Shown: piece after piece, positions 1 to 64,000 of the stretch | Position numbering within the stretch: the first letter of the stretch is position 1 | Layout: each line of letters begins with the position of its first letter | NCBI RefSeq assembly: GCF_900110855.1 | Contig: NZ_FOFA01000007.1 | Coordinates: forward strand, 186,001-250,000 | Reading direction: 5' to 3' | From: Microlunatus flavus | Lineage (GTDB): Bacteria > Actinomycetota > Actinomycetes > Propionibacteriales > Propionibacteriaceae | DNA: 64,000 nt | Made by a program: the position numbers and the translations under genes | The notes under the pieces: model-generated | What the model was told of the DNA's origin: nothing | Databases searched by the model: none | What the model saw: only the letters and a program-made list of their open reading frames with translations

Positions 1-168
1 GACACGGTGCTGGACCGGCTCGCGGGAGACCTCGAGGCGCGCGACACCCGCATCGCCCAGCTCGAGGCCGAGCTCGAGGCCCGGGGCCGGAACGCCGGTG
101 CCGGGCGTGGTGGGCGGGCGGCCCCGGTCGGCGGAGCCGTCGACGCCGCCCCGGAGCAGCGCCGGTGA
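1..168 (+). CDS. C-terminal end of a DivIVA-domain-like protein (partial)
   Basis: An open frame enters from the left edge and ends with TGA at 166-168, giving 55 residues. The first ~28 residues have the Leu/Ala/Glu/Arg pattern of a coiled coil (IAQLEAELEAR), and the tail is Gly/Ala/Pro rich. No catalytic motif is visible. In mycobacteria the gene in front of tag, DUF3117, glgA and glgC encodes a small DivIVA-like protein, so the name rests on that gene order plus the coiled coil. The next gene starts inside this stop codon (GTGA), so the two are probably translated together. Confidence 0.5.
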   Translation, partial: DTVLDRLAGDLEARDTRIAQLEAELEARGRNAGAGRGGRAAPVGGAVDAAPEQRR

Positions 169-656
169 GCCTCCGGCTGGAGGTGAGCCGGGTCCTGCGC
201 GCACGTCCGGAGCGCGTCTGGGAGGAGCTCGTCGACTGGCCGCGCCAGGACCTCTGGATCCCGTTCACCCACGTCCGAGCCACCGGCGCGCGTACCCGCG
301 GCCTGGGGACCCGGGTCGCGGCGCTCAGCGGCTTCCGGCTCGGCCCGGTGCCGGTCGGCCTGCTGGACCGGTTCGTGGTGACCGGCTGGACGCCGCCCGA
401 CCAGGCGGCGGCGGGCTCGGCGGCCGAGCTCGCCGTGCTGCACCTGGGCCCCTACTTCACCGGCGAGGGGTCGTTCAAGGTCTGGCCGGACCCGGACGGC
501 GCCCGGCTGGTCTGCACCGAGGTGTTCACGCTGCCGGGCGGCGCCGAGCGGCTGCTGCGCCCGGCGCTGCCCGTGATGCGCCGGGCGTTCGCCGCGAGCC
601 TCGCCACGCTCGCCGAGGTCGTCGAGGCGCCGGACGCGCAGGCCGCCGCCGCGTGA
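165..656 (+). CDS. SRPBCC (START/polyketide-cyclase fold) family protein
   Basis: A 163-residue protein. It begins LEVSRVLRARPERVWEEL, the usual first strand and helix of SRPBCC proteins, and has alternating strands through EGSFKVWPD to a long C-terminal helix (PALPVMRRAFAASLATLAEV), which closes the ligand cavity in this fold. The GTG start overlaps the upstream TGA, and its own TGA overlaps the GTG of tag, so it sits in a tightly coupled operon. The ligand is unknown. The family assignment comes from pattern and length, not from a diagnostic residue. Confidence 0.7.
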   Translation: MSLRLEVSRVLRARPERVWEELVDWPRQDLWIPFTHVRATGARTRGLGTRVAALSGFRLGPVPVGLLDRFVVTGWTPPDQAAAGSAAELAVLHLGPYFTGEGSFKVWPDPDGARLVCTEVFTLPGGAERLLRPALPVMRRAFAASLATLAEVVEAPDAQAAAA

Positions 657-1285
657 GCGCCGACGCTGCGCGGGGACCCGACGGTTTCGTGCGCTGCCCC
701 TGGTCGTTGTCAGCGCCGGAGTACGTCGCCTACCACGACACCGAGTGGGGCTGGCCCGTGGACACCGTGGCCGGGCTCTACGAGCGGCTGACGCTCGAGG
801 CCTTCCAGTCGGGCCTCGCCTGGATCACCATCCTGCGCAAGCGGGAGGGGTTCCGGCGGGCGTTCGCCGGCTTCGACCCCGCGGTGGTGGCGGGCTTCGG
901 GGAGGACGACCGGGCACGGCTGATGGCCGACGCCGGCATCGTCCGCAACGCCGCGAAGATCGACGCCGCCCTGGCCAACGCCCGGGTGGTCGCGGACCTC
1001 GGCGAACGCTTCGTCGACCTGGTCTGGTCGTTCCGCACGCCGTCCCCGCGGCCCGGGCCCGACGAGTTCCGGGCCGTCACGCCCGCGTCGACGGCGCTCG
1101 CCAAGGCGCTGAAGCGCGAGGGGATCCGCTTCGTCGGGCCGACGACGGCGTACGCGCTGATGCAGGCGACCGGGCTCGTGGACGACCACCGCAGCGACTG
1201 CGAGGTCCCCGACGCGGCCGTCCTGCACGCGGCGGTCGAGGCCGCTGCTGCCCGGCGTGCGGAGGACCCGGGCCGTACTGGATAA
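653..1285 (+). CDS. tag: DNA-3-methyladenine glycosylase I
   Basis: This cytoplasmic base-excision enzyme removes 3-methyladenine from alkylated DNA; 210 residues, about the family length. The Tag hallmarks are present: the N-terminal RCPW Cys and the YHDTEWG His, the WITILRKREGFR block, DAGIVRNAAKI, the FVGPTTAYALMQATGLV helix, and a C-terminal DDHRSDC. That last motif supplies a His and a Cys four residues apart, completing the Cys-His-His-Cys zinc site. The GTG start at 653 overlaps the previous stop. The open frame continues far upstream, but only as the GC-rich shadow of the SRPBCC gene. Confidence 0.93.
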   Translation: MSADAARGPDGFVRCPWSLSAPEYVAYHDTEWGWPVDTVAGLYERLTLEAFQSGLAWITILRKREGFRRAFAGFDPAVVAGFGEDDRARLMADAGIVRNAAKIDAALANARVVADLGERFVDLVWSFRTPSPRPGPDEFRAVTPASTALAKALKREGIRFVGPTTAYALMQATGLVDDHRSDCEVPDAAVLHAAVEAAAARRAEDPGRTG

Positions 1286-1286
1286 T
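1281..1286 (+). promoter_or_regulatory. possible -10 element for the DUF3117 gene
   Basis: A GATAAT-like hexamer overlaps the end of tag about 45 bp before the DUF3117 start. No convincing -35 is seen. It would let the small gene be transcribed separately from tag. Confidence 0.3.
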
Positions 1287-1325
1287 TGGACGAAGACCAC
1301 GATCCCTAGCAGATGAGGATGCACG

Positions 1326-1493
1326 ATGGCTGCGATGAAGCCGCGGACCGGTGACGGACCGATGGAGGTCACCAAAGAGGGTCGCGGGATCGTCATGAGG
1401 GTGCCCCTCGAGGGGGGCGGGCGCCTGGTCGTCGAGCTCAACGCGACCGAGGCGACCGACCTCGCCGAGGCGCTGAAGGGCGTCATCGGCTGA
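1326..1493 (+). CDS. DUF3117 family small protein
   Basis: A 55-residue protein, MAAMKPRTGDGPMEV at the start and ATDLAEALKGVIG at the end, matching the near-invariant actinobacterial DUF3117 family in sequence and length. The function is unknown. GAGGATGCACG before the ATG gives a reasonable Shine-Dalgarno. Position between tag and glgA matches mycobacteria. It is too short for many gene finders but highly recognisable. Confidence 0.9.
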   Translation: MAAMKPRTGDGPMEVTKEGRGIVMRVPLEGGGRLVVELNATEATDLAEALKGVIG

Positions 1494-1516
1494 GCCGACC
1501 GTCACGACGAACGAAG

Positions 1517-1543
1517 CAGGCCCCGCGCGACGCGCGGGGCCTG
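1517..1543. terminator. bidirectional terminator hairpin between DUF3117 and glgA
   Basis: A perfect GC-rich stem of 12 bp with a 3-nt loop lies between the convergent DUF3117 and glgA genes, 24 nt after one stop and 44 nt after the other. No long T run follows, which is common for actinobacterial terminators. Confidence 0.7.
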
Positions 1544-1586
1544 TGTCGTCTCCCGGCCGTGGAGGCCTGCTCGTCGCCCGGCGAGG

Positions 1587-2846
1587 TCAGCGGCTCCCGT
1601 GCGCGGCGATGGCCGCCCGGTAGACGTCGGCCGTCTCGCCCGCGATCTTGGCCCAGCTGAACTCGTCCACGCAGCGCTGCCGCCCGGCCAGCCCGAACTG
1701 CTCCGCCCGCGCGCGGTCCGCCGTCAGCGCGTTGACCTTGGCCGCGAAGTCCGCCTCGAAGCCCGCGACGAACGCCGGGTCGTCGGCGCGCGCCGGGTCG
1801 TACGGCACGAGGTAGCCCGTCTCGCCGTCGACGACCACCTCGGGGATCCCGCCGACCGCGCTCGCCACGACCGCCGTCTCGCAGGCCATGGCCTCCAGGT
1901 TGACGATGCCGAGCGGCTCGTAGACCGACGGGCAGGCGAAGACGGTCGCGTGCGACAGCACCTGCCGCACGCTGGCGCGCGGCAGCATCTCCTCGATCCA
2001 GATCACGTTCCCGCGGCTCTCCTGCAGGTGCGCGAAGGCGTCGCCGATCTCCCGGGCGATCTCGGGGGTGTCCGGCGCGCCGGCCAGCAGCACGAGCTGC
2101 GTGGCGGGGTCGAACTGCTCGGCCGCCCGGACGAGGTGGATCAGGCCCTTCTGGCGCGTGATCCGGCCGACGAACACCACGGTCGGCGCGTCGAGGGCCA
2201 TGCCGATCGACTCGACCACGTCGGTGCCGGTGTCCGGCTTGAACTCGTCGGTGTCGATCCCGTTCTTGACCACGTGCAGCCGGGACGGGTCGAGGTCGGT
2301 GTACGACTCGAGGATCCCGGACTTCATGCCCTCGCTCACGGCGATGACCGCGTCGGCGGCCTCGAACGCGGTGCGCTCGGCCCACGAGGAGAGGCGGTAG
2401 CCACCGCCCAGCTGCTCGGCCTTCCACGGCCGGTGCGGCTCGAGGGAGTGCGCGGTCACGACGTGCGGGATGTCCTGGTAGAGCCCGGTGAGCAGGCCGC
2501 CCAGGTTCGCGTACCAGGTGTGGGAGTGCACGACGTCGACCTCGGGCACCGACGCGACCATCGAGAGGTCGGCGCCGAAGACCCGCAGCGCGGCGTTCGC
2601 GCCCGCCGGGTAGGTCTCGGCGTGCGCGGTCGCGCCGGGTCTCGGCTCGCCCATGCACTGCACGTCGACGTCCACGAGCTTCTGCAGCTGCGGGACCAGC
2701 TGGGCGACGTGCACGCCGGCCCCGCCGTAGATCGACGGCGGGTACTCGCGCGTCAGGATCGACACCGACAGCCGGCGGTCGGGTGCGGCGGCCTCGTCGG
2801 TCGGCGCAAGCGTGTCGGCGTCCTGGACGTCATCGGCAGGGCTCAT
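1587..2846 (-). CDS. glgA: GT4 glycogen synthase / alpha-maltose-1-phosphate synthase
   Basis: A 419-residue GT-B glycosyltransferase using ADP-glucose. The N-terminal domain opens with SILTREYPPSIYGGAGVHV and carries the HSHTWYANLGG acceptor-side motif. The C-terminal domain has the VVFVGRITRQKG strand and the donor-binding E-x7-E region (YEPLGIVNLEAMACETAVVA). This is the actinobacterial family-4 type, whose mycobacterial member (GlgM) makes maltose-1-phosphate for glycogen, so that product is as likely as direct chain extension. I chose the ATG at 2846, before MSPADD; the open frame extends upstream into the promoter region. It is divergent from glgC, whose product supplies ADP-glucose. 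Confidence 0.9.
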   Translation of the reverse strand: MSPADDVQDADTLAPTDEAAAPDRRLSVSILTREYPPSIYGGAGVHVAQLVPQLQKLVDVDVQCMGEPRPGATAHAETYPAGANAALRVFGADLSMVASVPEVDVVHSHTWYANLGGLLTGLYQDIPHVVTAHSLEPHRPWKAEQLGGGYRLSSWAERTAFEAADAVIAVSEGMKSGILESYTDLDPSRLHVVKNGIDTDEFKPDTGTDVVESIGMALDAPTVVFVGRITRQKGLIHLVRAAEQFDPATQLVLLAGAPDTPEIAREIGDAFAHLQESRGNVIWIEEMLPRASVRQVLSHATVFACPSVYEPLGIVNLEAMACETAVVASAVGGIPEVVVDGETGYLVPYDPARADDPAFVAGFEADFAAKVNALTADRARAEQFGLAGRQRCVDEFSWAKIAGETADVYRAAIAAHGSR

Positions 2847-2953
2847 ACGCCGTATCTTCTCCCCTCGTCCGGAGGGGGCGGCGCCGGGTGCGGCGGTCCT
2901 GGTGGGCCTCGGACGGCGAGCCCACCCCGCGTGGCTGGAGTCACACGGTGGTC

Positions 2954-2965
2954 TAGGTTTTCCGC
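2954..2965 (+). promoter_or_regulatory. leaderless -10 element of glgC
   Basis: TAGGTT ends 6 nt before the glgC ATG, the spacing that puts the transcription start on the A of the start codon. It lies in the 119-bp divergent glgA/glgC intergenic region. Confidence 0.55.
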
Positions 2966-4186
2966 ATGGCCGTGCCACCGAAGGTTCTGTCCATCGTCCT
3001 CGCCGGTGGCGAGGGCAAGCGCCTGATGCCCCTGACGATGGACCGGGCCAAGCCGGCCGTGCCCTTCGGCGGCACCTACCGCCTGATCGACTTCGTGCTC
3101 TCGAACCTCGCGAACGCCGGCATGCGCCAGATCGCGGTCCTCACGCAGTACAAGTCCCACTCTCTCGACCGGCACATCTCGCTGACGTGGCGCATGTCGA
3201 CCATGCTCGGCAACTACGTCACGCCGGTGCCGGCGCAGCAGCGACTGGGCCCCCGCTGGTACCAGGGCAGCGCCGACGCGATCTTCCAGTCGATGAACCT
3301 CATCCGCGACGAGAAGCCGGACTACGTCGTCGTCTTCGGCGCCGACAACATCTACCGGATGGACGTCTCGCAGATGCTCGAGGCGCACATCGACGGCGGG
3401 CTCGGCCTGACCGTGGCCGGCATCCGGGTGCCGCGCTCGCAGGCGTCTGCGTTCGGCGTGATCGACGCCGACGCCTCGAACAAGATCACCGAGTTCCTGG
3501 AGAAGCCGGCCGACCCGCCCGGCACCGCCGACGACCCGGACGCCTCCTTCGCGTCGATGGGCAACTACATCTTCACGGCGCGTGACCTGATCGAGTCGCT
3601 GGCCGAGGACGCCGAGCTCGCCGACTCCCGCCACGACATGGGCGGCGACATCGTGCCCAGCTTCGTCAGCCGGGGCGAGGCGCAGGTCTACGACTTCACG
3701 CAGAACAACGTGCCCGGGTCGACCGACCGTGACAAGGCGTACTGGCGCGACGTGGGGAGCATCGACGCCTACCACGAGGCGCACATGGACCTCGTCTCGA
3801 TCGACCCGATCTTCAACCTGTACAACTCCGAGTGGCCGATCTGGACCTACCCGGTCCAGCAGCCGGCGGCGAAGTTCACGCTCCGCGGCCTCGCGCTCGA
3901 CTCCCTGGTCAGCCCCGGCTGCATCATCTCCGGCGGCTCGATCGAGAGCTCGGTCCTGTCGCCCAACGTCCGCGTCGACGAGGGCTCCAAGGTCGACCAC
4001 TCCGTGCTGCTGACCGGCGTCCGCGTCGGGCACCGGGCCATCGTGCGCGACGCGATCCTCGACAAGAACGTCGTCGTCCCCGACGGCACCCAGGTGGGGG
4101 TGAACAAGGCGGCCGACCTCGCCCGCGGCTACACCGTCTCCGACGGCGGGATCACGGTGGTGGGGAAGGGGATCACGGTCTCTTAG
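2966..4186 (+). CDS. glgC: glucose-1-phosphate adenylyltransferase
   Basis: This enzyme makes ADP-glucose from glucose-1-phosphate and ATP, the first committed step of glycogen synthesis; 406 residues, normal for bacterial GlgC. The nucleotidyltransferase domain starts [16 protein letters not shown] and continues with [16 protein letters not shown]. The YQGSADAI and [10 protein letters not shown] motifs follow, as does the FLEKP sugar-phosphate motif. The C-terminal third is a left-handed beta-helix of hexapeptide repeats ([15 protein letters not shown]). The ATG has a leaderless promoter rather than a ribosome site. It is divergent from glgA. Confidence 0.96.
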
Positions 4187-4200
4187 GTGCTCGCTCCGTG

Positions 4201-4350
4201 TCGTCTGTCCTCGCTCCGCTCGCACGCTCGCGGCGCTCCGGTCCGACGTGCTGTCTGTCCTCGCTCCGCTCGGACGCTCGCGGCGCTCCGGTCCGACGTG
4301 CTGCGTGTCCTCGCTCCGCTCGGACGCTCGCGGCGCTCTGGTCCGACGCC
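4201..4350 (+). repeat. three tandem copies of a 50-bp GC-rich repeat
   Basis: Three head-to-tail copies (4201-4250, 4251-4300, 4301-4350) start 15 nt after glgC, differ at only a few positions, and share the core TCCTCGCTCCGCTCGGAC. The same core recurs between tatB and mrp at about 11037 and 11087 and inverted at 11294-11316. There is no coding signal. It is a local amplification of a dispersed intergenic repeat. Confidence 0.85.
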
Positions 4351-4435
4351 TTCCTCCCTCCCGCTGACGCCGGCGGCATAAGCGCTGGCCGGATGAGCCG
4401 TCGGCGTCATCGTCCGGTCGTCCAGGCGTCGGCGC
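4348..4435 (+). repeat. hairpin module A (covarying-stem repeat family)
   Basis: The module is a left flank GCCTTCCTCCCTC, then a 13-bp stem (4365-4377 with 4397-4409, one G-U pair), then a right flank CCGGTCGTCCAGGC. The same two flanks frame different hairpins at 10949-11015 and 11127-11190. The loop holds ATAAGCGCT, resembling the GAAA-GCGT loops of those two copies. Confidence 0.7.
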
Positions 4436-4790
4436 GCCGCTCGGCGGTGGTCGAGTGCCCGTGGAAGGGCCGCGCCCGCTGAGCTTGTGGGCGGGCACGC
4501 GTCCTGAGCTCGGGGACAGGTGCGCTTCCTGAGCTTCTGGAAGGGCATACGCCGCGAGCCGGTCGAGGGGCTTTGCGACCGAGAGCGCCCTTGAGGTGGG
4601 TTCGCAGCACGCCAGCCCGGAGAGCGAGCGTGCGAGCGGAGCGAGCACAGACAGCACAGCTCGCCGGCCAGCGTTCCGACTGCCGGCACAACGAGTCGCT
4701 GGAGTGCAGGGCCCCCTTCGTGAGCGTCGGCTCCGCGAGCAAGGGCGCCGACTGCCTCTCGTACGCAGCCGCCTGACCACGAGAACGCAG
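4436..4790. other. gene-free intergenic stretch with degenerate repeats
   Basis: I see no gene here. The stretch holds three decayed copies of a CTGAGCTTGT-type dispersed repeat (about 4480, 4504 and 4531). At 4621-4657 is an inverted, slightly diverged copy of the 50-bp repeat core. The short open frames on both strands lack codon structure and start signals. Confidence 0.6.
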
Positions 4791-4835
4791 AACGGGTGAG
4801 TTCCTGCACCACCATGGTGCAGGAACTCACCCGTT
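4791..4835. terminator. 45-bp perfect hairpin downstream of the O-methyltransferase gene
   Basis: Two perfect 21-bp arms (4791-4811 and 4815-4835) enclose a 3-nt loop. It begins 18 nt beyond the stop of the minus-strand methyltransferase gene, as expected for its terminator, although the arms are longer and less GC-biased than the other terminators here. Confidence 0.65.
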
Positions 4836-4852
4836 GTCGTTGGTGGCCCTCG

Positions 4853-5548
4853 TCAGCGCTTGACGGCGGCGAGCAGCCCGTCGCCGACGGGCAGCAGGGT
4901 GGCGACGAGGTCCTCGTTGTCGCTCACGGCCTCGAGCGCGCTGCGCACGCTGAGGGTCTCGTCGTCGTCCTGGGCGGTGTCGGCGGTCTGACCGTGCCAC
5001 AGGGTGTGCGTGACGATCAGCAGCCCTCCGTGGCGCAGCAGCCGGAGGCCCTGCTCGACGTAGTCGCCGTACTCGAGGGTGTCGCCGGCGACGAGGACGA
5101 GGTCGTACGCCCCGTCGCTCAGCTTGGGCAGCACGGTGAGCGCGTCGCCCGCGATGAGGCGGAAGCGCTGGCTCGGGATGCCCACCGAGCCGAAGACCTT
5201 GCGCGCCTGGCGCTGGTGGTCGGCCTCGAGGTCGACGCTCGTCAGGATCCCGTCGGGCTGCATGCCCGCGAACAGCGCCAGCCCCGACTGCCCGGTCCCG
5301 GTGCCGATCTCGACGACCGCGCGGGCCTGCACGGCCCGGGCGAGGAACGTCAGCGCGGTGACGGTGCCGCGGCTGAGCGGCTCGAGGCCCAGCGGCTCGG
5401 CCTCGACGCGCGCCTGCGTGGCCGCGTCGCCCTCGGCGGCGAAGTCCTCCGCGAAGACCCACGACGCCGGCGTCGGCGCCGCCTCCGGCGAGCTCGGGAT
5501 GCCGGGCGCGGTGGCGCTGGACGCGGACGAGGCAGGCGTAGGGCTCAC
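4853..5548 (-). CDS. class I SAM-dependent O-methyltransferase
   Basis: A 231-residue Rossmann methyltransferase of the catechol/caffeoyl-CoA O-methyltransferase-like group. AdoMet motif I is VVEIGTGTGQSGL (about 78-90), followed by the acidic strand LTSVDLEADH and AYDLVLVAG. The mycobacterial homologue (Rv1220c type) also lies divergently from sigE. Relatives usually have FIDAD at the metal strand. Here it reads LVAGD, so the first Asp is Ala and metal-dependent activity is uncertain. The GTG start is leaderless (TAAGGT, 6 nt upstream). The Ser/Pro/Ala-rich first 30 residues look disordered. The substrate is unknown. Confidence 0.85.
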   Translation of the reverse strand: MSPTPASSASSATAPGIPSSPEAAPTPASWVFAEDFAAEGDAATQARVEAEPLGLEPLSRGTVTALTFLARAVQARAVVEIGTGTGQSGLALFAGMQPDGILTSVDLEADHQRQARKVFGSVGIPSQRFRLIAGDALTVLPKLSDGAYDLVLVAGDTLEYGDYVEQGLRLLRHGGLLIVTHTLWHGQTADTAQDDDETLSVRSALEAVSDNEDLVATLLPVGDGLLAAVKR

Positions 5549-5666
5549 CGGCCCACCTTATCGAGGGACGCCGCCGGCCGCCCTGCCCGCGACGGCGGGT
5601 GAGCAGCGACCGACGGACGGCCCGGGGCCGCTGCCGCGGTGGCACCGGGCGGGGTGCGGGGCTCAC

Positions 5667-5679
5667 TAGGATGCGGCCC
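5667..5679 (+). promoter_or_regulatory. leaderless -10 element of the biotin-carrier gene
   Basis: TAGGAT lies 7 nt before the ATG at 5680. There is no Shine-Dalgarno sequence, so this element supports the start choice. Confidence 0.5.
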
Positions 5680-5901
5680 ATGAGCCACACCGTCGTCGCC
5701 GAGCTCGTCGCGGCCGTCCTGAAGGTCGAGGTCGAGGTCGGTCAGCGCGTCGCCGCCGACGACGCCGTGGTCATCCTCGAGTCGATGAAGATGGAGATCC
5801 CGGTGCTCGCCGAGGTCGCCGGCACGATCGCCGAGGTGGTCGTCGAGGACGGCGACGTGGTCACCGAGGGCGACCCGCTCGTCGTCGTCACGCCGGCCTG
5901 A
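5680..5901 (+). CDS. biotin/lipoyl-attachment mini-protein
   Basis: A 73-residue stand-alone biotinyl domain. The biotinylation hairpin ESMKMEIPV sits in the middle with Met-Lys-Met intact, flanked by the expected V-x-V-x-x-G-x-x-V strands (VEVGQRVAADDAVVILE and GTIAEVVVEDGDVV). It resembles the small mycobacterial biotinylated protein found beside sigH/rshA. Here it is two genes from sigE, which may be chance or a shared stress link. The partner carboxylase is not in the window. Confidence 0.88.
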   Translation: MSHTVVAELVAAVLKVEVEVGQRVAADDAVVILESMKMEIPVLAEVAGTIAEVVVEDGDVVTEGDPLVVVTPA

Positions 5902-5934
5902 GCCTGTCCTGAGGCGCCGAGGGGCCCGCGTCCC

Positions 5935-5946
5935 TAGACTGGGCCC
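5935..5946 (+). promoter_or_regulatory. leaderless -10 element of dapA
   Basis: TAGACT is followed by 6 nt and then the dapA ATG, so the transcript should start at the start codon. Confidence 0.55.
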
Positions 5947-6852
5947 ATGGCTGCGCAGGCTGATCCGCCGTTCGGTCGCCTGCTGACGGCGATGGTCACC
6001 CCGTTCCGCCCGGACGGGTCCCTCGACCTGGACGCCGCGGCCGCGCTCGCCGCGCGGCTGGTGGACGACCGCCACGACGGCCTCGTCGTCAACGGCACCG
6101 GGGGCGAGGCCCCCACCACCACCGACGCCGAGAAGGCGGACCTCGTCCGCGCCGTCGTCGACGCGGTCGGCGACCGCGCCCACGTCGTCGCCGGCGTCGG
6201 GACGAACGACACGGCGCACACCACCGAGCTGGCCGCGGCGGCGGAGAAGGCGGGCGCCCACGGCCTGCTCGTCGTCACGCCGTACTACTCGAAGCCGCCT
6301 CAGGCAGGCCTGCTGGCGCACTTCCGTACGGTGGCCGACGCGACCGACCTGCCGGTGATGCTGTACGACATCCCGCACCGGGCCGGCACGGCGATCGCCA
6401 CCGACACGCTCCTGCGCCTCGCCGAGCACCCGCGGGTGGTGGCGGTCAAGGACGCCAAGGGCGACCTCGTCGCCACCTCGACCGTGCTGGCGCAGAGCGA
6501 CCTCGTCTACTACTCCGGCGAGGACGCGCTCACTCTGCCGATGCTCGCCGTCGGGGGTGCCGGGGTGGTCGGCACCTCGACCCACTTCTGCGGGCCCGAG
6601 ATGCACGCGCTGATCGACGCCGCGCTGACCGGCGACCACGCCGAGGCGCTGCGGCTGCACCGCCGCCTGCTGCCGATCCTCACGGGCATCTTCGCCACCC
6701 AGGGCGTCATCCTCGTGAAGGCCGGCCTGGAGCTGCAGGGCCGCAGCGTCGGCGGCGTACGGCTGCCGATGGTCCCCGCCACCGCCGAGCAGCGGGCGGC
6801 CCTCGCCGACGCCCTCAAGGCCTCGGGCCTCGCGTCCGCGCCGACGCGCTGA
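5947..6852 (+). CDS. dapA: 4-hydroxy-tetrahydrodipicolinate synthase
   Basis: This enzyme condenses pyruvate with aspartate-semialdehyde in the lysine/meso-diaminopimelate pathway; 301 residues, a TIM barrel of normal length. Hallmarks are LTAMVTPFRPDGSLD, the pyruvate-binding NGTGGEAPTTT, the PYYSKPPQ loop, the Tyr of VMLYDIPHRAG and the Schiff-base Lys in VVAVKDAKGD. The product is needed both for lysine and for peptidoglycan cross-links. No other dap gene is adjacent. Confidence 0.94.
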   Translation: MAAQADPPFGRLLTAMVTPFRPDGSLDLDAAAALAARLVDDRHDGLVVNGTGGEAPTTTDAEKADLVRAVVDAVGDRAHVVAGVGTNDTAHTTELAAAAEKAGAHGLLVVTPYYSKPPQAGLLAHFRTVADATDLPVMLYDIPHRAGTAIATDTLLRLAEHPRVVAVKDAKGDLVATSTVLAQSDLVYYSGEDALTLPMLAVGGAGVVGTSTHFCGPEMHALIDAALTGDHAEALRLHRRLLPILTGIFATQGVILVKAGLELQGRSVGGVRLPMVPATAEQRAALADALKASGLASAPTR

Positions 6853-6857
6853 GCGCC

Positions 6858-6884
6858 GGGAACACCGCGCCGGCCCGGCTCGTT
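6858..6884 (+). promoter_or_regulatory. ECF-type promoter of the sigE operon
   Basis: GGGAAC (6858-6863), 17 nt, then CGTT (6881-6884) closely fits the -35/-10 pattern of SigE/SigH-type ECF sigma factors. It lies about 175 bp before the sigE start and only 5 bp after dapA. It fits autoregulation of sigE, or control by a SigH-like factor. Confidence 0.6.
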
Positions 6885-7059
6885 CCTCTGGTCGAGCAGG
6901 GTGGGCGGCGACGCCGCCGCCCGACGAGACCGGGGGGAGGTGCACAGGTTGCTGACAGGTTGGGCGAAGGGCGTGAACAGGTCGTCCCGCCACGATAAGG
7001 CTCCCACTGGGGGTGGTCCGGCCGGTCCGGACGCCCTCGCGACGCAGGAGGCCCTCACC

Positions 7060-7743
7060 GTGCGCACCCTCACCGGCCAGCTCGACCGCTCCACGCCCGT
7101 CGCCGCCCCGCAGGACGAGGCCGCGCCCGCCTGGCAGCCGCCGAGCTGGGAGGAGATCGTGCGCGACCACAGCGCCCGCGTCTACCGCCTCGCCTACCGC
7201 CTGACCGGCAACGCGCACGACGCCGAGGACCTGACGCAGGACGTGTTCGTCCGCGTGTTCCGGTCGCTGCACCGCTTCCAGCCGGGCACCTTCGAGGGCT
7301 GGCTGCACCGCATCACCACGAACCTCTTCCTCGACGGCGCCCGCCGCCGGCAGAAGATCCGCTTCGACGGCCTCGCCGAGGGCAGCGACGACCGGCTGGC
7401 CAGCTCCTGGCCCAACCCGTCGCAGCAGCTCGACGACGCCGACCTCGACCACGACGTGGCCGCCGCGCTCGCCGCGCTGGCGCCGACCTTCCGCGCGGCC
7501 GTGGTCCTCTGCGACATCGAGGGCCTGACGTACGAGGAGATCAGCGAGGTGCTCGACCTCAAGATCGGGACCGTGCGCAGCCGCATCCACCGCGGCCGGG
7601 CCCAGCTGCGCGAGGCGCTGGCTCACCGCCGGCCCACCGTGGAGCACACCCGCTACCTCGGCGTCGACGCCGAGCCGGGCCGCGGCCCGTCCGCGGACAC
7701 CGACGGCATCGCCCTCGACCGGATGCCCGCGGGCACCTGGTGA
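7060..7743 (+). CDS. sigE: ECF RNA polymerase sigma factor SigE
   Basis: A 227-residue ECF sigma factor. Region 2 holds [21 protein letters not shown] and [17 protein letters not shown]. Region 4 holds [17 protein letters not shown] and the recognition helix [16 protein letters not shown]. The core is nearly identical to mycobacterial SigE. I chose the GTG at 7060 because AGGAGG (7046-7051) sits 8 nt upstream; an in-frame GTG at 6901 has no ribosome site. Its gene is followed 7 nt later by its anti-sigma factor, then htrA and tatB, so it should answer envelope stress. Confidence 0.93.
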
Positions 7744-7750
7744 GACACCC

Positions 7751-9241
7751 GTGAGCGGTCCCTGCGACGAGCTGGCCGAGCTGCGGTCCGGCCTCGTCGA
7801 CGGCGCGCTGTCGCCGCAGGACCGCGAGCGGGTGATCACCCACCTGCTGGGCTGCGCGGAGTGCCGCGCCGACGTCGCCGAGCTGCGCGCCGTGCGCGAC
7901 CTGCTCGGGCGCAGCGCGCGCAGCACCCCGGCCCCGACGCCGCTGTCCGACCGGCTCGTCTCGATCGCCGGCGACGCCTCGGCGCGGCCGTGGACCAAGG
8001 CGTTCGACGGCGGCAGCCCCCTCGCCCTGCCCTCCGAGCGGCACCGGGCCCGCGTGCGCGCCCTCCTCGGCGTCATCGCCGTCGGTGCGGTGGCGACGGC
8101 GCTGGGCATCACGGGATGGTTCGCGGCCCCGGTCGGCAGCCTGGCCGCCGTCGCCGACCCCGCCGACGAGGCGCAGGCCGAGTTCGGCGCCGCGGCTGCC
8201 GAGCTGTCGGTGACCGGCGCTTCGCTCAGCGCCCTGATGCTGCTCGACTCGCTGCCCGAGGCGACCCGCGACGCCGCCGACGTCGACCGTCCGCCGGCGC
8301 GCGGCCGCGACGAGGTGGGGGAGGCGGCCTCGCTCGACCTGCTCGAGCGCGCGCTCGCCGCGGGACGCACGACGACCGTCGACGGCCGCCAGGCCGTCCT
8401 CGCCCGGGTGGAGGAGCACCGCGTCGTCGCCGCGCAGGTGGGCATCGACACCCGCAGCCGGCAGGGCACCCTCGTCAGCGTCTTCGCGCCGTCGGGCTCG
8501 GTGCTCGCCAGCTCGTTCGCCCCCGCCGAGGTCGCCGCGTCCGGTGGGCCGTCGCCGGTCGACCTGATCGCGCACACGTACGCGCTCAGCGCGACGTCGG
8601 GCGTCGAGGTCGCCGGACGCACGGCCAGCGTCGTCGAGGCCACCGACCGTGCCGGCCACGTCGCCAAGCGCTGGTGGGTGGACGCCGCGACGGGCGTCCT
8701 GCTGTGGCAGGAGAGCTACGACGACGACGGGCTGAGCACCGCCGCAGGGTTCACGAGCGTCGAGGTCGTCCCGTACGCCGCGGTCCCGGCCGCCCGGACC
8801 AGCACCCGCTTCCTCACCGCCGGGCTGGCCAGCGCCAGCGCCGCGCGGCTCACGAGCTCCGGGTGGGACTGCAGCGACGAGGTCGCGGGCCTCGACCTGC
8901 TGCAGGTGAGCACCGACACCCCCACCAACCCGCGCTCGGTGCACGCCGTCTACGGCGACGGGGCCAGCACGGTGAGCGTGCTGCAGCGCCACGGACGGCT
9001 CTCGGGGGCACCCAGCGGGGCCGCCTGGGACGACGGCATGGAGGTGTGGCGGCACAAGGGAGCCGTGCGGTGGGCGACCTGGCAGTCGGGGGACACGGTC
9101 TACACCGTCACGACCGACGGTTCCACGAAGCTCCTGCGCCAGGCGGTCGCCGCCTTCCCGCACGAGGGGCCGGTCCGGACGACTACCCTGGGCCGCGTGC
9201 GTGAGGGCTGGTCGAGGATCTTCGCCGATCTGAAGGGCTGA
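7751..9241 (+). CDS. rseA: transmembrane anti-sigma factor fused to an RseB/MucB-like sensor domain
   Basis: A 496-residue protein. The cytoplasmic N-terminus carries the zinc anti-sigma motif H31-x3-C35-x2-C38 (HLLGCAEC). One membrane helix follows at about 104-126, then a ~370-residue extracytoplasmic part. That part has RseB/MucB features: VAKRWWVDAATGVLLWQE near 305, a FTSVEV strand, and the C-terminal YGDGASTVSVLQRHG block. Mycobacterial SigE is held by a short soluble RseA without this sensor, so this is a different design. The order sigE, this gene, htrA mirrors rpoE-rseA-rseB-degP of proteobacteria. It is 1 nt from htrA. Confidence 0.82.
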   Translation: MSGPCDELAELRSGLVDGALSPQDRERVITHLLGCAECRADVAELRAVRDLLGRSARSTPAPTPLSDRLVSIAGDASARPWTKAFDGGSPLALPSERHRARVRALLGVIAVGAVATALGITGWFAAPVGSLAAVADPADEAQAEFGAAAAELSVTGASLSALMLLDSLPEATRDAADVDRPPARGRDEVGEAASLDLLERALAAGRTTTVDGRQAVLARVEEHRVVAAQVGIDTRSRQGTLVSVFAPSGSVLASSFAPAEVAASGGPSPVDLIAHTYALSATSGVEVAGRTASVVEATDRAGHVAKRWWVDAATGVLLWQESYDDDGLSTAAGFTSVEVVPYAAVPAARTSTRFLTAGLASASAARLTSSGWDCSDEVAGLDLLQVSTDTPTNPRSVHAVYGDGASTVSVLQRHGRLSGAPSGAAWDDGMEVWRHKGAVRWATWQSGDTVYTVTTDGSTKLLRQAVAAFPHEGPVRTTTLGRVREGWSRIFADLKG

Positions 9242-9242
9242 G

Positions 9243-10484
9243 ATGGCCGACGGACCGGCCCCGGTTCGCCCGGGCTCATCGCCCCACGCCCCGGCGGCCC
9301 TGGACGGCGCCGAAGCGCCGGACCCCGGCGCCCCCTCCTACACCCCCGCGTCGTACCACTGGCCCTTCGGCGAGCCCGTCGCGCCGTCGACCCCGCCGCG
9401 GACCCGGCGACCCGGGCTCGGCAGCGTGCTGGCCCTGGCCGCCGTCACCGCGCTGCTCGTCGGCGGCGGGGCCGGCTTCGGTGCGGCCCGGCTGACGGAG
9501 CGGCCCGGCACCACGTCCGCGAGCGACCCCACGGCCGACGACCCGGTCCCGGCCCCGGTACCGTCCGGCGAGACGACCACCACCGTGGAGGTCGCCCGCC
9601 GTGCGCTGCCGGGCACGGTGATGATCGAGGTCCGGGGCTCCGGCGAGCAGAGCACGGGCTCGGGCTTCGTGCTCGACCGCGAAGGGCACATCATGACGAA
9701 CAACCACGTCGTCGCCGGGGCCGCCGGCGGGGGGCGGCTGCGCGTCGTGTTCGCCGACGGCCGCCGCGCCGACGCCACGCTCGTGGGTCGCAGCCCGTCG
9801 TACGACCTCGCGGTCGTCAAGGTGAAGGCCGACGAGCGCCTGCGCCCGCTGGAGCTCGGCGACTCGTCGACCGCCGAGGTGGGCGCACCGGTCGTCGCCG
9901 TCGGCTCCCCGCTCGGGCTGCCCGGCACGGTCACCCAGGGCATCGTCTCCGCGCTGGACCGACCGGTCTCGGTCAGCTCCTCGGGCGGCGCGGACGCCCC
10001 GACCGCCTACATCGACGGCATCCAGACCGACGCGTCCATCAACCCGGGCAACTCCGGCGGCCCGCTGGTCGACGCGGCCGCCCGCGTCATCGGCGTGAAC
10101 TCCGCGATCCTCACCCTCGGCTCCGGCCAGGGGCAGGGCGGCAACATCGGCATCGGCTTCGCGATCCCGGCGAACCAGGCCAGGACCATCGCCGACCTGC
10201 TCGTCAAGGACGGCAAGGCCACCTACCCCGTCATCGGCGCGCAGCTGCGCGAGGCGTCCGGCGGGGTCGAGCTGTCGGCCGTCGAGGGCGGGGGACCCGC
10301 GCGCAAGGCAGGCCTGCGGGCCGGCGACCGCGTCTCGGCGGTCGACGACCGTCGGGTGTCGACCCGGGAGGAGCTCGTGGTGGCGGTCCGGACGCACCGG
10401 CCGGGCGAAGCGGTCCGCTTCGCCTACACCCGCGGCGGCGCCAAGCGTTCCGCCGAGGTCACCCTCGGGGCGAAGGTCGGCTGA
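9243..10484 (+). CDS. htrA: membrane-anchored HtrA/DegP-like serine protease
   Basis: A 413-residue trypsin-like protease with a PDZ domain. A Pro-rich cytoplasmic segment precedes one membrane helix (about 59-80), which anchors the catalytic domain outside. The triad is His155 (MTNNHVVAG), Asp188 (SPSYDLAVVKV) and Ser271 (INPGNSGGPLVD). The PDZ domain lies at about 325-405 (AGLRAGDRVSAVDD). It should degrade or refold damaged envelope proteins and may cleave the anti-sigma factor encoded just upstream. Co-transcription with sigE fits a stress-relief role. Confidence 0.94.
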   Translation: MADGPAPVRPGSSPHAPAALDGAEAPDPGAPSYTPASYHWPFGEPVAPSTPPRTRRPGLGSVLALAAVTALLVGGGAGFGAARLTERPGTTSASDPTADDPVPAPVPSGETTTTVEVARRALPGTVMIEVRGSGEQSTGSGFVLDREGHIMTNNHVVAGAAGGGRLRVVFADGRRADATLVGRSPSYDLAVVKVKADERLRPLELGDSSTAEVGAPVVAVGSPLGLPGTVTQGIVSALDRPVSVSSSGGADAPTAYIDGIQTDASINPGNSGGPLVDAAARVIGVNSAILTLGSGQGQGGNIGIGFAIPANQARTIADLLVKDGKATYPVIGAQLREASGGVELSAVEGGGPARKAGLRAGDRVSAVDDRRVSTREELVVAVRTHRPGEAVRFAYTRGGAKRSAEVTLGAKVG

Positions 10485-10485
10485 C

Positions 10486-10902
10486 GTGACACCGCTGCTC
10501 CTCGACATCAACGGGCCCGAGTTCGCGCTGCTCATCGTGCTCGCGGTCATCCTCTTCGGCCCCGAGCGGCTGCCGGACCTCGCCCGCAAGGCCGCGCGGC
10601 TGATCAGCTTCCTCCGCGCCACGGCGAACAACGCCCAGCAGCAGCTCACGCGCGAGCTCGGCCCGGAGTTCCAGAACCTCGACTTCCGCGACCTCAACCC
10701 GCGCTCGTTCATCCAGAAGAACCTGCTCGACAACTCCCTCGTCGCCGACGTCAAGGCCGAGATCAGCGGCATCGGTGAGACGCTCTCGGAGTCTCAGGAC
10801 TCGGTCCGCAAGTCCATCGACGGCGCCGCCGACGACGGCCCGAACGACGCCATGGCCGCCGCAACCCCGGACCGTACGCCGTTCGACGGCGAGGCGACGT
10901 AA
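10486..10902 (+). CDS. tatB: Sec-independent translocase protein TatB
   Basis: A 138-residue twin-arginine translocase component. An N-terminal membrane helix (EFALLIVLAVILFGPERLP) ends in the TatA/B hinge motif, followed by an amphipathic helix (DLARKAARLISFLRATANN) and a long acidic cytoplasmic tail. A Glu lies at the start of the helix, typical for TatB. It begins with GTG 1 nt after the htrA stop. Placement of tatB behind sigE-rseA-htrA matches mycobacteria. Confidence 0.92.
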   Translation: MTPLLLDINGPEFALLIVLAVILFGPERLPDLARKAARLISFLRATANNAQQQLTRELGPEFQNLDFRDLNPRSFIQKNLLDNSLVADVKAEISGIGETLSESQDSVRKSIDGAADDGPNDAMAAATPDRTPFDGEAT

Positions 10903-10948
10903 CTTCTGTCTCCGCTTCGCTCCGACGCGGAGCGGGCTCCAACCCGAT

Positions 10949-11015
10949 GCCTTCCTCCCTCCCGGGCAGGACGAAAAGCGTGTCCTGCCCGTCCGGTCGT
11001 CCAGGCACCGGCGCC
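10949..11015 (+). repeat. hairpin module B
   Basis: Between the flanks GCCTTCCTCCCTC and CCGGTCGTCCAGGC lies a perfect 10-bp stem (10963-10972 with 10982-10991) with the 9-nt loop GAAAAGCGT. The stem sequence differs completely from modules A and C while pairing is kept. Confidence 0.75.
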
Positions 11016-11126
11016 CGCTCCGGCGAGTCTTCTGTCCTCGCTCCGCTCGGACACGGAGCGGGCTCCAACCCGATGCGTGTCTTTTGTCCTCGCTCCGCTC
11101 GGACGCGGTCCGGGCTCTGACCCGGC

Positions 11127-11190
11127 GCCTTCCTCCCTCGTTCGCAGACGAAACGCGTGTCTGCTCTCTCGGTCGTCCAGGCGCCGGCGC
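11127..11190 (+). repeat. hairpin module C
   Basis: The same flanks enclose a 6-bp stem (11144-11149 with 11159-11164) with the loop GAAACGCGT, one base different from module B. Together with A and B this looks like a structured element whose stem is conserved by pairing rather than sequence. Confidence 0.75.
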
Positions 11191-11359
11191 CCGGTCCGGC
11201 GGTAGTCCGGGCAGACCTGCCGGACCACGGCGGTCTACGACCCGACCGTCACCGTCTCGCGCGACGACGAAAGCGTCGGACCAGAGCGCGAGGCGCGTCC
11301 GAGCGGAGCGAGGACATAAGTTGCGGGGCCCGCTCCGCGTCGGAGCGAAGCGGAGACGA

Positions 11360-12523
11360 TCAGAGGGGCGAGAGACCCAGCTGCCGACCCGCCAGGTTGC
11401 GGCCGCGGGCGGCGATGGTGTCGGCGAGGCCGAGGAGTGCCTTCCCGGCTGCCGTCTCGGGGGCGTCGACGACGATCGGGACGCCCTCGTCGCCGCCGGC
11501 GCGGAGCCGCGGGTCCAGGGGGACCTGCGCCAGCACGGGGACGCTGTAGCCGAGCCGGCTGGTGAGGGCGTTCGAGACCGACTCGCCGCCGCCGGTGCCG
11601 AAGAGGTCGTGGCGCTGCAGCTCGCCGCAGTGGGGGCAGGCGACCTCGAGGTACGCCATGTTCTCGACGACGCCGAGGACGCGCTGGTTCATCATCGAGG
11701 CCATGGTGCCGGCGCGCTCGGCGACCTCGGCGGCCGCCTGCTGCGGCGTCGTGACGACGAGGACCTCGGCGTTCGGCAGCTTCTGGCCGAGCGAGATCGC
11801 GACGTCGCCCGTGCCGGGCGGCAGGTCGAGGAGCAGATAGTCGAGGTCTCCCCAGTAGACGTCGGCGAGCATCTGCGTGATCGCCCGGTCGAGGATCGGC
11901 CCACGCCACGCGACGACCTGGTCACGGCGCGGCTTGAGCATGCCGATGGAGATGACCTTCAGCCCCTGCGTGGGGACCGGCATGATCATGTCCTCGACCG
12001 CGGTCGGCCGTGCGTCGGGGACGCCCAGCATCGACGGCACCGAGTGGCCGTAGATGTCGGCGTCCAGCAGGCCGACCATGTGCCCCTTGCGAGCCAGGGC
12101 GAGCGCCAGGTTGACCGTGACCGACGACTTGCCGACCCCGCCCTTGCCGGAGGCGACGGCGATGACCTTGGTCAGCGAACCCGGCTGCGCGAAGGGGATC
12201 TCGCGCTCGGGCGTCCCGCCCTTGAGCACGTCGCGCAGGGCCGTGCGCTGCTCGTCGCTCATGACGCCCAGGTCGACGTCGACGCCGCTGATGCCCTCGA
12301 CGGCGGAGACAGCCGCGGTGACGTCACGGGTCAGCGTCTCCTTCATCGGGCAGCCGGAGACGGTCAGCAGCACCCGGACGCTCGCGCGCCCCTCGGCGTC
12401 CACGTCGAGGGCGTCGACCATCCCGAGCTCGGTGATGGGACGCCTGATCTCGGGGTCGTTCACCCCGTGGAGGGCGGCGCGGACGCGCGGGACGAGCGGG
12501 TGCTCGAGCGTAGGGGTCGTCAT
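11360..12523 (-). CDS. mrp: Mrp/ApbC-type Fe-S cluster carrier ATPase
   Basis: A 387-residue protein with an N-terminal MIP18/DUF59 domain (about 10-100) and a deviant-Walker-A P-loop ATPase (ASGKGGVGKSS, about 125-135). ADIYGHSVP and LDLPPGTGD motifs follow. ACPHCG supplies the Cys-x-x-Cys that bridges an Fe-S cluster in the Mrp dimer. It should deliver Fe-S clusters to apoproteins in the cytosol. GGAGGGACC before the ATG is a strong ribosome site. It converges on tatB across the 450-bp repeat block, as Rv1229c does in mycobacteria. Confidence 0.94.
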   Translation of the reverse strand: MTTPTLEHPLVPRVRAALHGVNDPEIRRPITELGMVDALDVDAEGRASVRVLLTVSGCPMKETLTRDVTAAVSAVEGISGVDVDLGVMSDEQRTALRDVLKGGTPEREIPFAQPGSLTKVIAVASGKGGVGKSSVTVNLALALARKGHMVGLLDADIYGHSVPSMLGVPDARPTAVEDMIMPVPTQGLKVISIGMLKPRRDQVVAWRGPILDRAITQMLADVYWGDLDYLLLDLPPGTGDVAISLGQKLPNAEVLVVTTPQQAAAEVAERAGTMASMMNQRVLGVVENMAYLEVACPHCGELQRHDLFGTGGGESVSNALTSRLGYSVPVLAQVPLDPRLRAGGDEGVPIVVDAPETAAGKALLGLADTIAARGRNLAGRQLGLSPL

Positions 12524-12572
12524 GGTCCCTCCAGCCTAGGTCGCGACCGCAGCCGTCACGGGCCGCCGACGG

Positions 12573-13226
12573 TCAGCGGGACCGGACACCCTCGTCGCGC
12601 CGGCTGCCACCGTTCGCGGCGTCGCGCCGGGCGCCGTTGGTCGGGGGCCGTCGGTCGGGACGCTCCGACGTCCGGGGCTGGTCGAGCCCCTCCTGCCCGT
12701 CGTCGTCCTCGTCGTCGAGCTCGTCGATGATCTCCCGCAGCTCGGCGCGCAGCTGGCCGCGCAGGAAGTCCCGGGTGGCCAGCTCGCCGACCGACATCCG
12801 CAGGCCGGCGATCTCGCGGGCCAGGAAGTCCATGTCGGCCCGGCTCTGCGCCGTCTGCTCCCGGTCCGCCTCGAGCGCGACGCGGTCGCGGGCCTCCTGG
12901 CGGTTCTGCGCCAGCAGGATCAGGGGCGCGGCGTACGAGGCCTGCAGCGAGAGGACGAGGGTGAGGAAGATGAACGGGTACTCGTCGAAACGTGGTCGCG
13001 GCGGGCCGTAGGGGACGTTCCAGAGGACCCAGACGATGATGACCACCGTCATGCCGCCCAGGAACCGTGCGGTGCCCATGAAGCGGGCGAACCCCTCGGC
13101 GAACTTGCCGAAGGCGTCACGGTCCCAGCGCACGCGGGGCAGTACGGAGCGGGTGCGCCGCCCCGGGGTGTTCAGCCGCTGCTGCTCCCGGCTGCCGAGG
13201 TCGTTGTCGCGCTCAGCCCTGGCCAC
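12573..13226 (-). CDS. DUF1003 membrane protein
   Basis: A 217-residue protein. Two membrane helices follow a charged N-terminus (about 52-72, TVVIIVWVLWN, and about 85-107, FIFLTLVLSLQASYAAPLILLAQNRQ), the signature of DUF1003. An acidic, coiled C-terminal region and a disordered Arg/Asp tail complete it. Its start lies inside the upstream MgtE_N gene (14-nt overlap), so the two are co-translated. The role is unknown; the pairing with an MgtE-like regulatory protein hints at magnesium or membrane homeostasis, but this is inference. Confidence 0.85.
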   Translation of the reverse strand: MARAERDNDLGSREQQRLNTPGRRTRSVLPRVRWDRDAFGKFAEGFARFMGTARFLGGMTVVIIVWVLWNVPYGPPRPRFDEYPFIFLTLVLSLQASYAAPLILLAQNRQEARDRVALEADREQTAQSRADMDFLAREIAGLRMSVGELATRDFLRGQLRAELREIIDELDDEDDDGQEGLDQPRTSERPDRRPPTNGARRDAANGGSRRDEGVRSR

Positions 13227-14550
13227 GGCTCACCGCCTCGTCGAGCGGGCGGACGGGCGGGATCTGGCCGATGCCGGTGGCCTCCTCGAGCGGTGCGTCC
13301 AGCTGGTCGCCGCGCCAGTCGGTCGGCAGCGCGTGGTCGAGCACGTCGTCGACGGTGATGGCGCCGATGAGGCGGTGACTGGAGTCGACCACCGGCGCGT
13401 TGACCAGGTTGTACGTCGCGAAGTAGCGGCTGACGGCGTGCAGGCCCGCGTCCACGCTGACCGGTTCGATGTCGGTGTCCACGAGGGCCGAGACGAGCGT
13501 CGACGGCGGCTCGCGCAGCAGCCGCTGGAAGTGCACGGCGCCGATGTAGCGCCCGGTCGGCGTCTCCAGCGGTGCGCGGCAGACGTACGCCATGCAGGCC
13601 AGGGCGGGCGTCAGCGTCGGCTCGCGGATCCGGGCCAGCGCGTCCGCCACCGTCGCGTCCGGCGGCAGCACGACCGGCTCCGGCGTCATCATGCCGCCGG
13701 CGGTGAACTCGCTGTAGCTCAGCAGCCGGCGCACGTCGCGCGCCTCGCTCGGCTCCATGTGCTGCAGCAGCACCTCGGCCATGTCGTCGCTGAGCTCGTT
13801 GATCAGGTCCGCCGCGTCGTCGGGGTCCATCTCCTCCAGCACGTCGGCGGCCCGGTCGGGCTCGAGCTGGGAGATCAGCGCCACCTGCTCGTCCTCGGGC
13901 AGCTCCTCGATCGCGTCCGCGAGCTTGGTGTCGTCGAGGGCCGAGGCCACCTCGACGCGCCGTTCCGGCGTCATCTCGTGGAGCTCGCGCGCCACGTCGG
14001 CGGCCTTCATGTCCTCGAGCTGGGCGAGCAGCTGCTCGGTGCCCTGGCCCCCGTCGGTCGTCCCGGGCAGGCGGATGCTGCGCCAGTCGACGATGGTCAC
14101 GTTGCCCGGCCGGCCGAAGCGGCGCGCCGGCCCGGCGGCGCGCAGGGCCACCTGCGAGAGCTCCCAGTCGCGCGAGCGCACCGGCGTCATCGCCACGTCG
14201 AAGATCACCGCCCGGCTGGGTCCGGCCGGGTCCAGCCGCTCGACCCCGAGGTCGAAGAGGTCGTCGATCACCAGGGTCTCGGAGTCGCGCCGCTCGAAGC
14301 GGCGCGTGTTCACCACGCCGGAGATCACGACCTGCACCGCGTCGATGCTGGAGGTGCGGACCATCGGGATGAAGATCCGGTGCCGCGCGAAGAGCTCGAC
14401 GACCAGGCCCTTGACCCGGGGCGCGAGGAACCCCGCGCGTCGCTGCACGACGACGTCGCGCAGCCGTCCCACCTGGTCGCCCGAGAGGTCGAGGACCGGC
14501 AGGCCACGGATGCGGGAGACGAAGATCGTGCTCGAGGTCGCGGACGCCAC
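13213..14550 (-). CDS. MgtE N-domain/CBS protein lacking the transport domain
   Basis: A 445-residue soluble protein. The first ~170 residues (VSRIRGLPVLDLSGDQVGRLRDVVV) look like a PRC-barrel. Next comes an MgtE superhelical domain (EQLLAQLEDMKAADVARELHEM onward, with DPDDAADLINELSDD), then a CBS pair ending GAITVDDVLDHALP. The channel-forming membrane domain of true MgtE is absent, as in mycobacterial Rv1232c, so it is more likely a sensor or partner than a transporter. I chose the GTG at 14550, six nt after a GATAAT -10-like hexamer. Confidence 0.82.
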   Translation of the reverse strand: MASATSSTIFVSRIRGLPVLDLSGDQVGRLRDVVVQRRAGFLAPRVKGLVVELFARHRIFIPMVRTSSIDAVQVVISGVVNTRRFERRDSETLVIDDLFDLGVERLDPAGPSRAVIFDVAMTPVRSRDWELSQVALRAAGPARRFGRPGNVTIVDWRSIRLPGTTDGGQGTEQLLAQLEDMKAADVARELHEMTPERRVEVASALDDTKLADAIEELPEDEQVALISQLEPDRAADVLEEMDPDDAADLINELSDDMAEVLLQHMEPSEARDVRRLLSYSEFTAGGMMTPEPVVLPPDATVADALARIREPTLTPALACMAYVCRAPLETPTGRYIGAVHFQRLLREPPSTLVSALVDTDIEPVSVDAGLHAVSRYFATYNLVNAPVVDSSHRLIGAITVDDVLDHALPTDWRGDQLDAPLEEATGIGQIPPVRPLDEAVSRGQG

Positions 14551-14666
14551 GGGGCGATTATCGTCCCCGGTACGCGTCCGTCTCACCGGCGACGCGTGCG
14601 AGGCTCGTGCGGGCCGCACACCGGCCTGCTGGCGGGACACCGATGATCATGGAGAGGAGCGACGCC

Positions 14667-15401
14667 GTGGCTGATGATCATGGTGCGGGCCGCGTGAGGT
14701 TCAAGGACCTCTGCGTCGACGTGGGCGACCTCGACGCCGCGGCCGCCTTCTTCGGGCCGCTGCTGGGGCTGGAGCAGCAGGAGCGGCGCGACGCGGTGCT
14801 CCTGCTCGGCGACGACGTGGCCGAGCACGCGGTGTGGCTGAACCTCGTCCCCGAGCCGCGGACGGTCAAGAACCGGGTGCACCTCGACGTCGACGTGGCT
14901 GCCGTGGACGACGTCCTGGCCCTCGATGCGCGGGTGCTCGACGCCAGCCAGCCCTGGACGGTGCTGACGCAGGACCAGGCTGGCGAGCTGTGCGTCTTCG
15001 TCCGGCCACCCGATCGGCTGCGGCCCTACCGCCTGTACGAGCTCGTCGTCGACTGCGCCGACCCGTGGGCGGTCGGTGCGTGGTGGGCCGAACGGTTCGG
15101 CGTGGAGCTGCAGGACGACGGCGAGGTCGTGTGGCTCGACGGTGGCCCCGACGGACGCCCGGCGACGACGAGCGGGCTGCCGTGGGAGCTCGTCTTCGCC
15201 GCCGTGCCTGAACGGAAGCGGGTGAAGAACCGCGTGCACTTCGACGTCGAGGGCTCGACCGCGGCGCTGCTCGAGGCGGGGGCGACGCTGCTCCGTGCGC
15301 AGGACGACGAGGTCGCCTGGGACGTGCTGGCCGACCCCGAGGGCAACGAGTTCTGCGTGTTCGCGCCCGGGAAGGGTGGTGCCGGCAACCCTCGACCGTG
15401 A
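14667..15401 (+). CDS. two-domain VOC (glyoxalase/bleomycin-resistance fold) protein
   Basis: A 244-residue protein made of two related VOC modules. Each ends in a matching motif: KNRVHLDVDV in the first half and KNRVHFDVEG then DPEGNEFCVF in the second. The first module begins RFKDLCVDVGDLDAAAAFF. This is the actinobacterial glyoxalase-like group of unknown substrate. I chose the GTG at 14667 because GGAGAGG is 9 nt upstream; in-frame ATGs at 14643 and 14649 are alternatives. Confidence 0.8.
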   Translation: MADDHGAGRVRFKDLCVDVGDLDAAAAFFGPLLGLEQQERRDAVLLLGDDVAEHAVWLNLVPEPRTVKNRVHLDVDVAAVDDVLALDARVLDASQPWTVLTQDQAGELCVFVRPPDRLRPYRLYELVVDCADPWAVGAWWAERFGVELQDDGEVVWLDGGPDGRPATTSGLPWELVFAAVPERKRVKNRVHFDVEGSTAALLEAGATLLRAQDDEVAWDVLADPEGNEFCVFAPGKGGAGNPRP

Positions 15402-15489
15402 CTGGAGAGGTCGCTGCGACCCCTGTGCACCCGGGTGGCGCGGGGCTACGGTGCTCGGGCTCGGGGACCCAGATGCTGCGGAGGCCCAC

Positions 15490-17034
15490 ATGCCCGTGCC
15501 CACGTCGTCCCACCCGCGTCCGCTGCTCCGGCAAGGAGCGGCGTCGGCCGCTGTCCTGGCCCTCGCCCTCGGAACCGTCGGCGTCCTGCCCGGGTCCGCC
15601 GCGGCGGCGCCGGTGGTTGGCAGCCCGGTCGCGGGGCCGGCAGCCGACGGCACCTCCGCCCGCTCGGACGCACGCCTGGCCGCGAAGCTCTCGGGCATCC
15701 TCGACGACGCGCGCAGCCGTACGGAGTCCGACGTCTCGGTGCTCGACGCCGACACCGGCCAGGTCCTCTACGCCCGCCGCGCGAGCAGCGCGGGCATGCC
15801 GGCCTCGAACGCCAAGATCCTCACCGCCGTGGCGGCGCTGCACGAGCTCGGGCCCGGCTACCGGTTCAGCACCGACGTGGTCCGCCGGGGCAAGGTGCGC
15901 GACGGCGTCCTGCACGGCAACCTCTACCTCGTCGGGCACGGCGACCCCACCACGCGGCAGTCCGACTACGCCGGGCTCGCCGAGGACGTGCGGGCCGCGG
16001 GGATCACGGCGGTCACCGGCAAGGTCGTCGCCGACGGCAGCTTCTTCGACGACAAGCGCTACAACCCCGGCTGGTCCACCTCGTACGCGTCGGCCTCCTA
16101 CGCCGCCCAGACCGCGGCCCTGACCGTCGCGCCCGACGCGGACCTCGACAGCGGCACGGTCCTCGTCAAGGTGAAGGGCGGCTCCCGCGGGAAGCGCCCG
16201 ACGCTCAGCACGACGCCGGGGGCCGCGAAGAAGTACCTCGAGCTCGTCAACCAGGCCTCGACGACGGGGTCCACGAGCGTCTCGCTGGGGCGCGGGCTCG
16301 GCGGCAACACCGTCACGGTGCGCGGGCACGTCCGGGCCGGGACGACCTGGTCCGGGCTGGTCACCGTCGACAAGCCGGAGCTGTACGCGGCGGCGGTGTT
16401 CCGCCGCGAGCTCTCGCGGCAGGACGTGGAGGTCGAGGGCGGCACCAAGCTCGGCACGACGCCCGCGACGAAGCGGACCCGGGTCGCGCGCGACCGCTCG
16501 GTCCCGCTCGCGGAGCTGCTGGTGCCCTTCCTCAAGCTGTCGAACAACCTGCACGCCGAGGCGCTCACCAAGACCATGGGCACCCTCGACGGCCGCCCGG
16601 GGAGCTGGCCCGGCGGCCTGGCCCGGACGACCGCGTACGTCCGGGGGCTCGGGGTGCCGACGAAGGGCCTCAGCCTCACCGACGGCTCCGGCGTGGCCCG
16701 CCGCGACCGGGTCAGCCCGCTGACCCTCACCAGCGTGCTGGTCACGGTGCGCGAGGAGCCGTGGTGGCCGGCCTTCGACGCGGGCCTGCCGGTGGCCGGC
16801 GTGAACAGCCACTGGGTGGGCGGCACGCTGCGCCACCGGATGAACGGCACCCGCGCCGCGGACAACGCGCACGCCAAGACCGGTTCGCTCACCGGCGTCA
16901 CCGCGCTCAGCGGGTACGTCACCGGGCGCGACGGACGGCACTACGCCTTCTCCATGGTCAGCAACTACGCGGGCGCCACGCCCCGTCCGGTCGAGAACGA
17001 GCTGGTGGTCGCCCTGGCCGGCTGGCGGGGCTGA
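15490..17034 (+). CDS. dacB: D-alanyl-D-alanine carboxypeptidase/endopeptidase (S13 family, PBP4 type)
   Basis: A 514-residue secreted penicillin-binding protein that trims or cleaves peptidoglycan cross-links. An N-terminal signal peptide (AVLALALGTVGVLPGSAAAA) is followed by the catalytic SxxK (SNAKILTA), the SNN triad (LKLSNNLHAE) and KTG (AKTGSLTG). The large insertion between SxxK and SNN is typical of S13 enzymes. GGAGG lies just before the ATG at 15490. No neighbour is obviously linked to it. Confidence 0.9.
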   Translation: MPVPTSSHPRPLLRQGAASAAVLALALGTVGVLPGSAAAAPVVGSPVAGPAADGTSARSDARLAAKLSGILDDARSRTESDVSVLDADTGQVLYARRASSAGMPASNAKILTAVAALHELGPGYRFSTDVVRRGKVRDGVLHGNLYLVGHGDPTTRQSDYAGLAEDVRAAGITAVTGKVVADGSFFDDKRYNPGWSTSYASASYAAQTAALTVAPDADLDSGTVLVKVKGGSRGKRPTLSTTPGAAKKYLELVNQASTTGSTSVSLGRGLGGNTVTVRGHVRAGTTWSGLVTVDKPELYAAAVFRRELSRQDVEVEGGTKLGTTPATKRTRVARDRSVPLAELLVPFLKLSNNLHAEALTKTMGTLDGRPGSWPGGLARTTAYVRGLGVPTKGLSLTDGSGVARRDRVSPLTLTSVLVTVREEPWWPAFDAGLPVAGVNSHWVGGTLRHRMNGTRAADNAHAKTGSLTGVTALSGYVTGRDGRHYAFSMVSNYAGATPRPVENELVVALAGWRG

Positions 17035-17074
17035 CTCGGGCCTGGGATCACCGGCCGTCGGGTAGAACAAGGGC

Positions 17075-17632
17075 ATGGACCTGGATCTCCCCGCCCTCGG
17101 CCGTTGCGCCCTCGCCGGCCTCGCGACCGGCGCCCGGTCGTTCAGCGGGCTCGCGGCCCAGGTGGCCGTGACCCCCGACCTGGCGCAGCGCCAGCCCGAG
17201 GCGACCTTCGGGCGGCTCTGGGTGAAGGGGGTCGTCGCGCTGGCCGCGGCCGGCGAGCTCGTGGGGGACAAGCTCCCCAGCGCGCCCAGCCGGCTCGCAC
17301 CGCCCGTCCTGCTGTCCCGGCTCGCCCTCGCCGCGGGCACCGCGCTGCTCGTGACCCGGGCCGAGGACGAGGAGGACCGGGCGCGGCAGGCGCCCGCGGC
17401 GCACGAGCAGGGACCGGCCGAGGCGTCGCTGTGGCCGACCGGACCGCTGCCGGCCGTGCCGCGCAGCGCCGCGCTCGGCGTACCGGTGGCCGTCGCCGCC
17501 GCCCTCGCCTCCGCGTACCTGGGGCACGCGTGGCGGGGACGGGCCGCACGGCTGTTCCGTCGCGACTGGCCCGGAGCGGTCCTCGAGGACGCGGTGACCC
17601 TGACCCTGGCGGTGCTGGCCACCCGGCGCTAG
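17075..17632 (+). CDS. DUF4126-like membrane protein
   Basis: A 185-residue hydrophobic protein with about four membrane segments. The N-terminal LAGLATGARSFSGLAAQ and the central AAAGELVGDKLPSAPSR resemble DUF4126 proteins. A charged loop (RAEDEEDRARQ) separates the halves. A TAGAAC element lies 6 nt before the ATG, close to the leaderless pattern. The function is unknown. Confidence 0.65.
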   Translation: MDLDLPALGRCALAGLATGARSFSGLAAQVAVTPDLAQRQPEATFGRLWVKGVVALAAAGELVGDKLPSAPSRLAPPVLLSRLALAAGTALLVTRAEDEEDRARQAPAAHEQGPAEASLWPTGPLPAVPRSAALGVPVAVAAALASAYLGHAWRGRAARLFRRDWPGAVLEDAVTLTLAVLATRR

Positions 17633-17715
17633 ACCGGGCACAGCGGACGCCCGGGAGACGGACAGGGACCGCACAGGCCCCACCGATAGCATCGGGAGCG
17701 ACCGGAGGAGGTCCC

Positions 17716-18222
17716 ATGTCGTTCGCTCGTCCGCAGCCCAGCTCGCTCTTCGAGCTGCAGTTCCCGCAGTCCGTCGGCATCTACAACACCTACGACGACG
17801 CCCAGCGGGCCGTCGACTACCTGGCCGACGAGAAGTTCGAGGTGCAGAACCTCGCCATCGTCGGCACCGACCTCAAGTCGGTGGAGCGGGTGCTCGGCCG
17901 GCGCAACTGGGGCACCGTCATCGCCAGCGGCGTGCAGTCGGGCCTGTCGACCGGTCTGCTCGTGGCCCTCGTGCTGCTGATCTTCACCCCCGCGGGTGCC
18001 AGCTTCCTCGCGCTCTTCGCCGTCGCCCTGGGCATCGGCATCGTGCTGGGCATCGCCTTCTCCGCGCTCGGCTACGCGCTCAGCCGCGGCCGGCGCGACT
18101 TCACCTCGATCAGCCAGACGGTCGCGACGAAGTACGAGGTCCTCTGCGAGCACAAGGTCGCCGCCCAGGCCCGCGAGATGCTGCAGAACCTCCCGGGCGC
18201 CCGCGCCGCGCAGTTCGAGTGA
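17716..18222 (+). CDS. general stress protein 17M-like (YflT-type) membrane protein
   Basis: A 168-residue protein. The N-terminal alpha/beta domain holds VGIYNTYDDAQRAVDYLADE and NLAIVGTDLKSVERVLGR, the pattern of the YflT/general-stress-17M family. Two membrane helices follow (about 78-97 and 98-120), then a short cytoplasmic domain ending REMLQNLPGARAAQFE. GGAGGAGG before the ATG is a strong ribosome site. It is probably a stress-related inner-membrane protein; the mechanism is unknown. Confidence 0.75.
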   Translation: MSFARPQPSSLFELQFPQSVGIYNTYDDAQRAVDYLADEKFEVQNLAIVGTDLKSVERVLGRRNWGTVIASGVQSGLSTGLLVALVLLIFTPAGASFLALFAVALGIGIVLGIAFSALGYALSRGRRDFTSISQTVATKYEVLCEHKVAAQAREMLQNLPGARAAQFE

Positions 18223-18226
18223 GCCG

Positions 18227-18284
18227 CGAGCGGTAGGTTGCGGCGCTCCTGGGACGCCGGAACGGCGCGGCAACCTACCCCTCG
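18227..18284. repeat. twin hairpin repeat, copy 1
   Basis: The element is an inverted pair of GAGCGGTAGGTTGC-like arms around a 28-nt GC-rich core containing GGCGCTCCTGG. It starts 5 nt after the stress-protein stop and may act as its terminator. Confidence 0.75.
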
Positions 18285-18310
18285 CCACACCCACCTCGTC
18301 CCACCTCCCA

Positions 18311-18369
18311 TCGAGCGGTAGGTTGCGGCGCTCCTGGAGGCGATAACGGCGCGGCAACCTACCTCTCGA
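18311..18369. repeat. twin hairpin repeat, copy 2
   Basis: Same arms and same GGCGCTCCTGG core as the copy 27 nt upstream, with differences mainly in the loop centre. It lies 33 nt before the corA stop on the opposite strand, so the pair could terminate both convergent genes. Confidence 0.75.
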
Positions 18370-18401
18370 TCTGCCAGGGCCGGCCGGGAAGGACGGGTTC
18401 G

Positions 18402-19502
18402 CTAGAGCCAGCGGTTGCGCTTGAACCCTGCGTAGAGGCTGACCATGATCAGCGCGATGAGCCCGAGGGCGGCGTAGTAGCCGTAGTGCCAGTGCAGCTC
18501 GGGCATGTTGTCGAAGTTCATGCCGTAGATGCCGGCGATCATGGTCGGGACGGCGACGATCGCGACCCACGCGGAGATCTTGCGCATGTCCTCGTTGTCG
18601 GCGACCGACGCGCGGGCCAGACCGGCCTGCAGGATCGAGCTCAGCACCTCGTCGAACGACGCGACCGCCTCGCGCACCTGCGTGTGGTGGTCTGCGAGCT
18701 CGCGGAAGTACGCGCGGGCCTGCGGCGGCACGACGGGCAGCTCGCGCGTCGCCAGCCGCAGCAACGGGGCGCCGAGCGGGAGCACGCAGCGCTTGAACTC
18801 GATCAGCTCGCGCTTGAGCTGGTAGACGCGGTCGACCTCGTGCGAGCCGCCGCGCGCGAACACCGCGCTCTCGACCTCGTCGACGTCGGTCTCGATCTCG
18901 TCGACCACGGCCAGGTAGTCGTCGATGATCTTGTCGGTGACGGCGTACAGCACCTCCCACGGGCCGCGGGCGAGCCGTTCCGGGTCGGCCTCGAGCGAAC
19001 GCCGCAGCGCGCTCAGCTGCGCGTGCTCGCCGCGCCGGACCGTGATCACGAAGTGGTCGCCGAGGAAGATCATCACCTGGCCGGTGGTGACGACCTCGGA
19101 GTTCTCCGTCATCTCCTCGTGGTCGACGTACGCGACCGTCGAGACGACCATGAACAGGTCGTCGCCGAACGTCTCCAGCTTGGAACGGTCGTGGCCGTGC
19201 ACGGCGTCCTCGATCGCCAGCGGGTGCAGCGCGAACTGCGAGGCCAGCGCCTCGAGGTCGGCGTCGCCCGGGTCCTTGAGGCCCAGCCACACGAAGCCCT
19301 CACCGGCCTGGGCGCCCTGGGCCGCCTCGGCGATGCTCTGCGCCGGCCGGCGCACGCCGTCGACGTACCAGGCCCAGGCGACGACCGAGCTGACGTCGTC
19401 GTCGACCGGGGTGACGGGCGTGGTGCCCGCCGCCCGGCGGCCCAGCACGGACAGCGGCAGCGTCATGCCCGGCAGGTGCCGGCGCTGGGGGAGCGCCGTC
19501 AT
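18402..19502 (-). CDS. corA: CorA-type magnesium/cobalt channel
   Basis: A 366-residue CorA family channel. A large cytoplasmic domain with HPLAIEDAVHGHDRSKLE leads into a long stalk helix. Two C-terminal membrane helices follow, the first ending in the selectivity motif YGMNF (about 327-331). The positively charged end KRNRWL is typical. It carries Mg2+ (or Co2+/Ni2+) into the cell as a pentamer. Its ATG overlaps the stop of pepP by 4 nt, so translation is coupled. Confidence 0.94.
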   Translation of the reverse strand: MTALPQRRHLPGMTLPLSVLGRRAAGTTPVTPVDDDVSSVVAWAWYVDGVRRPAQSIAEAAQGAQAGEGFVWLGLKDPGDADLEALASQFALHPLAIEDAVHGHDRSKLETFGDDLFMVVSTVAYVDHEEMTENSEVVTTGQVMIFLGDHFVITVRRGEHAQLSALRRSLEADPERLARGPWEVLYAVTDKIIDDYLAVVDEIETDVDEVESAVFARGGSHEVDRVYQLKRELIEFKRCVLPLGAPLLRLATRELPVVPPQARAYFRELADHHTQVREAVASFDEVLSSILQAGLARASVADNEDMRKISAWVAIVAVPTMIAGIYGMNFDNMPELHWHYGYYAALGLIALIMVSLYAGFKRNRWL

Positions 19503-21109
19503 CGCGCGGAGACCGGCGCGGCGTCACCCGACCTCGGCGTGGCCGTACCGGTCCCCGAGCCCGCCCAGACCCCGGCCATCCACGCCTCGACGTCGTCGGC
19601 GGTCCGGGGCAGCCCGGCGGAGAGGTTCTCGTTGCCGTCGGCGGTGATGAGGATGTCGTCCTCGATCCGGACGCCGATGCCGCGCAGCTCCGCGGGGGCG
19701 AGCTGGTCGTCGGCCTTGAAGTACAGGCCCGGCTCGACGGTGATCACCATGCCCGGCGCCAGCGTGCCCTCGCGGTAGTTCTCGCGCCGCGCCTGCGAGC
19801 AGTCGTGCACGTCGAGGCCGAGGTGGTGCGAGGTGCCGTGCGGCATCCAGCGCCGGTGCTGCCCACCCTCCTCCGACAGCGCCTCCTCCAGCGGCACGGG
19901 CAGCAGCCCCCACGCGTCGAGGTGCTCCGCGACCACGCGGATCGCCGCCTTGTGCACGTCGGAGAACGTCGCTCCCGGCTTGGCCGCCGCGATGCCCGCC
20001 TCCTGCGCGGCCAGGACGGCCTCGTACACGCGGCGCTGCGCCTCGCTGAAGCGCCCGTTCACGGGCAGCGTCCGGGTGACGTCGGCGGTGTAGAGCGAGT
20101 CGAGCTCGACGCCGGCGTCGAGCAGCAGCAGGTCGCCGTCGCGCACGTCGCCGTCGTTGCGGATCCAGTGCAGCGTGCAGGCGTGGTCGCCGGCGGCGGC
20201 GATCGAGTCGTAGCCGTTGCCGTTGCCGGTGTGGCGGGCGTGCAGGCCGAAGACGCCCTCGACCCAGCGCTCGCCGCGACCGTTCGCGACGGCGCGTGGC
20301 AGGTCGGCGACGACCGCCTCGAAGCCCTCGGCCGTCCGGGTGCACGCCTCGCGCAGCTGGTCGGCCTCGAAGTCGTCCTTGACGAGGCGCAGCTCGCTGA
20401 GCGCGGTCAGCAGCTCCGCGTCGCGCTCGGCCTCGCCGATCGGGTCCTCCGTCGTGGGTTGCTCCTGGCCCTCGACGGCCGCCGCCTGCGTCGCCGGCGC
20501 CACCTCGGCCAGGACCGCGGCGACCTCGGGGGCCAGGTCGGCCCGGTTGGCGCGGACGGTGATGGTGTCGGCGTCCTTGCGCAGGTGGTCGGCGAGCTCG
20601 TCGACCGGAGCCGTGCGCAGGCCCGTCAGCGCCGCCATCTCCTCCAGCGAGAAGCGCCGCCCGACCCACATCTCGCCGTAGCGGGCGTCGGCGTAGAACT
20701 CCGAGGAGTCGCGCGGCGCCCGCGGCTTGAAGTAGAGCGTCGCGTCGTGGCCCGCGTCGGTCGGCTCCAGGACCAGCACCGCGTCGGGCTCCCGGTCGGT
20801 GCCGAGCCCCGTCAGGTGGGCGAAGGCGGAGTGCGGGCGGAAGCGGTAGTCGTTGTCGTTCGAGCGGACCTTCAGCCCGCCGGCGGCCACCACGAGCCGC
20901 TCGCCGGGGAACAGCGCGCTGAGCGCCTCCCGGCGGGCGGCGGTCCACGCGGTCGCGGGCAGCGGCTCGGGGCGCTCGGTGGGGTAGGGCGCCCAGCCCT
21001 GCGCGATGAAGGCCTTGAACGCGTCCGAGAAGGGGACGGCGCGGTTGCTCGCCGGCGGCTCCTCGCTCGTCACGACGGTCGCGGTCTCGTCCGGGTCTGC
21101 AGGGCTCAT
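19499..21109 (-). CDS. pepP: Xaa-Pro aminopeptidase (M24B)
   Basis: A 536-residue metallopeptidase removing N-terminal residues that precede proline. The N-terminal AMP_N domain is at about 40-170 (SALFPGERLVVAAG to GLGTDREPDAVLVL). The pita-bread catalytic domain holds the two-metal ligands: LLLDAGVELDSLYTADVTRT (both Asp), the His of SHHLGLDVHD, and the Glu residues of ITVEPGLYF and VRIEDDILIT. An inserted Ala/Glu-rich linker sits at about 195-225. GAGAGGGAGG precedes the ATG. It leads a two-gene operon with corA. Confidence 0.94.
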   Translation of the reverse strand: MSPADPDETATVVTSEEPPASNRAVPFSDAFKAFIAQGWAPYPTERPEPLPATAWTAARREALSALFPGERLVVAAGGLKVRSNDNDYRFRPHSAFAHLTGLGTDREPDAVLVLEPTDAGHDATLYFKPRAPRDSSEFYADARYGEMWVGRRFSLEEMAALTGLRTAPVDELADHLRKDADTITVRANRADLAPEVAAVLAEVAPATQAAAVEGQEQPTTEDPIGEAERDAELLTALSELRLVKDDFEADQLREACTRTAEGFEAVVADLPRAVANGRGERWVEGVFGLHARHTGNGNGYDSIAAAGDHACTLHWIRNDGDVRDGDLLLLDAGVELDSLYTADVTRTLPVNGRFSEAQRRVYEAVLAAQEAGIAAAKPGATFSDVHKAAIRVVAEHLDAWGLLPVPLEEALSEEGGQHRRWMPHGTSHHLGLDVHDCSQARRENYREGTLAPGMVITVEPGLYFKADDQLAPAELRGIGVRIEDDILITADGNENLSAGLPRTADDVEAWMAGVWAGSGTGTATPRSGDAAPVSAR

Positions 21110-21227
21110 GACCCGACCTCCCTCTCCAAGCGTCTTGTGGTCCGTCGGGCATTCTCGCACCGGCCCGCAACGGGCAGGTGAACGCACGGGACACCGCTTC
21201 GCATAGTCCGCCGAACCGTCGCCGCCC

Positions 21228-21271
21228 GCCTCCGAGGTCCACGCCCGCCGCCTCCGAGGTCCACGCCCGCG
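21228..21271. repeat. two-copy 22-bp direct repeat
   Basis: Two adjacent 22-bp units differing only in the last base lie in the divergent pepP/phosphatase intergenic region. It is probably a replication-slippage duplication; it sits 20 bp upstream of the phosphatase -10 element. Confidence 0.8.
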
Positions 21272-21291
21272 GTCCAGGGGAGGGCGACCGC

Positions 21292-21304
21292 TAGGTTGGC
21301 GGGC
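21292..21304 (+). promoter_or_regulatory. leaderless -10 element of the histidine phosphatase gene
   Basis: TAGGTT followed by 7 nt and the ATG at 21305. It supports ATG 21305 over the in-frame TTG at 21296. Confidence 0.55.
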
Positions 21305-21883
21305 ATGACGCTGCTCTACCTCGTGCGCCACGGCGAGACCGAGTGGAGCAGGGACGGGCGGCACACCTCGGTGACCGACCTGCCGCTGACCGAGCACGGG
21401 CGCGAGCAGGCGCTGAAGCTCTTCGGCCACCTCGACCCCTCGGCGTTCGGCCTCGTGCTCACCAGCCCGCGCCACCGCGCCATGATCACCGCCGAGCTGG
21501 CCGGGTTCGTCGGGCCGCACGCCCCCGAGGTCGACGAGGACCTCGTGGAGTGGGCGTACGGGGACTACGAGGGCCTCACGAGCCCGCAGATCCACGAGCA
21601 GGCGCCCGGCTGGACGATCTTCACCTCCCCGACCCCCGGCGGTGAGACCCCCGAGCAGGTCCGCGAGCGGATGGACCGCGTCATCGAGCGGGTCCGGACG
21701 AGCGGCGTCGAGCAGGCGGTCGTCTTCAGCCACGGGCACGCGCTGCGGGCGCTGACGCTCTGCTGGCTCGGGCTCGACCTGGCCGTGGGCGACCGCTTCC
21801 CCCTCGACACGAGCACCGTCTCGATCCTCGGCGAGGCCAAGGGCGGTCCGGCGCTGCGCCAGTGGAACGCGCCGCCCGCCTAG
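21305..21883 (+). CDS. histidine phosphatase (phosphoglycerate-mutase-like) family protein
   Basis: A 192-residue branch-1 histidine phosphatase. The nucleophile motif LVRHGETEW opens the protein. TSPRHRAMITAEL follows, then the acid Glu region DEDLVEWAYGDYEG and the second His in VVFSHGHALRAL. Members act on phosphosugars, phosphoglycerates or other phosphoesters; the substrate cannot be read from the sequence. Leaderless start. Confidence 0.88.
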   Translation: MTLLYLVRHGETEWSRDGRHTSVTDLPLTEHGREQALKLFGHLDPSAFGLVLTSPRHRAMITAELAGFVGPHAPEVDEDLVEWAYGDYEGLTSPQIHEQAPGWTIFTSPTPGGETPEQVRERMDRVIERVRTSGVEQAVVFSHGHALRALTLCWLGLDLAVGDRFPLDTSTVSILGEAKGGPALRQWNAPPA

Positions 21884-21996
21884 GGGCACCTCCCGGGCAG
21901 CGCCCAGGCCCGCCGCGCGCTCAGTAGGCTGGTGCGTCGGTCGCCCGTCCGGTGGACGGGGCGACGCGCCCCGGGCCCGGGGCGACGCGGGAAGAG

Positions 21997-22746
21997 GTGA
22001 GGACGATCAGAGCCGACGTGACGGCGCAGCTGCGGCTGCTCGACCTGCAGGCGGTCGACTCGACCATCGCCCGCCTCGCCCAGCAGCGCCGGACGCTGCC
22101 CGAGCAGGCCACCCTCGACCGTCTCGGCGCGGAGTCGGCCACGGTCGGCGAGGACCTCGTCGGCGCCCAGACGCGCGTCTCGGACCTGGAGCTGGACACC
22201 GAGCGGGCCGAGGCCGACCTCGAACCCGTCCGCCAGCGGCTGGCCCGCAACGAGAAGCGCATCGCCGACGGCACCGTCGACGCCAAGTCGCTCGGCTCGA
22301 TGGTCGAGGAGGTCGCCCACCTGCGGAGGCGCATCGGCGACCTCGAGGACGTCGAGCTCGAGGTCATGGAGGCGCTCGAGCAGGCCCAGGCGGAGCGGGA
22401 CGCGCTGCAGACCCGCGTGGACGCGCTCGCCGCCCAGATCGACGAGGCCACCGCGGCCCGCGACCGGGCCGCCGGCGCGCTGGCCAACGAGGCCGCGTAC
22501 CAGCGCACCGAGCGCGACCGGCTGCTGCCCGAGCTGCCCGCCGACCTCGTCGCGCTCTACACCAAGATCGCCACCAGCAAGGGCGGGGTCGGCGCCGCCG
22601 AGCTGCTGCACCGCCGCTGCACCGGCTGCCAGCTCGAGGTCAACGCGAACGAGCTGCGCGCGTACGCCGCCACCCCGCCGGAGGAGGTGCTGCGCTGCGA
22701 GGAGTGCGGCCGGATCCTCGTGCGCACGGCGGAGTCGGGGCTGTGA
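21997..22746 (+). CDS. coiled-coil zinc-ribbon protein (C4-type, Rv2229c-like)
   Basis: A 249-residue protein. Almost the whole length is a long antiparallel coiled coil (LRLLDLQAVDSTIARLAQQ to about 200), then a C4 zinc ribbon (CTGCQLEV to LRCEECGRILV). This matches the actinobacterial family next to the RNase H-like gene in mycobacteria. Relatives often start MKAE/MKAD; the equivalent here is IRAD, so the true start may differ by a few codons from the GTG at 21997. The role may be nucleic-acid related, but no activity is known. Confidence 0.8.
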   Translation: MRTIRADVTAQLRLLDLQAVDSTIARLAQQRRTLPEQATLDRLGAESATVGEDLVGAQTRVSDLELDTERAEADLEPVRQRLARNEKRIADGTVDAKSLGSMVEEVAHLRRRIGDLEDVELEVMEALEQAQAERDALQTRVDALAAQIDEATAARDRAAGALANEAAYQRTERDRLLPELPADLVALYTKIATSKGGVGAAELLHRRCTGCQLEVNANELRAYAATPPEEVLRCEECGRILVRTAESGL

Positions 22747-22785
22747 CGCGGCCCGACGCCGTGGCGACGGCGTAGGGCGGCACCC

Positions 22786-24243
22786 GTGCCCTCCCCCAAG
22801 ATCGGCCTGCCGGCGCGCGTCCTGCAGGCGCCCGAGACCGCCGGGGTCACCCGCGGCCTCGAGCACATCCGGGCCGAGCTCGACGTGCCGACCGACTTCC
22901 CGCCCGAGGTCCTCGCGGCCGCCGAGCGGGCTGCGGCCGCGCCGCGCCTGCCCGACCTCGACCGCACCGACCTCGAGCTGCTGACCATCGACCCGCCGGG
23001 GTCGAAGGACCTGGACCAGGCCCTGCACGTCGCCGCGCGGACCGACGGCGGGTTCACGGTGTCGTACGCGATCGCCGACGTCGCCGCGTTCGTCAGCGCG
23101 GGCGACCCGGTCGACCTCGAGGCGCACCGGCGCGGCGAGACCTTCTACGGCCCCGACCAGCGCAGCCCGCTGCACCCGCCGGTCCTCTCCGAGGGGGCGG
23201 CGAGCCTGCTGCCCGGCGAGGTGCGGCCCGCGCTGCTGTGGACCGTGGAGCTCGACGCGCACGGGCGCACGACCGACGCCGGCGTGGTCCGCGCCCGGGT
23301 CCGCAGCCGCGAGCAGCTGACGTACGAGCAGGCGCAGGACGACATCGACCACCCCGGGCCCGGCGGCACCCGGCCCACGCTCGCCCTGCTCGCCGAGGTG
23401 GGACCGCTGCGGGAGCAGCGCGAGCGCGAGCGCGGCGGCGTCAGCCTCAACCTGCCGGAGCAGGAGGTCGTTCCCGTCGACGGCGGTGGCTTCGACCTCA
23501 CCTACCGCGCGTTGCTGCCCGTCGAGGGCTGGAACGCGCAGATCTCCCTGCTGACGGGCATGGCGGCCGCGCACCTGATGCTCTACGCCCGCGTGGGGAT
23601 CGTGCGCACGATGCCGCCGGCCACCGGTTCCGCGCTGCGGCGGCTGCGGGCCGTGGCGAAGGCGCTCGGCATCCGCTGGCCCGCCGAGCTCGACTACCCC
23701 GAGCTCGTCCGCAGCCTCGACCCGGCGCGGCCCCGTGACGCGGCGATGATGAACGCCTGCACCGTGCTGTTCCGGGGGGCGGGCTACGCCGCCTTCGACG
23801 GCAGCGTCCCCGAGGATCCCGAGCACGCGGCGATCGCCAGCGACTACAGCCACGTGACCGCGCCGCTGCGCCGCCTCGTCGACCGCTACGCCGGGGAGGT
23901 CTGCCTCGCCCTGTGCGCCGGGACCCCCGTGCCGGGCTGGGTCCGCGACGCCCTGCCGCAGCTGCCGGAGGAGATGGCCCGCGCCGACCAGGCGGCCCAC
24001 CGCTACGAGCGCGCGGTCGTCGACTGGGTCGAGGCGTGCCTGCTCCAGCCGCGCGTCGGCGAGGTGTTCACGGGCACGGTCGTCGAGGTCGAGCCGGAGA
24101 AGTCCCGCGGGACCGTGGTGGTTCAGGACCCGGCCGTCGAGGCGCGCGTGTCCGGCAACGACCTCCCCCTCGGCCACGAGCTCCAGGTCCGCCTGGCCGC
24201 CGCCGACCCCGAGACCGGAACCGTCAGGTTCGAGCGCGCCTGA
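22786..24243 (+). CDS. RNB-domain ribonuclease (RNase II/R family)
   Basis: A 485-residue exoribonuclease. After a short N-terminal part, the RNB domain opens with DPPGSKDLDQALH, which carries the clustered Asp residues that bind Mg2+. It continues through SYAIADVAAFV, GVSLNLPEQEVV, and SHVTAPLRRLVDRYAGE (a conserved RNB block). A small C-terminal S1/OB-like region ends it. The protein is shorter than RNase R and lacks full cold-shock and basic domains, as do many actinobacterial RNB proteins. It probably degrades RNA 3' to 5'. It lies 39 nt after the zinc-ribbon gene, so they may share a transcript. Confidence 0.88.
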   Translation: MPSPKIGLPARVLQAPETAGVTRGLEHIRAELDVPTDFPPEVLAAAERAAAAPRLPDLDRTDLELLTIDPPGSKDLDQALHVAARTDGGFTVSYAIADVAAFVSAGDPVDLEAHRRGETFYGPDQRSPLHPPVLSEGAASLLPGEVRPALLWTVELDAHGRTTDAGVVRARVRSREQLTYEQAQDDIDHPGPGGTRPTLALLAEVGPLREQRERERGGVSLNLPEQEVVPVDGGGFDLTYRALLPVEGWNAQISLLTGMAAAHLMLYARVGIVRTMPPATGSALRRLRAVAKALGIRWPAELDYPELVRSLDPARPRDAAMMNACTVLFRGAGYAAFDGSVPEDPEHAAIASDYSHVTAPLRRLVDRYAGEVCLALCAGTPVPGWVRDALPQLPEEMARADQAAHRYERAVVDWVEACLLQPRVGEVFTGTVVEVEPEKSRGTVVVQDPAVEARVSGNDLPLGHELQVRLAAADPETGTVRFERA

Positions 24244-24303
24244 GCGGGCGCTCCCGTACGCCGCGGGTCCGCCGCAGACCACGGCCGGGCAGGAAGTGCA
24301 CCG

Positions 24304-25140
24304 TCAGACCTGCTCCTGCGGGCACCACCAGGTCGTGCGGCCGCCGACGGTGGCGCGCACCATCTGGGCGCCGCAGCGCGGGCAGTGCGCGCCCGCGTGC
24401 CGGAACTCGATCACCTCGCCCGTGTGCACCCCGCCCTGGCGGATGGCGTCCTTGGTCGCGTCGTGCAGGGCGTCGTGCAGGCGTACGAGCTCGTCGCGGC
24501 TGAGCTGGTCGGCGGGGCGTCGCGGCGAGAGCCGGGCCTGCCAGAGCGTCTCGTCGGCGAGCAGGTTGCCGACCCCGGCCACGACGGACTGGTCGAGCAG
24601 CTTCGCCTTGACCGGCGCGGAACCGCGCCCGAGGCGTTCGACGAGCTCGTCGACACCGACCTCCTCCGCGTCCGGGCCGAGCCGGCTCACGTCCGGGTCC
24701 AGCCGTACGCGGCCGAGGCGGCGCTTGTCGAACAGCCGCAGGGTGCCGCCGTCGGCGAACGTGAGCGTGAACCGGTCCCACACCGCCTTGCGGTCGGGTT
24801 CGTCGCCGCCGCGGCCGTAGCGACCGCCCGTCCAGTCGCCGCCCTGGGTGAGCGCGCCGTCGGGCCCGGTGACGAGGATCCGTCCGCTCATCCCCAGGTG
24901 GATGCCGAGCGTCGGCCCGGGCGTCGAGTCGCCGTCGGTCCCGGACGTGTCGCACCACATGCTCTTGCCCTGCCGGTGCGCGGCGGTCAGCGAGCGGCCG
25001 ACCAGCGCGGCCGCGATCTCCCCGGGCGCGTGCGGCCGGCACTCGTAGGTGTCGGTGTCGTCGACCGCGGCGATCGGCCGGTCGAGCGCCGCCGCCTCGA
25101 TCGTCGCGCGGGCGCTCTCCACCTCGGGCAGCTCTGGCAC
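24304..25140 (-). CDS. Fpg/Nei family DNA glycosylase
   Basis: A 278-residue repair enzyme. PELPEVE after the initiator gives the catalytic N-terminal Pro and Glu, and RQGKSMW supplies the beta-hairpin Lys. HLGMSG, the helix-two-turn-helix GVGNLLADETLW and GGVHTGEVIEF follow. The C-terminal zinc finger has CPRC and WWCP, but the fourth Cys is Glu (CPQEQV), so the usual C4 site has only three Cys. Nei-type members with altered fingers exist. The GTG at 25140 was chosen because the mature N-terminus must be Pro. Confidence 0.88.
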   Translation of the reverse strand: MPELPEVESARATIEAAALDRPIAAVDDTDTYECRPHAPGEIAAALVGRSLTAAHRQGKSMWCDTSGTDGDSTPGPTLGIHLGMSGRILVTGPDGALTQGGDWTGGRYGRGGDEPDRKAVWDRFTLTFADGGTLRLFDKRRLGRVRLDPDVSRLGPDAEEVGVDELVERLGRGSAPVKAKLLDQSVVAGVGNLLADETLWQARLSPRRPADQLSRDELVRLHDALHDATKDAIRQGGVHTGEVIEFRHAGAHCPRCGAQMVRATVGGRTTWWCPQEQV

Positions 25141-25249
25141 GGCGCCCAGTGTGGTGGTCGACGCAAGGCGCCTGCCGACGGCGATGGGCCGCGGTGAGCG
25201 ACGACCACTCCGCGTCCGTCGCACGCGGCCCCGGACGGGGCTCGACGGC

Positions 25250-25261
25250 TACGCTCGCGGG
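25250..25261 (+). promoter_or_regulatory. leaderless -10 element of the hydrolase/ATP-grasp cluster
   Basis: TACGCT followed by 6 nt and the ATG at 25262, giving a likely leaderless operon head. Confidence 0.5.
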
Positions 25262-26359
25262 ATGCCCGCCGCCACCGCTCCGCAGGTCACCGACGTGTCG
25301 GTGACCTGGCGCGTCGACGACCCCGAGGGGCGCCTGGAGGCGGTCCGGCTGTGGTCGGACTTCGACCTCGGCGACACCGGGTTCACGCGCGTCGCCGGCG
25401 GCTGGGAGCTCGCGGTGCCGCGCGCCGACCTGCCGCCGGTCGACCGCCTCGAGTACCTGATCGAGGAGACCGGCGACGGCCACACCGTGATGCGGACCGA
25501 CCCCGCGAACCCGCTCCAGGTGGGCGGGGCGTTCGGCGACCACTCGTGGGTGTCCCTCGGCTACCGCGAGCCGGCCTGGCTGCGACTGCAGGCCGAGGAG
25601 GGCACCCGGCATGACCTCGCCGTGGAGACGCCCGTCGACCTGGTCCACGTCCAGCTCTGGTCGCCCGCCGGGACCGACCCCGACGAACCGCTCCCGCTGC
25701 TGCTGTCCCACGACGGGCCGGAGATGGACCACCTCGGGGAGCTGACCCGCTTCGTCGGGGTGATGACGGCCCTGCGCGAGGTCCAGGGGACCGGCGGCCT
25801 GCCGCCGCTGCGGGTCGGGCTGCTCGCGCCGGGGCCGCGCGACGAGCGCTACTCCGCGAACGACGCGTACGCCGCCGCGCTGTGCGAGAACGTCGTGCCG
25901 GCCCTCCTCGCCGAGGCGCCGACGGTCGGCCGGCCGGTCCTCGCCGGGCAGAGCCTGGGCGCCCTGGCCGCGCTGCACGCGGAGTGGCGCCACCCGGGGA
26001 CGTTCGGGGGGCTGCTGCTGCAGTCCGGCTCCTTCTTCACCCCGCAGCTCGACGGCCACGAGAGCGGCCACGGCTCGTGGGACCGCATCACCGCCTTCGT
26101 CGACGAGGTCCTCGACGCCCGCCGCGCCCCGAGCGGGCTGCCCGTCCGGGTCGTCTTCGGGACCGCGGAGGAGAACGCCGCGAACAACCGTCTGGTCGCC
26201 GCCGCGCTCCGGGCGCTGGGCCTCGACGTCGGCACGGGCGAGGTCCGCGACGGGCACACCTGGACCTGCTGGCGCGACCTCCTCGACCCTTACCTCCCCG
26301 AGGTGGTGCACGAGGCCCTTCGACAGGGCGAGGGGACTTCTGCCACGGTGACGGCATGA
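25262..26359 (+). CDS. enterochelin-esterase-like alpha/beta hydrolase
   Basis: A 365-residue protein. The N-terminal ~120 residues form an Ig/beta-sandwich-like domain (VTWRVDDPEGRLEAVRLW) as in Fes-type esterases. The C-terminal alpha/beta hydrolase fold has the nucleophile elbow VLAGQSLGALAALH and a late His in DGHTWTCWRD. Relatives hydrolyse ester bonds in siderophores, but no siderophore genes are nearby. It overlaps the next hydrolase by 4 nt (ATGA), and an ATP-grasp gene follows, so the three form a cluster of unknown function. Confidence 0.78.
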   Translation: MPAATAPQVTDVSVTWRVDDPEGRLEAVRLWSDFDLGDTGFTRVAGGWELAVPRADLPPVDRLEYLIEETGDGHTVMRTDPANPLQVGGAFGDHSWVSLGYREPAWLRLQAEEGTRHDLAVETPVDLVHVQLWSPAGTDPDEPLPLLLSHDGPEMDHLGELTRFVGVMTALREVQGTGGLPPLRVGLLAPGPRDERYSANDAYAAALCENVVPALLAEAPTVGRPVLAGQSLGALAALHAEWRHPGTFGGLLLQSGSFFTPQLDGHESGHGSWDRITAFVDEVLDARRAPSGLPVRVVFGTAEENAANNRLVAAALRALGLDVGTGEVRDGHTWTCWRDLLDPYLPEVVHEALRQGEGTSATVTA

Positions 26360-27105
26360 CCGAACGCGTCCAGGTCGAGCTCGAGGCGCCGGGACTGCCC
26401 CGGCCGGGCACCGTGATCCGGTACGGCCACTGGGGCCGTCCGGTCGTCGTCTTCCCCAGCGAGCGCGGGCGGGCCTGGGACTACGAGGCCAACGGCATGG
26501 TCGGCGCGCTGCGCCCGCTGCTCGACGAGGGCCGCGCCAAGCTCTACTGCGTCGACTCCTTCGACGAGACCAGCTGGTCCGACAGCTGGATCAGCGGCGA
26601 GGAACGCGCGCGGCGCCACGGAGCGTACGCGTCCTGGATCACCGACCAGGTGGTGCCGTTCATCGGGCGGGACACGCCCGGCGCCGCGGACGCGGTCGTC
26701 ACGGGCTGCTCGCTGGGCGCCTACCACGCGCTGCAGCTCGGCCTCACCCGTGCCGACCTGTTCCCGGTCGTGATCGGGCTGTCCGGCAACTACGACCCCT
26801 CGACCTGGCGGGCCTGGGGCGAGCGCGGCGAGGCGGCCTACTTCACCAACCCGAGCGACTACGTGCCCGGCCTGTCGGGCGAGCACCTGGACCGGCTGCG
26901 CGAACGGCTGAAGGTCGTGCTCGTCGTCGGCCAGGGGGCGTGGGAGACGCACCCGACCCGCTCGCTGCCGCAGACGCAGCGGATGGCCGGCCTTCTCGCC
27001 GAGCGCGGCATCGACTGCGAGCTCGACCTGTGGGGCCACGACTCCGCGCACGACTGGGAGTGGTGGCGGCGCCAGATCGCGCACCACCTGCCGCGCTTCT
27101 GCTGA
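26356..27105 (+). CDS. esterase-family alpha/beta hydrolase
   Basis: A 249-residue hydrolase of the putative-esterase (esterase D-like) type. It starts with PVVVFPSERGRAWDYE, has the nucleophile elbow VTGCSLGAYHAL (Ser), and the late His in LWGHDSAHDWEWWR. The conserved IGLSGNYDPSTW and TNPSDYVPG strings suggest a specialised subgroup. It is translated together with the upstream hydrolase and is followed by the ATP-grasp gene after 53 nt. Confidence 0.8.
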   Translation: MTERVQVELEAPGLPRPGTVIRYGHWGRPVVVFPSERGRAWDYEANGMVGALRPLLDEGRAKLYCVDSFDETSWSDSWISGEERARRHGAYASWITDQVVPFIGRDTPGAADAVVTGCSLGAYHALQLGLTRADLFPVVIGLSGNYDPSTWRAWGERGEAAYFTNPSDYVPGLSGEHLDRLRERLKVVLVVGQGAWETHPTRSLPQTQRMAGLLAERGIDCELDLWGHDSAHDWEWWRRQIAHHLPRFC

Positions 27106-27158
27106 GACGCGAGCACCCGGCGCTCGCGCCCGACCGCCGGCCCTGCTAGGCAAGGGGC

Positions 27159-28400
27159 GTGACTTCCCACCTGATCGGGCTGCTGCTGGGTGCCGAGGAG
27201 GACTGGCCGGTCGCGTTCGAGGACATCCTCGCCCGCGTCGGGCCGGTCACGAGCGGCGGGCAGGAGCACACGTTCAGCAGCGAGCGGCTGACCATCGAAC
27301 CGTTCGACCTCACCGACCCGGTCCGCAGCGGCCTGGTGATCGACCGGCTCGCGTACTGGTACTACCACCCGCGCGAGTGGCTGAAGAAGGCCGCGCTGGT
27401 CAACGGGACCTACCTGCTGAACAGCCCCTTCACGTTCCAGTCGATGGAGAAGCACAGCGCCTACTGCGCCATGCTGCGGCTCGGGCTGAAGGTCCCCAAG
27501 ACGGTCCTCGTGCCCTACAAGAACCCGATCGACAACGTGCGGTGGGCCTACACCGCGGCGAAGTACAACCAGCCCTTCGACCTCGACGCCCTGGCCGAGG
27601 AGATCGGCTACCCGCTCTACATGAAGCCCTTCGACGGCGGCGGCTGGCGGGGGGTGTCCCGCATCGAGAACCCCGACGACCTGCACCGCAGCTACGACGC
27701 GTCCGGCGAGATGCTCATGCACCTCCAGGCCACGGTCGACTACGAGCACTTCGCGCGCGCCCTGTCGATCGGGCCCGAGACCATGGTCATGGACTTCCGC
27801 CCTGACCAGCCGATGCACCAGCGGTACGCGGTCAGCCACGACTTCCTCTCCCCGCAGGCCGGGCACGAGGCCGTGGCGATCAGCCGCATCGTCAACGCCT
27901 TCTTCGGCTGGGAGTTCAACTCCGCCGAGATGCTGGTGGCGGGCGACGAGGTCTACCCGATCGACTACGCCAACGCCTGCCCCGACGTGGCCGTGACCTC
28001 GCTGCACTACTACTTCCCGTGGGCGATCACCGCCCTGGTGCGCTGGTCGGTCTACTGCCTCTCGACCGGGCGCAAGGCCGGCGTCGACCTGAGCACCGCG
28101 GAGTACTTCGCCGTCGCCGACGACCCCGACCGCTCCTACACCGACAAGATCGACGCCTACCTCGCCATCGCCGACCGGTACTTCGAGACCGAGCGCTACC
28201 GGTCGTGGTGCACCGAGCACCTGCCGCACCTCGAGGAGCAGGTGCACGACTGGGTCACCTCGCCGGCCTTCGACCGGATGCTCCTGGACACCGTCCGCGC
28301 CACCTATCCGCCGCACGAGCAGGACGCGTTCCTGGCCCACTTCCACGGCCTCGTCGACCTCTGGGCGAGCGACCAGCAGCGCCCGGGTGCGACGGACTGA
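27159..28400 (+). CDS. ATP-grasp family ligase-like protein
   Basis: A 413-residue protein. The central YPLYMKPFDGGGWRGVSRI is the ATP-grasp Lys and Gly-rich loop, preceded by KHSAYCAMLRLGLKVPKTV, the usual helix before the first ATP-binding strand. The metal-binding end reads MLVAGDEVYPIDYANACPD. It should couple ATP hydrolysis to a carboxylate-amine or similar ligation. Together with two esterase-fold neighbours it may make or modify an ester- or amide-linked small molecule; the product is unknown. TAGGCA 6 nt before the GTG is near the leaderless pattern. Confidence 0.75.
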   Translation: MTSHLIGLLLGAEEDWPVAFEDILARVGPVTSGGQEHTFSSERLTIEPFDLTDPVRSGLVIDRLAYWYYHPREWLKKAALVNGTYLLNSPFTFQSMEKHSAYCAMLRLGLKVPKTVLVPYKNPIDNVRWAYTAAKYNQPFDLDALAEEIGYPLYMKPFDGGGWRGVSRIENPDDLHRSYDASGEMLMHLQATVDYEHFARALSIGPETMVMDFRPDQPMHQRYAVSHDFLSPQAGHEAVAISRIVNAFFGWEFNSAEMLVAGDEVYPIDYANACPDVAVTSLHYYFPWAITALVRWSVYCLSTGRKAGVDLSTAEYFAVADDPDRSYTDKIDAYLAIADRYFETERYRSWCTEHLPHLEEQVHDWVTSPAFDRMLLDTVRATYPPHEQDAFLAHFHGLVDLWASDQQRPGATD

Positions 28401-28409
28401 ACCCGTGAC

Positions 28410-28661
28410 TCAGCGCCAGAAGTCGTCGTCCGGGCGCTTGTAGGCCTGGGCGATCTGCTGGGCCCCGGTGACGACCGCGGCGAGCAGCGCGCCGACGCCC
28501 AGGATCGCGAGGACGGTCGGCGCCACCAGACCGCCGACGTCCAGCAGGCTCATCCCCACCCCGAGGGCGATGAGCAGGACGCCGGCGATACCGGCGGCCG
28601 TGGTGCGACGCGCCTGGCGACGGGCCTGTCCCGGGTCGTCCGGGTCGTCCGCGTCGGCCAT
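28410..28661 (-). CDS. small two-helix membrane protein ending DFWR
   Basis: An 83-residue protein. A charged N-terminus (DADDPDDPGQARRQARR) is followed by two membrane helices (about 23-40 and 45-65) and a short tail ending PDDDFWR. I do not recognise a family. The gene next to it encodes a similar-sized two-helix protein ending DSDFWR, which points to an ancient duplication or a shared C-terminal signal. It is 9 nt downstream of that gene. Confidence 0.65.
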   Translation of the reverse strand: MADADDPDDPGQARRQARRTTAAGIAGVLLIALGVGMSLLDVGGLVAPTVLAILGVGALLAAVVTGAQQIAQAYKRPDDDFWR

Positions 28662-28670
28662 GGTCCGCGC

Positions 28671-28910
28671 TCAGCGCCAGAAGTCGGAGTCGGCGTACGA
28701 CTCGCGCTGGAGGAAGGCGGAGATGCTGGCGGACACGCCGAGCACGAAGGCCGTGGCGCCGGCCAGGGCGACCGCGGTCGTCACCAGCAGGGGGAGCAGG
28801 GCGGTGGTGGACGCGAGCAGGGCGCCGGCGACGACCAGCGTGCCGACGAGGACGAGGGTGGTGTGCCACTGCAGGCGGCGGCGCCCCGCGTGCAGCCCGG
28901 ACGTCGTCAT
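28671..28910 (-). CDS. small two-helix membrane protein ending DFWR (paralogue)
   Basis: A 79-residue protein with two membrane helices (TLVLVGTLVVAGALL and LLVTTAVALAGATAFVLGV) and the tail SYADSDFWR. I chose the ATG at 28910, which has GGAGGG directly upstream. Same layout and C-terminal motif as the following gene. The function is unknown. Confidence 0.65.
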   Translation of the reverse strand: MTTSGLHAGRRRLQWHTTLVLVGTLVVAGALLASTTALLPLLVTTAVALAGATAFVLGVSASISAFLQRESYADSDFWR

Positions 28911-28959
28911 CCCTCCACGGTAGGTCGCGCGGAGGCTGCGCGCGAGGGGTCGCAGGAGC

Positions 28960-29412
28960 TCAGGCGCGATCTCGGCCGGCGGTGAGCAGCGTCGCCAGCC
29001 GCTGCACGGCGAACGCGTACCCCTGCACCCCGGCACCGACGATCACGGCGCTGGCCAGGGGAGCCAGGTAGGAGTGGTGCCGGAACTCCTCGCGGGCGTG
29101 CACGTTGCTCACGTGCACCTCGACGAAGGGCAGCGCCACCGCCGCGAGGGCGTCGCGCAGGGCGACCGAGGTGTGGGTGTAGGCCCCGGCGTTGACCACG
29201 ACGCCGGCGCAGTCCTCCCGCGCGGCCTGCACCGCGTCGACGAGCGCGCCCTCGGAGTTGCTCTGCACGGCCCGCAGCTCGAGGCCCTCCGCCTGCGCCG
29301 TGCGGCGGGCCAGCGCCTCGATGTCGGCCAGCGTCTCGGAGCCGTAGATGCCTGGCTCCCGGGTGCCGAGCAGGTTGAGGTTCGGTCCGTTGAGCAGCAG
29401 CAGCCGGGGCAC
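28960..29412 (-). CDS. aroQ: type II 3-dehydroquinate dehydratase
   Basis: A 150-residue dodecameric enzyme that dehydrates 3-dehydroquinate to 3-dehydroshikimate. [20 protein letters not shown] carries the catalytic Tyr; [34 protein letters not shown] and [18 protein letters not shown] supply the rest of the active site. Length is typical. The GTG start at 29412 is leaderless (TAGCGT 6 nt upstream). No other shikimate gene is adjacent. Confidence 0.95.
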
Positions 29413-29421
29413 GGGTCCACG

Positions 29422-30225
29422 CTAGCGACGTCGGGCTGCCGACGTCGGACCGGCGACGTCGGGCTGGCGGGAGGGCGAGCCCTGGCGGCGGAGCCAGGTG
29501 TCGTACGTGGTCGGCGCGAGCCAGGCGTCGCCGCCGGAGGTCGGGGTCAGCATCGAATCGGTGAGGACGGCCCCGAAGTAGGGCGCCTGGGGGTCGGTGA
29601 CCACCGGCCGCGGGTCGCCGGTGGCCGCGAAGAGGCGCCGGACGAGCGCGTCCAGGCCGAGCGGCTCGGGTCCGGCGACCTCGACCGTCCGGCCGAGCGG
29701 CGCGGCGGCCACGAGCTGCGCCAGGTGCGCGACGACGTCGGCGGACGCGATCGGCTGCAGGTGCGCCGGCGTCGCGTGCACCTGCCCGTCGCGTTCCCCG
29801 GCGTCCGCGATGCCCGGCACGAACTCGAAGAACTGCGTCGACCGGACGATCGAGAAGGGCAGGGGACCGTCCTGCACGACCTGCTCCTGGGCGAGCTTGG
29901 CGCGCAGGTAGCCCGAGTCCGGCACGCGGTCGGCGCCGACGATCGAGAGGACCACGTGGTGGCCCACCCCGGCCTCCCGCCCGGCGTCGAGCAGGTGCCG
30001 GCTCGAGGTGGTGAAGAACGCGAGGACCTCGTCGTCGGCCCACGACGGCGAGTTGGTCAGGTCCACGCAGACGTCGGCGCCGGCCAGCGCGTCGGCCAGG
30101 CCCTCGCCGGTGGTGGTGTCGATGCCGTCGCCGCGGCCGAGGGCCGTGGCGTCGTGCCCGTCCTCGACGAGACGGGCGCCGAGCTGGCGGCCGATCAGGC
30201 CGTTGCCGATGATGGCGATATTCAT
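29422..30225 (-). CDS. NmrA-like NAD(P)-binding oxidoreductase/epimerase (ECF41 target gene)
   Basis: A 267-residue Rossmann protein of the atypical short-chain dehydrogenase group. It opens MNIAIIGNGLIGRQLGARL and has VVLSIVGAD, then SGYLRAKLAQEQVV where the usual Tyr-x-x-x-Lys lies (Y-L-R-A-K). GGAGGAG before the ATG at 30225 is a strong ribosome site. ECF41 sigma genes are classically beside a carboxymuconolactone decarboxylase, oxidoreductase or epimerase gene, and this fits. It has its own TGTCACA-type promoter between it and the sigma gene. The substrate is unknown. Confidence 0.82.
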   Translation of the reverse strand: MNIAIIGNGLIGRQLGARLVEDGHDATALGRGDGIDTTTGEGLADALAGADVCVDLTNSPSWADDEVLAFFTTSSRHLLDAGREAGVGHHVVLSIVGADRVPDSGYLRAKLAQEQVVQDGPLPFSIVRSTQFFEFVPGIADAGERDGQVHATPAHLQPIASADVVAHLAQLVAAAPLGRTVEVAGPEPLGLDALVRRLFAATGDPRPVVTDPQAPYFGAVLTDSMLTPTSGGDAWLAPTTYDTWLRRQGSPSRQPDVAGPTSAARRR

Positions 30226-30259
30226 GTGCTGCTCCTCCGGGTTGCGGTTCCACCCTCCT

Positions 30260-30286
30260 GACCGGGCAGCGGGGTCAGGTGTGACA
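30260..30286 (-). promoter_or_regulatory. ECF41-type promoter of the oxidoreductase gene
   Basis: On the minus strand: TGTCACA (30286-30280), 16 nt, GGTC (30263-30260). ECF41 promoters are reported to have TGTCAC(A) and a CGTC-like -10. The -10 ends 35 nt before the start codon. The same arrangement occurs at the operon head at 34100-34126. Confidence 0.72.
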
Positions 30287-30296
30287 CCCGGCCCGG

Positions 30297-31256
30297 TCAG
30301 TCGCCGCGAGAGCCCGAGCGCAGGAAGCCGGCGATCTTGTCCGGGTTCAGCTGCCACTGCAGCTCCTCGATGCCCGCGTCGGTGGCGCGCATCGTCAGCA
30401 CCGCCAGCGGGACGCCCTCCGCGTCGCGGACCAGCGCTGCCGGGCGTCCGTTGGCCTCCACCTGCTCGACGTGTGCGCCGTCCCAGAAGCGGCGGGCCCG
30501 GAACGCCGCGACGAAGGCGGCGACCCGCTCCCGGCCCGTGACCGGGAGCCGCGCCACCCCGCGGATGCCGTTCCCGTCGGACAGGGTCACGACGTCCTCG
30601 GCCAGCAGGCGCTCGAGCGCGGCGACGTCGCCGCTCTGCGCGGCCTGCAGGAACGTCTCCATCAGGCGCCGGTGCACGCCCGGCGCGACCTCCGCTCGCT
30701 GCGGGGAGGAGAGGTGCCTGCGCGCGCGGCTGACCAGCTGGCGGGCGTTGGCCGGGCTGGTCCCGAGGACCTCGGCGACCTCGCCGAAGGCGTAGTCGAA
30801 GGACTCGCGCAGGAGGTAGGCCGCACGCTCGGTCGGTGTCAGCCGTTCCAGGAGCAGCAGCAGCGCGGTCCCGACCTCCTGGTCGCGCTCGACGCCGAGC
30901 GTGGGGTCGGCGCCGGTGTCGACGGGTTCCGGCAGCCAGGGGCCCAGGTAGGCCTCGCGCCGTACGCGGGCCGACTGCGCGACGTTCAGGGCGAGCCGGG
31001 CGGTGGTCGTGGTGAGGAACGCGACCGGGTTGTCCACGACGGAACGGTCCGTGCCCTGCCAGCGCAGCCACGCCTCCTGCACGACGTCCTCGGCCTCGGT
31101 CCAGCTGCCGAGCATCCGGTACGCGACCGCGAACAGCCGCCGCCGTACGGCAGCGAACGTCTCGGCCGCGTCGTCCAGGGGGTCGGAGGCCGCCGGCACA
31201 CCGGTGATGCTAGGCCCCGGCCGCGGCGCGGACGCCGTGGTGGCCGGAGGGGTCAC
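30297..31256 (-). CDS. ECF41-type (SigJ-like) sigma factor with C-terminal SnoaL-like domain
   Basis: A 319-residue sigma factor. Region 2 has RLFAVAYRMLGSWTEAEDVVQ and region 4 has LLRESFDYAFGEVAEVLGTS. The ECF41 marks are present: WLPEP in the linker (107-111), DGNG (cf. DGGG) at 227-230, and NPDKI (304-308) in the fused C-terminal SnoaL-like domain that tunes activity in place of a separate anti-sigma factor. The GTG start overlaps the cytochrome b stop (GTGA), so it is translated with that gene. Unlike the usual isolated ECF41 gene, it sits at the end of a respiratory-type operon. Confidence 0.9.
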   Translation of the reverse strand: MTPPATTASAPRPGPSITGVPAASDPLDDAAETFAAVRRRLFAVAYRMLGSWTEAEDVVQEAWLRWQGTDRSVVDNPVAFLTTTTARLALNVAQSARVRREAYLGPWLPEPVDTGADPTLGVERDQEVGTALLLLLERLTPTERAAYLLRESFDYAFGEVAEVLGTSPANARQLVSRARRHLSSPQRAEVAPGVHRRLMETFLQAAQSGDVAALERLLAEDVVTLSDGNGIRGVARLPVTGRERVAAFVAAFRARRFWDGAHVEQVEANGRPAALVRDAEGVPLAVLTMRATDAGIEELQWQLNPDKIAGFLRSGSRGD

Positions 31257-32752
31257 GGCCCGTCCCCGGCCGCGATGGGCTCGGGCGGGCCGGCCGCCGT
31301 CAGGGTCCTCGGCGCGCGTGCGGACGGCACCGGGACGTGCCGCTCGGTGAAGCCGCCGTCGGGGGACTGCTCGAGGACGCCCGATTCGGCGCCGTCGCGC
31401 TCCCGTTCCTCCTCGTACGCGCGCAGCGTCCGGCACGCCGTCCGCGCGACCGCGAACGCGAGCACCGGGCCGGCCAGGAGGACCACCCGGAGCGCGACGA
31501 CCACACCCTCGAAGGAGAGGTGCAGCTGGGTGGCGAGCAGGTCGGCGCTGCCGGCCAGCCAGAGCGTGCCGTAGAAGGTGGCGCCCGCCGCGCCGACGCC
31601 GGTCCGCGCCGGCCGGTCACGCGGGCGGTCGAGCACCTGGTGCTCGCCCCGGTCGCCGCCGAGGCGCTCCTCGAGGAGCGGCCAGGCGAGCAGCACCGCG
31701 AAGAACGTGCCGATGGCCGCGAGCGGCACGAGGACCGCGAGGGTCCAGGTCCGGCCCGCGACCGAGAGCTCCCAGCCGGGCGGGACCAGGCGGAGCGCGC
31801 CGTCGAGGAACGCCGTGTACCAGTCGGGCTGGCTGCCGGCGTACGCATCGGCGGGGGAGGCCGGGCCGTAGCGCCAGACCGGGCTGATGGTCATCGTGGC
31901 GCCCATGAGGGTGAGGACCCCCGCGGTGATGAAGCCCAGGCCGAGCACGCGGGCCGCCGCCTGCGGCCAGGCCGGCAGGCCCACCACCCGGTCGGCGTCC
32001 CGTCCGGCGCCGGGCAGCTGGACCGGGCCCGCGCGGAGCACCAGCCGCAGCCGGAGCGCGACCAGCACGACGAGCGCCGCGGGCGCGAGCAGGTGCACGA
32101 CGTAGAGGTGCTCGACGACGCGGCCGGGGTACTCGCCGCCGAAGAGCGCGAAGGTCAGCCACGTGCCGACGAACGGAAGGGCGAGGGTCGTGCCCTCGAC
32201 GATCCGCAGACCGGTGCCGGACAGGTCGTCGTCGGGGAGCCCGTAGCCGCTCCACCCGGCCCCGAGCACGACGACGAACGTGGCGACCAGCAGCACCCAC
32301 GCCGCGCGTCGCGGCCGCCGGAACGCGCCCGTGAAGAACGCCCCGGTCAGCTGCAGGACGAGCGAGGCCGGGAGCACCAGCGCCGCCCAGTGGTGGGTCT
32401 GGCGCACCAGCAGCCCGCCGGGGACGTCGAGCGACAGGTGCACGGTCGAGGCGAAGGCCCGCGACACCGCCAGGCCGTGCAGCGGCGCGTAGCCGCCGGC
32501 GTAGGTCACGACCTCACCGGAGGGGTCGTACGCGGGCAGGAGCAGGAGGCCGGTGACGAGCAGCACGACGAAGCACCCGGCCGAGACCGTTCCCCACAGC
32601 AGCGCCCACGTCGTCGGTTGCGCCCGGTGGTGCAGCGTCCGCGCCAGGGCCGACGCCCGCCGGCCGAGCGGGTTGCCCTCGGCCAGCCAGGCGAGCAGGC
32701 GGCCCGAGCGCGTCGGGTCGGGCGGGTCGGGCTCGCGCTCAGCGGTCGGCAC
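31253..32752 (-). CDS. stand-alone QcrB-like cytochrome b missing one heme-ligand pair
   Basis: A 499-residue membrane protein clearly related to actinobacterial QcrB: VRQTHHWAAL, FFTGAFRRPR, SPVWRYGPASPADAYAGSQP, the quinol-site PDWY (309-312), and the C-terminal GATFYGTLWLAGSADLLATQ. Heme-ligand histidines expected in pairs 14 residues apart are only half present: His120 and His220 remain, but the partners are Gln134 and Arg234. One heme (the cytoplasmic-side bH by analogy) should be lost. No qcrA or qcrC is near. It overlaps NDH-2 by 14 nt and the sigma gene by 4 nt. Confidence 0.85.
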   Translation of the reverse strand: MPTAEREPDPPDPTRSGRLLAWLAEGNPLGRRASALARTLHHRAQPTTWALLWGTVSAGCFVVLLVTGLLLLPAYDPSGEVVTYAGGYAPLHGLAVSRAFASTVHLSLDVPGGLLVRQTHHWAALVLPASLVLQLTGAFFTGAFRRPRRAAWVLLVATFVVVLGAGWSGYGLPDDDLSGTGLRIVEGTTLALPFVGTWLTFALFGGEYPGRVVEHLYVVHLLAPAALVVLVALRLRLVLRAGPVQLPGAGRDADRVVGLPAWPQAAARVLGLGFITAGVLTLMGATMTISPVWRYGPASPADAYAGSQPDWYTAFLDGALRLVPPGWELSVAGRTWTLAVLVPLAAIGTFFAVLLAWPLLEERLGGDRGEHQVLDRPRDRPARTGVGAAGATFYGTLWLAGSADLLATQLHLSFEGVVVALRVVLLAGPVLAFAVARTACRTLRAYEEERERDGAESGVLEQSPDGGFTERHVPVPSARAPRTLTAAGPPEPIAAGDGP

Positions 32753-34067
32753 GGGGTGCCCCTGCGGCCACGAAGGCGTCGCGCGGGTGCTGCACGGACT
32801 GCAGGGAGACGATGTCGCGGCCGAACACGAGGGCCGGCAGCCAGGTCGCCAGGACGCGGACCTTGCGCTCCCAGGTGGGCACGGCCAGCACGTGGTAGCC
32901 GCGGTGCATCAGCCAGGCCGGGAACCCCTTCACGACCAGCGGGCCGGACTGGAAGATCCCGCGCCCGAGGCCGAGGGTGGCGACGACGCCCAGGCTGCGG
33001 TGCACGTACGGTTCCGGCTGCCGGCCGCGCAGGACGGCGACGACGTTGCGGGCGAGCAGTCGTCCCTGGCGCACGGCGTGCTGGGCGTTCGGGACGGTGA
33101 GCGTGCCGCCCTCGGGGGCGCTCAGGTCGGGGACGGCCGCGTCGTCGCCGGCCGCCCAGGCGTCGGGGACCGGGTCGGCGTCGGTGCCGACCCGCAGGTC
33201 GGGGCGTACGACGACCAGTCCGCGCTCGTTCACGGGCAGGTCGGTGTGCCGGGCGACGACCGGGTTGGCGCCGTTGCCGGCCGTCCAGACCACGAGGTCG
33301 GACTCGAGCCGGGTGCCGTCCGACAGCACGACGTGGCCGTCCTCGGCGGAGGTCAGGAACGTCTCGAGGTGCACGTGACCGCCGCGGCGCTCGAGCGAGC
33401 GCCGGACCCACTCGCCCGGTCCGGGCGAGACCTCCGGGAGGATGCGGCCGGTGCCCTCCACGAGGTGGAAGCCGAGGTCCGCCAGGGTGAGCGGCGGGTA
33501 GGCGCGCAGCAGGGCCGTCGCCAGCGACAGCAGCTCGCCGAACCCCTCGACGCCGCTGAAGCCGCCGCCCACCACGACCACGGTCAGCAGCCGCTGGCGC
33601 TCCGGACCGGGAGGCAGCGCCGCCGCCCGGTCGAAGGAGGTGAGCAGCCGGTCGCGGATGGCCACGGCCTCCTCGACGTGCTTCAGCCCGATCGCGTGCT
33701 CGCCGACGCCCGGGACCGGCAGCCGGCGCGTGACCGCCCCCGCCGTCACCACCAGTACGTCGTAGCCGAGGGTCTCCGGCTCCTCGCCGGCTCCGTGGTC
33801 GAGCTCGACCTGGCGGTGGGCGTGGTCGATCCGTGTCACCGCAGCGGGCACGAGCCGGGTGCGCCGCAGGTGCCGGCGCAAGGAGACCGCGGCGTGCCGG
33901 GCCTCGACCGAGCCCGCGGCGACCTCGGGCAGGAACGGCTGGTAGGTCATGTACGGCCGCGGGTCGACCAGCACGACCTCGGCCTCGCCGGGCCGCAGCA
34001 GCTTCTCCAGCCGCCACGCGGTGTAGAACCCCGCGTACCCGCCCCCGACCACCAGCACCCGCGGCAT
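32739..34067 (-). CDS. ndh: type II NADH:quinone oxidoreductase-like flavoprotein
   Basis: A 442-residue membrane-associated FAD protein of the NDH-2 family, which oxidises NADH and reduces quinone without pumping protons. The FAD motif is VLVVGGGYAGFYTAWRLEK at the N-terminus, the NADH motif VVVVGGGFSGVEGFGEL at about 165-182. WAAGDDAAVPD binds the flavin tail, followed by TVPNAQHAVRQGRLLARN. The C-terminal ~90 residues are hydrophobic/amphipathic, as needed for membrane contact. It is the first gene of the ECF41 operon. Other NAD(P)H dehydrogenases of this fold cannot be excluded. Confidence 0.88.
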   Translation of the reverse strand: MPRVLVVGGGYAGFYTAWRLEKLLRPGEAEVVLVDPRPYMTYQPFLPEVAAGSVEARHAAVSLRRHLRRTRLVPAAVTRIDHAHRQVELDHGAGEEPETLGYDVLVVTAGAVTRRLPVPGVGEHAIGLKHVEEAVAIRDRLLTSFDRAAALPPGPERQRLLTVVVVGGGFSGVEGFGELLSLATALLRAYPPLTLADLGFHLVEGTGRILPEVSPGPGEWVRRSLERRGGHVHLETFLTSAEDGHVVLSDGTRLESDLVVWTAGNGANPVVARHTDLPVNERGLVVVRPDLRVGTDADPVPDAWAAGDDAAVPDLSAPEGGTLTVPNAQHAVRQGRLLARNVVAVLRGRQPEPYVHRSLGVVATLGLGRGIFQSGPLVVKGFPAWLMHRGYHVLAVPTWERKVRVLATWLPALVFGRDIVSLQSVQHPRDAFVAAGAPRADR

Positions 34068-34099
34068 CGCCGCCTCCTCGTCTCGTCCGTCACCCTCTA

Positions 34100-34126
34100 G
34101 ACAAGGCAGGAGGCGGATCTGTGACA
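34100..34126 (-). promoter_or_regulatory. ECF41-type promoter of the NDH-2/cytochrome b/sigma operon
   Basis: On the minus strand: TGTCACA (34126-34120), 16 nt, TGTC (34103-34100), 32 nt before the NDH-2 ATG. -35 sequence, spacing and the shared GTC of the -10 match the promoter at 30260-30286. Three copies of AGGAGGCGGA (plus strand, about 34108, 34126 and 34154) lie around the -35. Confidence 0.7.
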
Positions 34127-34215
34127 GGAGGCGGAAGGGGTTCAGTCGACGGAAGGAGGCGGACCTGACGAGGCTCGAGTGGTTGACGCAGCTGAAGCAA
34201 CCCGAACATCACAAC

Positions 34216-34275
34216 GCCTGCGCTCTTATGTCTAGTTCCATAGACTTATATTCGTCTACTAGACTAGACTGAAGC
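34216..34275 (+). promoter_or_regulatory. AT-rich promoter/operator region of the HicA operon
   Basis: The 60 bp before hicA are far richer in A/T than the surroundings and hold repeated TAGAC and GTCTA half-sites (about 34230, 34241, 34255, 34261, 34266), plus a TATATT hexamer at 34247. Such half-site clusters suit autoregulation by an HTH antitoxin. One TAGACT ends 5 nt before the ATG. Confidence 0.5.
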
Positions 34276-34470
34276 ATGGTCAGTGATGAGCCCACACGAT
34301 CGGTCGTCAAGCGTCTACGTGATGCAGGCTTCCTGCCCGGGCGCACGGTCGGAAGTCACACGAAGTGGGTGAAGGGGTCGGTGTCAGTGTCAGTGCCGGA
34401 TGGACACCGGACCATCTCGGCGGGTGTGGTGCGGCAAGTCAACAGGGCGATCGAGGAGGCAGGGCGATGA
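34276..34470 (+). CDS. hicA: HicA-type toxin (mRNA interferase)
   Basis: A 64-residue basic protein with the HicA double-stranded-RNA-binding-like fold. RSVVKRLRDAGFLPGRTVGSH carries the catalytic-type His in GSHTKW, then VPDGHRTISAGVVRQVNRAI. Members cut mRNA and stop growth until bound by HicB. Its TGA overlaps the ATG of the antitoxin gene (ATGA). The lower GC content of the region suggests horizontal acquisition. Confidence 0.85.
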   Translation: MVSDEPTRSVVKRLRDAGFLPGRTVGSHTKWVKGSVSVSVPDGHRTISAGVVRQVNRAIEEAGR

Positions 34471-35027
34471 TGTACGAGGCGTTCGTCACCAGAGAGGGCC
34501 GTTGGTGGATGGTGCAGGTCCCCAGCATCGACGCAGTCACCCAAGCCCGGCACGTCGCTGAAGTGCCTCTCATGGCCCGCGAGCTCGTTGCCGTGCACGA
34601 GGGGCTCAAGCTCGAGGACGTCGAAGTCACGATCACCTACGGCGACATCAGTGGCGTCCCCGGCGATCGGGTAACCACCTTGCTCTTCGACCGAGAGGTG
34701 TCCGACAGGATCAATCGGAACGTTGCCGAGCGCACCAGCCGGCTTGCGCGCGATCTGGTGAGCGCCGAGGTTCCGCTCCGCGAGGTCGCCGAACTCATCG
34801 GGGTATCCCACCAACGCGTGCATCAACTCGTCACCACGGCGGTGCCTACCACCGAAGGCGTCAGCTCTGAACTTCCTGAGGAGCCGGAGGCTGAGGTCGT
34901 CGACCTCGTCGCCGCCTTGCGCAAGAGCGTGGAGGACGCGCGCGGTCGACGAGAGGCTGATTTGGTGGCCGGTGGCTCAGCGAGCGCTGAAAGAGTTCCT
35001 GGCAAGGGATTGGCCGGTCGAGCATGA
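34467..35027 (+). CDS. hicB: HicB-type antitoxin with C-terminal HTH
   Basis: A 186-residue protein. The N-terminal RNase H-like HicB fold starts MMYEAFVTREGRWWMVQVP. Next comes a helical region and an HTH (LREVAELIGVSHQRVHQLV, about 109-127), which should bind the operator. The acidic C-terminus (SSELPEEPEAEVVDLV) could wrap the toxin. It is longer than most HicB proteins. The last ~20 residues are low-complexity; a neighbouring frame reads AQRALKEFLARDWPVEH, so a frameshift near 34970 is possible. Confidence 0.75.
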   Translation: MMYEAFVTREGRWWMVQVPSIDAVTQARHVAEVPLMARELVAVHEGLKLEDVEVTITYGDISGVPGDRVTTLLFDREVSDRINRNVAERTSRLARDLVSAEVPLREVAELIGVSHQRVHQLVTTAVPTTEGVSSELPEEPEAEVVDLVAALRKSVEDARGRREADLVAGGSASAERVPGKGLAGRA

Positions 35028-35248
35028 CGCGTCAGGAGGAGCGTCGCTACCCGCTCGGGCAGCAGCCTGCAGATCTACGAATGGACCCGTGCAGGCAGTG
35101 TCAGGGCGAGGTTGTGCCCAAGTGGGTCGAGGAGCAGCGGCGTCTCGCCGACGACGGCGGCCGCTGGGTGAAGGCAGCGCGCGTCTGCACGAACGCTGGC
35201 TGCATCACCAACACAGCACGACCGTCTCTCGGGAAGCCTCAGCCTTAA
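35024..35248 (+). CDS. small zinc-ribbon-like third gene of the HicAB operon
   Basis: A 74-residue protein whose ATG overlaps the hicB stop (ATGA). It has two Cys pairs, CRQC near residue 23 and C-x4-C (VCTNAGCITN) near 55-60, separated by a charged Trp-containing helix, as in a zinc ribbon. I do not recognise the family. Strict translational coupling suggests it belongs to the toxin-antitoxin module. Confidence 0.6.
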   Translation: MTRQEERRYPLGQQPADLRMDPCRQCQGEVVPKWVEEQRRLADDGGRWVKAARVCTNAGCITNTARPSLGKPQP

Positions 35249-35500
35249 CCACGCCCTCCCAAGCTTGCTGGCGGTGCGCGCAGTTCCTCCGGCGACGCGG
35301 ATCCGCAGGGGTGGCGAGTCCTTAATCGAGCGGTCCTGCAGGTGTTCAAGCCACGGCAGTTCCAATGGGCCAGGCGGCCGTCGCGGCGTGCAGGTGCCCC
35401 CATTCATCTCCGGTTGCACACGCATCCGCGCGACCTGGTCTGGACGAGGCGGCGCGCGTGAGCCAGAAGGACGACCTGACACCTCGGCCGGCGAGGAGGG
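35249..35500. other. intergenic stretch between the HicAB operon and rnpB
   Basis: No gene is supported here. A GTGTTCAAGCC string near 35341 recalls a tRNA T-arm, but no acceptor stem or anticodon arm can be built around it. The 3' end of rnpB lies at the right edge. Confidence 0.5.
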
Positions 35501-35905
35501 GGACGAGCCGGTCGGTAAGCCGGATTCTGTCCCTCCGCCGAGGCGGAGGGGGCGACCATCCATCTGCGACCGCTGTCGCCAGCGGCCTGGTGCGACCTAC
35601 CCGGGAGCTCGGGCGAGCAGCCCTCGAACGCTCCCGCGGCGTCCTCCTCTGCAGGAGGGTGCCTTCTTGGTCTTGCTCCCGGTGGGGTTTGCCGAGCCAC
35701 CCCTGTCACCAGGGGCGCTGGTGGTCTCTTGCACCACCGTTTCACCCTTACCCGCCGGCCGAGGCCGACGGGCGGTCTGCTTTCTGTGGCACTGTCCCGC
35801 GGGTCACCCCGGGTGGGCGTTACCCACCACCGTGCTCTTCGGAGTCCGGACTTTCCTCGACGCCCGCCCGAGGGCGTACGCCGCGGCCGCCTGACCGACT
35901 CGTCC
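35501..35905 (-). ncRNA. rnpB: RNase P RNA (bacterial type A)
   Basis: The ~405-nt catalytic RNA that matures tRNA 5' ends. Read on the minus strand, helix P1 pairs 35905-35893 with 35513-35501 (13 bp, one G-U). The universal GAGGAAAGTCCGGACTCC lies at 35858-35841. GGTAAGGGTGAAACGGTGG follows near 35753-35735, and the conserved 3' ACAGAATCCGGCTTACCGACC ends at about 35512. The ends are set by P1 and could shift a few nt. GC-rich arms fit an actinobacterial type A fold. Confidence 0.95.
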
Positions 35906-36005
35906 CGCCAGGAAGGGTAGTGGGTCGGCACCGCTGGCGGAAAGTCGTCGCGGGAACCCACTCAGCCGAGGTTCCTCGTGCTCTTCCCACCCTGCAGACG
36001 TGGGT

Positions 36006-36045
36006 GAGCCCGCGCATTTCACGACATCGTGAAATGCACGGGCTC
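36006..36045. terminator. terminator hairpin of the alpha/beta hydrolase gene
   Basis: A 19-bp stem with one C/A mismatch (36006-36024 with 36027-36045) and a 2-nt loop, 28 nt past the minus-strand hydrolase stop and 100 nt before the start of rnpB. Confidence 0.7.
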
Positions 36046-36073
36046 CCGAACGACCACTTTCGAGGGGGAGGTC

Positions 36074-36922
36074 CTACTTGGCGAGGAAGGCGATCAGGGC
36101 CTCGTTGAGCTCGCCGGCGTGGCTGACGTTGAAGCCGTGCGGGCCGCCCTCGACGACGACGAGCTCGGAGCCCGCGATCGCCTCGTGGGTGCGCTTGCCG
36201 GAACCCTCGAAGGGCACGACCGCGTCGGAGTCGCCGTGGATGACCAGCGTCGGCACGGTGATCTTCGTGAGGTCCTCGCGGAAGTCGGTCGTGCCGAAGG
36301 CGTTGAGGCAGCCGAGCTCCGCGCGGTGGTCGGCCTGGGCCTCGAGCGCGAGCGCCTGCTGGCGCTGGTCCTCGGTGACGGTGAGCGTGCCGTCGGCCGA
36401 GAAGAACTGGGTCATGAACTGGTCGAAGAACTTCTCGCGGTCGTTCTTCACGCCGGCCTCGAAGCCGGCGGCGGTGTCGGCGTCCAGGGGACCGTCCGGG
36501 TTGTCGTCGGACTTGGCGAGGTACGGCGGCACGGCGCCGGCGAAGACGACGCTGTGCACCCGCTCGTTGCCGTGCTTCGAGGCGTAGCGCGCGACCTCGC
36601 CGCCACCCATCGAGAAGCCGACGAGGGTGACGTCGTGCAGGTCGAGCTCGGTGAGCAGGCCGTGCAGGTCGTCGGCGAGGGTGTCGTAGTCGTAGCCCGA
36701 GGTGCCGAGACCCTTGGGCTTGTCGCTCTCGCCGAAGCCGCGGCGGTCGTACGTGATCACGCGGTAGCCGGCGGCGGCGAGCGGGCCGGTCTGCTCGCTC
36801 CAGGACTCGCCCGAGAGCGGCCAGCCGTGGATGAGGACGACCGGGCGGCCGGTGCCGCCGCTGTCCTCGACGTGGAGGGTGATGCTGGTCAGGAGGCCGT
36901 TCTTGACGGAGACGTCGGTCAT
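36074..36922 (-). CDS. alpha/beta hydrolase of the non-heme chloroperoxidase/esterase type
   Basis: A 282-residue hydrolase. VVLIHGWPLSGESW forms the oxyanion hole, VTLVGFSMGGGEVARY holds the Ser, PTLVIHGDSDAVVPF the Asp, and VEGGPHGFNVSHAGEL the His. YRVITYDRRGFGESDKP is the usual strand before the lid. The group shows esterase and, with peroxide, perhydrolase activity; it lies near a catalase gene, but not in one operon. I chose the ATG at 36922 at the family's usual N-terminus. Confidence 0.88.
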   Translation of the reverse strand: MTDVSVKNGLLTSITLHVEDSGGTGRPVVLIHGWPLSGESWSEQTGPLAAAGYRVITYDRRGFGESDKPKGLGTSGYDYDTLADDLHGLLTELDLHDVTLVGFSMGGGEVARYASKHGNERVHSVVFAGAVPPYLAKSDDNPDGPLDADTAAGFEAGVKNDREKFFDQFMTQFFSADGTLTVTEDQRQQALALEAQADHRAELGCLNAFGTTDFREDLTKITVPTLVIHGDSDAVVPFEGSGKRTHEAIAGSELVVVEGGPHGFNVSHAGELNEALIAFLAK

Positions 36923-37003
36923 GTCCCCATCATGGCCGGTCGCGCGCGACAGACCCTCGGGCGGGGTCGATGCACAGCCCATCCGCAGCGAGCTCTCAGC
37001 CGG

Positions 37004-37855
37004 TCAGGGGAGGGTCAGCACCTCGGCGCCGGTGTCGGTGACGACCAGCGTGTGCTCGAACTGCGCGCACCGGCTGCCGTCGACGGTGAGCACCGTCCAG
37101 TCGTCGTCCCACATCGTCGTCGCACCGCTGCCGAGGGTGATCATCGGCTCGATCGTGAAGGTCATCCCCGCCTCGATCACCGTGTCGTAGCGCGGCTCGT
37201 CGTAGTGCGGGATGACCAGCCCGGAGTGGAAGGTCGTGTGCACCCCGTGGCCGGTGTACTCGCGCACGACGCCGTACCCGAACCGCTTGGCGTAGCTCTC
37301 GACGACCCGTCCGATCACGTTCACCTCGCGCCCGGGCCGGACGGCCCTGATCGCGCGGTCCAGCGCCTCGCGGGTGCGCTCGGCGAGCAGGCGCGACTCC
37401 TCGTCGACGTCGCCGCAGAAGTAGGTGGCGCAGTTGTCGCCGTGCACGCCGTCCTTGTACGCGGTGACGTCGATCTTGACCAGGTCGCCGTCCTCGAGCG
37501 GACGGGCGTCGGGGATGCCGTGGCAGACCACCTCGTTGACCGAGGTGCAGCACGACTTGGGGAAGCCGCGGTAGCCGAGCGTCGAGGGGTACGCGCCGTG
37601 GTCGAGCATGAACTCGTGGGCGACGGCGTCGATCGCGTCGGTGGTGACGCCCGGGGCGATGGCCGCCGCGGCCGCCTCCATGGCCTGCGCCGCGATCCGC
37701 GCGGCGACCCTCATCCGCTCGACCGTCTCGGGCGTCTGCACGTCCGGGCCGTCGTACGGCGCGGGACCGGGCCGACCGACGTACTCCGGGCGCGGGATGG
37801 TGCTCGGGACGCTCCGGACGCCCGAGACCGGGGCGGGCTGGACGGCGGTGGACAC
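37004..37855 (-). CDS. map: methionine aminopeptidase, type I
   Basis: A 283-residue enzyme removing initiator Met from new proteins. The catalytic domain carries the metal ligands: Asp of [10 protein letters not shown], Asp of GVHGDNC, His of [11 protein letters not shown], Glu of FTIEPMI and Glu of [15 protein letters not shown] before the domain is the short extension of actinobacterial type Ic enzymes. The GTG at 37855 is preceded by TAGCAT with a 7-nt gap (leaderless). Confidence 0.95.
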
Positions 37856-37944
37856 CTTCCCGATGCTACGTGCGACCGCCGTCGCCGCGGACGGTAGCGT
37901 CACCCGCGTGCGGCGGCGCCGGGTCGCCCGAGCGAGGAGGCGAC

Positions 37945-38118
37945 ATGGCCGACGGCGACTGGTGGTTCGACCTCAAGACCAAGCAGGCGGTGCAGGACGA
38001 CAAGGCGGGCAAGGCCGCCGACCGCCTCGGTCCGTACCCGACCCGTGAGGACGCCGAACGGGCGCTCGAGACGGTGCAGCAGCGCAACGACGCCGCGGAC
38101 TCCTGGGACGACGACTGA
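37945..38118 (+). CDS. SPOR-like small acidic protein
   Basis: A 57-residue protein, [15 protein letters not shown] then [20 protein letters not shown], matching the short actinobacterial proteins annotated as SPOR-domain-containing. It carries only the C-terminal part of a SPOR fold, without signal peptide or membrane segment. GAGGAGG sits 4 nt before the ATG. The role is unknown. It is divergent from map. Confidence 0.82.
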
Positions 38119-38122
38119 CCCT

Positions 38123-38139
38123 GGCGCGGTGACCGCGCC
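38123..38139. terminator. short terminator hairpin after the SPOR-like gene
   Basis: GGCGCGG, a 3-nt loop and CCGCGCC directly follow the stop at 38118. The rest of the 185-bp gap before the catalase gene shows only the GGGAGG ribosome site. Confidence 0.55.
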
Positions 38140-38303
38140 GCCCTCGACGAGCGTGGTCGGGCCGAGGGCGCACGGGTGCCGCCCCGCCAAGGTGGCGCTC
38201 AGGCCCGCGGGGTAAGCATGACGACGAGGCGGCGGACGTCGGGCCCGTCCCTCCGGCTCGGCCCCTCGACCGTCCCGTAGCCCTGCCCGACGGGAGGAAA
38301 CGC

Positions 38304-39905
38304 ATGACGACCGACTTCCAGGCTCCGCCGACCGGCCCGGGTGCGAAGGTGTCGACGACCGACAGCGGCGCCCCGGCACCCAGCGACCAGTTCGCCCTCT
38401 CCGTGGGCGCGGACGGGCCGCTGCTGCTCCACGACTTCCACTTCGTCAACCAGATGGCGCACTTCGACCGCGAGCGCGTGCCGGAGCGGGTCGTGCACGC
38501 CAAGGGCGGCGGCGCGTTCGGCGTCTTCGAGACCACCGCGGACGTCAGCCACCTGACCCGCGCGGCGATGTTCCAGCCGGGCGTGAAGACCGAGATGCTC
38601 GCCCGCTTCTCGACGGTCGCCGGCGAGCTCGGTTCGGCGGACACCGTGCGCGACCCGCGCGGCTTCGCGCTGAAGTTCTACACGACCGAGGGCAACTGGG
38701 ACCTCGTCGGCAACAACACCCCGATCTTCTTCGTCCGCGACGCCATGAAGTTCCCGCACTTCATCCGTACGCAGAAGCGCCAGCCCGACTCCGGCCTGCA
38801 GGACTGGAACATGCGGTGGGACTTCTGGACCCTCAGCCCGGAGTCGGCCCACCAGGTCACCTACCTCATGGGCGACCGCGGCATCCCGCGCACGTGGCGC
38901 CACATGAACGGCTACGGCTCCCACACCTACATGTGGGTCAACGCCGAGGGCGTGCGCAGCTGGGTGAAGTTCAACTTCCACTCCGAGCAGGGCGTCGAGA
39001 ACCTCAGCAACGAGGAGGCCGCGCAGACCGCCGCGACCGACCCGGACGCGCACCGTCGCGACCTGTTCGACTCGATCGCCGAGGGTGAGTTCCCCTCCTG
39101 GGTCCTCAAGGTCCAGGTGATGCCGTACGAGGACGCGAAGACCTACCGGATCAACCCCTTCGACCTGACCAAGGTGTGGCCGCGCGGCGACTACCCCGAG
39201 ATCGAGGTCGGGCGCATGACCCTGAACCGCAACCCCGAGAACCACTTCGCCCAGATCGAGCAGGCCTCTTTCGAGCCCAGCGCGGTCGTGCCCGGGATCG
39301 GCTTCAGCCCGGACAAGATGCTGCTCGGGCGGGTCTTCTCCTACGCCGACACGCACCGCCACCGCATCGGCCCGAACTACCACCAGCTGCCCGTGAACCG
39401 CCCGAAGGTGGAGGTCAACACCTACGAGTTCGACGGCGCGATGCGCTACGACTTCAACCCGGGCCAGCCGGTCTACTTCCCCAACACGGTGGGCGGGCCC
39501 GAGGTCAAGGCCGACCTGTTCGCGGGGACCGGGTGGGAGGCGGACGGCGACTTCGTGCGGCAGGCCTACACGCTGCGCGAGGACGACGACGACTTCAGCC
39601 AGGCGAACGCCATGGTCAACCAGGTGTTCGACGCCGCCCAGCGCGACCGCCTGGCGCAGACCGTCGCCTCCACGCTGGGGACGGTGCGGCCCGACCTGAA
39701 GGAGCGCGTCTTCGACTACTGGCGCAGCATCGACAAGGCGGTCGGCGACCACATCGCCGAGCTCGCCGCCGACCCGTCGGTCGAGGCCCACGGACCGGCT
39801 CCTGCCAGTGACGACCCCGACACCCCGGTGAACAAGGACGTCGCGGTCGACAAGACCACGCCGTTGAACGACGGGCCGCTGCCCGCGGGTCGACCCGGGC
39901 TCTGA
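38304..39905 (+). CDS. katA: monofunctional heme catalase
   Basis: A 533-residue small-subunit catalase that breaks down hydrogen peroxide. [20 protein letters not shown] contains the distal His, and [12 protein letters not shown] the distal Asn. The proximal Tyr is in [15 protein letters not shown], and [12 protein letters not shown] is the usual substrate-channel block. The C-terminal extension ([19 protein letters not shown]) looks disordered. GGGAGG precedes the ATG. A strong terminator follows. No Fur-type regulator is adjacent. Confidence 0.96.
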
Positions 39906-39914
39906 GGTCGACGT

Positions 39915-39948
39915 CGAGACCCCGTCCCCTCGTGGGGACGGGGTCTCG
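39915..39948. terminator. strong terminator hairpin between katA and the DUF2332 gene
   Basis: A perfect 15-bp stem with a TCGT loop lies 9 nt after the katA stop and 30 nt after the convergent DUF2332 stop, so it can serve both. Confidence 0.85.
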
Positions 39949-39977
39949 CGCGTTCGGGGGCCCGGGCGCCGGAAGCC

Positions 39978-40973
39978 TCAGAACCAGCGGACGCCGGCCC
40001 CGTGCTGGTGGGTGAGCGCGACCGCCCGGCCGTCGACGCCGAGCACGAAGGAGAGCCAGTCGTCCGGCTCGGCCGCAGCGGCGGGGACGGTCGCCGTGAC
40101 GCTGGGCAGGATGTCGCGCTGCTCGTTGCTGACCCAGTGGCAGGCGCCCGCGTCGACGAGGCCGAGCATCCGCTCGACGAACCGCTGCCGCCCGGGGCGG
40201 TCGAGGTACATCGCCACGGCGCTGTGGAAGACCACGACCGGGCCGTGCTCGGCCGCCGCCGCGACCTGGTCGTCGAGGAGGTCGAAGAGGTCGCCGCGCA
40301 CGATGCGCGGCGGGTCGGCGCGGGCGATCGCGACGGCGGCGCGGAGCCGTGCACGTCGCTCCTCCTGCTCGGGCCAGACGCAGGTCTCGAGCCAGGCGAC
40401 GGCGCGGTCGTCGCGGACGTCGACCGGGTCGAGGTCGACGCCGCCCCGCCAGGCCACGGGCAGCGCGCCGGTGGGCACGGGGAGCGGGCCCTCGGCCGCG
40501 CAGGTCAGGATCGGTCCCGGGCCGTCGAGGGTCCCGAGCGGCGGCCAGGCGTAGGCGTAGCGGTCCGGGAAGAGGCAGAGACCAGCGCTCGTGCCGACCT
40601 CCAGCAGGGCCAGCGGCCCCTCGTCCGCGGCGATCCGGGCGAGGGCGGGGAGCAGGGTCGCGAGGCGGCCGACCTCGTTGGTCTGGGTGCGGCGGGTGAG
40701 GATCGTCGTGCGGATGGCGCCGTCGTCGCCGAGCAGCGCCGCGCGCAGACCGGCGTACGGGCCGGGCGCCGGCACGCCGTGCCAGCGGGCGGCGGCGAGG
40801 ACGAGGTTCGGCTGCTGCTTGCCGCGGGGCAGGGTCGCGATCCAGGCGAGCACCTCGACGTCGTCGGACACTCCGCGCGACCACTCCTCGAAGCAGGCCG
40901 ACTGGTCGTGCGTCGAGGTCGCGAAGCCGCGGTAGTGGCGCGCGACGGCCTCGAGCTCGGGCGGCAGGCTCAC
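39978..40973 (-). CDS. DUF2332 family protein
   Basis: A 331-residue protein of the actinobacterial DUF2332 family. It contains ARHYRGFATSTHDQSACFEEW, then a methyltransferase-like LALLEVGTSAGLCLFPDRYAY. RGVDLDPVDVRDDRA-type and VVVFHSAVAMYLDRPGRQRF segments also recall a Rossmann methyltransferase. No activity is known. The GTG start is leaderless (TACGGT, 6 nt). Confidence 0.85.
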   Translation of the reverse strand: MSLPPELEAVARHYRGFATSTHDQSACFEEWSRGVSDDVEVLAWIATLPRGKQQPNLVLAAARWHGVPAPGPYAGLRAALLGDDGAIRTTILTRRTQTNEVGRLATLLPALARIAADEGPLALLEVGTSAGLCLFPDRYAYAWPPLGTLDGPGPILTCAAEGPLPVPTGALPVAWRGGVDLDPVDVRDDRAVAWLETCVWPEQEERRARLRAAVAIARADPPRIVRGDLFDLLDDQVAAAAEHGPVVVFHSAVAMYLDRPGRQRFVERMLGLVDAGACHWVSNEQRDILPSVTATVPAAAAEPDDWLSFVLGVDGRAVALTHQHGAGVRWF

Positions 40974-41025
40974 GCCGGCACCGTACCGACCCGGGCGCCC
41001 CGGCCGGTCCTGTCCTTCGCGCGCA

Positions 41026-42063
41026 TCAGGCGAGCGGGGCGACCAGGGGCTCTCCTGAGCCGGTCGACAGGTCCGGCTCGGCGGCCGTCCGCGCCGGGTC
41101 CGTGACCGCGACCCGCGAGGCTCCGGGCACGGGGCGGACCCACACCGCGCTGCCCTCGGTGAGCCCCTTGTGGGCCGACTCGGCGCGGGTCAGCGTGACG
41201 AGCACGGGCGCCCGCTCGCCGGCCACGTCGACCTCGACCCGGACCTCGAAGCCGACGCGGGTGAGCCGGGCGACCCGGCCCTCGACGGTCTCGGGGAAGG
41301 GGTGGCTCTCCAGCTCGAGGTCGTGCGGGCGGACGAGGTGGCCCTGCAGCGTGGTGACCGGCCCGAGGAAGCCCATGACGAACTCGCTCGCGGGGGCGTC
41401 GTAGAGCTCGTCGGGCGTGCCCTCCTGCTCGACGCGGCCGTGGTTGATCACCACGATGCGATCGGCGACCTCGAGCGCCTCCTCCTGGTCGTGGGTGACG
41501 AACACCGTCGTCACGTGGACCTCGTCGTGCAGGCGGCGCAACCAGTCGCGCAGCTCCTTGCGGACCTTGGCGTCGAGGGCGCCGAACGGCTCGTCGAGCA
41601 GCAGCACCGTGGGCTCGATGGCGAGCGCGCGGGCGAGCGCCATGCGCTGGCGCTGCCCGCCCGACAGCTGGGCGGGCAGCCGGTCGGCGAACTGCGAGAG
41701 GTGCACGAGCTCGAGCATCTCGGCCGTACGCGCCTTGATCTCGGCCTTGGGCCGCTTCCTGATCTTGAGCCCGAAGCCGACGTTGTCGGCGACGCTCATG
41801 TGCCGGAAGGCGGCGTAGTGCTGGAAGACGAACCCGACGTTGCGCTTGCGCGCCGGCAGCCGGGTCGCGTCGACGCCCTCGATCTCCACCGTGCCGGTGT
41901 CGCCGACCTCGAGGCCGGCGATGATGCGCAGCAGCGTCGACTTGCCGCCGCCGCTCGGGCCGAGCAGCGCGGTCAGCTGGCCGCTGGGCAGGTCGAGGTC
42001 GATGTCGCTGAGCGCCGCGAAGTCGCCGAAGGACTTGTTGACGTCGCTGATCCTGATGCTCAC
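41026..42063 (-). CDS. cysA: sulfate/thiosulfate ABC transporter ATPase
   Basis: A 345-residue ATP-binding subunit that powers sulfate uptake. Walker [10 protein letters not shown], the Q-loop [13 protein letters not shown], signature [15 protein letters not shown], Walker [13 protein letters not shown] and the H-loop [11 protein letters not shown] are all present. A C-terminal TOBE-like regulatory domain follows from about residue 235 ([11 protein letters not shown]). The final codons contain a CCTGAGCCGGTCGACAGG repeat copy. Last gene of the sulfate operon, 10 nt after cysW. Confidence 0.94.
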
Positions 42064-42073
42064 GGGTTCACCT

Positions 42074-42937
42074 TCAGCGGTCGTGGTCGGAGGGGCGCAG
42101 CACGGACACGACGACCAGCGCGACGACGGCGAGGAGGGCGAGGACGAACGCGGCCGCGTACGCCGCCGTCGTGGCGTCGGCGCCGAACTGCGAGTAGCGC
42201 TCCTCGACCAGCAGCGTCGCGGTCTGGGTGCGCAGCGCGACGCCGCCGGAGACGACCTTGACCGCGCCGTACTCGCCGAGCGAGCGGGCCAGGCTGAGGA
42301 CGACGCCGTAGACGAGGGCCCAGCGGATCGCGGGCAGCGTGATCCGGCCGAACGTCTGCCAGGCCGACGCGCCCAGGCTGCTGGCCGCCTGCTCCTGGTC
42401 GGTGCCGATCTCGTGCAGCACCGGGACGACCTCGCGGATGACCAGCGGCAGGCTGACGAACGCCGTGGCCATGATCATCCCGGGCTGCGCGTAGATCACC
42501 TGCAGCCCGAGACGCTCCAGCGTGGGGCCGAACCAGCCGGTCCGGCCCGAGTACACGAGCAGCAGGGCGAGGCCGACGACGACGGGGGAGACCGACAGCG
42601 GGAGGTCGACCAGCGCCGACAGCGCCCGGCGGCCGGGGAACTCGTAGCGGACCAGCAGCAGCGAGATGCCGACGCCGAACACCGTGTTGATCACGACGGC
42701 CCAGAACGCGTTGGCGACGGTGAGCTCGAAGGCGAAGACGACCTCGGGCTGGCCGAGGGCCTCGAGCACCGGGCCGAGCCCGCGCTCGAAGGTCTTGAAG
42801 GCGACGATCGCCACCGGCCAGACGACCAGCAGCCCGAGGTAGACGATCACGGCGATCCGCAGGGGCCAGCGCAGCCGGGACGGCTGGCGGACGGTGCGCG
42901 TACGCCCGCCGCGGGTCGTGGCGGTCGTGTCAGCCAT
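42074..42937 (-). CDS. cysW: sulfate ABC transporter permease CysW
   Basis: A 287-residue permease with about six membrane helices and the coupling motif of sulfate permeases ([22 protein letters not shown] near 180). [18 protein letters not shown] is a strong CysW signature. It overlaps cysT by 8 nt and is followed 10 nt later by cysA, so the operon is tightly packed. It should pair with CysT in the membrane. Confidence 0.93.
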
Positions 42938-43820
42938 GCCGGGCCACCCGCCGCGAGACGACCTCGAGCCCGACGATGACGACGAGGGCCACGAGCAGCA
43001 GCACCGAGGCGACCGCGGACGCGGCCGTGAGCTGGTCGCCCTCGATGAACGACAGGATCCGGACGCTCGCGACCTCGGTCGAGTAGGGCAGGTTGCCCGA
43101 GAGCAGGACGAGCGAGCCGTACTCGCTGATCGCCCGGGCGAAGGCCAGCGCGGCGCCCGAGGTGATGGCCGGCGCGAGGCTCGGCAGGATCACCAGCCGG
43201 AAGACGGTGAAGCGGCTGGCCCCGAGCGAGGCCGCGGCCTCCTCGACCTCGGGCTCGATCTCCATGAGCACGGGCTGCACGGTGCGCACCACGAAGGGCA
43301 GGGTGACGAAGAGGAAGGCGAGCGTCACCGCGTGCGAGGTGTTCGCCCAGTGCAGGCCCAGCGGCGAGCCGGCCCCGTAGAGGCTGAGCAGCACCAGGCC
43401 GGCGACGATCGTCGGCAGCGCGAAGGGCACGTCGATGACGACCTCGAGCACGCGCTTGCCCACGAACGAGTCGCGCACGAGCACCCAGGCGATCGCCGTG
43501 CCCATGACGACGTCGACGAGCGTGACGAGCACGGCGTGACCGACCGTCAGCTCCAGCGCCGCCAGCGTCTGCGGGCTGGTTAGGGCCTCGGCGTAGCCGG
43601 CCCAGCCGCCGCTCGACGCCTGCACGACCACGGCGACCAGGGGGATCAGCACGAGCAGGCTGAACCACAGCATCGCCACGCCGAGCCCGATCGCCGAGGC
43701 GCGGGTCAGGGTGGTGCGCCGCCTGCGGCCCCGCGGGGACCGACCGGGGGTCGGGGTGTCCTCGGACGCGGCCGTGCCGGCGAGCGCGTCGCTCGCCGAC
43801 GGCGTGACGGCGGTGGTCAC
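42930..43820 (-). CDS. cysT: sulfate ABC transporter permease CysT
   Basis: A 296-residue permease with about six membrane helices after a basic cytoplasmic N-terminus. The coupling loop reads EEAAASLGASRFTVFRLVILP, and AFARAISEYGSLVLLSGN is the CysT signature. It begins 22 nt after the binding-protein gene and overlaps cysW. Confidence 0.93.
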   Translation of the reverse strand: MTTAVTPSASDALAGTAASEDTPTPGRSPRGRRRRTTLTRASAIGLGVAMLWFSLLVLIPLVAVVVQASSGGWAGYAEALTSPQTLAALELTVGHAVLVTLVDVVMGTAIAWVLVRDSFVGKRVLEVVIDVPFALPTIVAGLVLLSLYGAGSPLGLHWANTSHAVTLAFLFVTLPFVVRTVQPVLMEIEPEVEEAAASLGASRFTVFRLVILPSLAPAITSGAALAFARAISEYGSLVLLSGNLPYSTEVASVRILSFIEGDQLTAASAVASVLLLVALVVIVGLEVVSRRVARHG

Positions 43821-43842
43821 CGCCGCAGCTCCCGGCCCCTCG

Positions 43843-44913
43843 TCACTGGCTCTTGCCCGTGGCCTGCTGCACCTGCGACACGATGCCGGTCTTGTCGGTG
43901 AAGAACTTCGCGTTCACCGCGTCCCAGCCGCCGAGGTCGGCGATCGTGGTCAGCTTCTTCGGCGTCGGGAACGGGTTCGCCGGGTCGTTGGCGCCCTCGA
44001 CGCCGGTCGTCGGCGTGCCCTGGACGACGGGCCGGAAGCCTTTCTTCACGAACTCCGCCTGGCCGTCGGCCGACAGCACGAAGTCCAGGTAGTCCTTGGC
44101 CTTCGGGGTCGCCTTGGTGGTGATGGCGGCCGGGTTCTCGATGAGGACGGTCTGGTCGGGGACGACGTAGTCGAAGTCCTCGCCGGACTGGCGCGCCAGG
44201 ATCGCCTCGTTCTCGTAGCTGATGAGGGCGTCGGCGTCGCCGCTGAGGAAGGCGTTCGTCGCGTCGCGGCCGCTGCCCGGCAGCGCCTCCACGTTCGAGA
44301 AGAACTTGGTCAGGTAGTCCTTCGCCTCGGCCTCCGAGCCGCCCTCGGCGATCGTGTGCTCGTACGCGGCCAGGGTGTTCCAGCGCGCGGAGCCCGACGA
44401 GGCCGGGTTCGGCGTGATGATCTTCACGCCGGGCTTGACCAGGTCGTCCCAGCCCTTGATGCCCTTCGGGTTGCCCTTGCGGACCGCGATGACGACGACC
44501 GAGTCGGCGACCATGCCCTTGGTCGGACCCGCGCTCCAGCCGGCGTCGACGAGCCCGGCCTTGACCAGGCGGGTGACGTCGGGCTCGAGGGAGAAGCTCA
44601 CGTAGTCGGCCTGCAGGCCGTTCGCCACGGCGCGGCTCTGGTCGCCCGACGGCCCGTACGCCTCCTGGAAGGTGACGCCCTGACCGGCCGGCGTCGCCTG
44701 GAACTTCTTCTCGACGGCACCGTTCGCCTCCTTGGGCACCGAGTAGCCGACGAGGTGGATCACGGCGGCGCCCGAGGCCGAGCCGTCGGAGGAGGCGCCC
44801 GAGGGGCTGGCCGACCCGCCGACGCAGCCGGCGAGCAGCAGGGACGACGCGGCGGCGGTGGCCACGGCGGCGACCGCGCGGACGCGCGTACGGCGGAGGA
44901 GCGGACGGGTCAT
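43843..44913 (-). CDS. sbp: sulfate-binding lipoprotein
   Basis: A 356-residue extracytoplasmic binding protein. A signal peptide ends in the lipobox LLAGC, so it is a lipoprotein. The sulfate-binding family strings are present: LVGYSVPKEANGAVEKKF, YGPSGDQSRAVANGLQADY, VAIRKGNPKGIKGWDDL-like and TPNPASSGSARWN. It heads the operon and feeds CysT/CysW. No ribosome site is obvious before the ATG. Confidence 0.93.
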   Translation of the reverse strand: MTRPLLRRTRVRAVAAVATAAASSLLLAGCVGGSASPSGASSDGSASGAAVIHLVGYSVPKEANGAVEKKFQATPAGQGVTFQEAYGPSGDQSRAVANGLQADYVSFSLEPDVTRLVKAGLVDAGWSAGPTKGMVADSVVVIAVRKGNPKGIKGWDDLVKPGVKIITPNPASSGSARWNTLAAYEHTIAEGGSEAEAKDYLTKFFSNVEALPGSGRDATNAFLSGDADALISYENEAILARQSGEDFDYVVPDQTVLIENPAAITTKATPKAKDYLDFVLSADGQAEFVKKGFRPVVQGTPTTGVEGANDPANPFPTPKKLTTIADLGGWDAVNAKFFTDKTGIVSQVQQATGKSQ

Positions 44914-45064
44914 GGCGGAGCCCTGTTCTGTCGGCGCGCAGGCACTATGCCTACTGGTCGACTAGAGAATGCCGGGCTGCTGGGGTTCGGTGAGACGGCT
45001 TCCCGGTCTGTGAGACGGCGCGGCACTGGCGAGCCGGCGCGGGCGACGTCAGGCGAGATCGGCG

Positions 45065-45451
45065 TCAGGTGGCGACCAGGCGGGCGAGCGCGATCCGGGT
45101 GAGGGGCGCGTACGCGGCGACGACGGCCGTGGGCCCCTCGAGCACGAGGCCCGCCCGGGTGCCGCCGTCGGCCGGCGCGACCTCGTGGTGCAGCGACAGC
45201 ACGACGGGACCGACCCGGGCCACCCAGCTCCAGCGCATCGTCGGCTCGTCGACGGCGGTCACGACGAACGGCACGCGCAGGCCGCCGAGCGCGCGCACGA
45301 CCCCGGTCCGGCCGACGGCGAGCCGTGTCCCGTCGGCGTCGACGCCACGGATCTGGGGAGCCCAGGTCGACCAGGCGTCGAGGTCGGCGTAGCGCTCCCA
45401 GGCCACCACGGGCCGGGCGGGGCCGGTCACCTCCACGCGTCGCACGGCCAT
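45065..45451 (-). CDS. SRPBCC family protein
   Basis: A 128-residue single-domain protein: RVEVTGPARPVVAWERYADLDAW at the start is typical of SRPBCC lipid-binding-like proteins, followed by beta strands and the closing helix APLTRIALARLVAT. GGAGGAG precedes the ATG. The ligand is unknown. Confidence 0.72.
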   Translation of the reverse strand: MAVRRVEVTGPARPVVAWERYADLDAWSTWAPQIRGVDADGTRLAVGRTGVVRALGGLRVPFVVTAVDEPTMRWSWVARVGPVVLSLHHEVAPADGGTRAGLVLEGPTAVVAAYAPLTRIALARLVAT

Positions 45452-45541
45452 GGCCCGCTCCTCCCGCCAGGCCGCGCCCCTGGCCCACGTGACGACCGTG
45501 TGACGGCCCCGGGCTGCCCGGACCTGCGCGGAGGCCTCACC

Positions 45542-45557
45542 GTAGGCTTCCGCCTAC
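45542..45557. promoter_or_regulatory. 16-bp palindrome upstream of the YtxH-like gene
   Basis: GTAGGC, 4-nt spacer, GCCTAC, 38 bp before the start of the YtxH-like gene. It may be an operator or a small hairpin in the leader. Confidence 0.4.
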
Positions 45558-45595
45558 GCGCCGGACGGTGCGACACCGAGGGAACGAGGCTTGAG

Positions 45596-45883
45596 ATGAA
45601 GGCGAAGACAGTGCTGGTGGCCGCGCTCGCGGGCGGTGTCGGCTACGTCCTCGGGACGCGCGCCGGTCGTGAGAAGTACGAGGAGCTCAAGGCCCGCGCG
45701 AACGACCTCGCGCACAGCCAGCAGGCGCAGGACGCCGCGGCGCGCGTCGCCGCCGAGGTCAAGGAGCGGGCGGCCACGTTGCCCGACCCCGTCGCCAGCG
45801 TGATCAACACGGCCGCCGACGCGGTCGCCGAGGCGCCGAAGCCCGACACCGCGACCGGCTCGACCCCCTCCGCCTCCGCGTGA
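45596..45883 (+). CDS. YtxH-like membrane-anchored small protein
   Basis: A 95-residue protein. An N-terminal helix with GGVGYVLGTRAGREKYEELK is the YtxH-type signature. A long Ala/Glu helix and a Pro/Thr/Ser tail follow. Probably one membrane pass with a cytoplasmic coiled coil. Its TGA overlaps the GTG of the transglutaminase-like gene. Confidence 0.78.
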   Translation: MKAKTVLVAALAGGVGYVLGTRAGREKYEELKARANDLAHSQQAQDAAARVAAEVKERAATLPDPVASVINTAADAVAEAPKPDTATGSTPSASA

Positions 45884-46746
45884 GGCCGGGCGACCCGGGC
45901 ACCCGCGAGGTCCGGATCGGCTGCGAGTTCGTCCACTCGTCCGCCTACGACGTGCCGGCCGTCTTCCAGGTCGAGCCGTTCCGCGACCAGGGCGTCGTGG
46001 TGCACGACGAGTCCTGGACCTCGCAGCCGGAGCAGGCGACGCGCACCTACGCCGACCTCTACGACAACGTGTGCCGCCGGCTCACGATCCCCGCGGGCCA
46101 GTCGACCATCACCTACTCCGCGCTGGTGACGGTCCCGGACGCCACCGAGGAGGTCGACGAGAGCGCCGAGGAGCTCGCGCCGGAGGACCTGCCGGACGAC
46201 GTGCTGATCTTCACCCTGCCGAGCCGCTACTGCCTGCCCGACGTGCTCGGGGCCGAGGCGTGGAACCGCTTCGGCCAGCTGCCCAAGGGCTACTCGCGGG
46301 TGCAGGCGATCTGCGACTACGTCAACGGCCACCTGACCTTCCAGTACGGCAGCAGCAACGCCCGCAGCACCGCCGCGGACGTGCACGCCGCCGGTTACGG
46401 GGTGTGCCGCGACTTCACCCACCTGGCGGTCTCGCTCTGCCGCGCGCTGAACATCCCGGCCCGCTACGTGTTCGGCTACCTGCCCGAGATCGAGGTCGAG
46501 CACAAGCAGGGACCGATGGACTTCGCGGCGTGGATGGAGGTCTACCTCGGCGGGCGCTGGTTCACCTTCGACCCGCGCAACAACGAGCACCGCAAGGGCC
46601 GCGTCCTCATCGGGCGCGGACGCGACGCCGGCGACGTGGCGATGGCGACGACGTACGGCGCGCCCTGGCTGCAGCGGATGACCGTGGTGGCCGAGGAAGC
46701 CGTCACCTCCGTGCCCACCGGCCTGGTGGGTCAGCCGGGCGTCTGA
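45880..46746 (+). CDS. transglutaminase-like fold protein without the catalytic His
   Basis: A 288-residue protein. The N-terminal beta-sandwich (~1-120) is that of bacterial transglutaminase-like proteins, and the core domain has the nucleophile Cys176 in AAGYGVCRDFTHLAVSLCRA. The Asp231 of WFTFDPRNN is present. The position usually occupied by the catalytic His in D-F-H-A-W is Ala216 (MDFAAWMEVY), so the standard Cys-His-Asp triad is incomplete. It may be a non-catalytic or altered member. Coupled to the YtxH-like gene by GTGA. Confidence 0.82.
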   Translation: MRPGDPGTREVRIGCEFVHSSAYDVPAVFQVEPFRDQGVVVHDESWTSQPEQATRTYADLYDNVCRRLTIPAGQSTITYSALVTVPDATEEVDESAEELAPEDLPDDVLIFTLPSRYCLPDVLGAEAWNRFGQLPKGYSRVQAICDYVNGHLTFQYGSSNARSTAADVHAAGYGVCRDFTHLAVSLCRALNIPARYVFGYLPEIEVEHKQGPMDFAAWMEVYLGGRWFTFDPRNNEHRKGRVLIGRGRDAGDVAMATTYGAPWLQRMTVVAEEAVTSVPTGLVGQPGV

Positions 46747-46817
46747 GCCGGTCGACGGCCTCTGAGCCTGTCGCCGTCCCCTGACCTTGTCGAAGGGCTC
46801 GGGGGACGGGGGCGGCC

Positions 46818-47765
46818 TCAGCCCACGCGGAGCCGGTCGGCGACCTCGTCGAGCTGCTCGGTCAGGCCTGCGTCCCCGATCGGGGCGCAGCCCCAGAAGA
46901 ACGCGAGGGCCTCCGGGGAGTCGAGGTCGACGACGGTGACCTGCACCGTGTCGCCCTCGAAGGTGGTGCGGTCGTCGTCGGCGCGGACCTCGGAGCGCAG
47001 CGTCCAGGCGCGGTAGCCGTCGACCGTCGTCTCCGAGCTCGTCAGGTCGGTCCGGCTCGTCACGTGGCGGTAGAGCGGCGAGGCGAGCGTGCAGGTCATC
47101 ATCAGCTCGGCCGCGGTCTCGGGGTCCTCGAATCCGTCCGCGACCGAGACGGCCCCGACCGCGTACGCGGAGTACCACTGCTGCTGCACCTGGACGTCGG
47201 CCTCCCCGACGTCGTAGGCCCAGGTGAAGGAGTCGGTCTGGCGGCCCGGGTAGACCCAGCCCCGCGGGAGCGGGAACGACAGGTTCCCGCCGTGCACCCG
47301 CCCGTCGCGCGGGTAGTCCTGGCGGCTGTACGGGCTGCCGAAGAGGCAGGGCCCGCTGCCGGCGCTCGGGCTGCTGCCGGGCGTCGGGCTCGCGGTCGGG
47401 CCGGCCTCTCCGCTCGGGACGGCGCTCGGGCTCGCGCTCGGCCGGACGGGGCCGCCCCTCGCCGGCGGGGTGGTCCCGCCCGCCGGGGCGCTCGCGGAGG
47501 GCCGCGCGGTCGGCGCGGCGGTCGGCCGGCTGCGCTCGCGCAGGACGAGGGCCCCGACGGCGACCAGGACGAGGACGACCGCGGCCGCCGTCGCGGCCAG
47601 GATCCAGCGCGTGCCGCGGGAGCGGCGCGGCGAGGGCGGTCCGCCGTCCGACGGCGGCTGCCCGGGCAGGTCGGGGGTGGTGCTCAGGCCCCAGTGCTGC
47701 CCGTCCCAGAAGCGGTAGTGGCCGGAGCGGCCCCCGGGGTCGGGATACCAACCGGGCTCGGGCAC
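46818..47765 (-). CDS. DUF2510 membrane protein with a secreted domain
   Basis: A 315-residue protein. The N-terminal GWYPDPGGRSGHYRFWDGQHW is the DUF2510 motif. A membrane helix (about 53-74) and a long Ser/Pro/Ala-rich linker (~75-135) follow. The extracytoplasmic domain of ~180 residues has no clear family and holds Cys at two or three positions. The GTG start is leaderless (TAGCGT, 6 nt). Probably a cell-surface lipoprotein-like sensor or adhesin; the function is unknown. Confidence 0.72.
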   Translation of the reverse strand: MPEPGWYPDPGGRSGHYRFWDGQHWGLSTTPDLPGQPPSDGGPPSPRRSRGTRWILAATAAAVVLVLVAVGALVLRERSRPTAAPTARPSASAPAGGTTPPARGGPVRPSASPSAVPSGEAGPTASPTPGSSPSAGSGPCLFGSPYSRQDYPRDGRVHGGNLSFPLPRGWVYPGRQTDSFTWAYDVGEADVQVQQQWYSAYAVGAVSVADGFEDPETAAELMMTCTLASPLYRHVTSRTDLTSSETTVDGYRAWTLRSEVRADDDRTTFEGDTVQVTVVDLDSPEALAFFWGCAPIGDAGLTEQLDEVADRLRVG

Positions 47766-47823
47766 GGGCTCACGCTAGCGGCGCACGCCGTCCGACCCCC
47801 GGCCGACGCGCGCCCCACCGGCC

Positions 47824-49860
47824 TCAGGCCGGGACGTTCCGCTCCAGCTCGGCGAGCCAGGCGTTGGCGTTGCCGTCGCTGGGCGCGCGCCACTCGCCGC
47901 GCGGGGAGAGCGCGCCGCCCGCCACGACCTTCGGGCCGTTGGGGATCGCCGAGCGCTTGAACTGGCTGAGGCCGAAGAAGCGGTGGCAGAACACCTGCAG
48001 CCAGTGCCGGATCGTCGGCAGGTCGTAGCTCGTGCGCACCCCGTCGTAGCCGGGCGGCCACGGCCCGAGGTCCGGGTCGGACCACGCGTGGGTCGCGAGG
48101 AAGGCGATCCGGCTCGGCGGGAAGCCGTAGCGCAGCACGTGGAACAGGGTGAAGTCCTGCAGCGCGTACGGGCCGATCTTGGCCTCCGTGCTCTGCGGCC
48201 GCTCGCCCTCCGCGACCGGCACGAGCTCGGGGCTGATCTCCTGCGCGAGGATCGTGCTCAGCACCTGGTTGGTCTCGTCGTCGAACTCGCCGTTGGTGAT
48301 CGCCCAGCGGATCAGGTGCTGGATCAGGGTCTTGGGGATGCCCGCGTTCACCGCGTAGTGCGACATCTGGTCGCCGACGCCGTACGTGCACCAGCCCAGC
48401 GCCAGCTCCGACAGGTCGCCGGTGCCGAGCACGATGCCGCCGCGCTGGTTGGCCAGGCGGAACAGGTAGTCGGTGCGCAGGCCGGCCTGCACGTTCTCGA
48501 AGGTGACGTCGTAGACCGGGTGCCCGTCGGCGAACGGGTGGTCCATGTCGTGGAGCATCTTCTCCGCGGCCGGGCGGATGTCGAGCTCGGCGAAGGTCGT
48601 CCCGAGGGCGAGCGACAGGTGGGTCGCGTTGTCCTTGGTCGCCGACGTCGTGGCGAAGCCCGGCATCGTGAAGGTGAGGATGTCCGTGCGCGGGCGGCCG
48701 AGCCGGTCCATCGCCCGCGCCGCCACCATCAGCGCGTGGGTCGAGTCGAGCCCGCCGGACACCCCGATGACGATCTTCGGGTTGCCGATCGCGACCAGGC
48801 GCTGCGCCAGCGCGGTGACCTGGATGTTGTACGCCTCGTAGCAGTCGAGCGCGAGCCGCTCGGGGTCGTCGGGCACGAACGGGAAGCGGTCGAGGGTCCG
48901 GCGCAGCCCGATGTCGCCCCGGGGCGGCTCGAGCGCGAAGGTCACCGTGCGGAACGTCGAGGTGCGTGCCGCGTGCGTCCGGCGGTTGTCGTCGAAGGTC
49001 CCCATCCGCTGCCGTTCCTGGCGCAGCCGCAGCAGGTCGACGTCGGCGACCGCGCGCCGGGGGCCGTCGGGGAAGCGGTCGGTCTCGGCCAGCAGCTGGC
49101 CCAGCTCGTAGACCATCGTCTGGCCGTCCCAGGACAGGTCCGTGCTGGACTCGCCCGGGCCGGCGGCGGTGTAGACGTACGCGGCGACGCAGCGGTCCGA
49201 CGCCGAACGCACGAGCAGGCGGCGGTCCTCGGCGCGGCCGACCGTGATGGGGCTGCCCGAGAGGTTCAGCAGCAGCGTCGCGCCGGCGAGGGCCGCCTCG
49301 GCGCTCGGCGGCACCGGCACCCACATGTCCTCGCAGACCTCGACGTGGAAGGTCAGGCCGGGCACGTCGGAGGCCTCGAACAGCAGGTCCGGACCGAGCG
49401 GGACGGTCTGCCCGGCCAGGGTGATGGTGGCCCCGCGGCGGTCGTCGCCCGGCGCGAAGTGACGCCGCTCGTAGAACTCGCGGTAGGTCGGGAGGTAGGA
49501 CTTCGGCGCGACGCCGAGCAGCCGGCCGCGGTGCACGACGACGGCGCAGTTCAGGAGCCGGTTGCCGTGGCGCAGCGGCGCCCCGACGACGAGGACCGTG
49601 GGCAGGTCGGCCGACGCGGCCAGCAGCAGGCCGACGGCCACCTCGACCTCGTCGAGCACCGTCTCCTGCAGCAGCAGGTCCTCGATCGAGTAGCCGGACA
49701 GGGCGAGCTCGGGGAAGACCGCGACCCCCACGCCCTCGTCGGCCGACGCGCGCAGCAGGTCCGCGACCGCAGCCGCGTTGGCCCGCGGGTCGGCGAGGGT
49801 GACGGTGGGCACGCACGCCGCGACGCGTACGAAGCCCTGGTCGTAGATCGAGGCGAACAC
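47824..49860 (-). CDS. nadE: glutamine-dependent NAD+ synthetase
   Basis: A 678-residue two-domain enzyme making NAD+ from nicotinate adenine dinucleotide with Gln as ammonia source. The N-terminal nitrilase-type glutaminase shows the Glu of [10 protein letters not shown], Lys of [12 protein letters not shown] and Cys of [10 protein letters not shown]. The synthetase domain has the P-loop [12 protein letters not shown] and [12 protein letters not shown]. Length and the bacterial NadE2 form match actinobacteria. The start is a GTG without a clear ribosome site. Confidence 0.95.
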
Positions 49861-49964
49861 AGGAGGAGTGTCTCAACCCCCGCTCGCCCGGCTGGGGGAC
49901 GTCCGACCTCAGGTCGCCGGGGAACCCCCTTGGGCCCGCGCGGGGCGGGGTCCAGAATGGCCGG

Positions 49965-50177
49965 ATGAGCGCCGACGAGTCAGCCACGTCCGAGCCCACC
50001 GAACAGCCGACCACGCAGGAGGACCCGGCCGACGAGACGAAGCGCAAGTTCCGCGAGGCGCTCGCCGCCAAGCAGGGTCGCCACGGCGAGGACCACCTCG
50101 ACGGCGGCGGCAAGAGCGGCGGCCACGCCCACGGCCAGCTGAGCGGCAAGCGCACGTTCCGTCGCAAGACGGGCTAG
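49965..50177 (+). CDS. DUF5302 family small protein
   Basis: A 70-residue hydrophilic protein. TKRKFREALAAKQGRH, GGGKSGGHAHG and the end KRTFRRKTG are the DUF5302 signature. Probably cytoplasmic and partly disordered. CAGAAT 6 nt before the ATG is close to the leaderless -10 pattern. The function is unknown. Confidence 0.8.
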   Translation: MSADESATSEPTEQPTTQEDPADETKRKFREALAAKQGRHGEDHLDGGGKSGGHAHGQLSGKRTFRRKTG

Positions 50178-50229
50178 CGGTTCGCGAGGGCCCCGCCCGG
50201 CGGCGCCACGTCGCCTGAGCCTGTCGACA

Positions 50230-50301
50230 GGCGTCTGCTCGCCCTTCTGCAGTCTGCGCGCGTTGCTAGGCACGCAGACTCGCGAAGATCGAGCAGACGC
50301 G
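50230..50301. terminator. nested double hairpin between convergent genes
   Basis: Outer arms of 11-12 bp (50230-50241 with 50290-50301) enclose an inner 8-bp stem (50251-50258 with 50273-50280). It lies between DUF5302 and the convergent amidohydrolase and can terminate both. A CTGAGCCTGTCGACAGG repeat copy adjoins the left arm. Confidence 0.6.
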
Positions 50302-50327
50302 TACGGGGCCGGGTTCGAAAGACCGCG

Positions 50328-51326
50328 TCAGCCGAGGTCGCCCTCGATGCGGAAGAGCCGCCGCGCGTTGCCCTCGGTGAACGCCTCGCGGTCGGCGTCG
50401 GTCGCGAGGTGCGTGAGGAACGTCGCGATGGCGTCGGCGTCGGGGCGCTGGAACGGGTAGTCGGTCGAGAAGATCAGCCGGTCGGGCGTCGTCACCTCGA
50501 GGACGTGGCGCAGGAGCGCCGGGTTGAGCATCCCCGAGCTCGTGAGGTGGACGTTGGTGCGCACGTAGTCCGACACGCGCCGCTCGAGCCCGGCCGCCCG
50601 CGCGAGGCTGTCGGCGCGGTCCAGCCAGAACGGCAGCAGCTCGCCCCAGTGCCCCAGCACCAGCTGCAGGTCCGGGTGCCGGTCGAACGTGCCGCGGACG
50701 ACCACGCGGAGCGCGGCCAGTGCCGCCTCGAGGTGCCAGCCCCACCCGAAGGTGGCCATCGCCAGGTCGGTCAGGGGGTCGAACCCGCTGTACGAGACCT
50801 CCCGCACCGCCAGCGGTGGCACCTGGGGATGGATGAAGACCGGCAGCCCGAGCGACGCGGCCGTCGCGAAGACGTCCTCGTTGCGCGGGTCGTCGAGCGG
50901 GACCGCGCCCGAGCGGCCGTAGACCATCGCGCCGACCATGCCCAGCCCGGCCGCGCGCTCCAGCTCGGCCGCAGCGGCCGCCGGGTCGGCCATCGGCAGC
51001 GTCGCCAGCGCCCGGAACCGGCGCGGATGGCGGCGTACGGCCTCGACGGCGAGGTCGTTGGCCCGCCGGGCGAGGGGGACGGCCTGCGCGGGGTCGAGCG
51101 GGTGCGTGCCCGGCGGAGCCAGGGAGAGGACCTGGAGGTCGACGCCCTGCGCGTCCATGAACCGCAGGCGGGCGTCCGCGAGGTCGTCGAGGAGCGCGAG
51201 GTTGTCGCCCATCTCGTCGAGCACGAGGCTCGGGTCGCCGCGGTCCGCCGGCAGGGCCCGTACGGCTGCGGTGAGCTCGGGTGAGCTCCAGTGCTCCTCG
51301 ATCGCGATCAGCGCCACGCCACCCAT
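50328..51326 (-). CDS. amidohydrolase-2 family metal-dependent hydrolase/decarboxylase
   Basis: A 332-residue TIM-barrel protein. IAIEEHWSSPE at the N-terminus carries the E-x-H metal pattern of ACMSD-like amidohydrolases. LSLAPPGTHPLDP, PVFIHPQVPP, LVLGHWGELLPFWLDR and the terminal STDYPFQRPD follow, giving the His, His and Asp metal ligands. Members include gamma-resorcylate and 2-amino-3-carboxymuconate decarboxylases; the substrate is not clear here. I chose the ATG at 51326. Confidence 0.85.
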   Translation of the reverse strand: MGGVALIAIEEHWSSPELTAAVRALPADRGDPSLVLDEMGDNLALLDDLADARLRFMDAQGVDLQVLSLAPPGTHPLDPAQAVPLARRANDLAVEAVRRHPRRFRALATLPMADPAAAAAELERAAGLGMVGAMVYGRSGAVPLDDPRNEDVFATAASLGLPVFIHPQVPPLAVREVSYSGFDPLTDLAMATFGWGWHLEAALAALRVVVRGTFDRHPDLQLVLGHWGELLPFWLDRADSLARAAGLERRVSDYVRTNVHLTSSGMLNPALLRHVLEVTTPDRLIFSTDYPFQRPDADAIATFLTHLATDADREAFTEGNARRLFRIEGDLG

Positions 51327-51413
51327 GCTCGTTCCCGCCTCCCGGGCGCCGTACGCGGCCTCGCCCACCTCGTCGAGCTCGGCGTGGCCGGGTGGGTCGC
51401 CAGGAGTTCGGCG

Positions 51414-51437
51414 GGCCGTAACACCGGTGTTACGGCC
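51414..51437. promoter_or_regulatory. GlnR-like operator upstream of glnA2
   Basis: A perfect 24-bp palindrome with the core GTAAC-ACCGGT-GTTAC, close to the actinobacterial GlnR box (roughly GTnAC-n6-GnAAC). It lies 20 bp before the glnA2 start. A CAGGAT -10-like hexamer at 51445 follows, so the palindrome covers the -35 region. Confidence 0.6.
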
Positions 51438-51456
51438 GGCCGGGCAGGATGAGCGG

Positions 51457-52794
51457 GTGGACAAGCAGACGGAGTTCGTGCTCCGTGCCATCGAGGAGCG
51501 CGACGTCCGGTTCGTCCGGATGTGGTTCACCGACGTGCTCGGTTTCCTGAAGTCGGTCGCGATCGCGCCGGCCGAGCTCGAGGGGGCGTTCGCCGAAGGC
51601 ATGGGCTTCGACGGCTCGGCCGTCGAGGGCTTCGCGCGCGTCTACGAGTCGGACATGATCGCGCACCCCGACCCGTCGACGTTTCAGATCCTGCCCTGGC
51701 GCGACAGCAGCCCGGCGACGGCGCGGATGTTCTGCGACATCTCGATGCCCGACGGCTCGCCGAGCTACGCCGACCCGCGCTACGTGCTCAAGCGCGCGTT
51801 GGGCAAGGCCGCCGACCTCGGCTTCACCTTCTACACCCACCCCGAGGTCGAGTTCTACCTGTTCAAGGACCCGCTGCTGGCGAGCGTGACCCCGACGCCG
51901 GTCGACCACTCGGGCTACTTCGACCACACGCCGCAGAGCACCGGCAGCGACTTCCGCCGCAAGGCGATCACCATGCTCGAGCAGATGGGGATCTCGGTCG
52001 AGTTCTCCCACCACGAGGCCGGCCCGGGCCAGCAGGAGATCGACCTGCGCTACGCCGACGCCCTCTCGACCGCGGACAACATCATGACGTTCCGCGTCGT
52101 GGTGAAGGAGGTCGCGCTCAGCCAGGGCATCCACGCCTCGTTCATGCCCAAGCCCGCGACCGACTGGCCGGGCTCGGCGATGCACACGCACATGTCGCTC
52201 TTCGAGGGCGACAACAACGCCTTCTACGACGCCGGCGCGGAGAACCACCTCTCCAAGGTCGGGCGGCACTTCATCGCCGGCCTGCTGCGCCACGCGGCCG
52301 AGATCACCGCGGTCACCAACCAGTGGGTCAACTCGTACAAGCGCCTGGCCGGCGGCGGCGAGGCCCCGAGCTACATCTGCTGGGGCCGCAACAACCGCTC
52401 CGCGCTGGTCCGGGTGCCGATGTACAAGCCCAACAAGGGTTCGTCGGCGCGCGTCGAGCTGCGCTCGATCGACTCCGCGGCCAACCCGTACCTGGCCTTC
52501 GCCCTCACCCTCGCCGCCGGCCTCGCCGGGATCCAGGGCGAGTACGAGCTCCCCGACGGGGCCGAGGACGACGTCTGGTCGCTGACCGAGCGCGAGCGCA
52601 AGGCGCTCGGCATCGAGCCGCTGCCGCGCAACCTCGACGAGGCCATCCGCGCGATGGAAGGTTCCGAGCTGGTCGCCGAGACCCTGGGCGACCACGTCTT
52701 CGACTTCTTCCTGCGCAACAAGCGGGCCGAGTTCGCCGAGTACCGCCGTCAGGTCACGCCGCAGGAGCTCGAGCGGTTGCTCCCGGTCCTCTAG
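51457..52794 (+). CDS. glnA2: type I glutamine synthetase, GlnA2-like
   Basis: A 445-residue glutamine synthetase. MGFDGSAVEGFARVYESDM is the substrate-side motif, HPEVEFYLF and EAGPGQQEIDLRYADAL bind metal and glutamate, and GSAMHTHMSLF and NRSALVRVP complete the catalytic sites. The adenylylated Tyr of the GlnA1 type (KNLYDLP) is replaced by Asp (RNLDEA), so GlnE should not modify this subunit. Gene order glnA2 then glnE matches mycobacteria, where a second glnA lies nearby. The GTG at 51457 was chosen. Confidence 0.92.
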   Translation: MDKQTEFVLRAIEERDVRFVRMWFTDVLGFLKSVAIAPAELEGAFAEGMGFDGSAVEGFARVYESDMIAHPDPSTFQILPWRDSSPATARMFCDISMPDGSPSYADPRYVLKRALGKAADLGFTFYTHPEVEFYLFKDPLLASVTPTPVDHSGYFDHTPQSTGSDFRRKAITMLEQMGISVEFSHHEAGPGQQEIDLRYADALSTADNIMTFRVVVKEVALSQGIHASFMPKPATDWPGSAMHTHMSLFEGDNNAFYDAGAENHLSKVGRHFIAGLLRHAAEITAVTNQWVNSYKRLAGGGEAPSYICWGRNNRSALVRVPMYKPNKGSSARVELRSIDSAANPYLAFALTLAAGLAGIQGEYELPDGAEDDVWSLTERERKALGIEPLPRNLDEAIRAMEGSELVAETLGDHVFDFFLRNKRAEFAEYRRQVTPQELERLLPVL

Positions 52795-52831
52795 ACGGGA
52801 GCGCGCCGCCCCACCCGTCGCCGCTCCAGCG

Positions 52832-52890
52832 CGAACCGCTGACTCCCGACGTCGAACCGGCCGATCTGGCCGTCGGGAGTCAGCGGTTCG
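52832..52890. repeat. 20-bp inverted repeat after glnA2
   Basis: Perfect 20-bp arms (52832-52851 with 52871-52890) with a 19-nt loop, 38 nt past the glnA2 stop. Probably its terminator, though the arms are longer than the others. Confidence 0.7.
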
Positions 52891-52987
52891 TGAACAAGGG
52901 GCTGGCCGGGGGCCGTAGGCCGCCGGGGTTCGGTGGGCCGGGCAGGGCGAGGCCGGACGGGAGCCGGACGGACGTCAGCCCCTCGCT

Positions 52988-53073
52988 GGTTAGCGCAGAA
53001 GGAAGCGCCAGTCAGCTCCTCGAGGGCACTGAAGCGATCCAATCCGCCGCTGGCGCTTCCTTCTGCGCTAACC
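52988..53073. repeat. 24-bp perfect inverted repeat overlapping the end of the mycothiol-dependent gene
   Basis: Perfect 24-bp arms (52988-53011 with 53050-53073) enclose 38 nt. The right arm contains the stop codon of the minus-strand gene at 53068. Terminator-like, but unusually long. Confidence 0.75.
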
Positions 53074-53778
53074 GACGAGCGGCAGCATCTCGGACAGGTC
53101 TGCGCGCAGGCCCGACGCGGCGACCCGGCCGGAGGCGAGGGCGTTCGCCCAGGACGTACGCCCGGTGGCCATGCGCAGGAACGTCGTGGCGTCGGTCTCG
53201 ACGACGTTCGGTGGGGTGCCGCGGGTGTGGGTCGGGCCGGGGTCGAGCTGGCCGTCGCGGAGCACCGAGCACTGGACCGCGGCGTGCGGCGGGACCCGCA
53301 CCTCCACCGAGCGTCCCGGGTAGCGGGTCGCCAGGACCTCGCACAGGCTGCGGCAGGCGACACCCACCGCGCCGCGGACCTGCGGGACGGGTGCGCGGTC
53401 GGGCAGCGAGCGCGACAGGTCGTCGGCGTGGACGACGAGCTCGACGGCTTGCGGACCGACCACGTCGGGCGGGAGCGGCGAGCCGTCGAGGCGGTCGAGC
53501 GTCTCGTCCAGCCGCTCGAGCAGGGCCGCGAAGGAGAACCGCTCCGCGTGCTCGAGCGCGCGACGGCGGCTGCCCTCGGCGGTGCCCGGTTCGGGACCCA
53601 GGCCGCCCGCCGTCCGCTGCAGGCCGAGGTCGAGGTGGGCGAGCAGCGCGTGCACGTCCCAGCCCTCGAGGACGGTGGGGCGGGTCGCGTCCTCGGGGGT
53701 CAGGTCGGCCAGCCAGTCGTGCAGCGCGCGGCCCTGCTCGACCAGCGCCTCGCCGGGACTCCGTCGCGCGCGCACCAC
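53068..53778 (-). CDS. maleylpyruvate-isomerase-family mycothiol-dependent protein
   Basis: A 236-residue protein. An N-terminal DinB/MDMPI-type four-helix domain holds WDVHALLAHLDLGL, with the His residues of the metal site. A C-terminal sterol-carrier-like domain ends TDATTFLRMATGRTSW. Relatives use mycothiol as cofactor, fitting the mshA gene in this window. The GTG at 53778 starts the protein. The reaction is not known. Confidence 0.8.
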   Translation of the reverse strand: MVRARRSPGEALVEQGRALHDWLADLTPEDATRPTVLEGWDVHALLAHLDLGLQRTAGGLGPEPGTAEGSRRRALEHAERFSFAALLERLDETLDRLDGSPLPPDVVGPQAVELVVHADDLSRSLPDRAPVPQVRGAVGVACRSLCEVLATRYPGRSVEVRVPPHAAVQCSVLRDGQLDPGPTHTRGTPPNVVETDATTFLRMATGRTSWANALASGRVAASGLRADLSEMLPLVG

Positions 53779-53844
53779 CCGTCCATCCTCTCGTGCTCCC
53801 GCGAACCCGCTCCGGGCGCGTCGGCGGTCCGTACGATCGCCTGC

Positions 53845-53862
53845 GTGAGGACCGAGGCGTGA
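53845..53862 (+). CDS. five-codon leaderless ORF upstream of glnE
   Basis: TACGAT (53832-53837), 7 nt, then GTG AGG ACC GAG GCG TGA. Its stop overlaps the glnE GTG (GTGA). A leaderless transcript starting at this GTG would translate the mini-ORF first and reach glnE by coupling. There is no other ribosome site for glnE. Confidence 0.5.
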   Translation: MRTEA

Positions 53863-56846
53863 GGATCGAGACGGCGCAGGGGGCGCTCGCCCGGCGGGGC
53901 TTCACCGACGCGGCGACCGCGAGCCGTCGCGTGGAGTCGTGGTCGCAGCACCAGCTCACGCTGCTCGACGTGGTCGTCCGCGCGGCCGACCCGGACCTCA
54001 CGCTCAGCACCCTCGACCGCCTCGACGACGCCGACCCGGGGCTGCTCGACCGGCTCGCCGACCGCCCCCGGCTCGCCGGCCACCTCGTCGCCGTGCTCGG
54101 CGCCAGCGTCGCGCTCGGCCAGCACCTCGTCTCGCACCCCGAGCTCGTCGAGGCCCTCGACGGGCCCCTGACCCGCACGTCGGCCGCCGATCTCCGCACC
54201 GAGCTCCTCCGCTCGGTGGGGGTGGACCCGGGCGCGGACGTCCCCGTCGCCACCGACCTGGTCGGCGACGGGCTGCGGCTGGCGTACCGGGCCGCGCTGC
54301 TGCGGATCGCCGCCCGTGACCTCTGCGCACCCGAACCCATCGAGGCCGTCGACGGCGTCGCCGACGAGCTGTCGGACCTCGCCGACGCGACGCTCGAGGC
54401 CGCGCTCTCGATCGCGCGGGCCAAGGCCGGCCCGGAGGCCGCGCACACCCGGCTCGCCGTGATCGCGCTCGGCAAGACCGGCGCCCAGGAGCTGAACTAC
54501 GTCAGCGACGTCGACGTCCTCTTCGTCGCCGAGCCGGCCCGTGACGCCGACGGCGAGCCCCTCGTCCCGGCCGACCGCGCGGTCACCCTCGCCACCCGCA
54601 TGGCCGCGGAGATGACGCGCATCTGCTCGGCCCACACCGCGGCCGGCACGATCTGGGAGGTCGACGCGGCGCTGCGGCCGGAGGGCAAGGCCGGCCAGCT
54701 GGTCCGCACGCTCGCCAGCCACGCGAAGTACTACTCGACGTGGGCCAAGACCTGGGAGTTCCAGGCGATGCTCAAGGCCCGGCCGGCGGCGGGCGACCTC
54801 GGGCTCGGGGGCGAGTTCGTCGAACTCGTCGCCCCGTACGTCTGGCGCGCGGCCGAGCGCGAGGGGTTCGTCCACGACACCCAGGCCATGCGGCGCCGGG
54901 TCGTGGCGCACATCCCGAAGCGCGACGCCGGCCGCGAGCTCAAGCTGGGAGAGGGCGGGCTGCGCGACGTCGAGTTCGCGGTCCAGATGCTCCAGCTCGT
55001 CCACGGCCGCGTCGACGAGTCGCTGCGCGTCCGGGCGACGCTCGAGGCCCTCAAGCTGCTCGTCGACGGCGGCTACGTCGGCCGGGAGGACGGCAAGACC
55101 CTCGCGCTCGCGTACCGCTTCCTGCGCGTCCTCGAGCACCGGATCCAGCTGTTCCGGCTGCGCCGGACGCACGTGCTGCCCGAGTCGGAGGAGGACCTGC
55201 GGCGCATCGGTCGCTCGCTGGGCTACCCCGACCCGGTGACCGAGCTGCTGTCGACCTGGCGGAACGTCGCCTCCGCGGTGCGCCGGCTGCACGAGCGGCT
55301 CTACTACTCACCGCTGCTCGAGGCCGTCGCCCGCATCCCCACCGGCGAGCTGCGCCTGACGACCCGCGCGGCGGAGGACCGGCTGCAGGCCCTCGGCTAC
55401 GACGACCCGGCCGCCGCGCTGCGCCACATCGCGGCGCTGAGCCAGGGGGTCAGCCGCCAGTCCGGCATCCAGCGCCAGCTGCTGCCGGCCATGCTGGGCT
55501 GGTTCGCCGACGCCCCGAACCCGGACGCCGGGCTCTTCGCCTTCCGCCAGGTGTCGGAGGCCCTCGGCTCGTCCCCCTGGTACCTCCGCGCGCTGCGCGA
55601 CGAGGGCGCCATGGCCGAGCGGCTCGCCCGCATCCTGGCCAGCAGCCGGTACGCCGTCTCGCTGCTGGCCCGCGCACCTCAGACGGTGCAGATGCTCGCC
55701 GGGGAGGAGCAGCTGCGCCCTCGTCCGCTCGCCGACGTCCGCAGCGAGATGCTGGCCGCCGCGCGCCGGCAGTCGAGCAGCGCCGCGGCCGTCGAGGCGA
55801 TCCGGGCCATCCGGCGTCGCGAGCTCTTCCGGATCGCCGCGGCCGACCTGCTCGGCGAGATCGACGTGCTCCAGGTCGGCGAGGCGCTGACCGACGTCAC
55901 GTCGGCCACGGTCCACGCCGCCCTGGAGACGCTGCGCGCCGACTCCGAGGCGCAGCCGGTGCCGCGCATCGCCGTCGTCGCGATGGGGCGCTGGGGCGGG
56001 CGCGAGATGTCGTACGCCTCCGACGCGGACGCGATGTTCGTCATGGCCGACACGATCCCGGGCGACGGCGGCGCCGACGGCGGAACGGTCGCCGACCCGG
56101 TGAAGGCGGGCGGGGCCGTGATCACCCAGCTCCGCAAGCTGCTCAGCCGGCCGGGCGCCGACCCGGCGCTGTCGGTCGACGCCGACCTGCGTCCCGAGGG
56201 CAAGGGCGGTGCGCTGATCCGCTCGCTCGCGGCGTACCGGAACTACTACTCGCGCTGGTCCTCCACCTGGGAGCTCCAGGCGCTGGTGCGCGCCGACGAC
56301 CTGGCCGGCGACGAGGAGGTCGGGGCCGGGCTGATGGCCGAGATCGACCGGCGCCGGTGGCCCGAGGACGGCCTGTCCCACGCCCAGCTCGTGGAGATCC
56401 GCAAGCTCAAGGCCCGGGTCGAGGCCGAGCGCCTCCCGCGCGGCGCGGACCCCGAGCGGCACACGAAGCTCGGGCCCGGCGGACTGGCCGACGTGGAGTG
56501 GACGGTGCAGACGCTGCAGCTGCAGCACGCGCACCGGCTGCCCCAGCTGCGCTCGACCCAGACCATCGTGGCGCTGCGGGCGGCCCGGGACGCCGGCATC
56601 GTCGACGCCTCCGACGCGGGCCAGCTGGAGGAGGCGTGGCGCCTCGCGAGCCGGATCCGCAACTCGGTGATGCTCATGCGCGGCCGCGCGTCGGACTCGA
56701 TCCCCTCCGACACCCGCGACCTCGCCTCGCTCGCCGAGCTCCTCGGCTACGGGCCGGGGGAGTCCTCGCACCTGCTGGCCGACTACCGCCGCGTCACCCG
56801 CCGGGCGCGCGCCGTGGTGAACCGGGTCTTCTGGGGCGAGGGGTAG
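53859..56846 (+). CDS. glnE: bifunctional glutamine synthetase adenylyltransferase/adenylyl-removing enzyme
   Basis: A 995-residue protein with duplicated nucleotidyltransferase domains that add or remove AMP on glutamine synthetase. The two active-site motifs are GAQELNYVSDVDVLFV (about 207-222, adenylyl removal) and GGREMSYASDADAMFV (about 708-723, transfer). DLRPEGKGGALIRSLAAY follows the second. A central helical region separates them. The adjacent glnA2 lacks the target Tyr, so its substrate must be another glutamine synthetase. An uninterrupted frame continues upstream into glnA2's region, but only as a GC-rich shadow. Confidence 0.95.
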   Translation: MRIETAQGALARRGFTDAATASRRVESWSQHQLTLLDVVVRAADPDLTLSTLDRLDDADPGLLDRLADRPRLAGHLVAVLGASVALGQHLVSHPELVEALDGPLTRTSAADLRTELLRSVGVDPGADVPVATDLVGDGLRLAYRAALLRIAARDLCAPEPIEAVDGVADELSDLADATLEAALSIARAKAGPEAAHTRLAVIALGKTGAQELNYVSDVDVLFVAEPARDADGEPLVPADRAVTLATRMAAEMTRICSAHTAAGTIWEVDAALRPEGKAGQLVRTLASHAKYYSTWAKTWEFQAMLKARPAAGDLGLGGEFVELVAPYVWRAAEREGFVHDTQAMRRRVVAHIPKRDAGRELKLGEGGLRDVEFAVQMLQLVHGRVDESLRVRATLEALKLLVDGGYVGREDGKTLALAYRFLRVLEHRIQLFRLRRTHVLPESEEDLRRIGRSLGYPDPVTELLSTWRNVASAVRRLHERLYYSPLLEAVARIPTGELRLTTRAAEDRLQALGYDDPAAALRHIAALSQGVSRQSGIQRQLLPAMLGWFADAPNPDAGLFAFRQVSEALGSSPWYLRALRDEGAMAERLARILASSRYAVSLLARAPQTVQMLAGEEQLRPRPLADVRSEMLAAARRQSSSAAAVEAIRAIRRRELFRIAAADLLGEIDVLQVGEALTDVTSATVHAALETLRADSEAQPVPRIAVVAMGRWGGREMSYASDADAMFVMADTIPGDGGADGGTVADPVKAGGAVITQLRKLLSRPGADPALSVDADLRPEGKGGALIRSLAAYRNYYSRWSSTWELQALVRADDLAGDEEVGAGLMAEIDRRRWPEDGLSHAQLVEIRKLKARVEAERLPRGADPERHTKLGPGGLADVEWTVQTLQLQHAHRLPQLRSTQTIVALRAARDAGIVDASDAGQLEEAWRLASRIRNSVMLMRGRASDSIPSDTRDLASLAELLGYGPGESSHLLADYRRVTRRARAVVNRVFWGEG

Positions 56847-56852
56847 CCCGCC

Positions 56853-58160
56853 TCAGCGGCCGCGCTCGAACCAGGCGCCCGTGATGAACGAGCGCCGCCG
56901 GGCCGCGCGCAGGGCGTCGCCGTACGCCTCGAGGGTCGCGGCGGCGGTGGTCGACCAGCTGAACCTGGACGCGTGCGCGGCCGCGTTCGCGCCGAGGCGC
57001 GCCCGTTCGGCGGGGTGGTCGAGGACCTCGGCCAGCATGTCGGCCCAGTCGTCGGCGTCGTGGCCGGCGACGAGCCGGCCGGTGTGGCCGTCGCGCACCG
57101 CGTGCCGCAGGCCGCCGACGTCGGTGGCGACGACCGGCCGGCCGCACGCCTGGGCCTCGAGCGCGACCAGCCCGAACGACTCGCTGTAGGACGGGACGCC
57201 GACGACGTCGGAGGCGCAGTAGTAGCGGAACAGCTCCGAGCGCTCGGCGTGCGGACGGAACTCGACGACGTCGCCCACGCCCAGCTCGGCGGCCAGCGGA
57301 GCGAGCGTGTCCGACCAGCCGGCGTCCGGGCCGCTGGCGCTGCCGATGACGATGAGCCGCAGGGTCTCGCGGCGGGCAGGTTCGCGCTCCACGAGGCGGG
57401 CGACGGCGCGGATCAGCACGTCGGGGGCCTTGAGCGGCTGGATCCGCCCGACGAACAGCACCACCTGCGCGTCCTGCCCGACCCCGAGCAGGTCGCGCGA
57501 CTGCTGCTGGTCGCACGGGTGGAAGGTGTGCAGGTCCACGCCGGGCGGGACGACGGCGATCTGCCCCGGCCGCGCCCCGTACGCGCGCACGAGGTCGGCG
57601 GCCTCGTCCTCGGTGTTGGCGGTCAGCACCTCGGCGCCGGAGACGACCTGCGACTCGCCGAGGGCGCGCAGGTCGGGCTCGGTGACGCCCCCCTTCGGCC
57701 GGCTGCCGTTCTTCACCTTCGCCATCGTGTGCATGGTGTGGACGAGCGGCAGTCCGTGGCTGCGGCGCAGCATCAGCCCGACCATGCCGGAGAGCCAGTA
57801 GTGGCTGTGCACGAGGTCGTACGCCGACGCGACCGACTCCAGGGCGTCGGAGAACTCCGGCACCAGGTCGGGCAGGTCCTCCTTGGCCACCGGTGCCCGG
57901 GGGCCGGCGGGCACGTGCAGGATCCGCAGGTTGTCGCCGAGCTCGACGACCTCGGAGGGGGCGCTGCCGTCGTCGCGGGTGAAGACGTCGACGTGCAGGC
58001 CGCGCTCGGAGAGGCGGCGGGCGACCTCGGACACGTAGACGTTCAGGCCGCCGGCGTCACCGACGCCCGGCACCGCGAGCGGCGAGGTGTGCAGGCTGAC
58101 CATGGCGACACGGCGCGGGTAGTCGACGGACACGTCCACGCCGCGTTCCCGTCTGCCCAC
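56853..58160 (-). CDS. mshA: D-inositol-3-phosphate glycosyltransferase
   Basis: A 435-residue GT4 enzyme starting mycothiol synthesis by joining N-acetylglucosamine to inositol-3-phosphate. The N-terminal RRVAMVSLHTSPLAVPG and GVGDAGGLNVYV loop is the MshA signature. VLFVGRIQPLKAPD and the donor-binding E-x7-E (SYSESFGLVALEAQACGRP) are in the C-terminal domain. The GTG at 58160 gives 17 residues before the conserved start. It converges on glnE with only 6 nt between. Confidence 0.94.
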   Translation of the reverse strand: MGRRERGVDVSVDYPRRVAMVSLHTSPLAVPGVGDAGGLNVYVSEVARRLSERGLHVDVFTRDDGSAPSEVVELGDNLRILHVPAGPRAPVAKEDLPDLVPEFSDALESVASAYDLVHSHYWLSGMVGLMLRRSHGLPLVHTMHTMAKVKNGSRPKGGVTEPDLRALGESQVVSGAEVLTANTEDEAADLVRAYGARPGQIAVVPPGVDLHTFHPCDQQQSRDLLGVGQDAQVVLFVGRIQPLKAPDVLIRAVARLVEREPARRETLRLIVIGSASGPDAGWSDTLAPLAAELGVGDVVEFRPHAERSELFRYYCASDVVGVPSYSESFGLVALEAQACGRPVVATDVGGLRHAVRDGHTGRLVAGHDADDWADMLAEVLDHPAERARLGANAAAHASRFSWSTTAAATLEAYGDALRAARRRSFITGAWFERGR

Positions 58161-58203
58161 CGGCCCGACGGCCGCCCCGTGCGGCCCGTGCCGCCTGACC
58201 TGG

Positions 58204-59091
58204 TCAGCCTAACGGGCCGCTGACCAGCAGCAGCGCCGCGAGCGCCAGCACCAGCCCGACGACCTGGAGCGGGCGCAGCCGCTCGCCGTCCACGGCCAGC
58301 GCCAGGAGCACCGTCGTCACCGGGTAGAGGGCCGCGAGCGGGGCGACGAGGCTCAGGTCGCCGTAGCGCGTGGCCACGAGGAACAGCGCGTTCGCCGACA
58401 TGTCGAAGGGGCCGGCCACGCAGGTCCAGGCCAGCGACCGTCCCCGCGGCCAGCCCCCGGCACCGGGGACGGGGCCGCCGAGGACCCGCGTCGCGGCGAC
58501 CAGCGCGGCGCAGACCCCGAGCGCCGCCAGCTGCGCGCTCCCGATCGGCCAGAGCCCCGCGTCGCCGCCCGGCGCGGCCTCGTTGGCGCGGGCCAGGAAG
58601 ACGAAGAAGAGCGCGAACCCGACCCCGGCCGCGACGGCCATGGCGACCAGGCGCCCGGTGACGACCGAGACGGCGCCCGGCCGCGGTGGCGCGAGGCTGA
58701 CCAGGGCGATCGCCACGAGCGCGCACACCACGCCGGTGAGGGCGACCGGGCTCGGCCGCTCGCCGCCGGCGAGCCCGACGACGACCGGGATGGCGGCCGA
58801 GGTCACCGAGGTGATCGGGGCGACCACCGTCATGGCCCCGCCGGACAGCGCGGCGTAGAAGACGACGACGCCGAACGCGCCGAAGGTCCCCGCGAGGGCG
58901 CCCCAGCCGAGGCTCGCGCCGTCGAGCGCGCTGGGCAGCAGCAGCAGGTAGAGCGCGAGCAGCGGCAGGCTCGCCAGCTTGGAGACCAGCACGACCGGCA
59001 GCGCGCCCGAGCGCTGCGTCGCCTTGCCGCCGGCGAAGTCGCCGACGCCCCACACCAGGCCCGACACCCCGGCGAGGACGACGAACAGCAC
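58204..59091 (-). CDS. EamA/DMT-family transporter
   Basis: A 295-residue membrane protein with about ten helices and the two-fold DMT repeat: GLVWGVGDFAGGKATQRSG in the first half and APLAALYPVTTVLLALAVDGER in the second. Members export amino acids, sugars or other metabolites; the substrate is unknown. The GTG start is leaderless (TAAGGT, 6 nt). It is in the same direction as mshA, 43 nt apart. Confidence 0.82.
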   Translation of the reverse strand: MLFVVLAGVSGLVWGVGDFAGGKATQRSGALPVVLVSKLASLPLLALYLLLLPSALDGASLGWGALAGTFGAFGVVVFYAALSGGAMTVVAPITSVTSAAIPVVVGLAGGERPSPVALTGVVCALVAIALVSLAPPRPGAVSVVTGRLVAMAVAAGVGFALFFVFLARANEAAPGGDAGLWPIGSAQLAALGVCAALVAATRVLGGPVPGAGGWPRGRSLAWTCVAGPFDMSANALFLVATRYGDLSLVAPLAALYPVTTVLLALAVDGERLRPLQVVGLVLALAALLLVSGPLG

Positions 59092-59216
59092 CCGCAGACC
59101 TTAGAGGACCAGGTCGCGCACGCGCCCGGTCGCGCCCCGTCGCACCGGCCCGGTGTCTGAGGCCCGCTCTGCTGGGCAAACCCTCTAGGAACAACGATCG
59201 AGGACGAGGAGGAACC

Positions 59217-59573
59217 ATGGCGAAGTCAGTCGCCACCGTGTGGGTGCCCGTGGACGACATGGACCGCGCGAAGAGCTTCTACGCCGACACCCTGCAGCTG
59301 CAGGTGACGAAGGAGACGCCGGACTGGAGCGAGATCGACGCCGGCAACCTCACCATCGGGCTCAACGCCCGCGAGGAGACCTCCGGCCACGCCGAGGGCG
59401 GTGCGGTGATCACCTTCACCCCGGAGGGCGGCCTCGAGGCCGAGGTCGAGCGGCTGGAGGCCGAGGGCGTGACGTTCCTCGGCGGGATCAGCGACCACCC
59501 GTGGGGTCGGATCGCCCCGTTCCGCGACTCCGAGGGCAACGACCTGCAGCTGTACGCCCCGCCGGCGGACTGA
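59217..59573 (+). CDS. single-domain VOC family protein
   Basis: A 118-residue glyoxalase-fold protein: MAKSVATVWVPVDDMDRAKSFY, the central NLTIGLNA strand and the closing PFRDSEGNDLQLYAPP are typical of the VOC superfamily. AGGAGG is just before the ATG. The substrate is unknown. Confidence 0.85.
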   Translation: MAKSVATVWVPVDDMDRAKSFYADTLQLQVTKETPDWSEIDAGNLTIGLNAREETSGHAEGGAVITFTPEGGLEAEVERLEAEGVTFLGGISDHPWGRIAPFRDSEGNDLQLYAPPAD

Positions 59574-59700
59574 GACGGTGACGGGTCCGGTCCGGGCAGC
59601 GTCGCCCGGTCTGGTCCCGTGCCGCGGTCCCGCGACGCCCGCGACCGGCCGTTCTTACGGCTCCCGTGCCCGTCGGACGGCCCGGTGTAGCGTCGCCGCC

Positions 59701-59745
59701 GTGACTGCAGTGACGCAGATCGACACCAGGGGTGGTGGGCGGTGA
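59701..59745 (+). CDS. 14-codon leaderless ORF upstream of the ugpA-like gene
   Basis: TAGCGT (59688-59693), 7 nt, then a GTG opening a 14-residue frame (MTAVTQIDTRGGGR). Its TGA overlaps the permease GTG (GTGA), the same layout as upstream of glnE. No ribosome site for the permease gene is otherwise visible. Confidence 0.5.
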   Translation: MTAVTQIDTRGGGR

Positions 59746-60704
59746 GCGCCGCGCTCCGTACGCCCGAGGACGTCGTGCCCGGGCCCGACGGCCCCGCCGC
59801 GACGAGACCCGACGCAGGACGCCGAGCGCGGAGCCGCGAGGGCTGGGGAGCCCTCGTCTACCTGCTGCCCGCGCTGGTCGTCTTCGCCGCGTTCTTCTTC
59901 TTCCCGCTCGCGCGCTCGGTCTACCTGTCCTTCCAGCGCAGCGACCTCTTCGGGCGCCCGAGCGGCTTCGTGGGGTTCGAGCACTACGCCGACCTCTTCA
60001 CCGACCCCGGCTTCGGCAAGACGCTGCTCGTGACCTTCGGCTTCGTCGTGCTCACCGTGGTGCCGAGCATGCTCGTCGGGCTCGTGCTGGCGCTGCTGCT
60101 GTCGAACCGCATCCGCGGCGTGCGCTTCTTCCGCACCGCCTTCGCGCTGCCGTTCGCCTTCTCGGTCGCGACCGCCGCCGTCGTCTTCGGCGTGATGCTC
60201 AACCCGGCGACCGGCGTGGTGAACGGCCTGCTGTCCTACCTCGGCGCCGGCCCCGTCGGCTGGCTCACCGAACCGACCACCGCCCTGCTCTCGGTCGCCA
60301 TCACCTCGGTGTGGATGCAGGTCGGCTACAACCTGCTGGTGCTGTCGGCCGGGCTCGGCGCGGTGCCCGACGACGTGCTCGAGGCGGCCCGGCTCGACGG
60401 CGCCTCCGGCCTTCGGCTGCAGACCGGCGTCGTCCTGCCGCTGATCAGCCCGCAGCTGTTCTTCCTCGCGGTGACGGGGACGGTGCAGGCGCTGCAGAGC
60501 TTCGGCCAGATCCACATCCTCACCCGCGGCGGCCCGGACCGCTCGACCCAGACGCTCGTCTACTCGATCTACGACGTCGCCTTCGCCAACAACAACTCCA
60601 ACTTCGGCGCCGGGTCTGCGCAGGCGATCGTGCTGCTCGTCGTCGTGCTGGCCATCACGGCCTTCCAGTTCGGCTTCCTCCAGCGGAAGGTCTTCTACGC
60701 CTGA
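59742..60704 (+). CDS. UgpA-like carbohydrate ABC transporter permease
   Basis: A 320-residue permease with six membrane helices after a ~35-residue charged N-terminus. The coupling motif of sugar permeases is EAARLDGASGLRLQTGVVLPL. With the next gene it forms the membrane channel for a UgpB-like binding protein. The next start codon overlaps this stop (TGATG). The ATPase is missing from the cluster and is presumably shared. Confidence 0.9.
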   Translation: MSAALRTPEDVVPGPDGPAATRPDAGRRARSREGWGALVYLLPALVVFAAFFFFPLARSVYLSFQRSDLFGRPSGFVGFEHYADLFTDPGFGKTLLVTFGFVVLTVVPSMLVGLVLALLLSNRIRGVRFFRTAFALPFAFSVATAAVVFGVMLNPATGVVNGLLSYLGAGPVGWLTEPTTALLSVAITSVWMQVGYNLLVLSAGLGAVPDDVLEAARLDGASGLRLQTGVVLPLISPQLFFLAVTGTVQALQSFGQIHILTRGGPDRSTQTLVYSIYDVAFANNNSNFGAGSAQAIVLLVVVLAITAFQFGFLQRKVFYA

Positions 60705-61600
60705 TGGCCACCGTCACCCCCACCGCCCCCGGGCTGCGCGCCGCCGCACCCGCGAGCCCCGGTCGCCGGCACCGTCGCGCGCGGGAGGGCCGTACGCCGG
60801 TCCTCACCTACGTGCTCCTCGCGCTGCTGTTCGTCGTGCTGCTCTTCCCCGTCTACTACGGCGTGATCGGCAGCTTCATGAGCCCGGCCGACATCAACAC
60901 GTTCCCCGCCAAGCTCTGGCCGGTCGGCGGCTTCGTCGCCGAGAACTACGCGAACGCGCTCGACACGATCCCGCTGCTGCGGCAGTACCTGAACTCGCTG
61001 GCCGTCGCCGTGCTCGTCGTCCTCGGCCAGCTCCTGACCAGCGTGCTCGCGGCGTACGCGCTGGTGTTCCTGCGGCTGCGGGGGCGGCGCTTCTGGTTCG
61101 CCCTGCTGCTGAGCACGATGATGATCCCCTGGGAGGCGATCATCATCCCGAACTACCTGGCCATGGCCCAGCTCGGGCTGATCAACACCATCGCCGCCCT
61201 CGCCCTGCCGTACCTCGCCGCCGGCTTCGGGGTGTTCCTCGTGCGCCAGGCGTTCCTGACCTTCCCCATGGAGCTGCGCGACGCGGCCCGCGTGGACGGG
61301 GTCGGCAACCTCGGCTTCCTGTGGCGGATCCTCGTGCCGCTGACCCGCCCGACGCTGGCGGCGCTGGGGGTGTGGTCGTTCCTGTCGGCCTGGAACATGT
61401 ACTTCTGGCCGCTGCTGACCACCCAGGCGCCCGAGAACCAGACGATCCAGATCGGCATCGCCCAGCTGCAGTCGGTCGACGCGAACGACCCGGGGATGGT
61501 CCTGGCCGGCGTGGTGCTGGCCCTGCTCCCGACGCTGGCGCTGGTGCTCTTCGGGCAACGGTTCATCGTGCGCGGCCTCACGGCGGGGTCGGGCCGATGA
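60704..61600 (+). CDS. UgpE-like carbohydrate ABC transporter permease
   Basis: A 298-residue permease with six membrane helices. The coupling loop is LRDAARVDGVGNLGFLWRILVP, and LSTMMIPWEAIIIPNYLAM matches UgpE-type proteins. Its stop overlaps the ATG of the binding-protein gene (ATGA). Confidence 0.9.
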   Translation: MATVTPTAPGLRAAAPASPGRRHRRAREGRTPVLTYVLLALLFVVLLFPVYYGVIGSFMSPADINTFPAKLWPVGGFVAENYANALDTIPLLRQYLNSLAVAVLVVLGQLLTSVLAAYALVFLRLRGRRFWFALLLSTMMIPWEAIIIPNYLAMAQLGLINTIAALALPYLAAGFGVFLVRQAFLTFPMELRDAARVDGVGNLGFLWRILVPLTRPTLAALGVWSFLSAWNMYFWPLLTTQAPENQTIQIGIAQLQSVDANDPGMVLAGVVLALLPTLALVLFGQRFIVRGLTAGSGR

Positions 61601-63012
61601 GCGCCCGCCGCTCCCCGGTCCGGTCGACGGGTCGCCGGGGCCTCGCGCTGCTGGGCGTCCTCGTGCTCCTGCTCGTGGCGGCCTGCGGCGGCGGGCGGCC
61701 GGAGGGCAACCTCGACGTGCCGGCCAAGGACGCGCTGGAGCGCGCCACCGGCGTCACGAAGGTCACCTTCTGGCACTCGATGGACGCCAGCAACGGGGTC
61801 GCGCTGAACACGCTCGTCAGCCGCTTCAACGACGCGCACAAGGGCAAGATCGAGGTCAGCGCCGTCTTCCAGGGCGACTACGACACGGCGATCACGAAGT
61901 ACAAGGCGTCCGTGCAGTCGAGCACGACGCCCTCGATCATCCAGATCTACGACATCGGCACGCAGTTCATGGTCGACTCCCACGAGGTCGTGCCGGTCGC
62001 CGGGTTCGCGAAGCGCGACGGCTACGACCTCGGCGTCATCCAGAAGAACATCGCGGGCACCTACACCGTCGATGGCACCCAGTGGTCGATGCCGCTGAAC
62101 AGCTCCGTCCCGCTGCTCTACTACAACAAGACCGCGTTCAAGGCGGCCGGGCTCGACCCCGACAAGCCCCCGCAGAACCTGGACGAGATCCGCGCCGCGG
62201 CCGAGAAGCTGAGCAAGGTCGACGGCGGGCCGGTGGCGTACGGCTTCGGCGCGGCGATCTACGGCTGGTACCTCGAGCAGCTGGCGGCGACGGCGGGCGA
62301 GGAGTTCTGCGACCACGAGAACGGGCGTACGGGGCAGCGCGTGACCGCCGCCGACTTCTCCTCGCCGACGATCGTGGCCGCCGTCCGGTGGTGGCAGCAG
62401 ATGGTCGCCGACGGGCTGGCCGTGAACACCGGCCGGGTCAGCAAGGACGCGCAGGACGCGTTCAAGGCCGGGCAGACCGCGATGACCTTCGAGTCCACCG
62501 GCCAGGTCAAGGGCTTCACCGCGGCGTCGCAGGGCAAGTTCGAGCTCGGCGCCGCACCGTTCCCGGTGCTGAGCGGGTCGGAGGCGCCCGGCAACGGGCC
62601 GTCGGTCGGCGGCGGGAGCCTGTGGATCTCCGGGCCCGGGCACAGCGAGGCCGAGAAGGAGGCGTCCTGGGAGCTGGCGCAGTTCCTGGCGCAGCCCGAC
62701 TCGCAGGCGTTCTGGCACACCCAGACCGGCTACTTCCCGGTGAACCAGGCGGCGCTCGACGAACCGGAGGACAAGGCGTTCGTGGCGAAGAACCCGCTGT
62801 TCACCGTGGCGATCGACTCCCTGAACCGCACGAAGGTCTCGCCCGCGACCACCGGCTGCGCGGCTGGCCCGATGCCGCAGATGCGCAAGGCCCTCGAGGA
62901 CGGCCTCGAGCGGGCGCTGATCGGCAAGGACGTCGCGACCTCGCTGCGCAAGGTCCAGGAGAACGTCGCGGAGTCCGTCGAGAGCTACAACGAGTCGGTC
63001 GGCGGGGACTGA
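61597..63012 (+). CDS. UgpB-like solute-binding lipoprotein
   Basis: A 471-residue lipoprotein (lipobox LVAAC at the end of the signal peptide). VTFWHSMDASNGVALNTLV, SIIQIYDIGTQFM, PLNSSVPLLYYNKTAFKAAG and HTQTGYFPVNQAA line up with UgpB, which binds sn-glycerol-3-phosphate or glycerophosphodiesters. Uptake of such a compound is the best guess. Translated with both permeases. Confidence 0.88.
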   Translation: MSARRSPVRSTGRRGLALLGVLVLLLVAACGGGRPEGNLDVPAKDALERATGVTKVTFWHSMDASNGVALNTLVSRFNDAHKGKIEVSAVFQGDYDTAITKYKASVQSSTTPSIIQIYDIGTQFMVDSHEVVPVAGFAKRDGYDLGVIQKNIAGTYTVDGTQWSMPLNSSVPLLYYNKTAFKAAGLDPDKPPQNLDEIRAAAEKLSKVDGGPVAYGFGAAIYGWYLEQLAATAGEEFCDHENGRTGQRVTAADFSSPTIVAAVRWWQQMVADGLAVNTGRVSKDAQDAFKAGQTAMTFESTGQVKGFTAASQGKFELGAAPFPVLSGSEAPGNGPSVGGGSLWISGPGHSEAEKEASWELAQFLAQPDSQAFWHTQTGYFPVNQAALDEPEDKAFVAKNPLFTVAIDSLNRTKVSPATTGCAAGPMPQMRKALEDGLERALIGKDVATSLRKVQENVAESVESYNESVGGD

Positions 63013-63032
63013 CGGGCCCGGATCAGCACGAC

Positions 63033-63057
63033 AGCGCGGGCCCGTGGGGCCCGCGCT
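63033..63057. terminator. terminator hairpin of the ugp-like operon
   Basis: A perfect 11-bp GC-rich stem with a 3-nt loop, 20 nt past the stop of the binding-protein gene. Confidence 0.75.
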
Positions 63058-63071
63058 GCCGCGGAAGAGAA

Positions 63072-63245
63072 GTGCCGCCCGGCAGACGCCTCTCGGCGAG
63101 TGGCCGCTCGTGGCGGCTATGGGTGAAGCCCGGGGGTCATGCACCGGGCGGCACGAGACACAACCGTAGCCGAGGTCGGCGCTATTCCCCGGGGCCCGGC
63201 GAGCTTTTCGCCATTTCACCCCCGTAGGGGTGGTCGGTTGGGGAA
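63072..63245. other. structured non-coding region between convergent genes
   Basis: An 11-bp perfect outer stem (63072-63082 with 63144-63154) encloses two inner stems (63087-63090 with 63095-63098, 63103-63107 with 63113-63117). Further right, CACCCCCGTAGGGGTG-type and GGCGAGCTTTTCGCC hairpins follow. It contains no gene and is more structured than a simple terminator. It may be a small RNA or a stable 3' end. I could not match it to a riboswitch class. Confidence 0.45.
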
Positions 63246-63260
63246 GAGCTCACCGAGGGC

Positions 63261-63995
63261 TCAGCCGAGCAGCGCGAGCAGCTCGCCCCAGCTCCCGACG
63301 AGGGCCACGACGCCGACCGCGGTGAGCTGCTCGCGGCGCTCGTCGCGCTCGGCGGCCTGCACGAACTGCAGGTTGCCGACCGTCGGGATGCCCGCCGCGA
63401 CCGCCGCGGTGGCGCCCGTCGGGGAGTCCTCGACCGCGACCGCCTGCTCCGGGCGCAGGTGGAGCGCGTGGAGCGCGTACGTGTAGATCGCGGGGTCGGG
63501 CTTGCTCGTCGGCACCGGCAGCGAGTCCTCCGCGCTGAAGCGGCGCTCGGGCGGGAAGAAGTGGGCCATCCCGGTCACCTCGAAGCACGCCTCGATGCGG
63601 CCGTCGGCGCTGGAGCTGACGGCCGCGACGCCGTACCGCTCGGCGAGCCGGGTCAGCGGTTCCAGGACCGCCGGGTCGGGGTGCAGGGCGGTGCGGAGGT
63701 GCGCGGTCACCGCCTCCCGCTCGGCGTGGACCAGCTCCTCGAGCTCCGCGGGCGTGGGCTCGGCGACGCCGTGCTCGCGGGCCAGCGCGGCGAGGATGGT
63801 GCGGTAGCTGCGACCCGTCGCCGCGAGGCGGAGCTCCTCCGACCCGTACCGGTGGGCCACCCCGTGGTCGGCGAGGAAGCGGTTCGTCACCTCCACCGAG
63901 GCCTCGAAGGCCGGCTCCTCGGAGGGGAAGAGGTTGCCGTCGGCGTCGCACAGCACGACCCGGGTCCCGGACAGCGGGGGCAGGGGCTCGGTCAC
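63261..63995 (-). CDS. HAD-superfamily phosphatase (beta-phosphoglucomutase-like)
   Basis: A 244-residue protein. Motif I is VLCDADGNLFPSE (two catalytic Asp), a helical cap domain follows, then VAAVSSSADGRIEACFEV (motif II Ser), KPDPAIYTYALHAL (motif III Lys) and VAVEDSPTGATAAVAAG (motif IV). The fold matches sugar-phosphate phosphatases or phosphoglucomutases; the substrate is unknown. The GTG at 63995 is 5 nt from the window edge, so a longer N-terminus is possible. Confidence 0.85.
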   Translation of the reverse strand: MTEPLPPLSGTRVVLCDADGNLFPSEEPAFEASVEVTNRFLADHGVAHRYGSEELRLAATGRSYRTILAALAREHGVAEPTPAELEELVHAEREAVTAHLRTALHPDPAVLEPLTRLAERYGVAAVSSSADGRIEACFEVTGMAHFFPPERRFSAEDSLPVPTSKPDPAIYTYALHALHLRPEQAVAVEDSPTGATAAVAAGIPTVGNLQFVQAAERDERREQLTAVGVVALVGSWGELLALLG

Positions 63996-64000
63996 CGGGC

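Follow-up and report, generated by a model that had tools for sequence, protein, structure and literature searches.

The locus described here, on the minus strand of Microlunatus flavus contig NZ_FOFA01000007.1, combines genes for a type II NADH dehydrogenase (NDH-2)-like flavoprotein (ndh), a cytochrome b paralogue, and an ECF41-type sigma factor, followed by an NmrA-like oxidoreductase gene (nmrA). The cytochrome b has lost both ligands of heme bH, and ndh is preceded by an ECF41-type promoter that is conserved before its relatives. We favor an autoregulated ECF41 module as the reading of this locus, with NDH-2 and a bL-only cytochrome b incapable of a Q cycle working together, and we regard this as rather probable. 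A broader reading is put forward only tentatively: bL-only cytochromes b would be a natural and conserved family that has abandoned the Q cycle and that, together with NDH-2, makes up a functional unit within a multi-promoter ECF41 stress regulon.

Gene layout of the locus

In the window, i.e., the whole stretch of 64,000 nt, the minus-strand order is ndh, cytochrome b, sigma gene, and nmrA (Table 1). The reading frames of ndh and cytochrome b overlap by 14 nt, and those of cytochrome b and the sigma gene by 4 nt. The sigma gene has a putative GTG start, and its open frame extends further upstream. The genes, the overlaps, and both promoter sites were all located where a preliminary description of this DNA had placed them. 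A search for the gene order in relatives, suggested in the same description, was borne out in part: ndh, cytochrome b, the sigma gene, and nmrA are complete with both promoters in one relative (locus L054), but the sigma gene often lies apart in others. It is absent from the 18 kb around the ndh–cytochrome b pair in L055, L058, and L059, and genome G095 has kept the ndh site with no local sigma gene.

Table 1. Features of the ECF41-linked locus (positions in the window)
Feature	Position	Strand	Basis
ECF41-type promoter of the operon	34100..34126	-	TGTCACA-N16-TGTC, 32 nt between its end and the ndh ATG; conserved before ndh relatives
NDH-2-like flavoprotein (Pyr_redox_2), 442 aa	32739..34067	-	Pfam PF07992, 3.4e-39; matches to solved NDH-2
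Cytochrome b (QcrB) paralogue, 499 aa	31253..32752	-	Ligand alignment, predicted fold
ECF41-type sigma factor, sigma2 + sigma4 + SnoaL-like extension, 319 aa	30297..31256	-	Pfam, match to SigJ 5xe7, WLPEP
ECF41-type promoter of the NmrA-like gene	30260..30286	-	TGTCACA-N16-GGTC, 34 nt between its end and the ATG
NmrA-like NAD(P)H-binding oxidoreductase ("COE" partner), 267 aa	29422..30225	-	PF13460, 7e-9

No qcrA, qcrC, other qcr gene, Rieske protein, or cytochrome c was found among the neighbors scanned (genes between 26.5 and 35.0 kb), which belong to other families or are unmatched. Within 34276–35027 on the plus strand, divergent from ndh, lies a small HicA-toxin-like ORF (Pfam 1.4e-5, just under the cut-off), and the ORF after it gives weak helix-turn-helix matches; the two are a possible toxin–antitoxin pair. 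A bacterial class A RNase P RNA (272 bits) is located at 35500–35902 on the minus strand.

Loss of the heme bH ligands in the cytochrome b paralogue

The preliminary description had called the cytochrome b QcrB-like, and this holds for its fold and overall similarity. The product has a Pfam Cytochrome_B match, its closest solved relative is QcrB 7q21 (5.8e-103), and the NCBIfam QcrB score (480.5) is below the cut-off (500). The predicted model (mean pLDDT 75.8, with low confidence at residues 291–309, which border on PDWY) has a cytochrome b fold and superimposes on QcrB 9gy6_B with a Z score of 39.8 and an rmsd of 4.3 over 454 aligned residues. The protein is, however, not an ordinary QcrB, as both heme bH ligands are missing. 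In cytochrome b, we take the first His pair to bind heme bL and the second pair to bind heme bH. Two of the four His residues that mark two b hemes are present in the window protein: the heme bL ligands His120 and His220 are kept together with PDWY (309–312), and the heme bH positions are occupied by Gln134 and Arg234. The other QcrB of the M. flavus genome has all four His residues.

These substitutions are shared by the paralogues of other genomes. In an alignment of 16 paralogues with 13 ordinary QcrBs, the second His position of helix B (134) is Gln in 16/16 paralogues and His in 13/13 QcrBs. The corresponding position of helix D (234) is Arg in 12 paralogues, Trp in two, Leu in one, and Gln in one, versus His in all 13 QcrBs. 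None of the 29 sequences has lost His120, His220, or PDW. A wider set comprised 30 Gln-type rows, representing 28 distinct genes (L196 = L062 and L199 = L063), and 35 His-type rows, one of them partial; L082 (four His by eye) and L084 were left out. All 30 Gln-type rows are without both bH ligands. Position 220 reads Val in L198, Ile in L075, and Val in L083, probably an effect of local gaps when the sequences were aligned in pairs; in the multiple alignment, which did not include L198, both L075 and L083 have His at this position. A replacement ligand for heme bH was considered and rejected, since helices B and D of the Gln-type sequences contain no conserved substitute. Arg137, found in every one of the 13 ordinary QcrBs, is also lost in the Gln-type, and many QcrB-specific residues beyond the heme pocket are changed as well. 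In a tree of 55 sequences, the 27 of the Gln-type group together in a single clade (support 1.0), even with the two ligand columns masked. The best reading of these sequences is that the paralogue can hold only heme bL and is thus a one-heme cytochrome b. In-frame stops occur in two cytochrome b relatives, that of G404 and the G362 copy on contig C37. A cytochrome b fragment with the helix B His (L174:3762–4313, plus strand) lies downstream of an ndh relative with a promoter; its helix D would fall beyond the locus end.

In the mycobacterial complex, heme bL is near the periplasm and the quinol-oxidation site, according to the accessible text of PMC8616580. The paralogue resembles the actinobacterial QcrB of the bcc–aa3 supercomplex (7q21, 6adq) in fold, heme bL ligands, and PDW(Y), and differs from it in the absence of both bH ligands, the linkage to ndh, and the lack of qcrA and qcrC among the neighbors scanned. 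A one-ligand laboratory mutant of Rhodobacter capsulatus cytochrome b, H212N, is described as a heme bH knock-out in the accessible parts of PMC4807273 and PMC4330944; as in the paralogue, a bH ligand is gone and bL is kept, whereas the paralogue clade is natural and conserved and has lost both ligands. Engineered dimers that pair an H212N half with a half whose Qo site is blocked (G158W) retain turnover via bL–bL transfer, as far as the available part of PMC4330944 goes.

The NDH-2-like flavoprotein and its linkage to the cytochrome b

NDH-2 enzymes feed menaquinone. Judged by its sequence, the ndh product is a two-dinucleotide flavoprotein of the NDH-2 kind. Like type II NADH dehydrogenases, it is a Pyr_redox_2 flavoprotein, and its matches to solved NDH-2 cover most of the protein (best chain 9mqy_A, 1.4e-32). 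Unlike them, it belongs to a separate group, often with an ECF41-type promoter; it reached no NCBIfam cut-off and is 35% identical to the next closest NDH-2-like protein of the genome.

The cytochrome b paralogue was found in 7/198 genomes of the family (identity of 50% or more, Gln confirmed), 14/391 of the order (E up to 1e-132), and 5/374 of the class (E up to 1e-128), which together are 18 different genomes. Its holders include Nocardioides, Promicromonospora, Myceligenerans, Isoptericola, Pseudactinotalea, and Curtobacterium. A close ndh relative is present in 18/18 of these genomes and lies within 20 kb of the paralogue in 14, eight of which have ndh directly upstream on the same strand. 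The cytochrome b is far from ndh in G101, G503, and G611, and the two genes are on different contigs in G678. In G611 and G678, the unlinked cytochrome b has its own TGTCACA-N16-CGTC, 30–31 nt before a start. An ECF41-type site in G503 heads a 151-aa ORF that precedes the cytochrome b gene (L223:7576–8031, minus strand), and the unlinked gene of G101 is preceded, at about 73 nt, by no more than a relaxed site. By eye, the 151-aa ORF is SnoaL/NTF2-like; it has no Pfam match. The distribution of ndh is wider than that of the cytochrome b: ndh was detected in 58/391 order genomes (E up to 1e-120) versus 14/391 for the cytochrome b, and 44 of the 58 have no cytochrome b at E up to 1e-132. As most ndh genomes are without it, ndh needs no cytochrome b, and the partnership is optional for ndh.

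Promoter sites in the window, the genome, and the genus

Both promoter sites are exact and have 16-nt spacers. The motif TGTCACA-N15..17-NGTC was observed twice in the window versus 0.26 expected, and two or more matches occurred in 3/100 shuffles of the window; because shuffled sequences can match the two-site count, the window alone is weak evidence for promoters and leaves a chance origin of the two sites possible. The whole M. flavus genome has nine motif sites, compared with none for the motif read backwards, and 3/9 are at ECF41-linked genes. Among the seven sites outside the locus, only that of an operon on contig C9 is clearly ECF41-linked; the other six are unclear or probably due to chance. 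Summed over 20 genomes of the genus, 183 sites were counted versus 165 backwards (G092, 13 versus 11; G093, 8 versus 19; G097, 21 versus 5), and genome-wide motif counts therefore carry no weight. A wider regulon in the M. flavus genome was rejected on these grounds. Position and conservation before ndh relatives are far stronger evidence than motif counts.

A chance origin of the sites was rejected on the basis of conservation upstream of ndh relatives. The strict site TGTCAC[AG]-N15..17-NGTC is present in 36 of 78 ndh upstream regions, always 27–45 nt before the start, and in none when read backwards or on the opposite strand. With the first two bases left free, a site lies 15–75 nt before the start in 60/78 regions; the motif read backwards matched in none of these regions and the opposite strand in 5, and 200 shuffles averaged 0.42 (at most 4). 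The 78 loci come from related species, and these counts are accordingly not independent trials; they represent 78 of 79 loci, L213 being dropped because its ndh start failed to align, and L063 and L122 being outside the set. Where cytochrome b is directly downstream of ndh, the relaxed site is found in 15/15 cases, five of them strict; it is at an unusual distance of 58–63 nt in the adjacent pairs of L206 and L214. Even the relaxed site is missing in 18/78 regions. Among 55 sites with a 16-nt spacer, CTG is favored at spacer positions 11–13 (C in 42, T in 35, and G in 46).

ECF41-type sites also precede several nmrA relatives. Strict sites were counted in seven stretches of some 20 kb each, taken from five genomes of a single genus, and numbered 4 (L205), 3 (L207), 7 (L208), 1 (L209), 4 (L210), 5 (L212), and 3 (L213), compared with resampled means of 0.30–0.57 (largest 4) and none backwards. 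Several of the sites in the multi-site stretches precede NmrA genes, alpha/beta hydrolases, and a small cysteine-rich protein (104–113 aa). For these stretches and for the nmrA relatives, the start codon paired with each site was chosen by script within 18–90 nt, so the distances lean towards a match. No strict site was found in L206, L211, L214, or L217, though an ndh relative is present. In these four loci and in L120, ndh relatives without the strict site lie near a more distant sigma factor (38–40% identical, with WLPEP), and a second promoter type is perhaps used there. A fumarate-reductase-like flavoprotein gene follows an ECF41-type site by 43 nt in L207 (11052–12855) and in L210 (near 10716–10742); these genes diverge from nmrA–ndh, and the Pfam assignment is based on the L207 copy.

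The sigma factor and known ECF41 systems

The ECF41 type of the sigma factor, as assigned in the preliminary description, is supported by several features. The sigma2 and sigma4 domains (PF04542, PF08281) are above cut-off, a WLPEP linker motif is located at residues 107–111, and the SnoaL_2 match of the extension is below cut-off (24.7 versus 27 bits). The protein aligns with its solved relative SigJ (5xe7, 9.3e-46) into the extension, up to residue 282. In NCBIfam, SigJ is above the cut-off (280 versus 271 bits) and SigX4 just below it (316.2 versus 323.25).

The accessible part of Wecke 2012 (PMC3426412) states that WLPEP is a hallmark of ECF41, lists Pyr_redox_2 oxidoreductases and NmrA proteins among the partners, gives TGTCACA-N16-CGTC as the promoter, generally with one target gene or operon per factor, and reports that no signaling role of partner proteins was seen. 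The present locus agrees with these ECF41/COE systems in the sigma2–WLPEP–sigma4–extension build, the type of promoter, and the adjoining Pyr_redox_2 and NmrA-like genes; as in those systems, no anti-sigma gene was found among the neighbors scanned here. The −10 elements are TGTC and GGTC where the described promoter has CGTC, and the NmrA-like product matches NAD_binding_10, not the NmrA family of Wecke. Unlike the described systems, this operon includes a cytochrome b, and the locus has two promoters. Between three and seven candidate sites are present per 20 kb in some relatives, as opposed to the single target gene or operon argued for in the part of Wecke 2012 (PMC3426412) consulted; if functional, such multi-site stretches would exceed one target per ECF41 factor.

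The same genome has a second ECF41-type sigma gene (L060:4721–6866, contig C9), which is accompanied by a Pyr_redox_2 gene and by a TGTCACA-N16-TGTC site. Only 8 nt separate the end of this site from the likely ATG, and the message may therefore be leaderless.

Proposed mechanism and alternatives

The view that the operon and its promoters are likely read by an ECF41 factor is supported by both sequence and conservation, and this sigma factor most likely drives both transcripts. We infer from the linkage and the shared promoters that the cytochrome b partners NDH-2. Here, we propose the following mechanism. The fused SnoaL-like domain would hold the sigma factor inactive until a ligand or a redox change frees sigma, which would then transcribe ndh–cytochrome b–sigma from 34126–34100 and nmrA from 30286–30260. 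The preliminary description proposed that the trigger may be the redox or quinone state. NDH-2 would oxidize NAD(P)H at the cytoplasmic face and reduce menaquinone. The cytochrome b paralogue may carry only the outer heme bL, beside the PDWY quinol-oxidation site. With no heme bH, electrons could not return across the membrane, and therefore no Q cycle would operate. Most likely, the paralogue would bind the menaquinol made by NDH-2 and send single electrons through heme bL to an acceptor on the outer side. Under electrophile or oxidative stress, such an electron outlet may relieve over-reduction of the quinone pool.

Under stress, the paralogue might instead take the place of QcrB in the bc1–aa3 supercomplex, either by itself or in a mixed dimer; quinol oxidation and bL–bL exchange would be kept and a Qi branch removed, resulting in respiration with less proton pumping. 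The common fold and strong similarity with the supercomplex QcrB, the retained Qo motif and bL ligands, the four-His QcrB elsewhere in the genome, and the turnover of the engineered H212N/G158W dimers via bL–bL (PMC4330944, accessible part) would all suit such a replacement. It is nevertheless unlikely, as the linkage is to ndh with no qcr gene among the neighbors scanned, and as many QcrB-specific residues outside the heme pocket are altered too. The preliminary description implied a respiratory cytochrome b of the ordinary two-heme type as the partner of NDH-2. This is suggested by the name and overall similarity of the protein, but the loss of both bH ligands in all 30 rows of the clade, with no conserved replacement, makes it highly improbable.

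With respect to regulation, NDH-2 and the cytochrome b could act as a membrane sensor, reporting the state of the quinones to the sigma factor. They share an operon with the sigma gene here and in L054, and the ECF41 extension was proposed to respond to small molecules (PMC8999054, in the part available); the absence of a sigma gene within 18 kb in L055, L058, and L059, and the accessible text of Wecke 2012 (PMC3426412), where no signaling role of partner proteins was seen, make this role quite improbable. There is a small chance that the sites are read mainly by another ECF41 paralogue, such as that of contig C9, with the local sigma factor being a minor player. The C9 operon, with its Pyr_redox_2 gene and TGTCACA-N16-TGTC site, and the ndh site retained in G095 with no local sigma gene are in line with this, whereas L054 keeps the sigma gene and both sites together. 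We retain the autoregulated module with a bL-only cytochrome b as the preferred reading.

Novelty and implications

ECF41 is a widely distributed group whose physiological role is largely open; one ECF41 factor reportedly, by title, controls motility in Azospirillum. The coupling to ndh and cytochrome b had been presented as apparently undescribed in the preliminary description, which is correct for the cytochrome b only: Pyr_redox_2 and NmrA partners are described ECF41 classes, and, with ECF41, these partners, and the promoter all already in the accessible part of Wecke 2012, the regulatory claim is largely known. The words "NADH" and "cytochrome" have 0 occurrences in the main text of Wecke 2012 (PMC3426412) and PMC8999054. 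Among the literature matches listed, no title or abstract start concerned ECF41 control of ndh or cytochrome b, or a QcrB paralogue that naturally lacks heme bH; subscription papers (e.g., Wu 2019) were outside the scope of this search. The new part is the cytochrome b, and a prior description of it is possible.

A naturally bH-less cytochrome b, if true, would mean that the Qo half alone can be reused from the bc1 core, and it would be the natural counterpart of a well-studied laboratory mutant. The variant would surprise bioenergeticists if the one-heme count is confirmed. For the ECF41 group, a respiratory target makes the physiological role testable.
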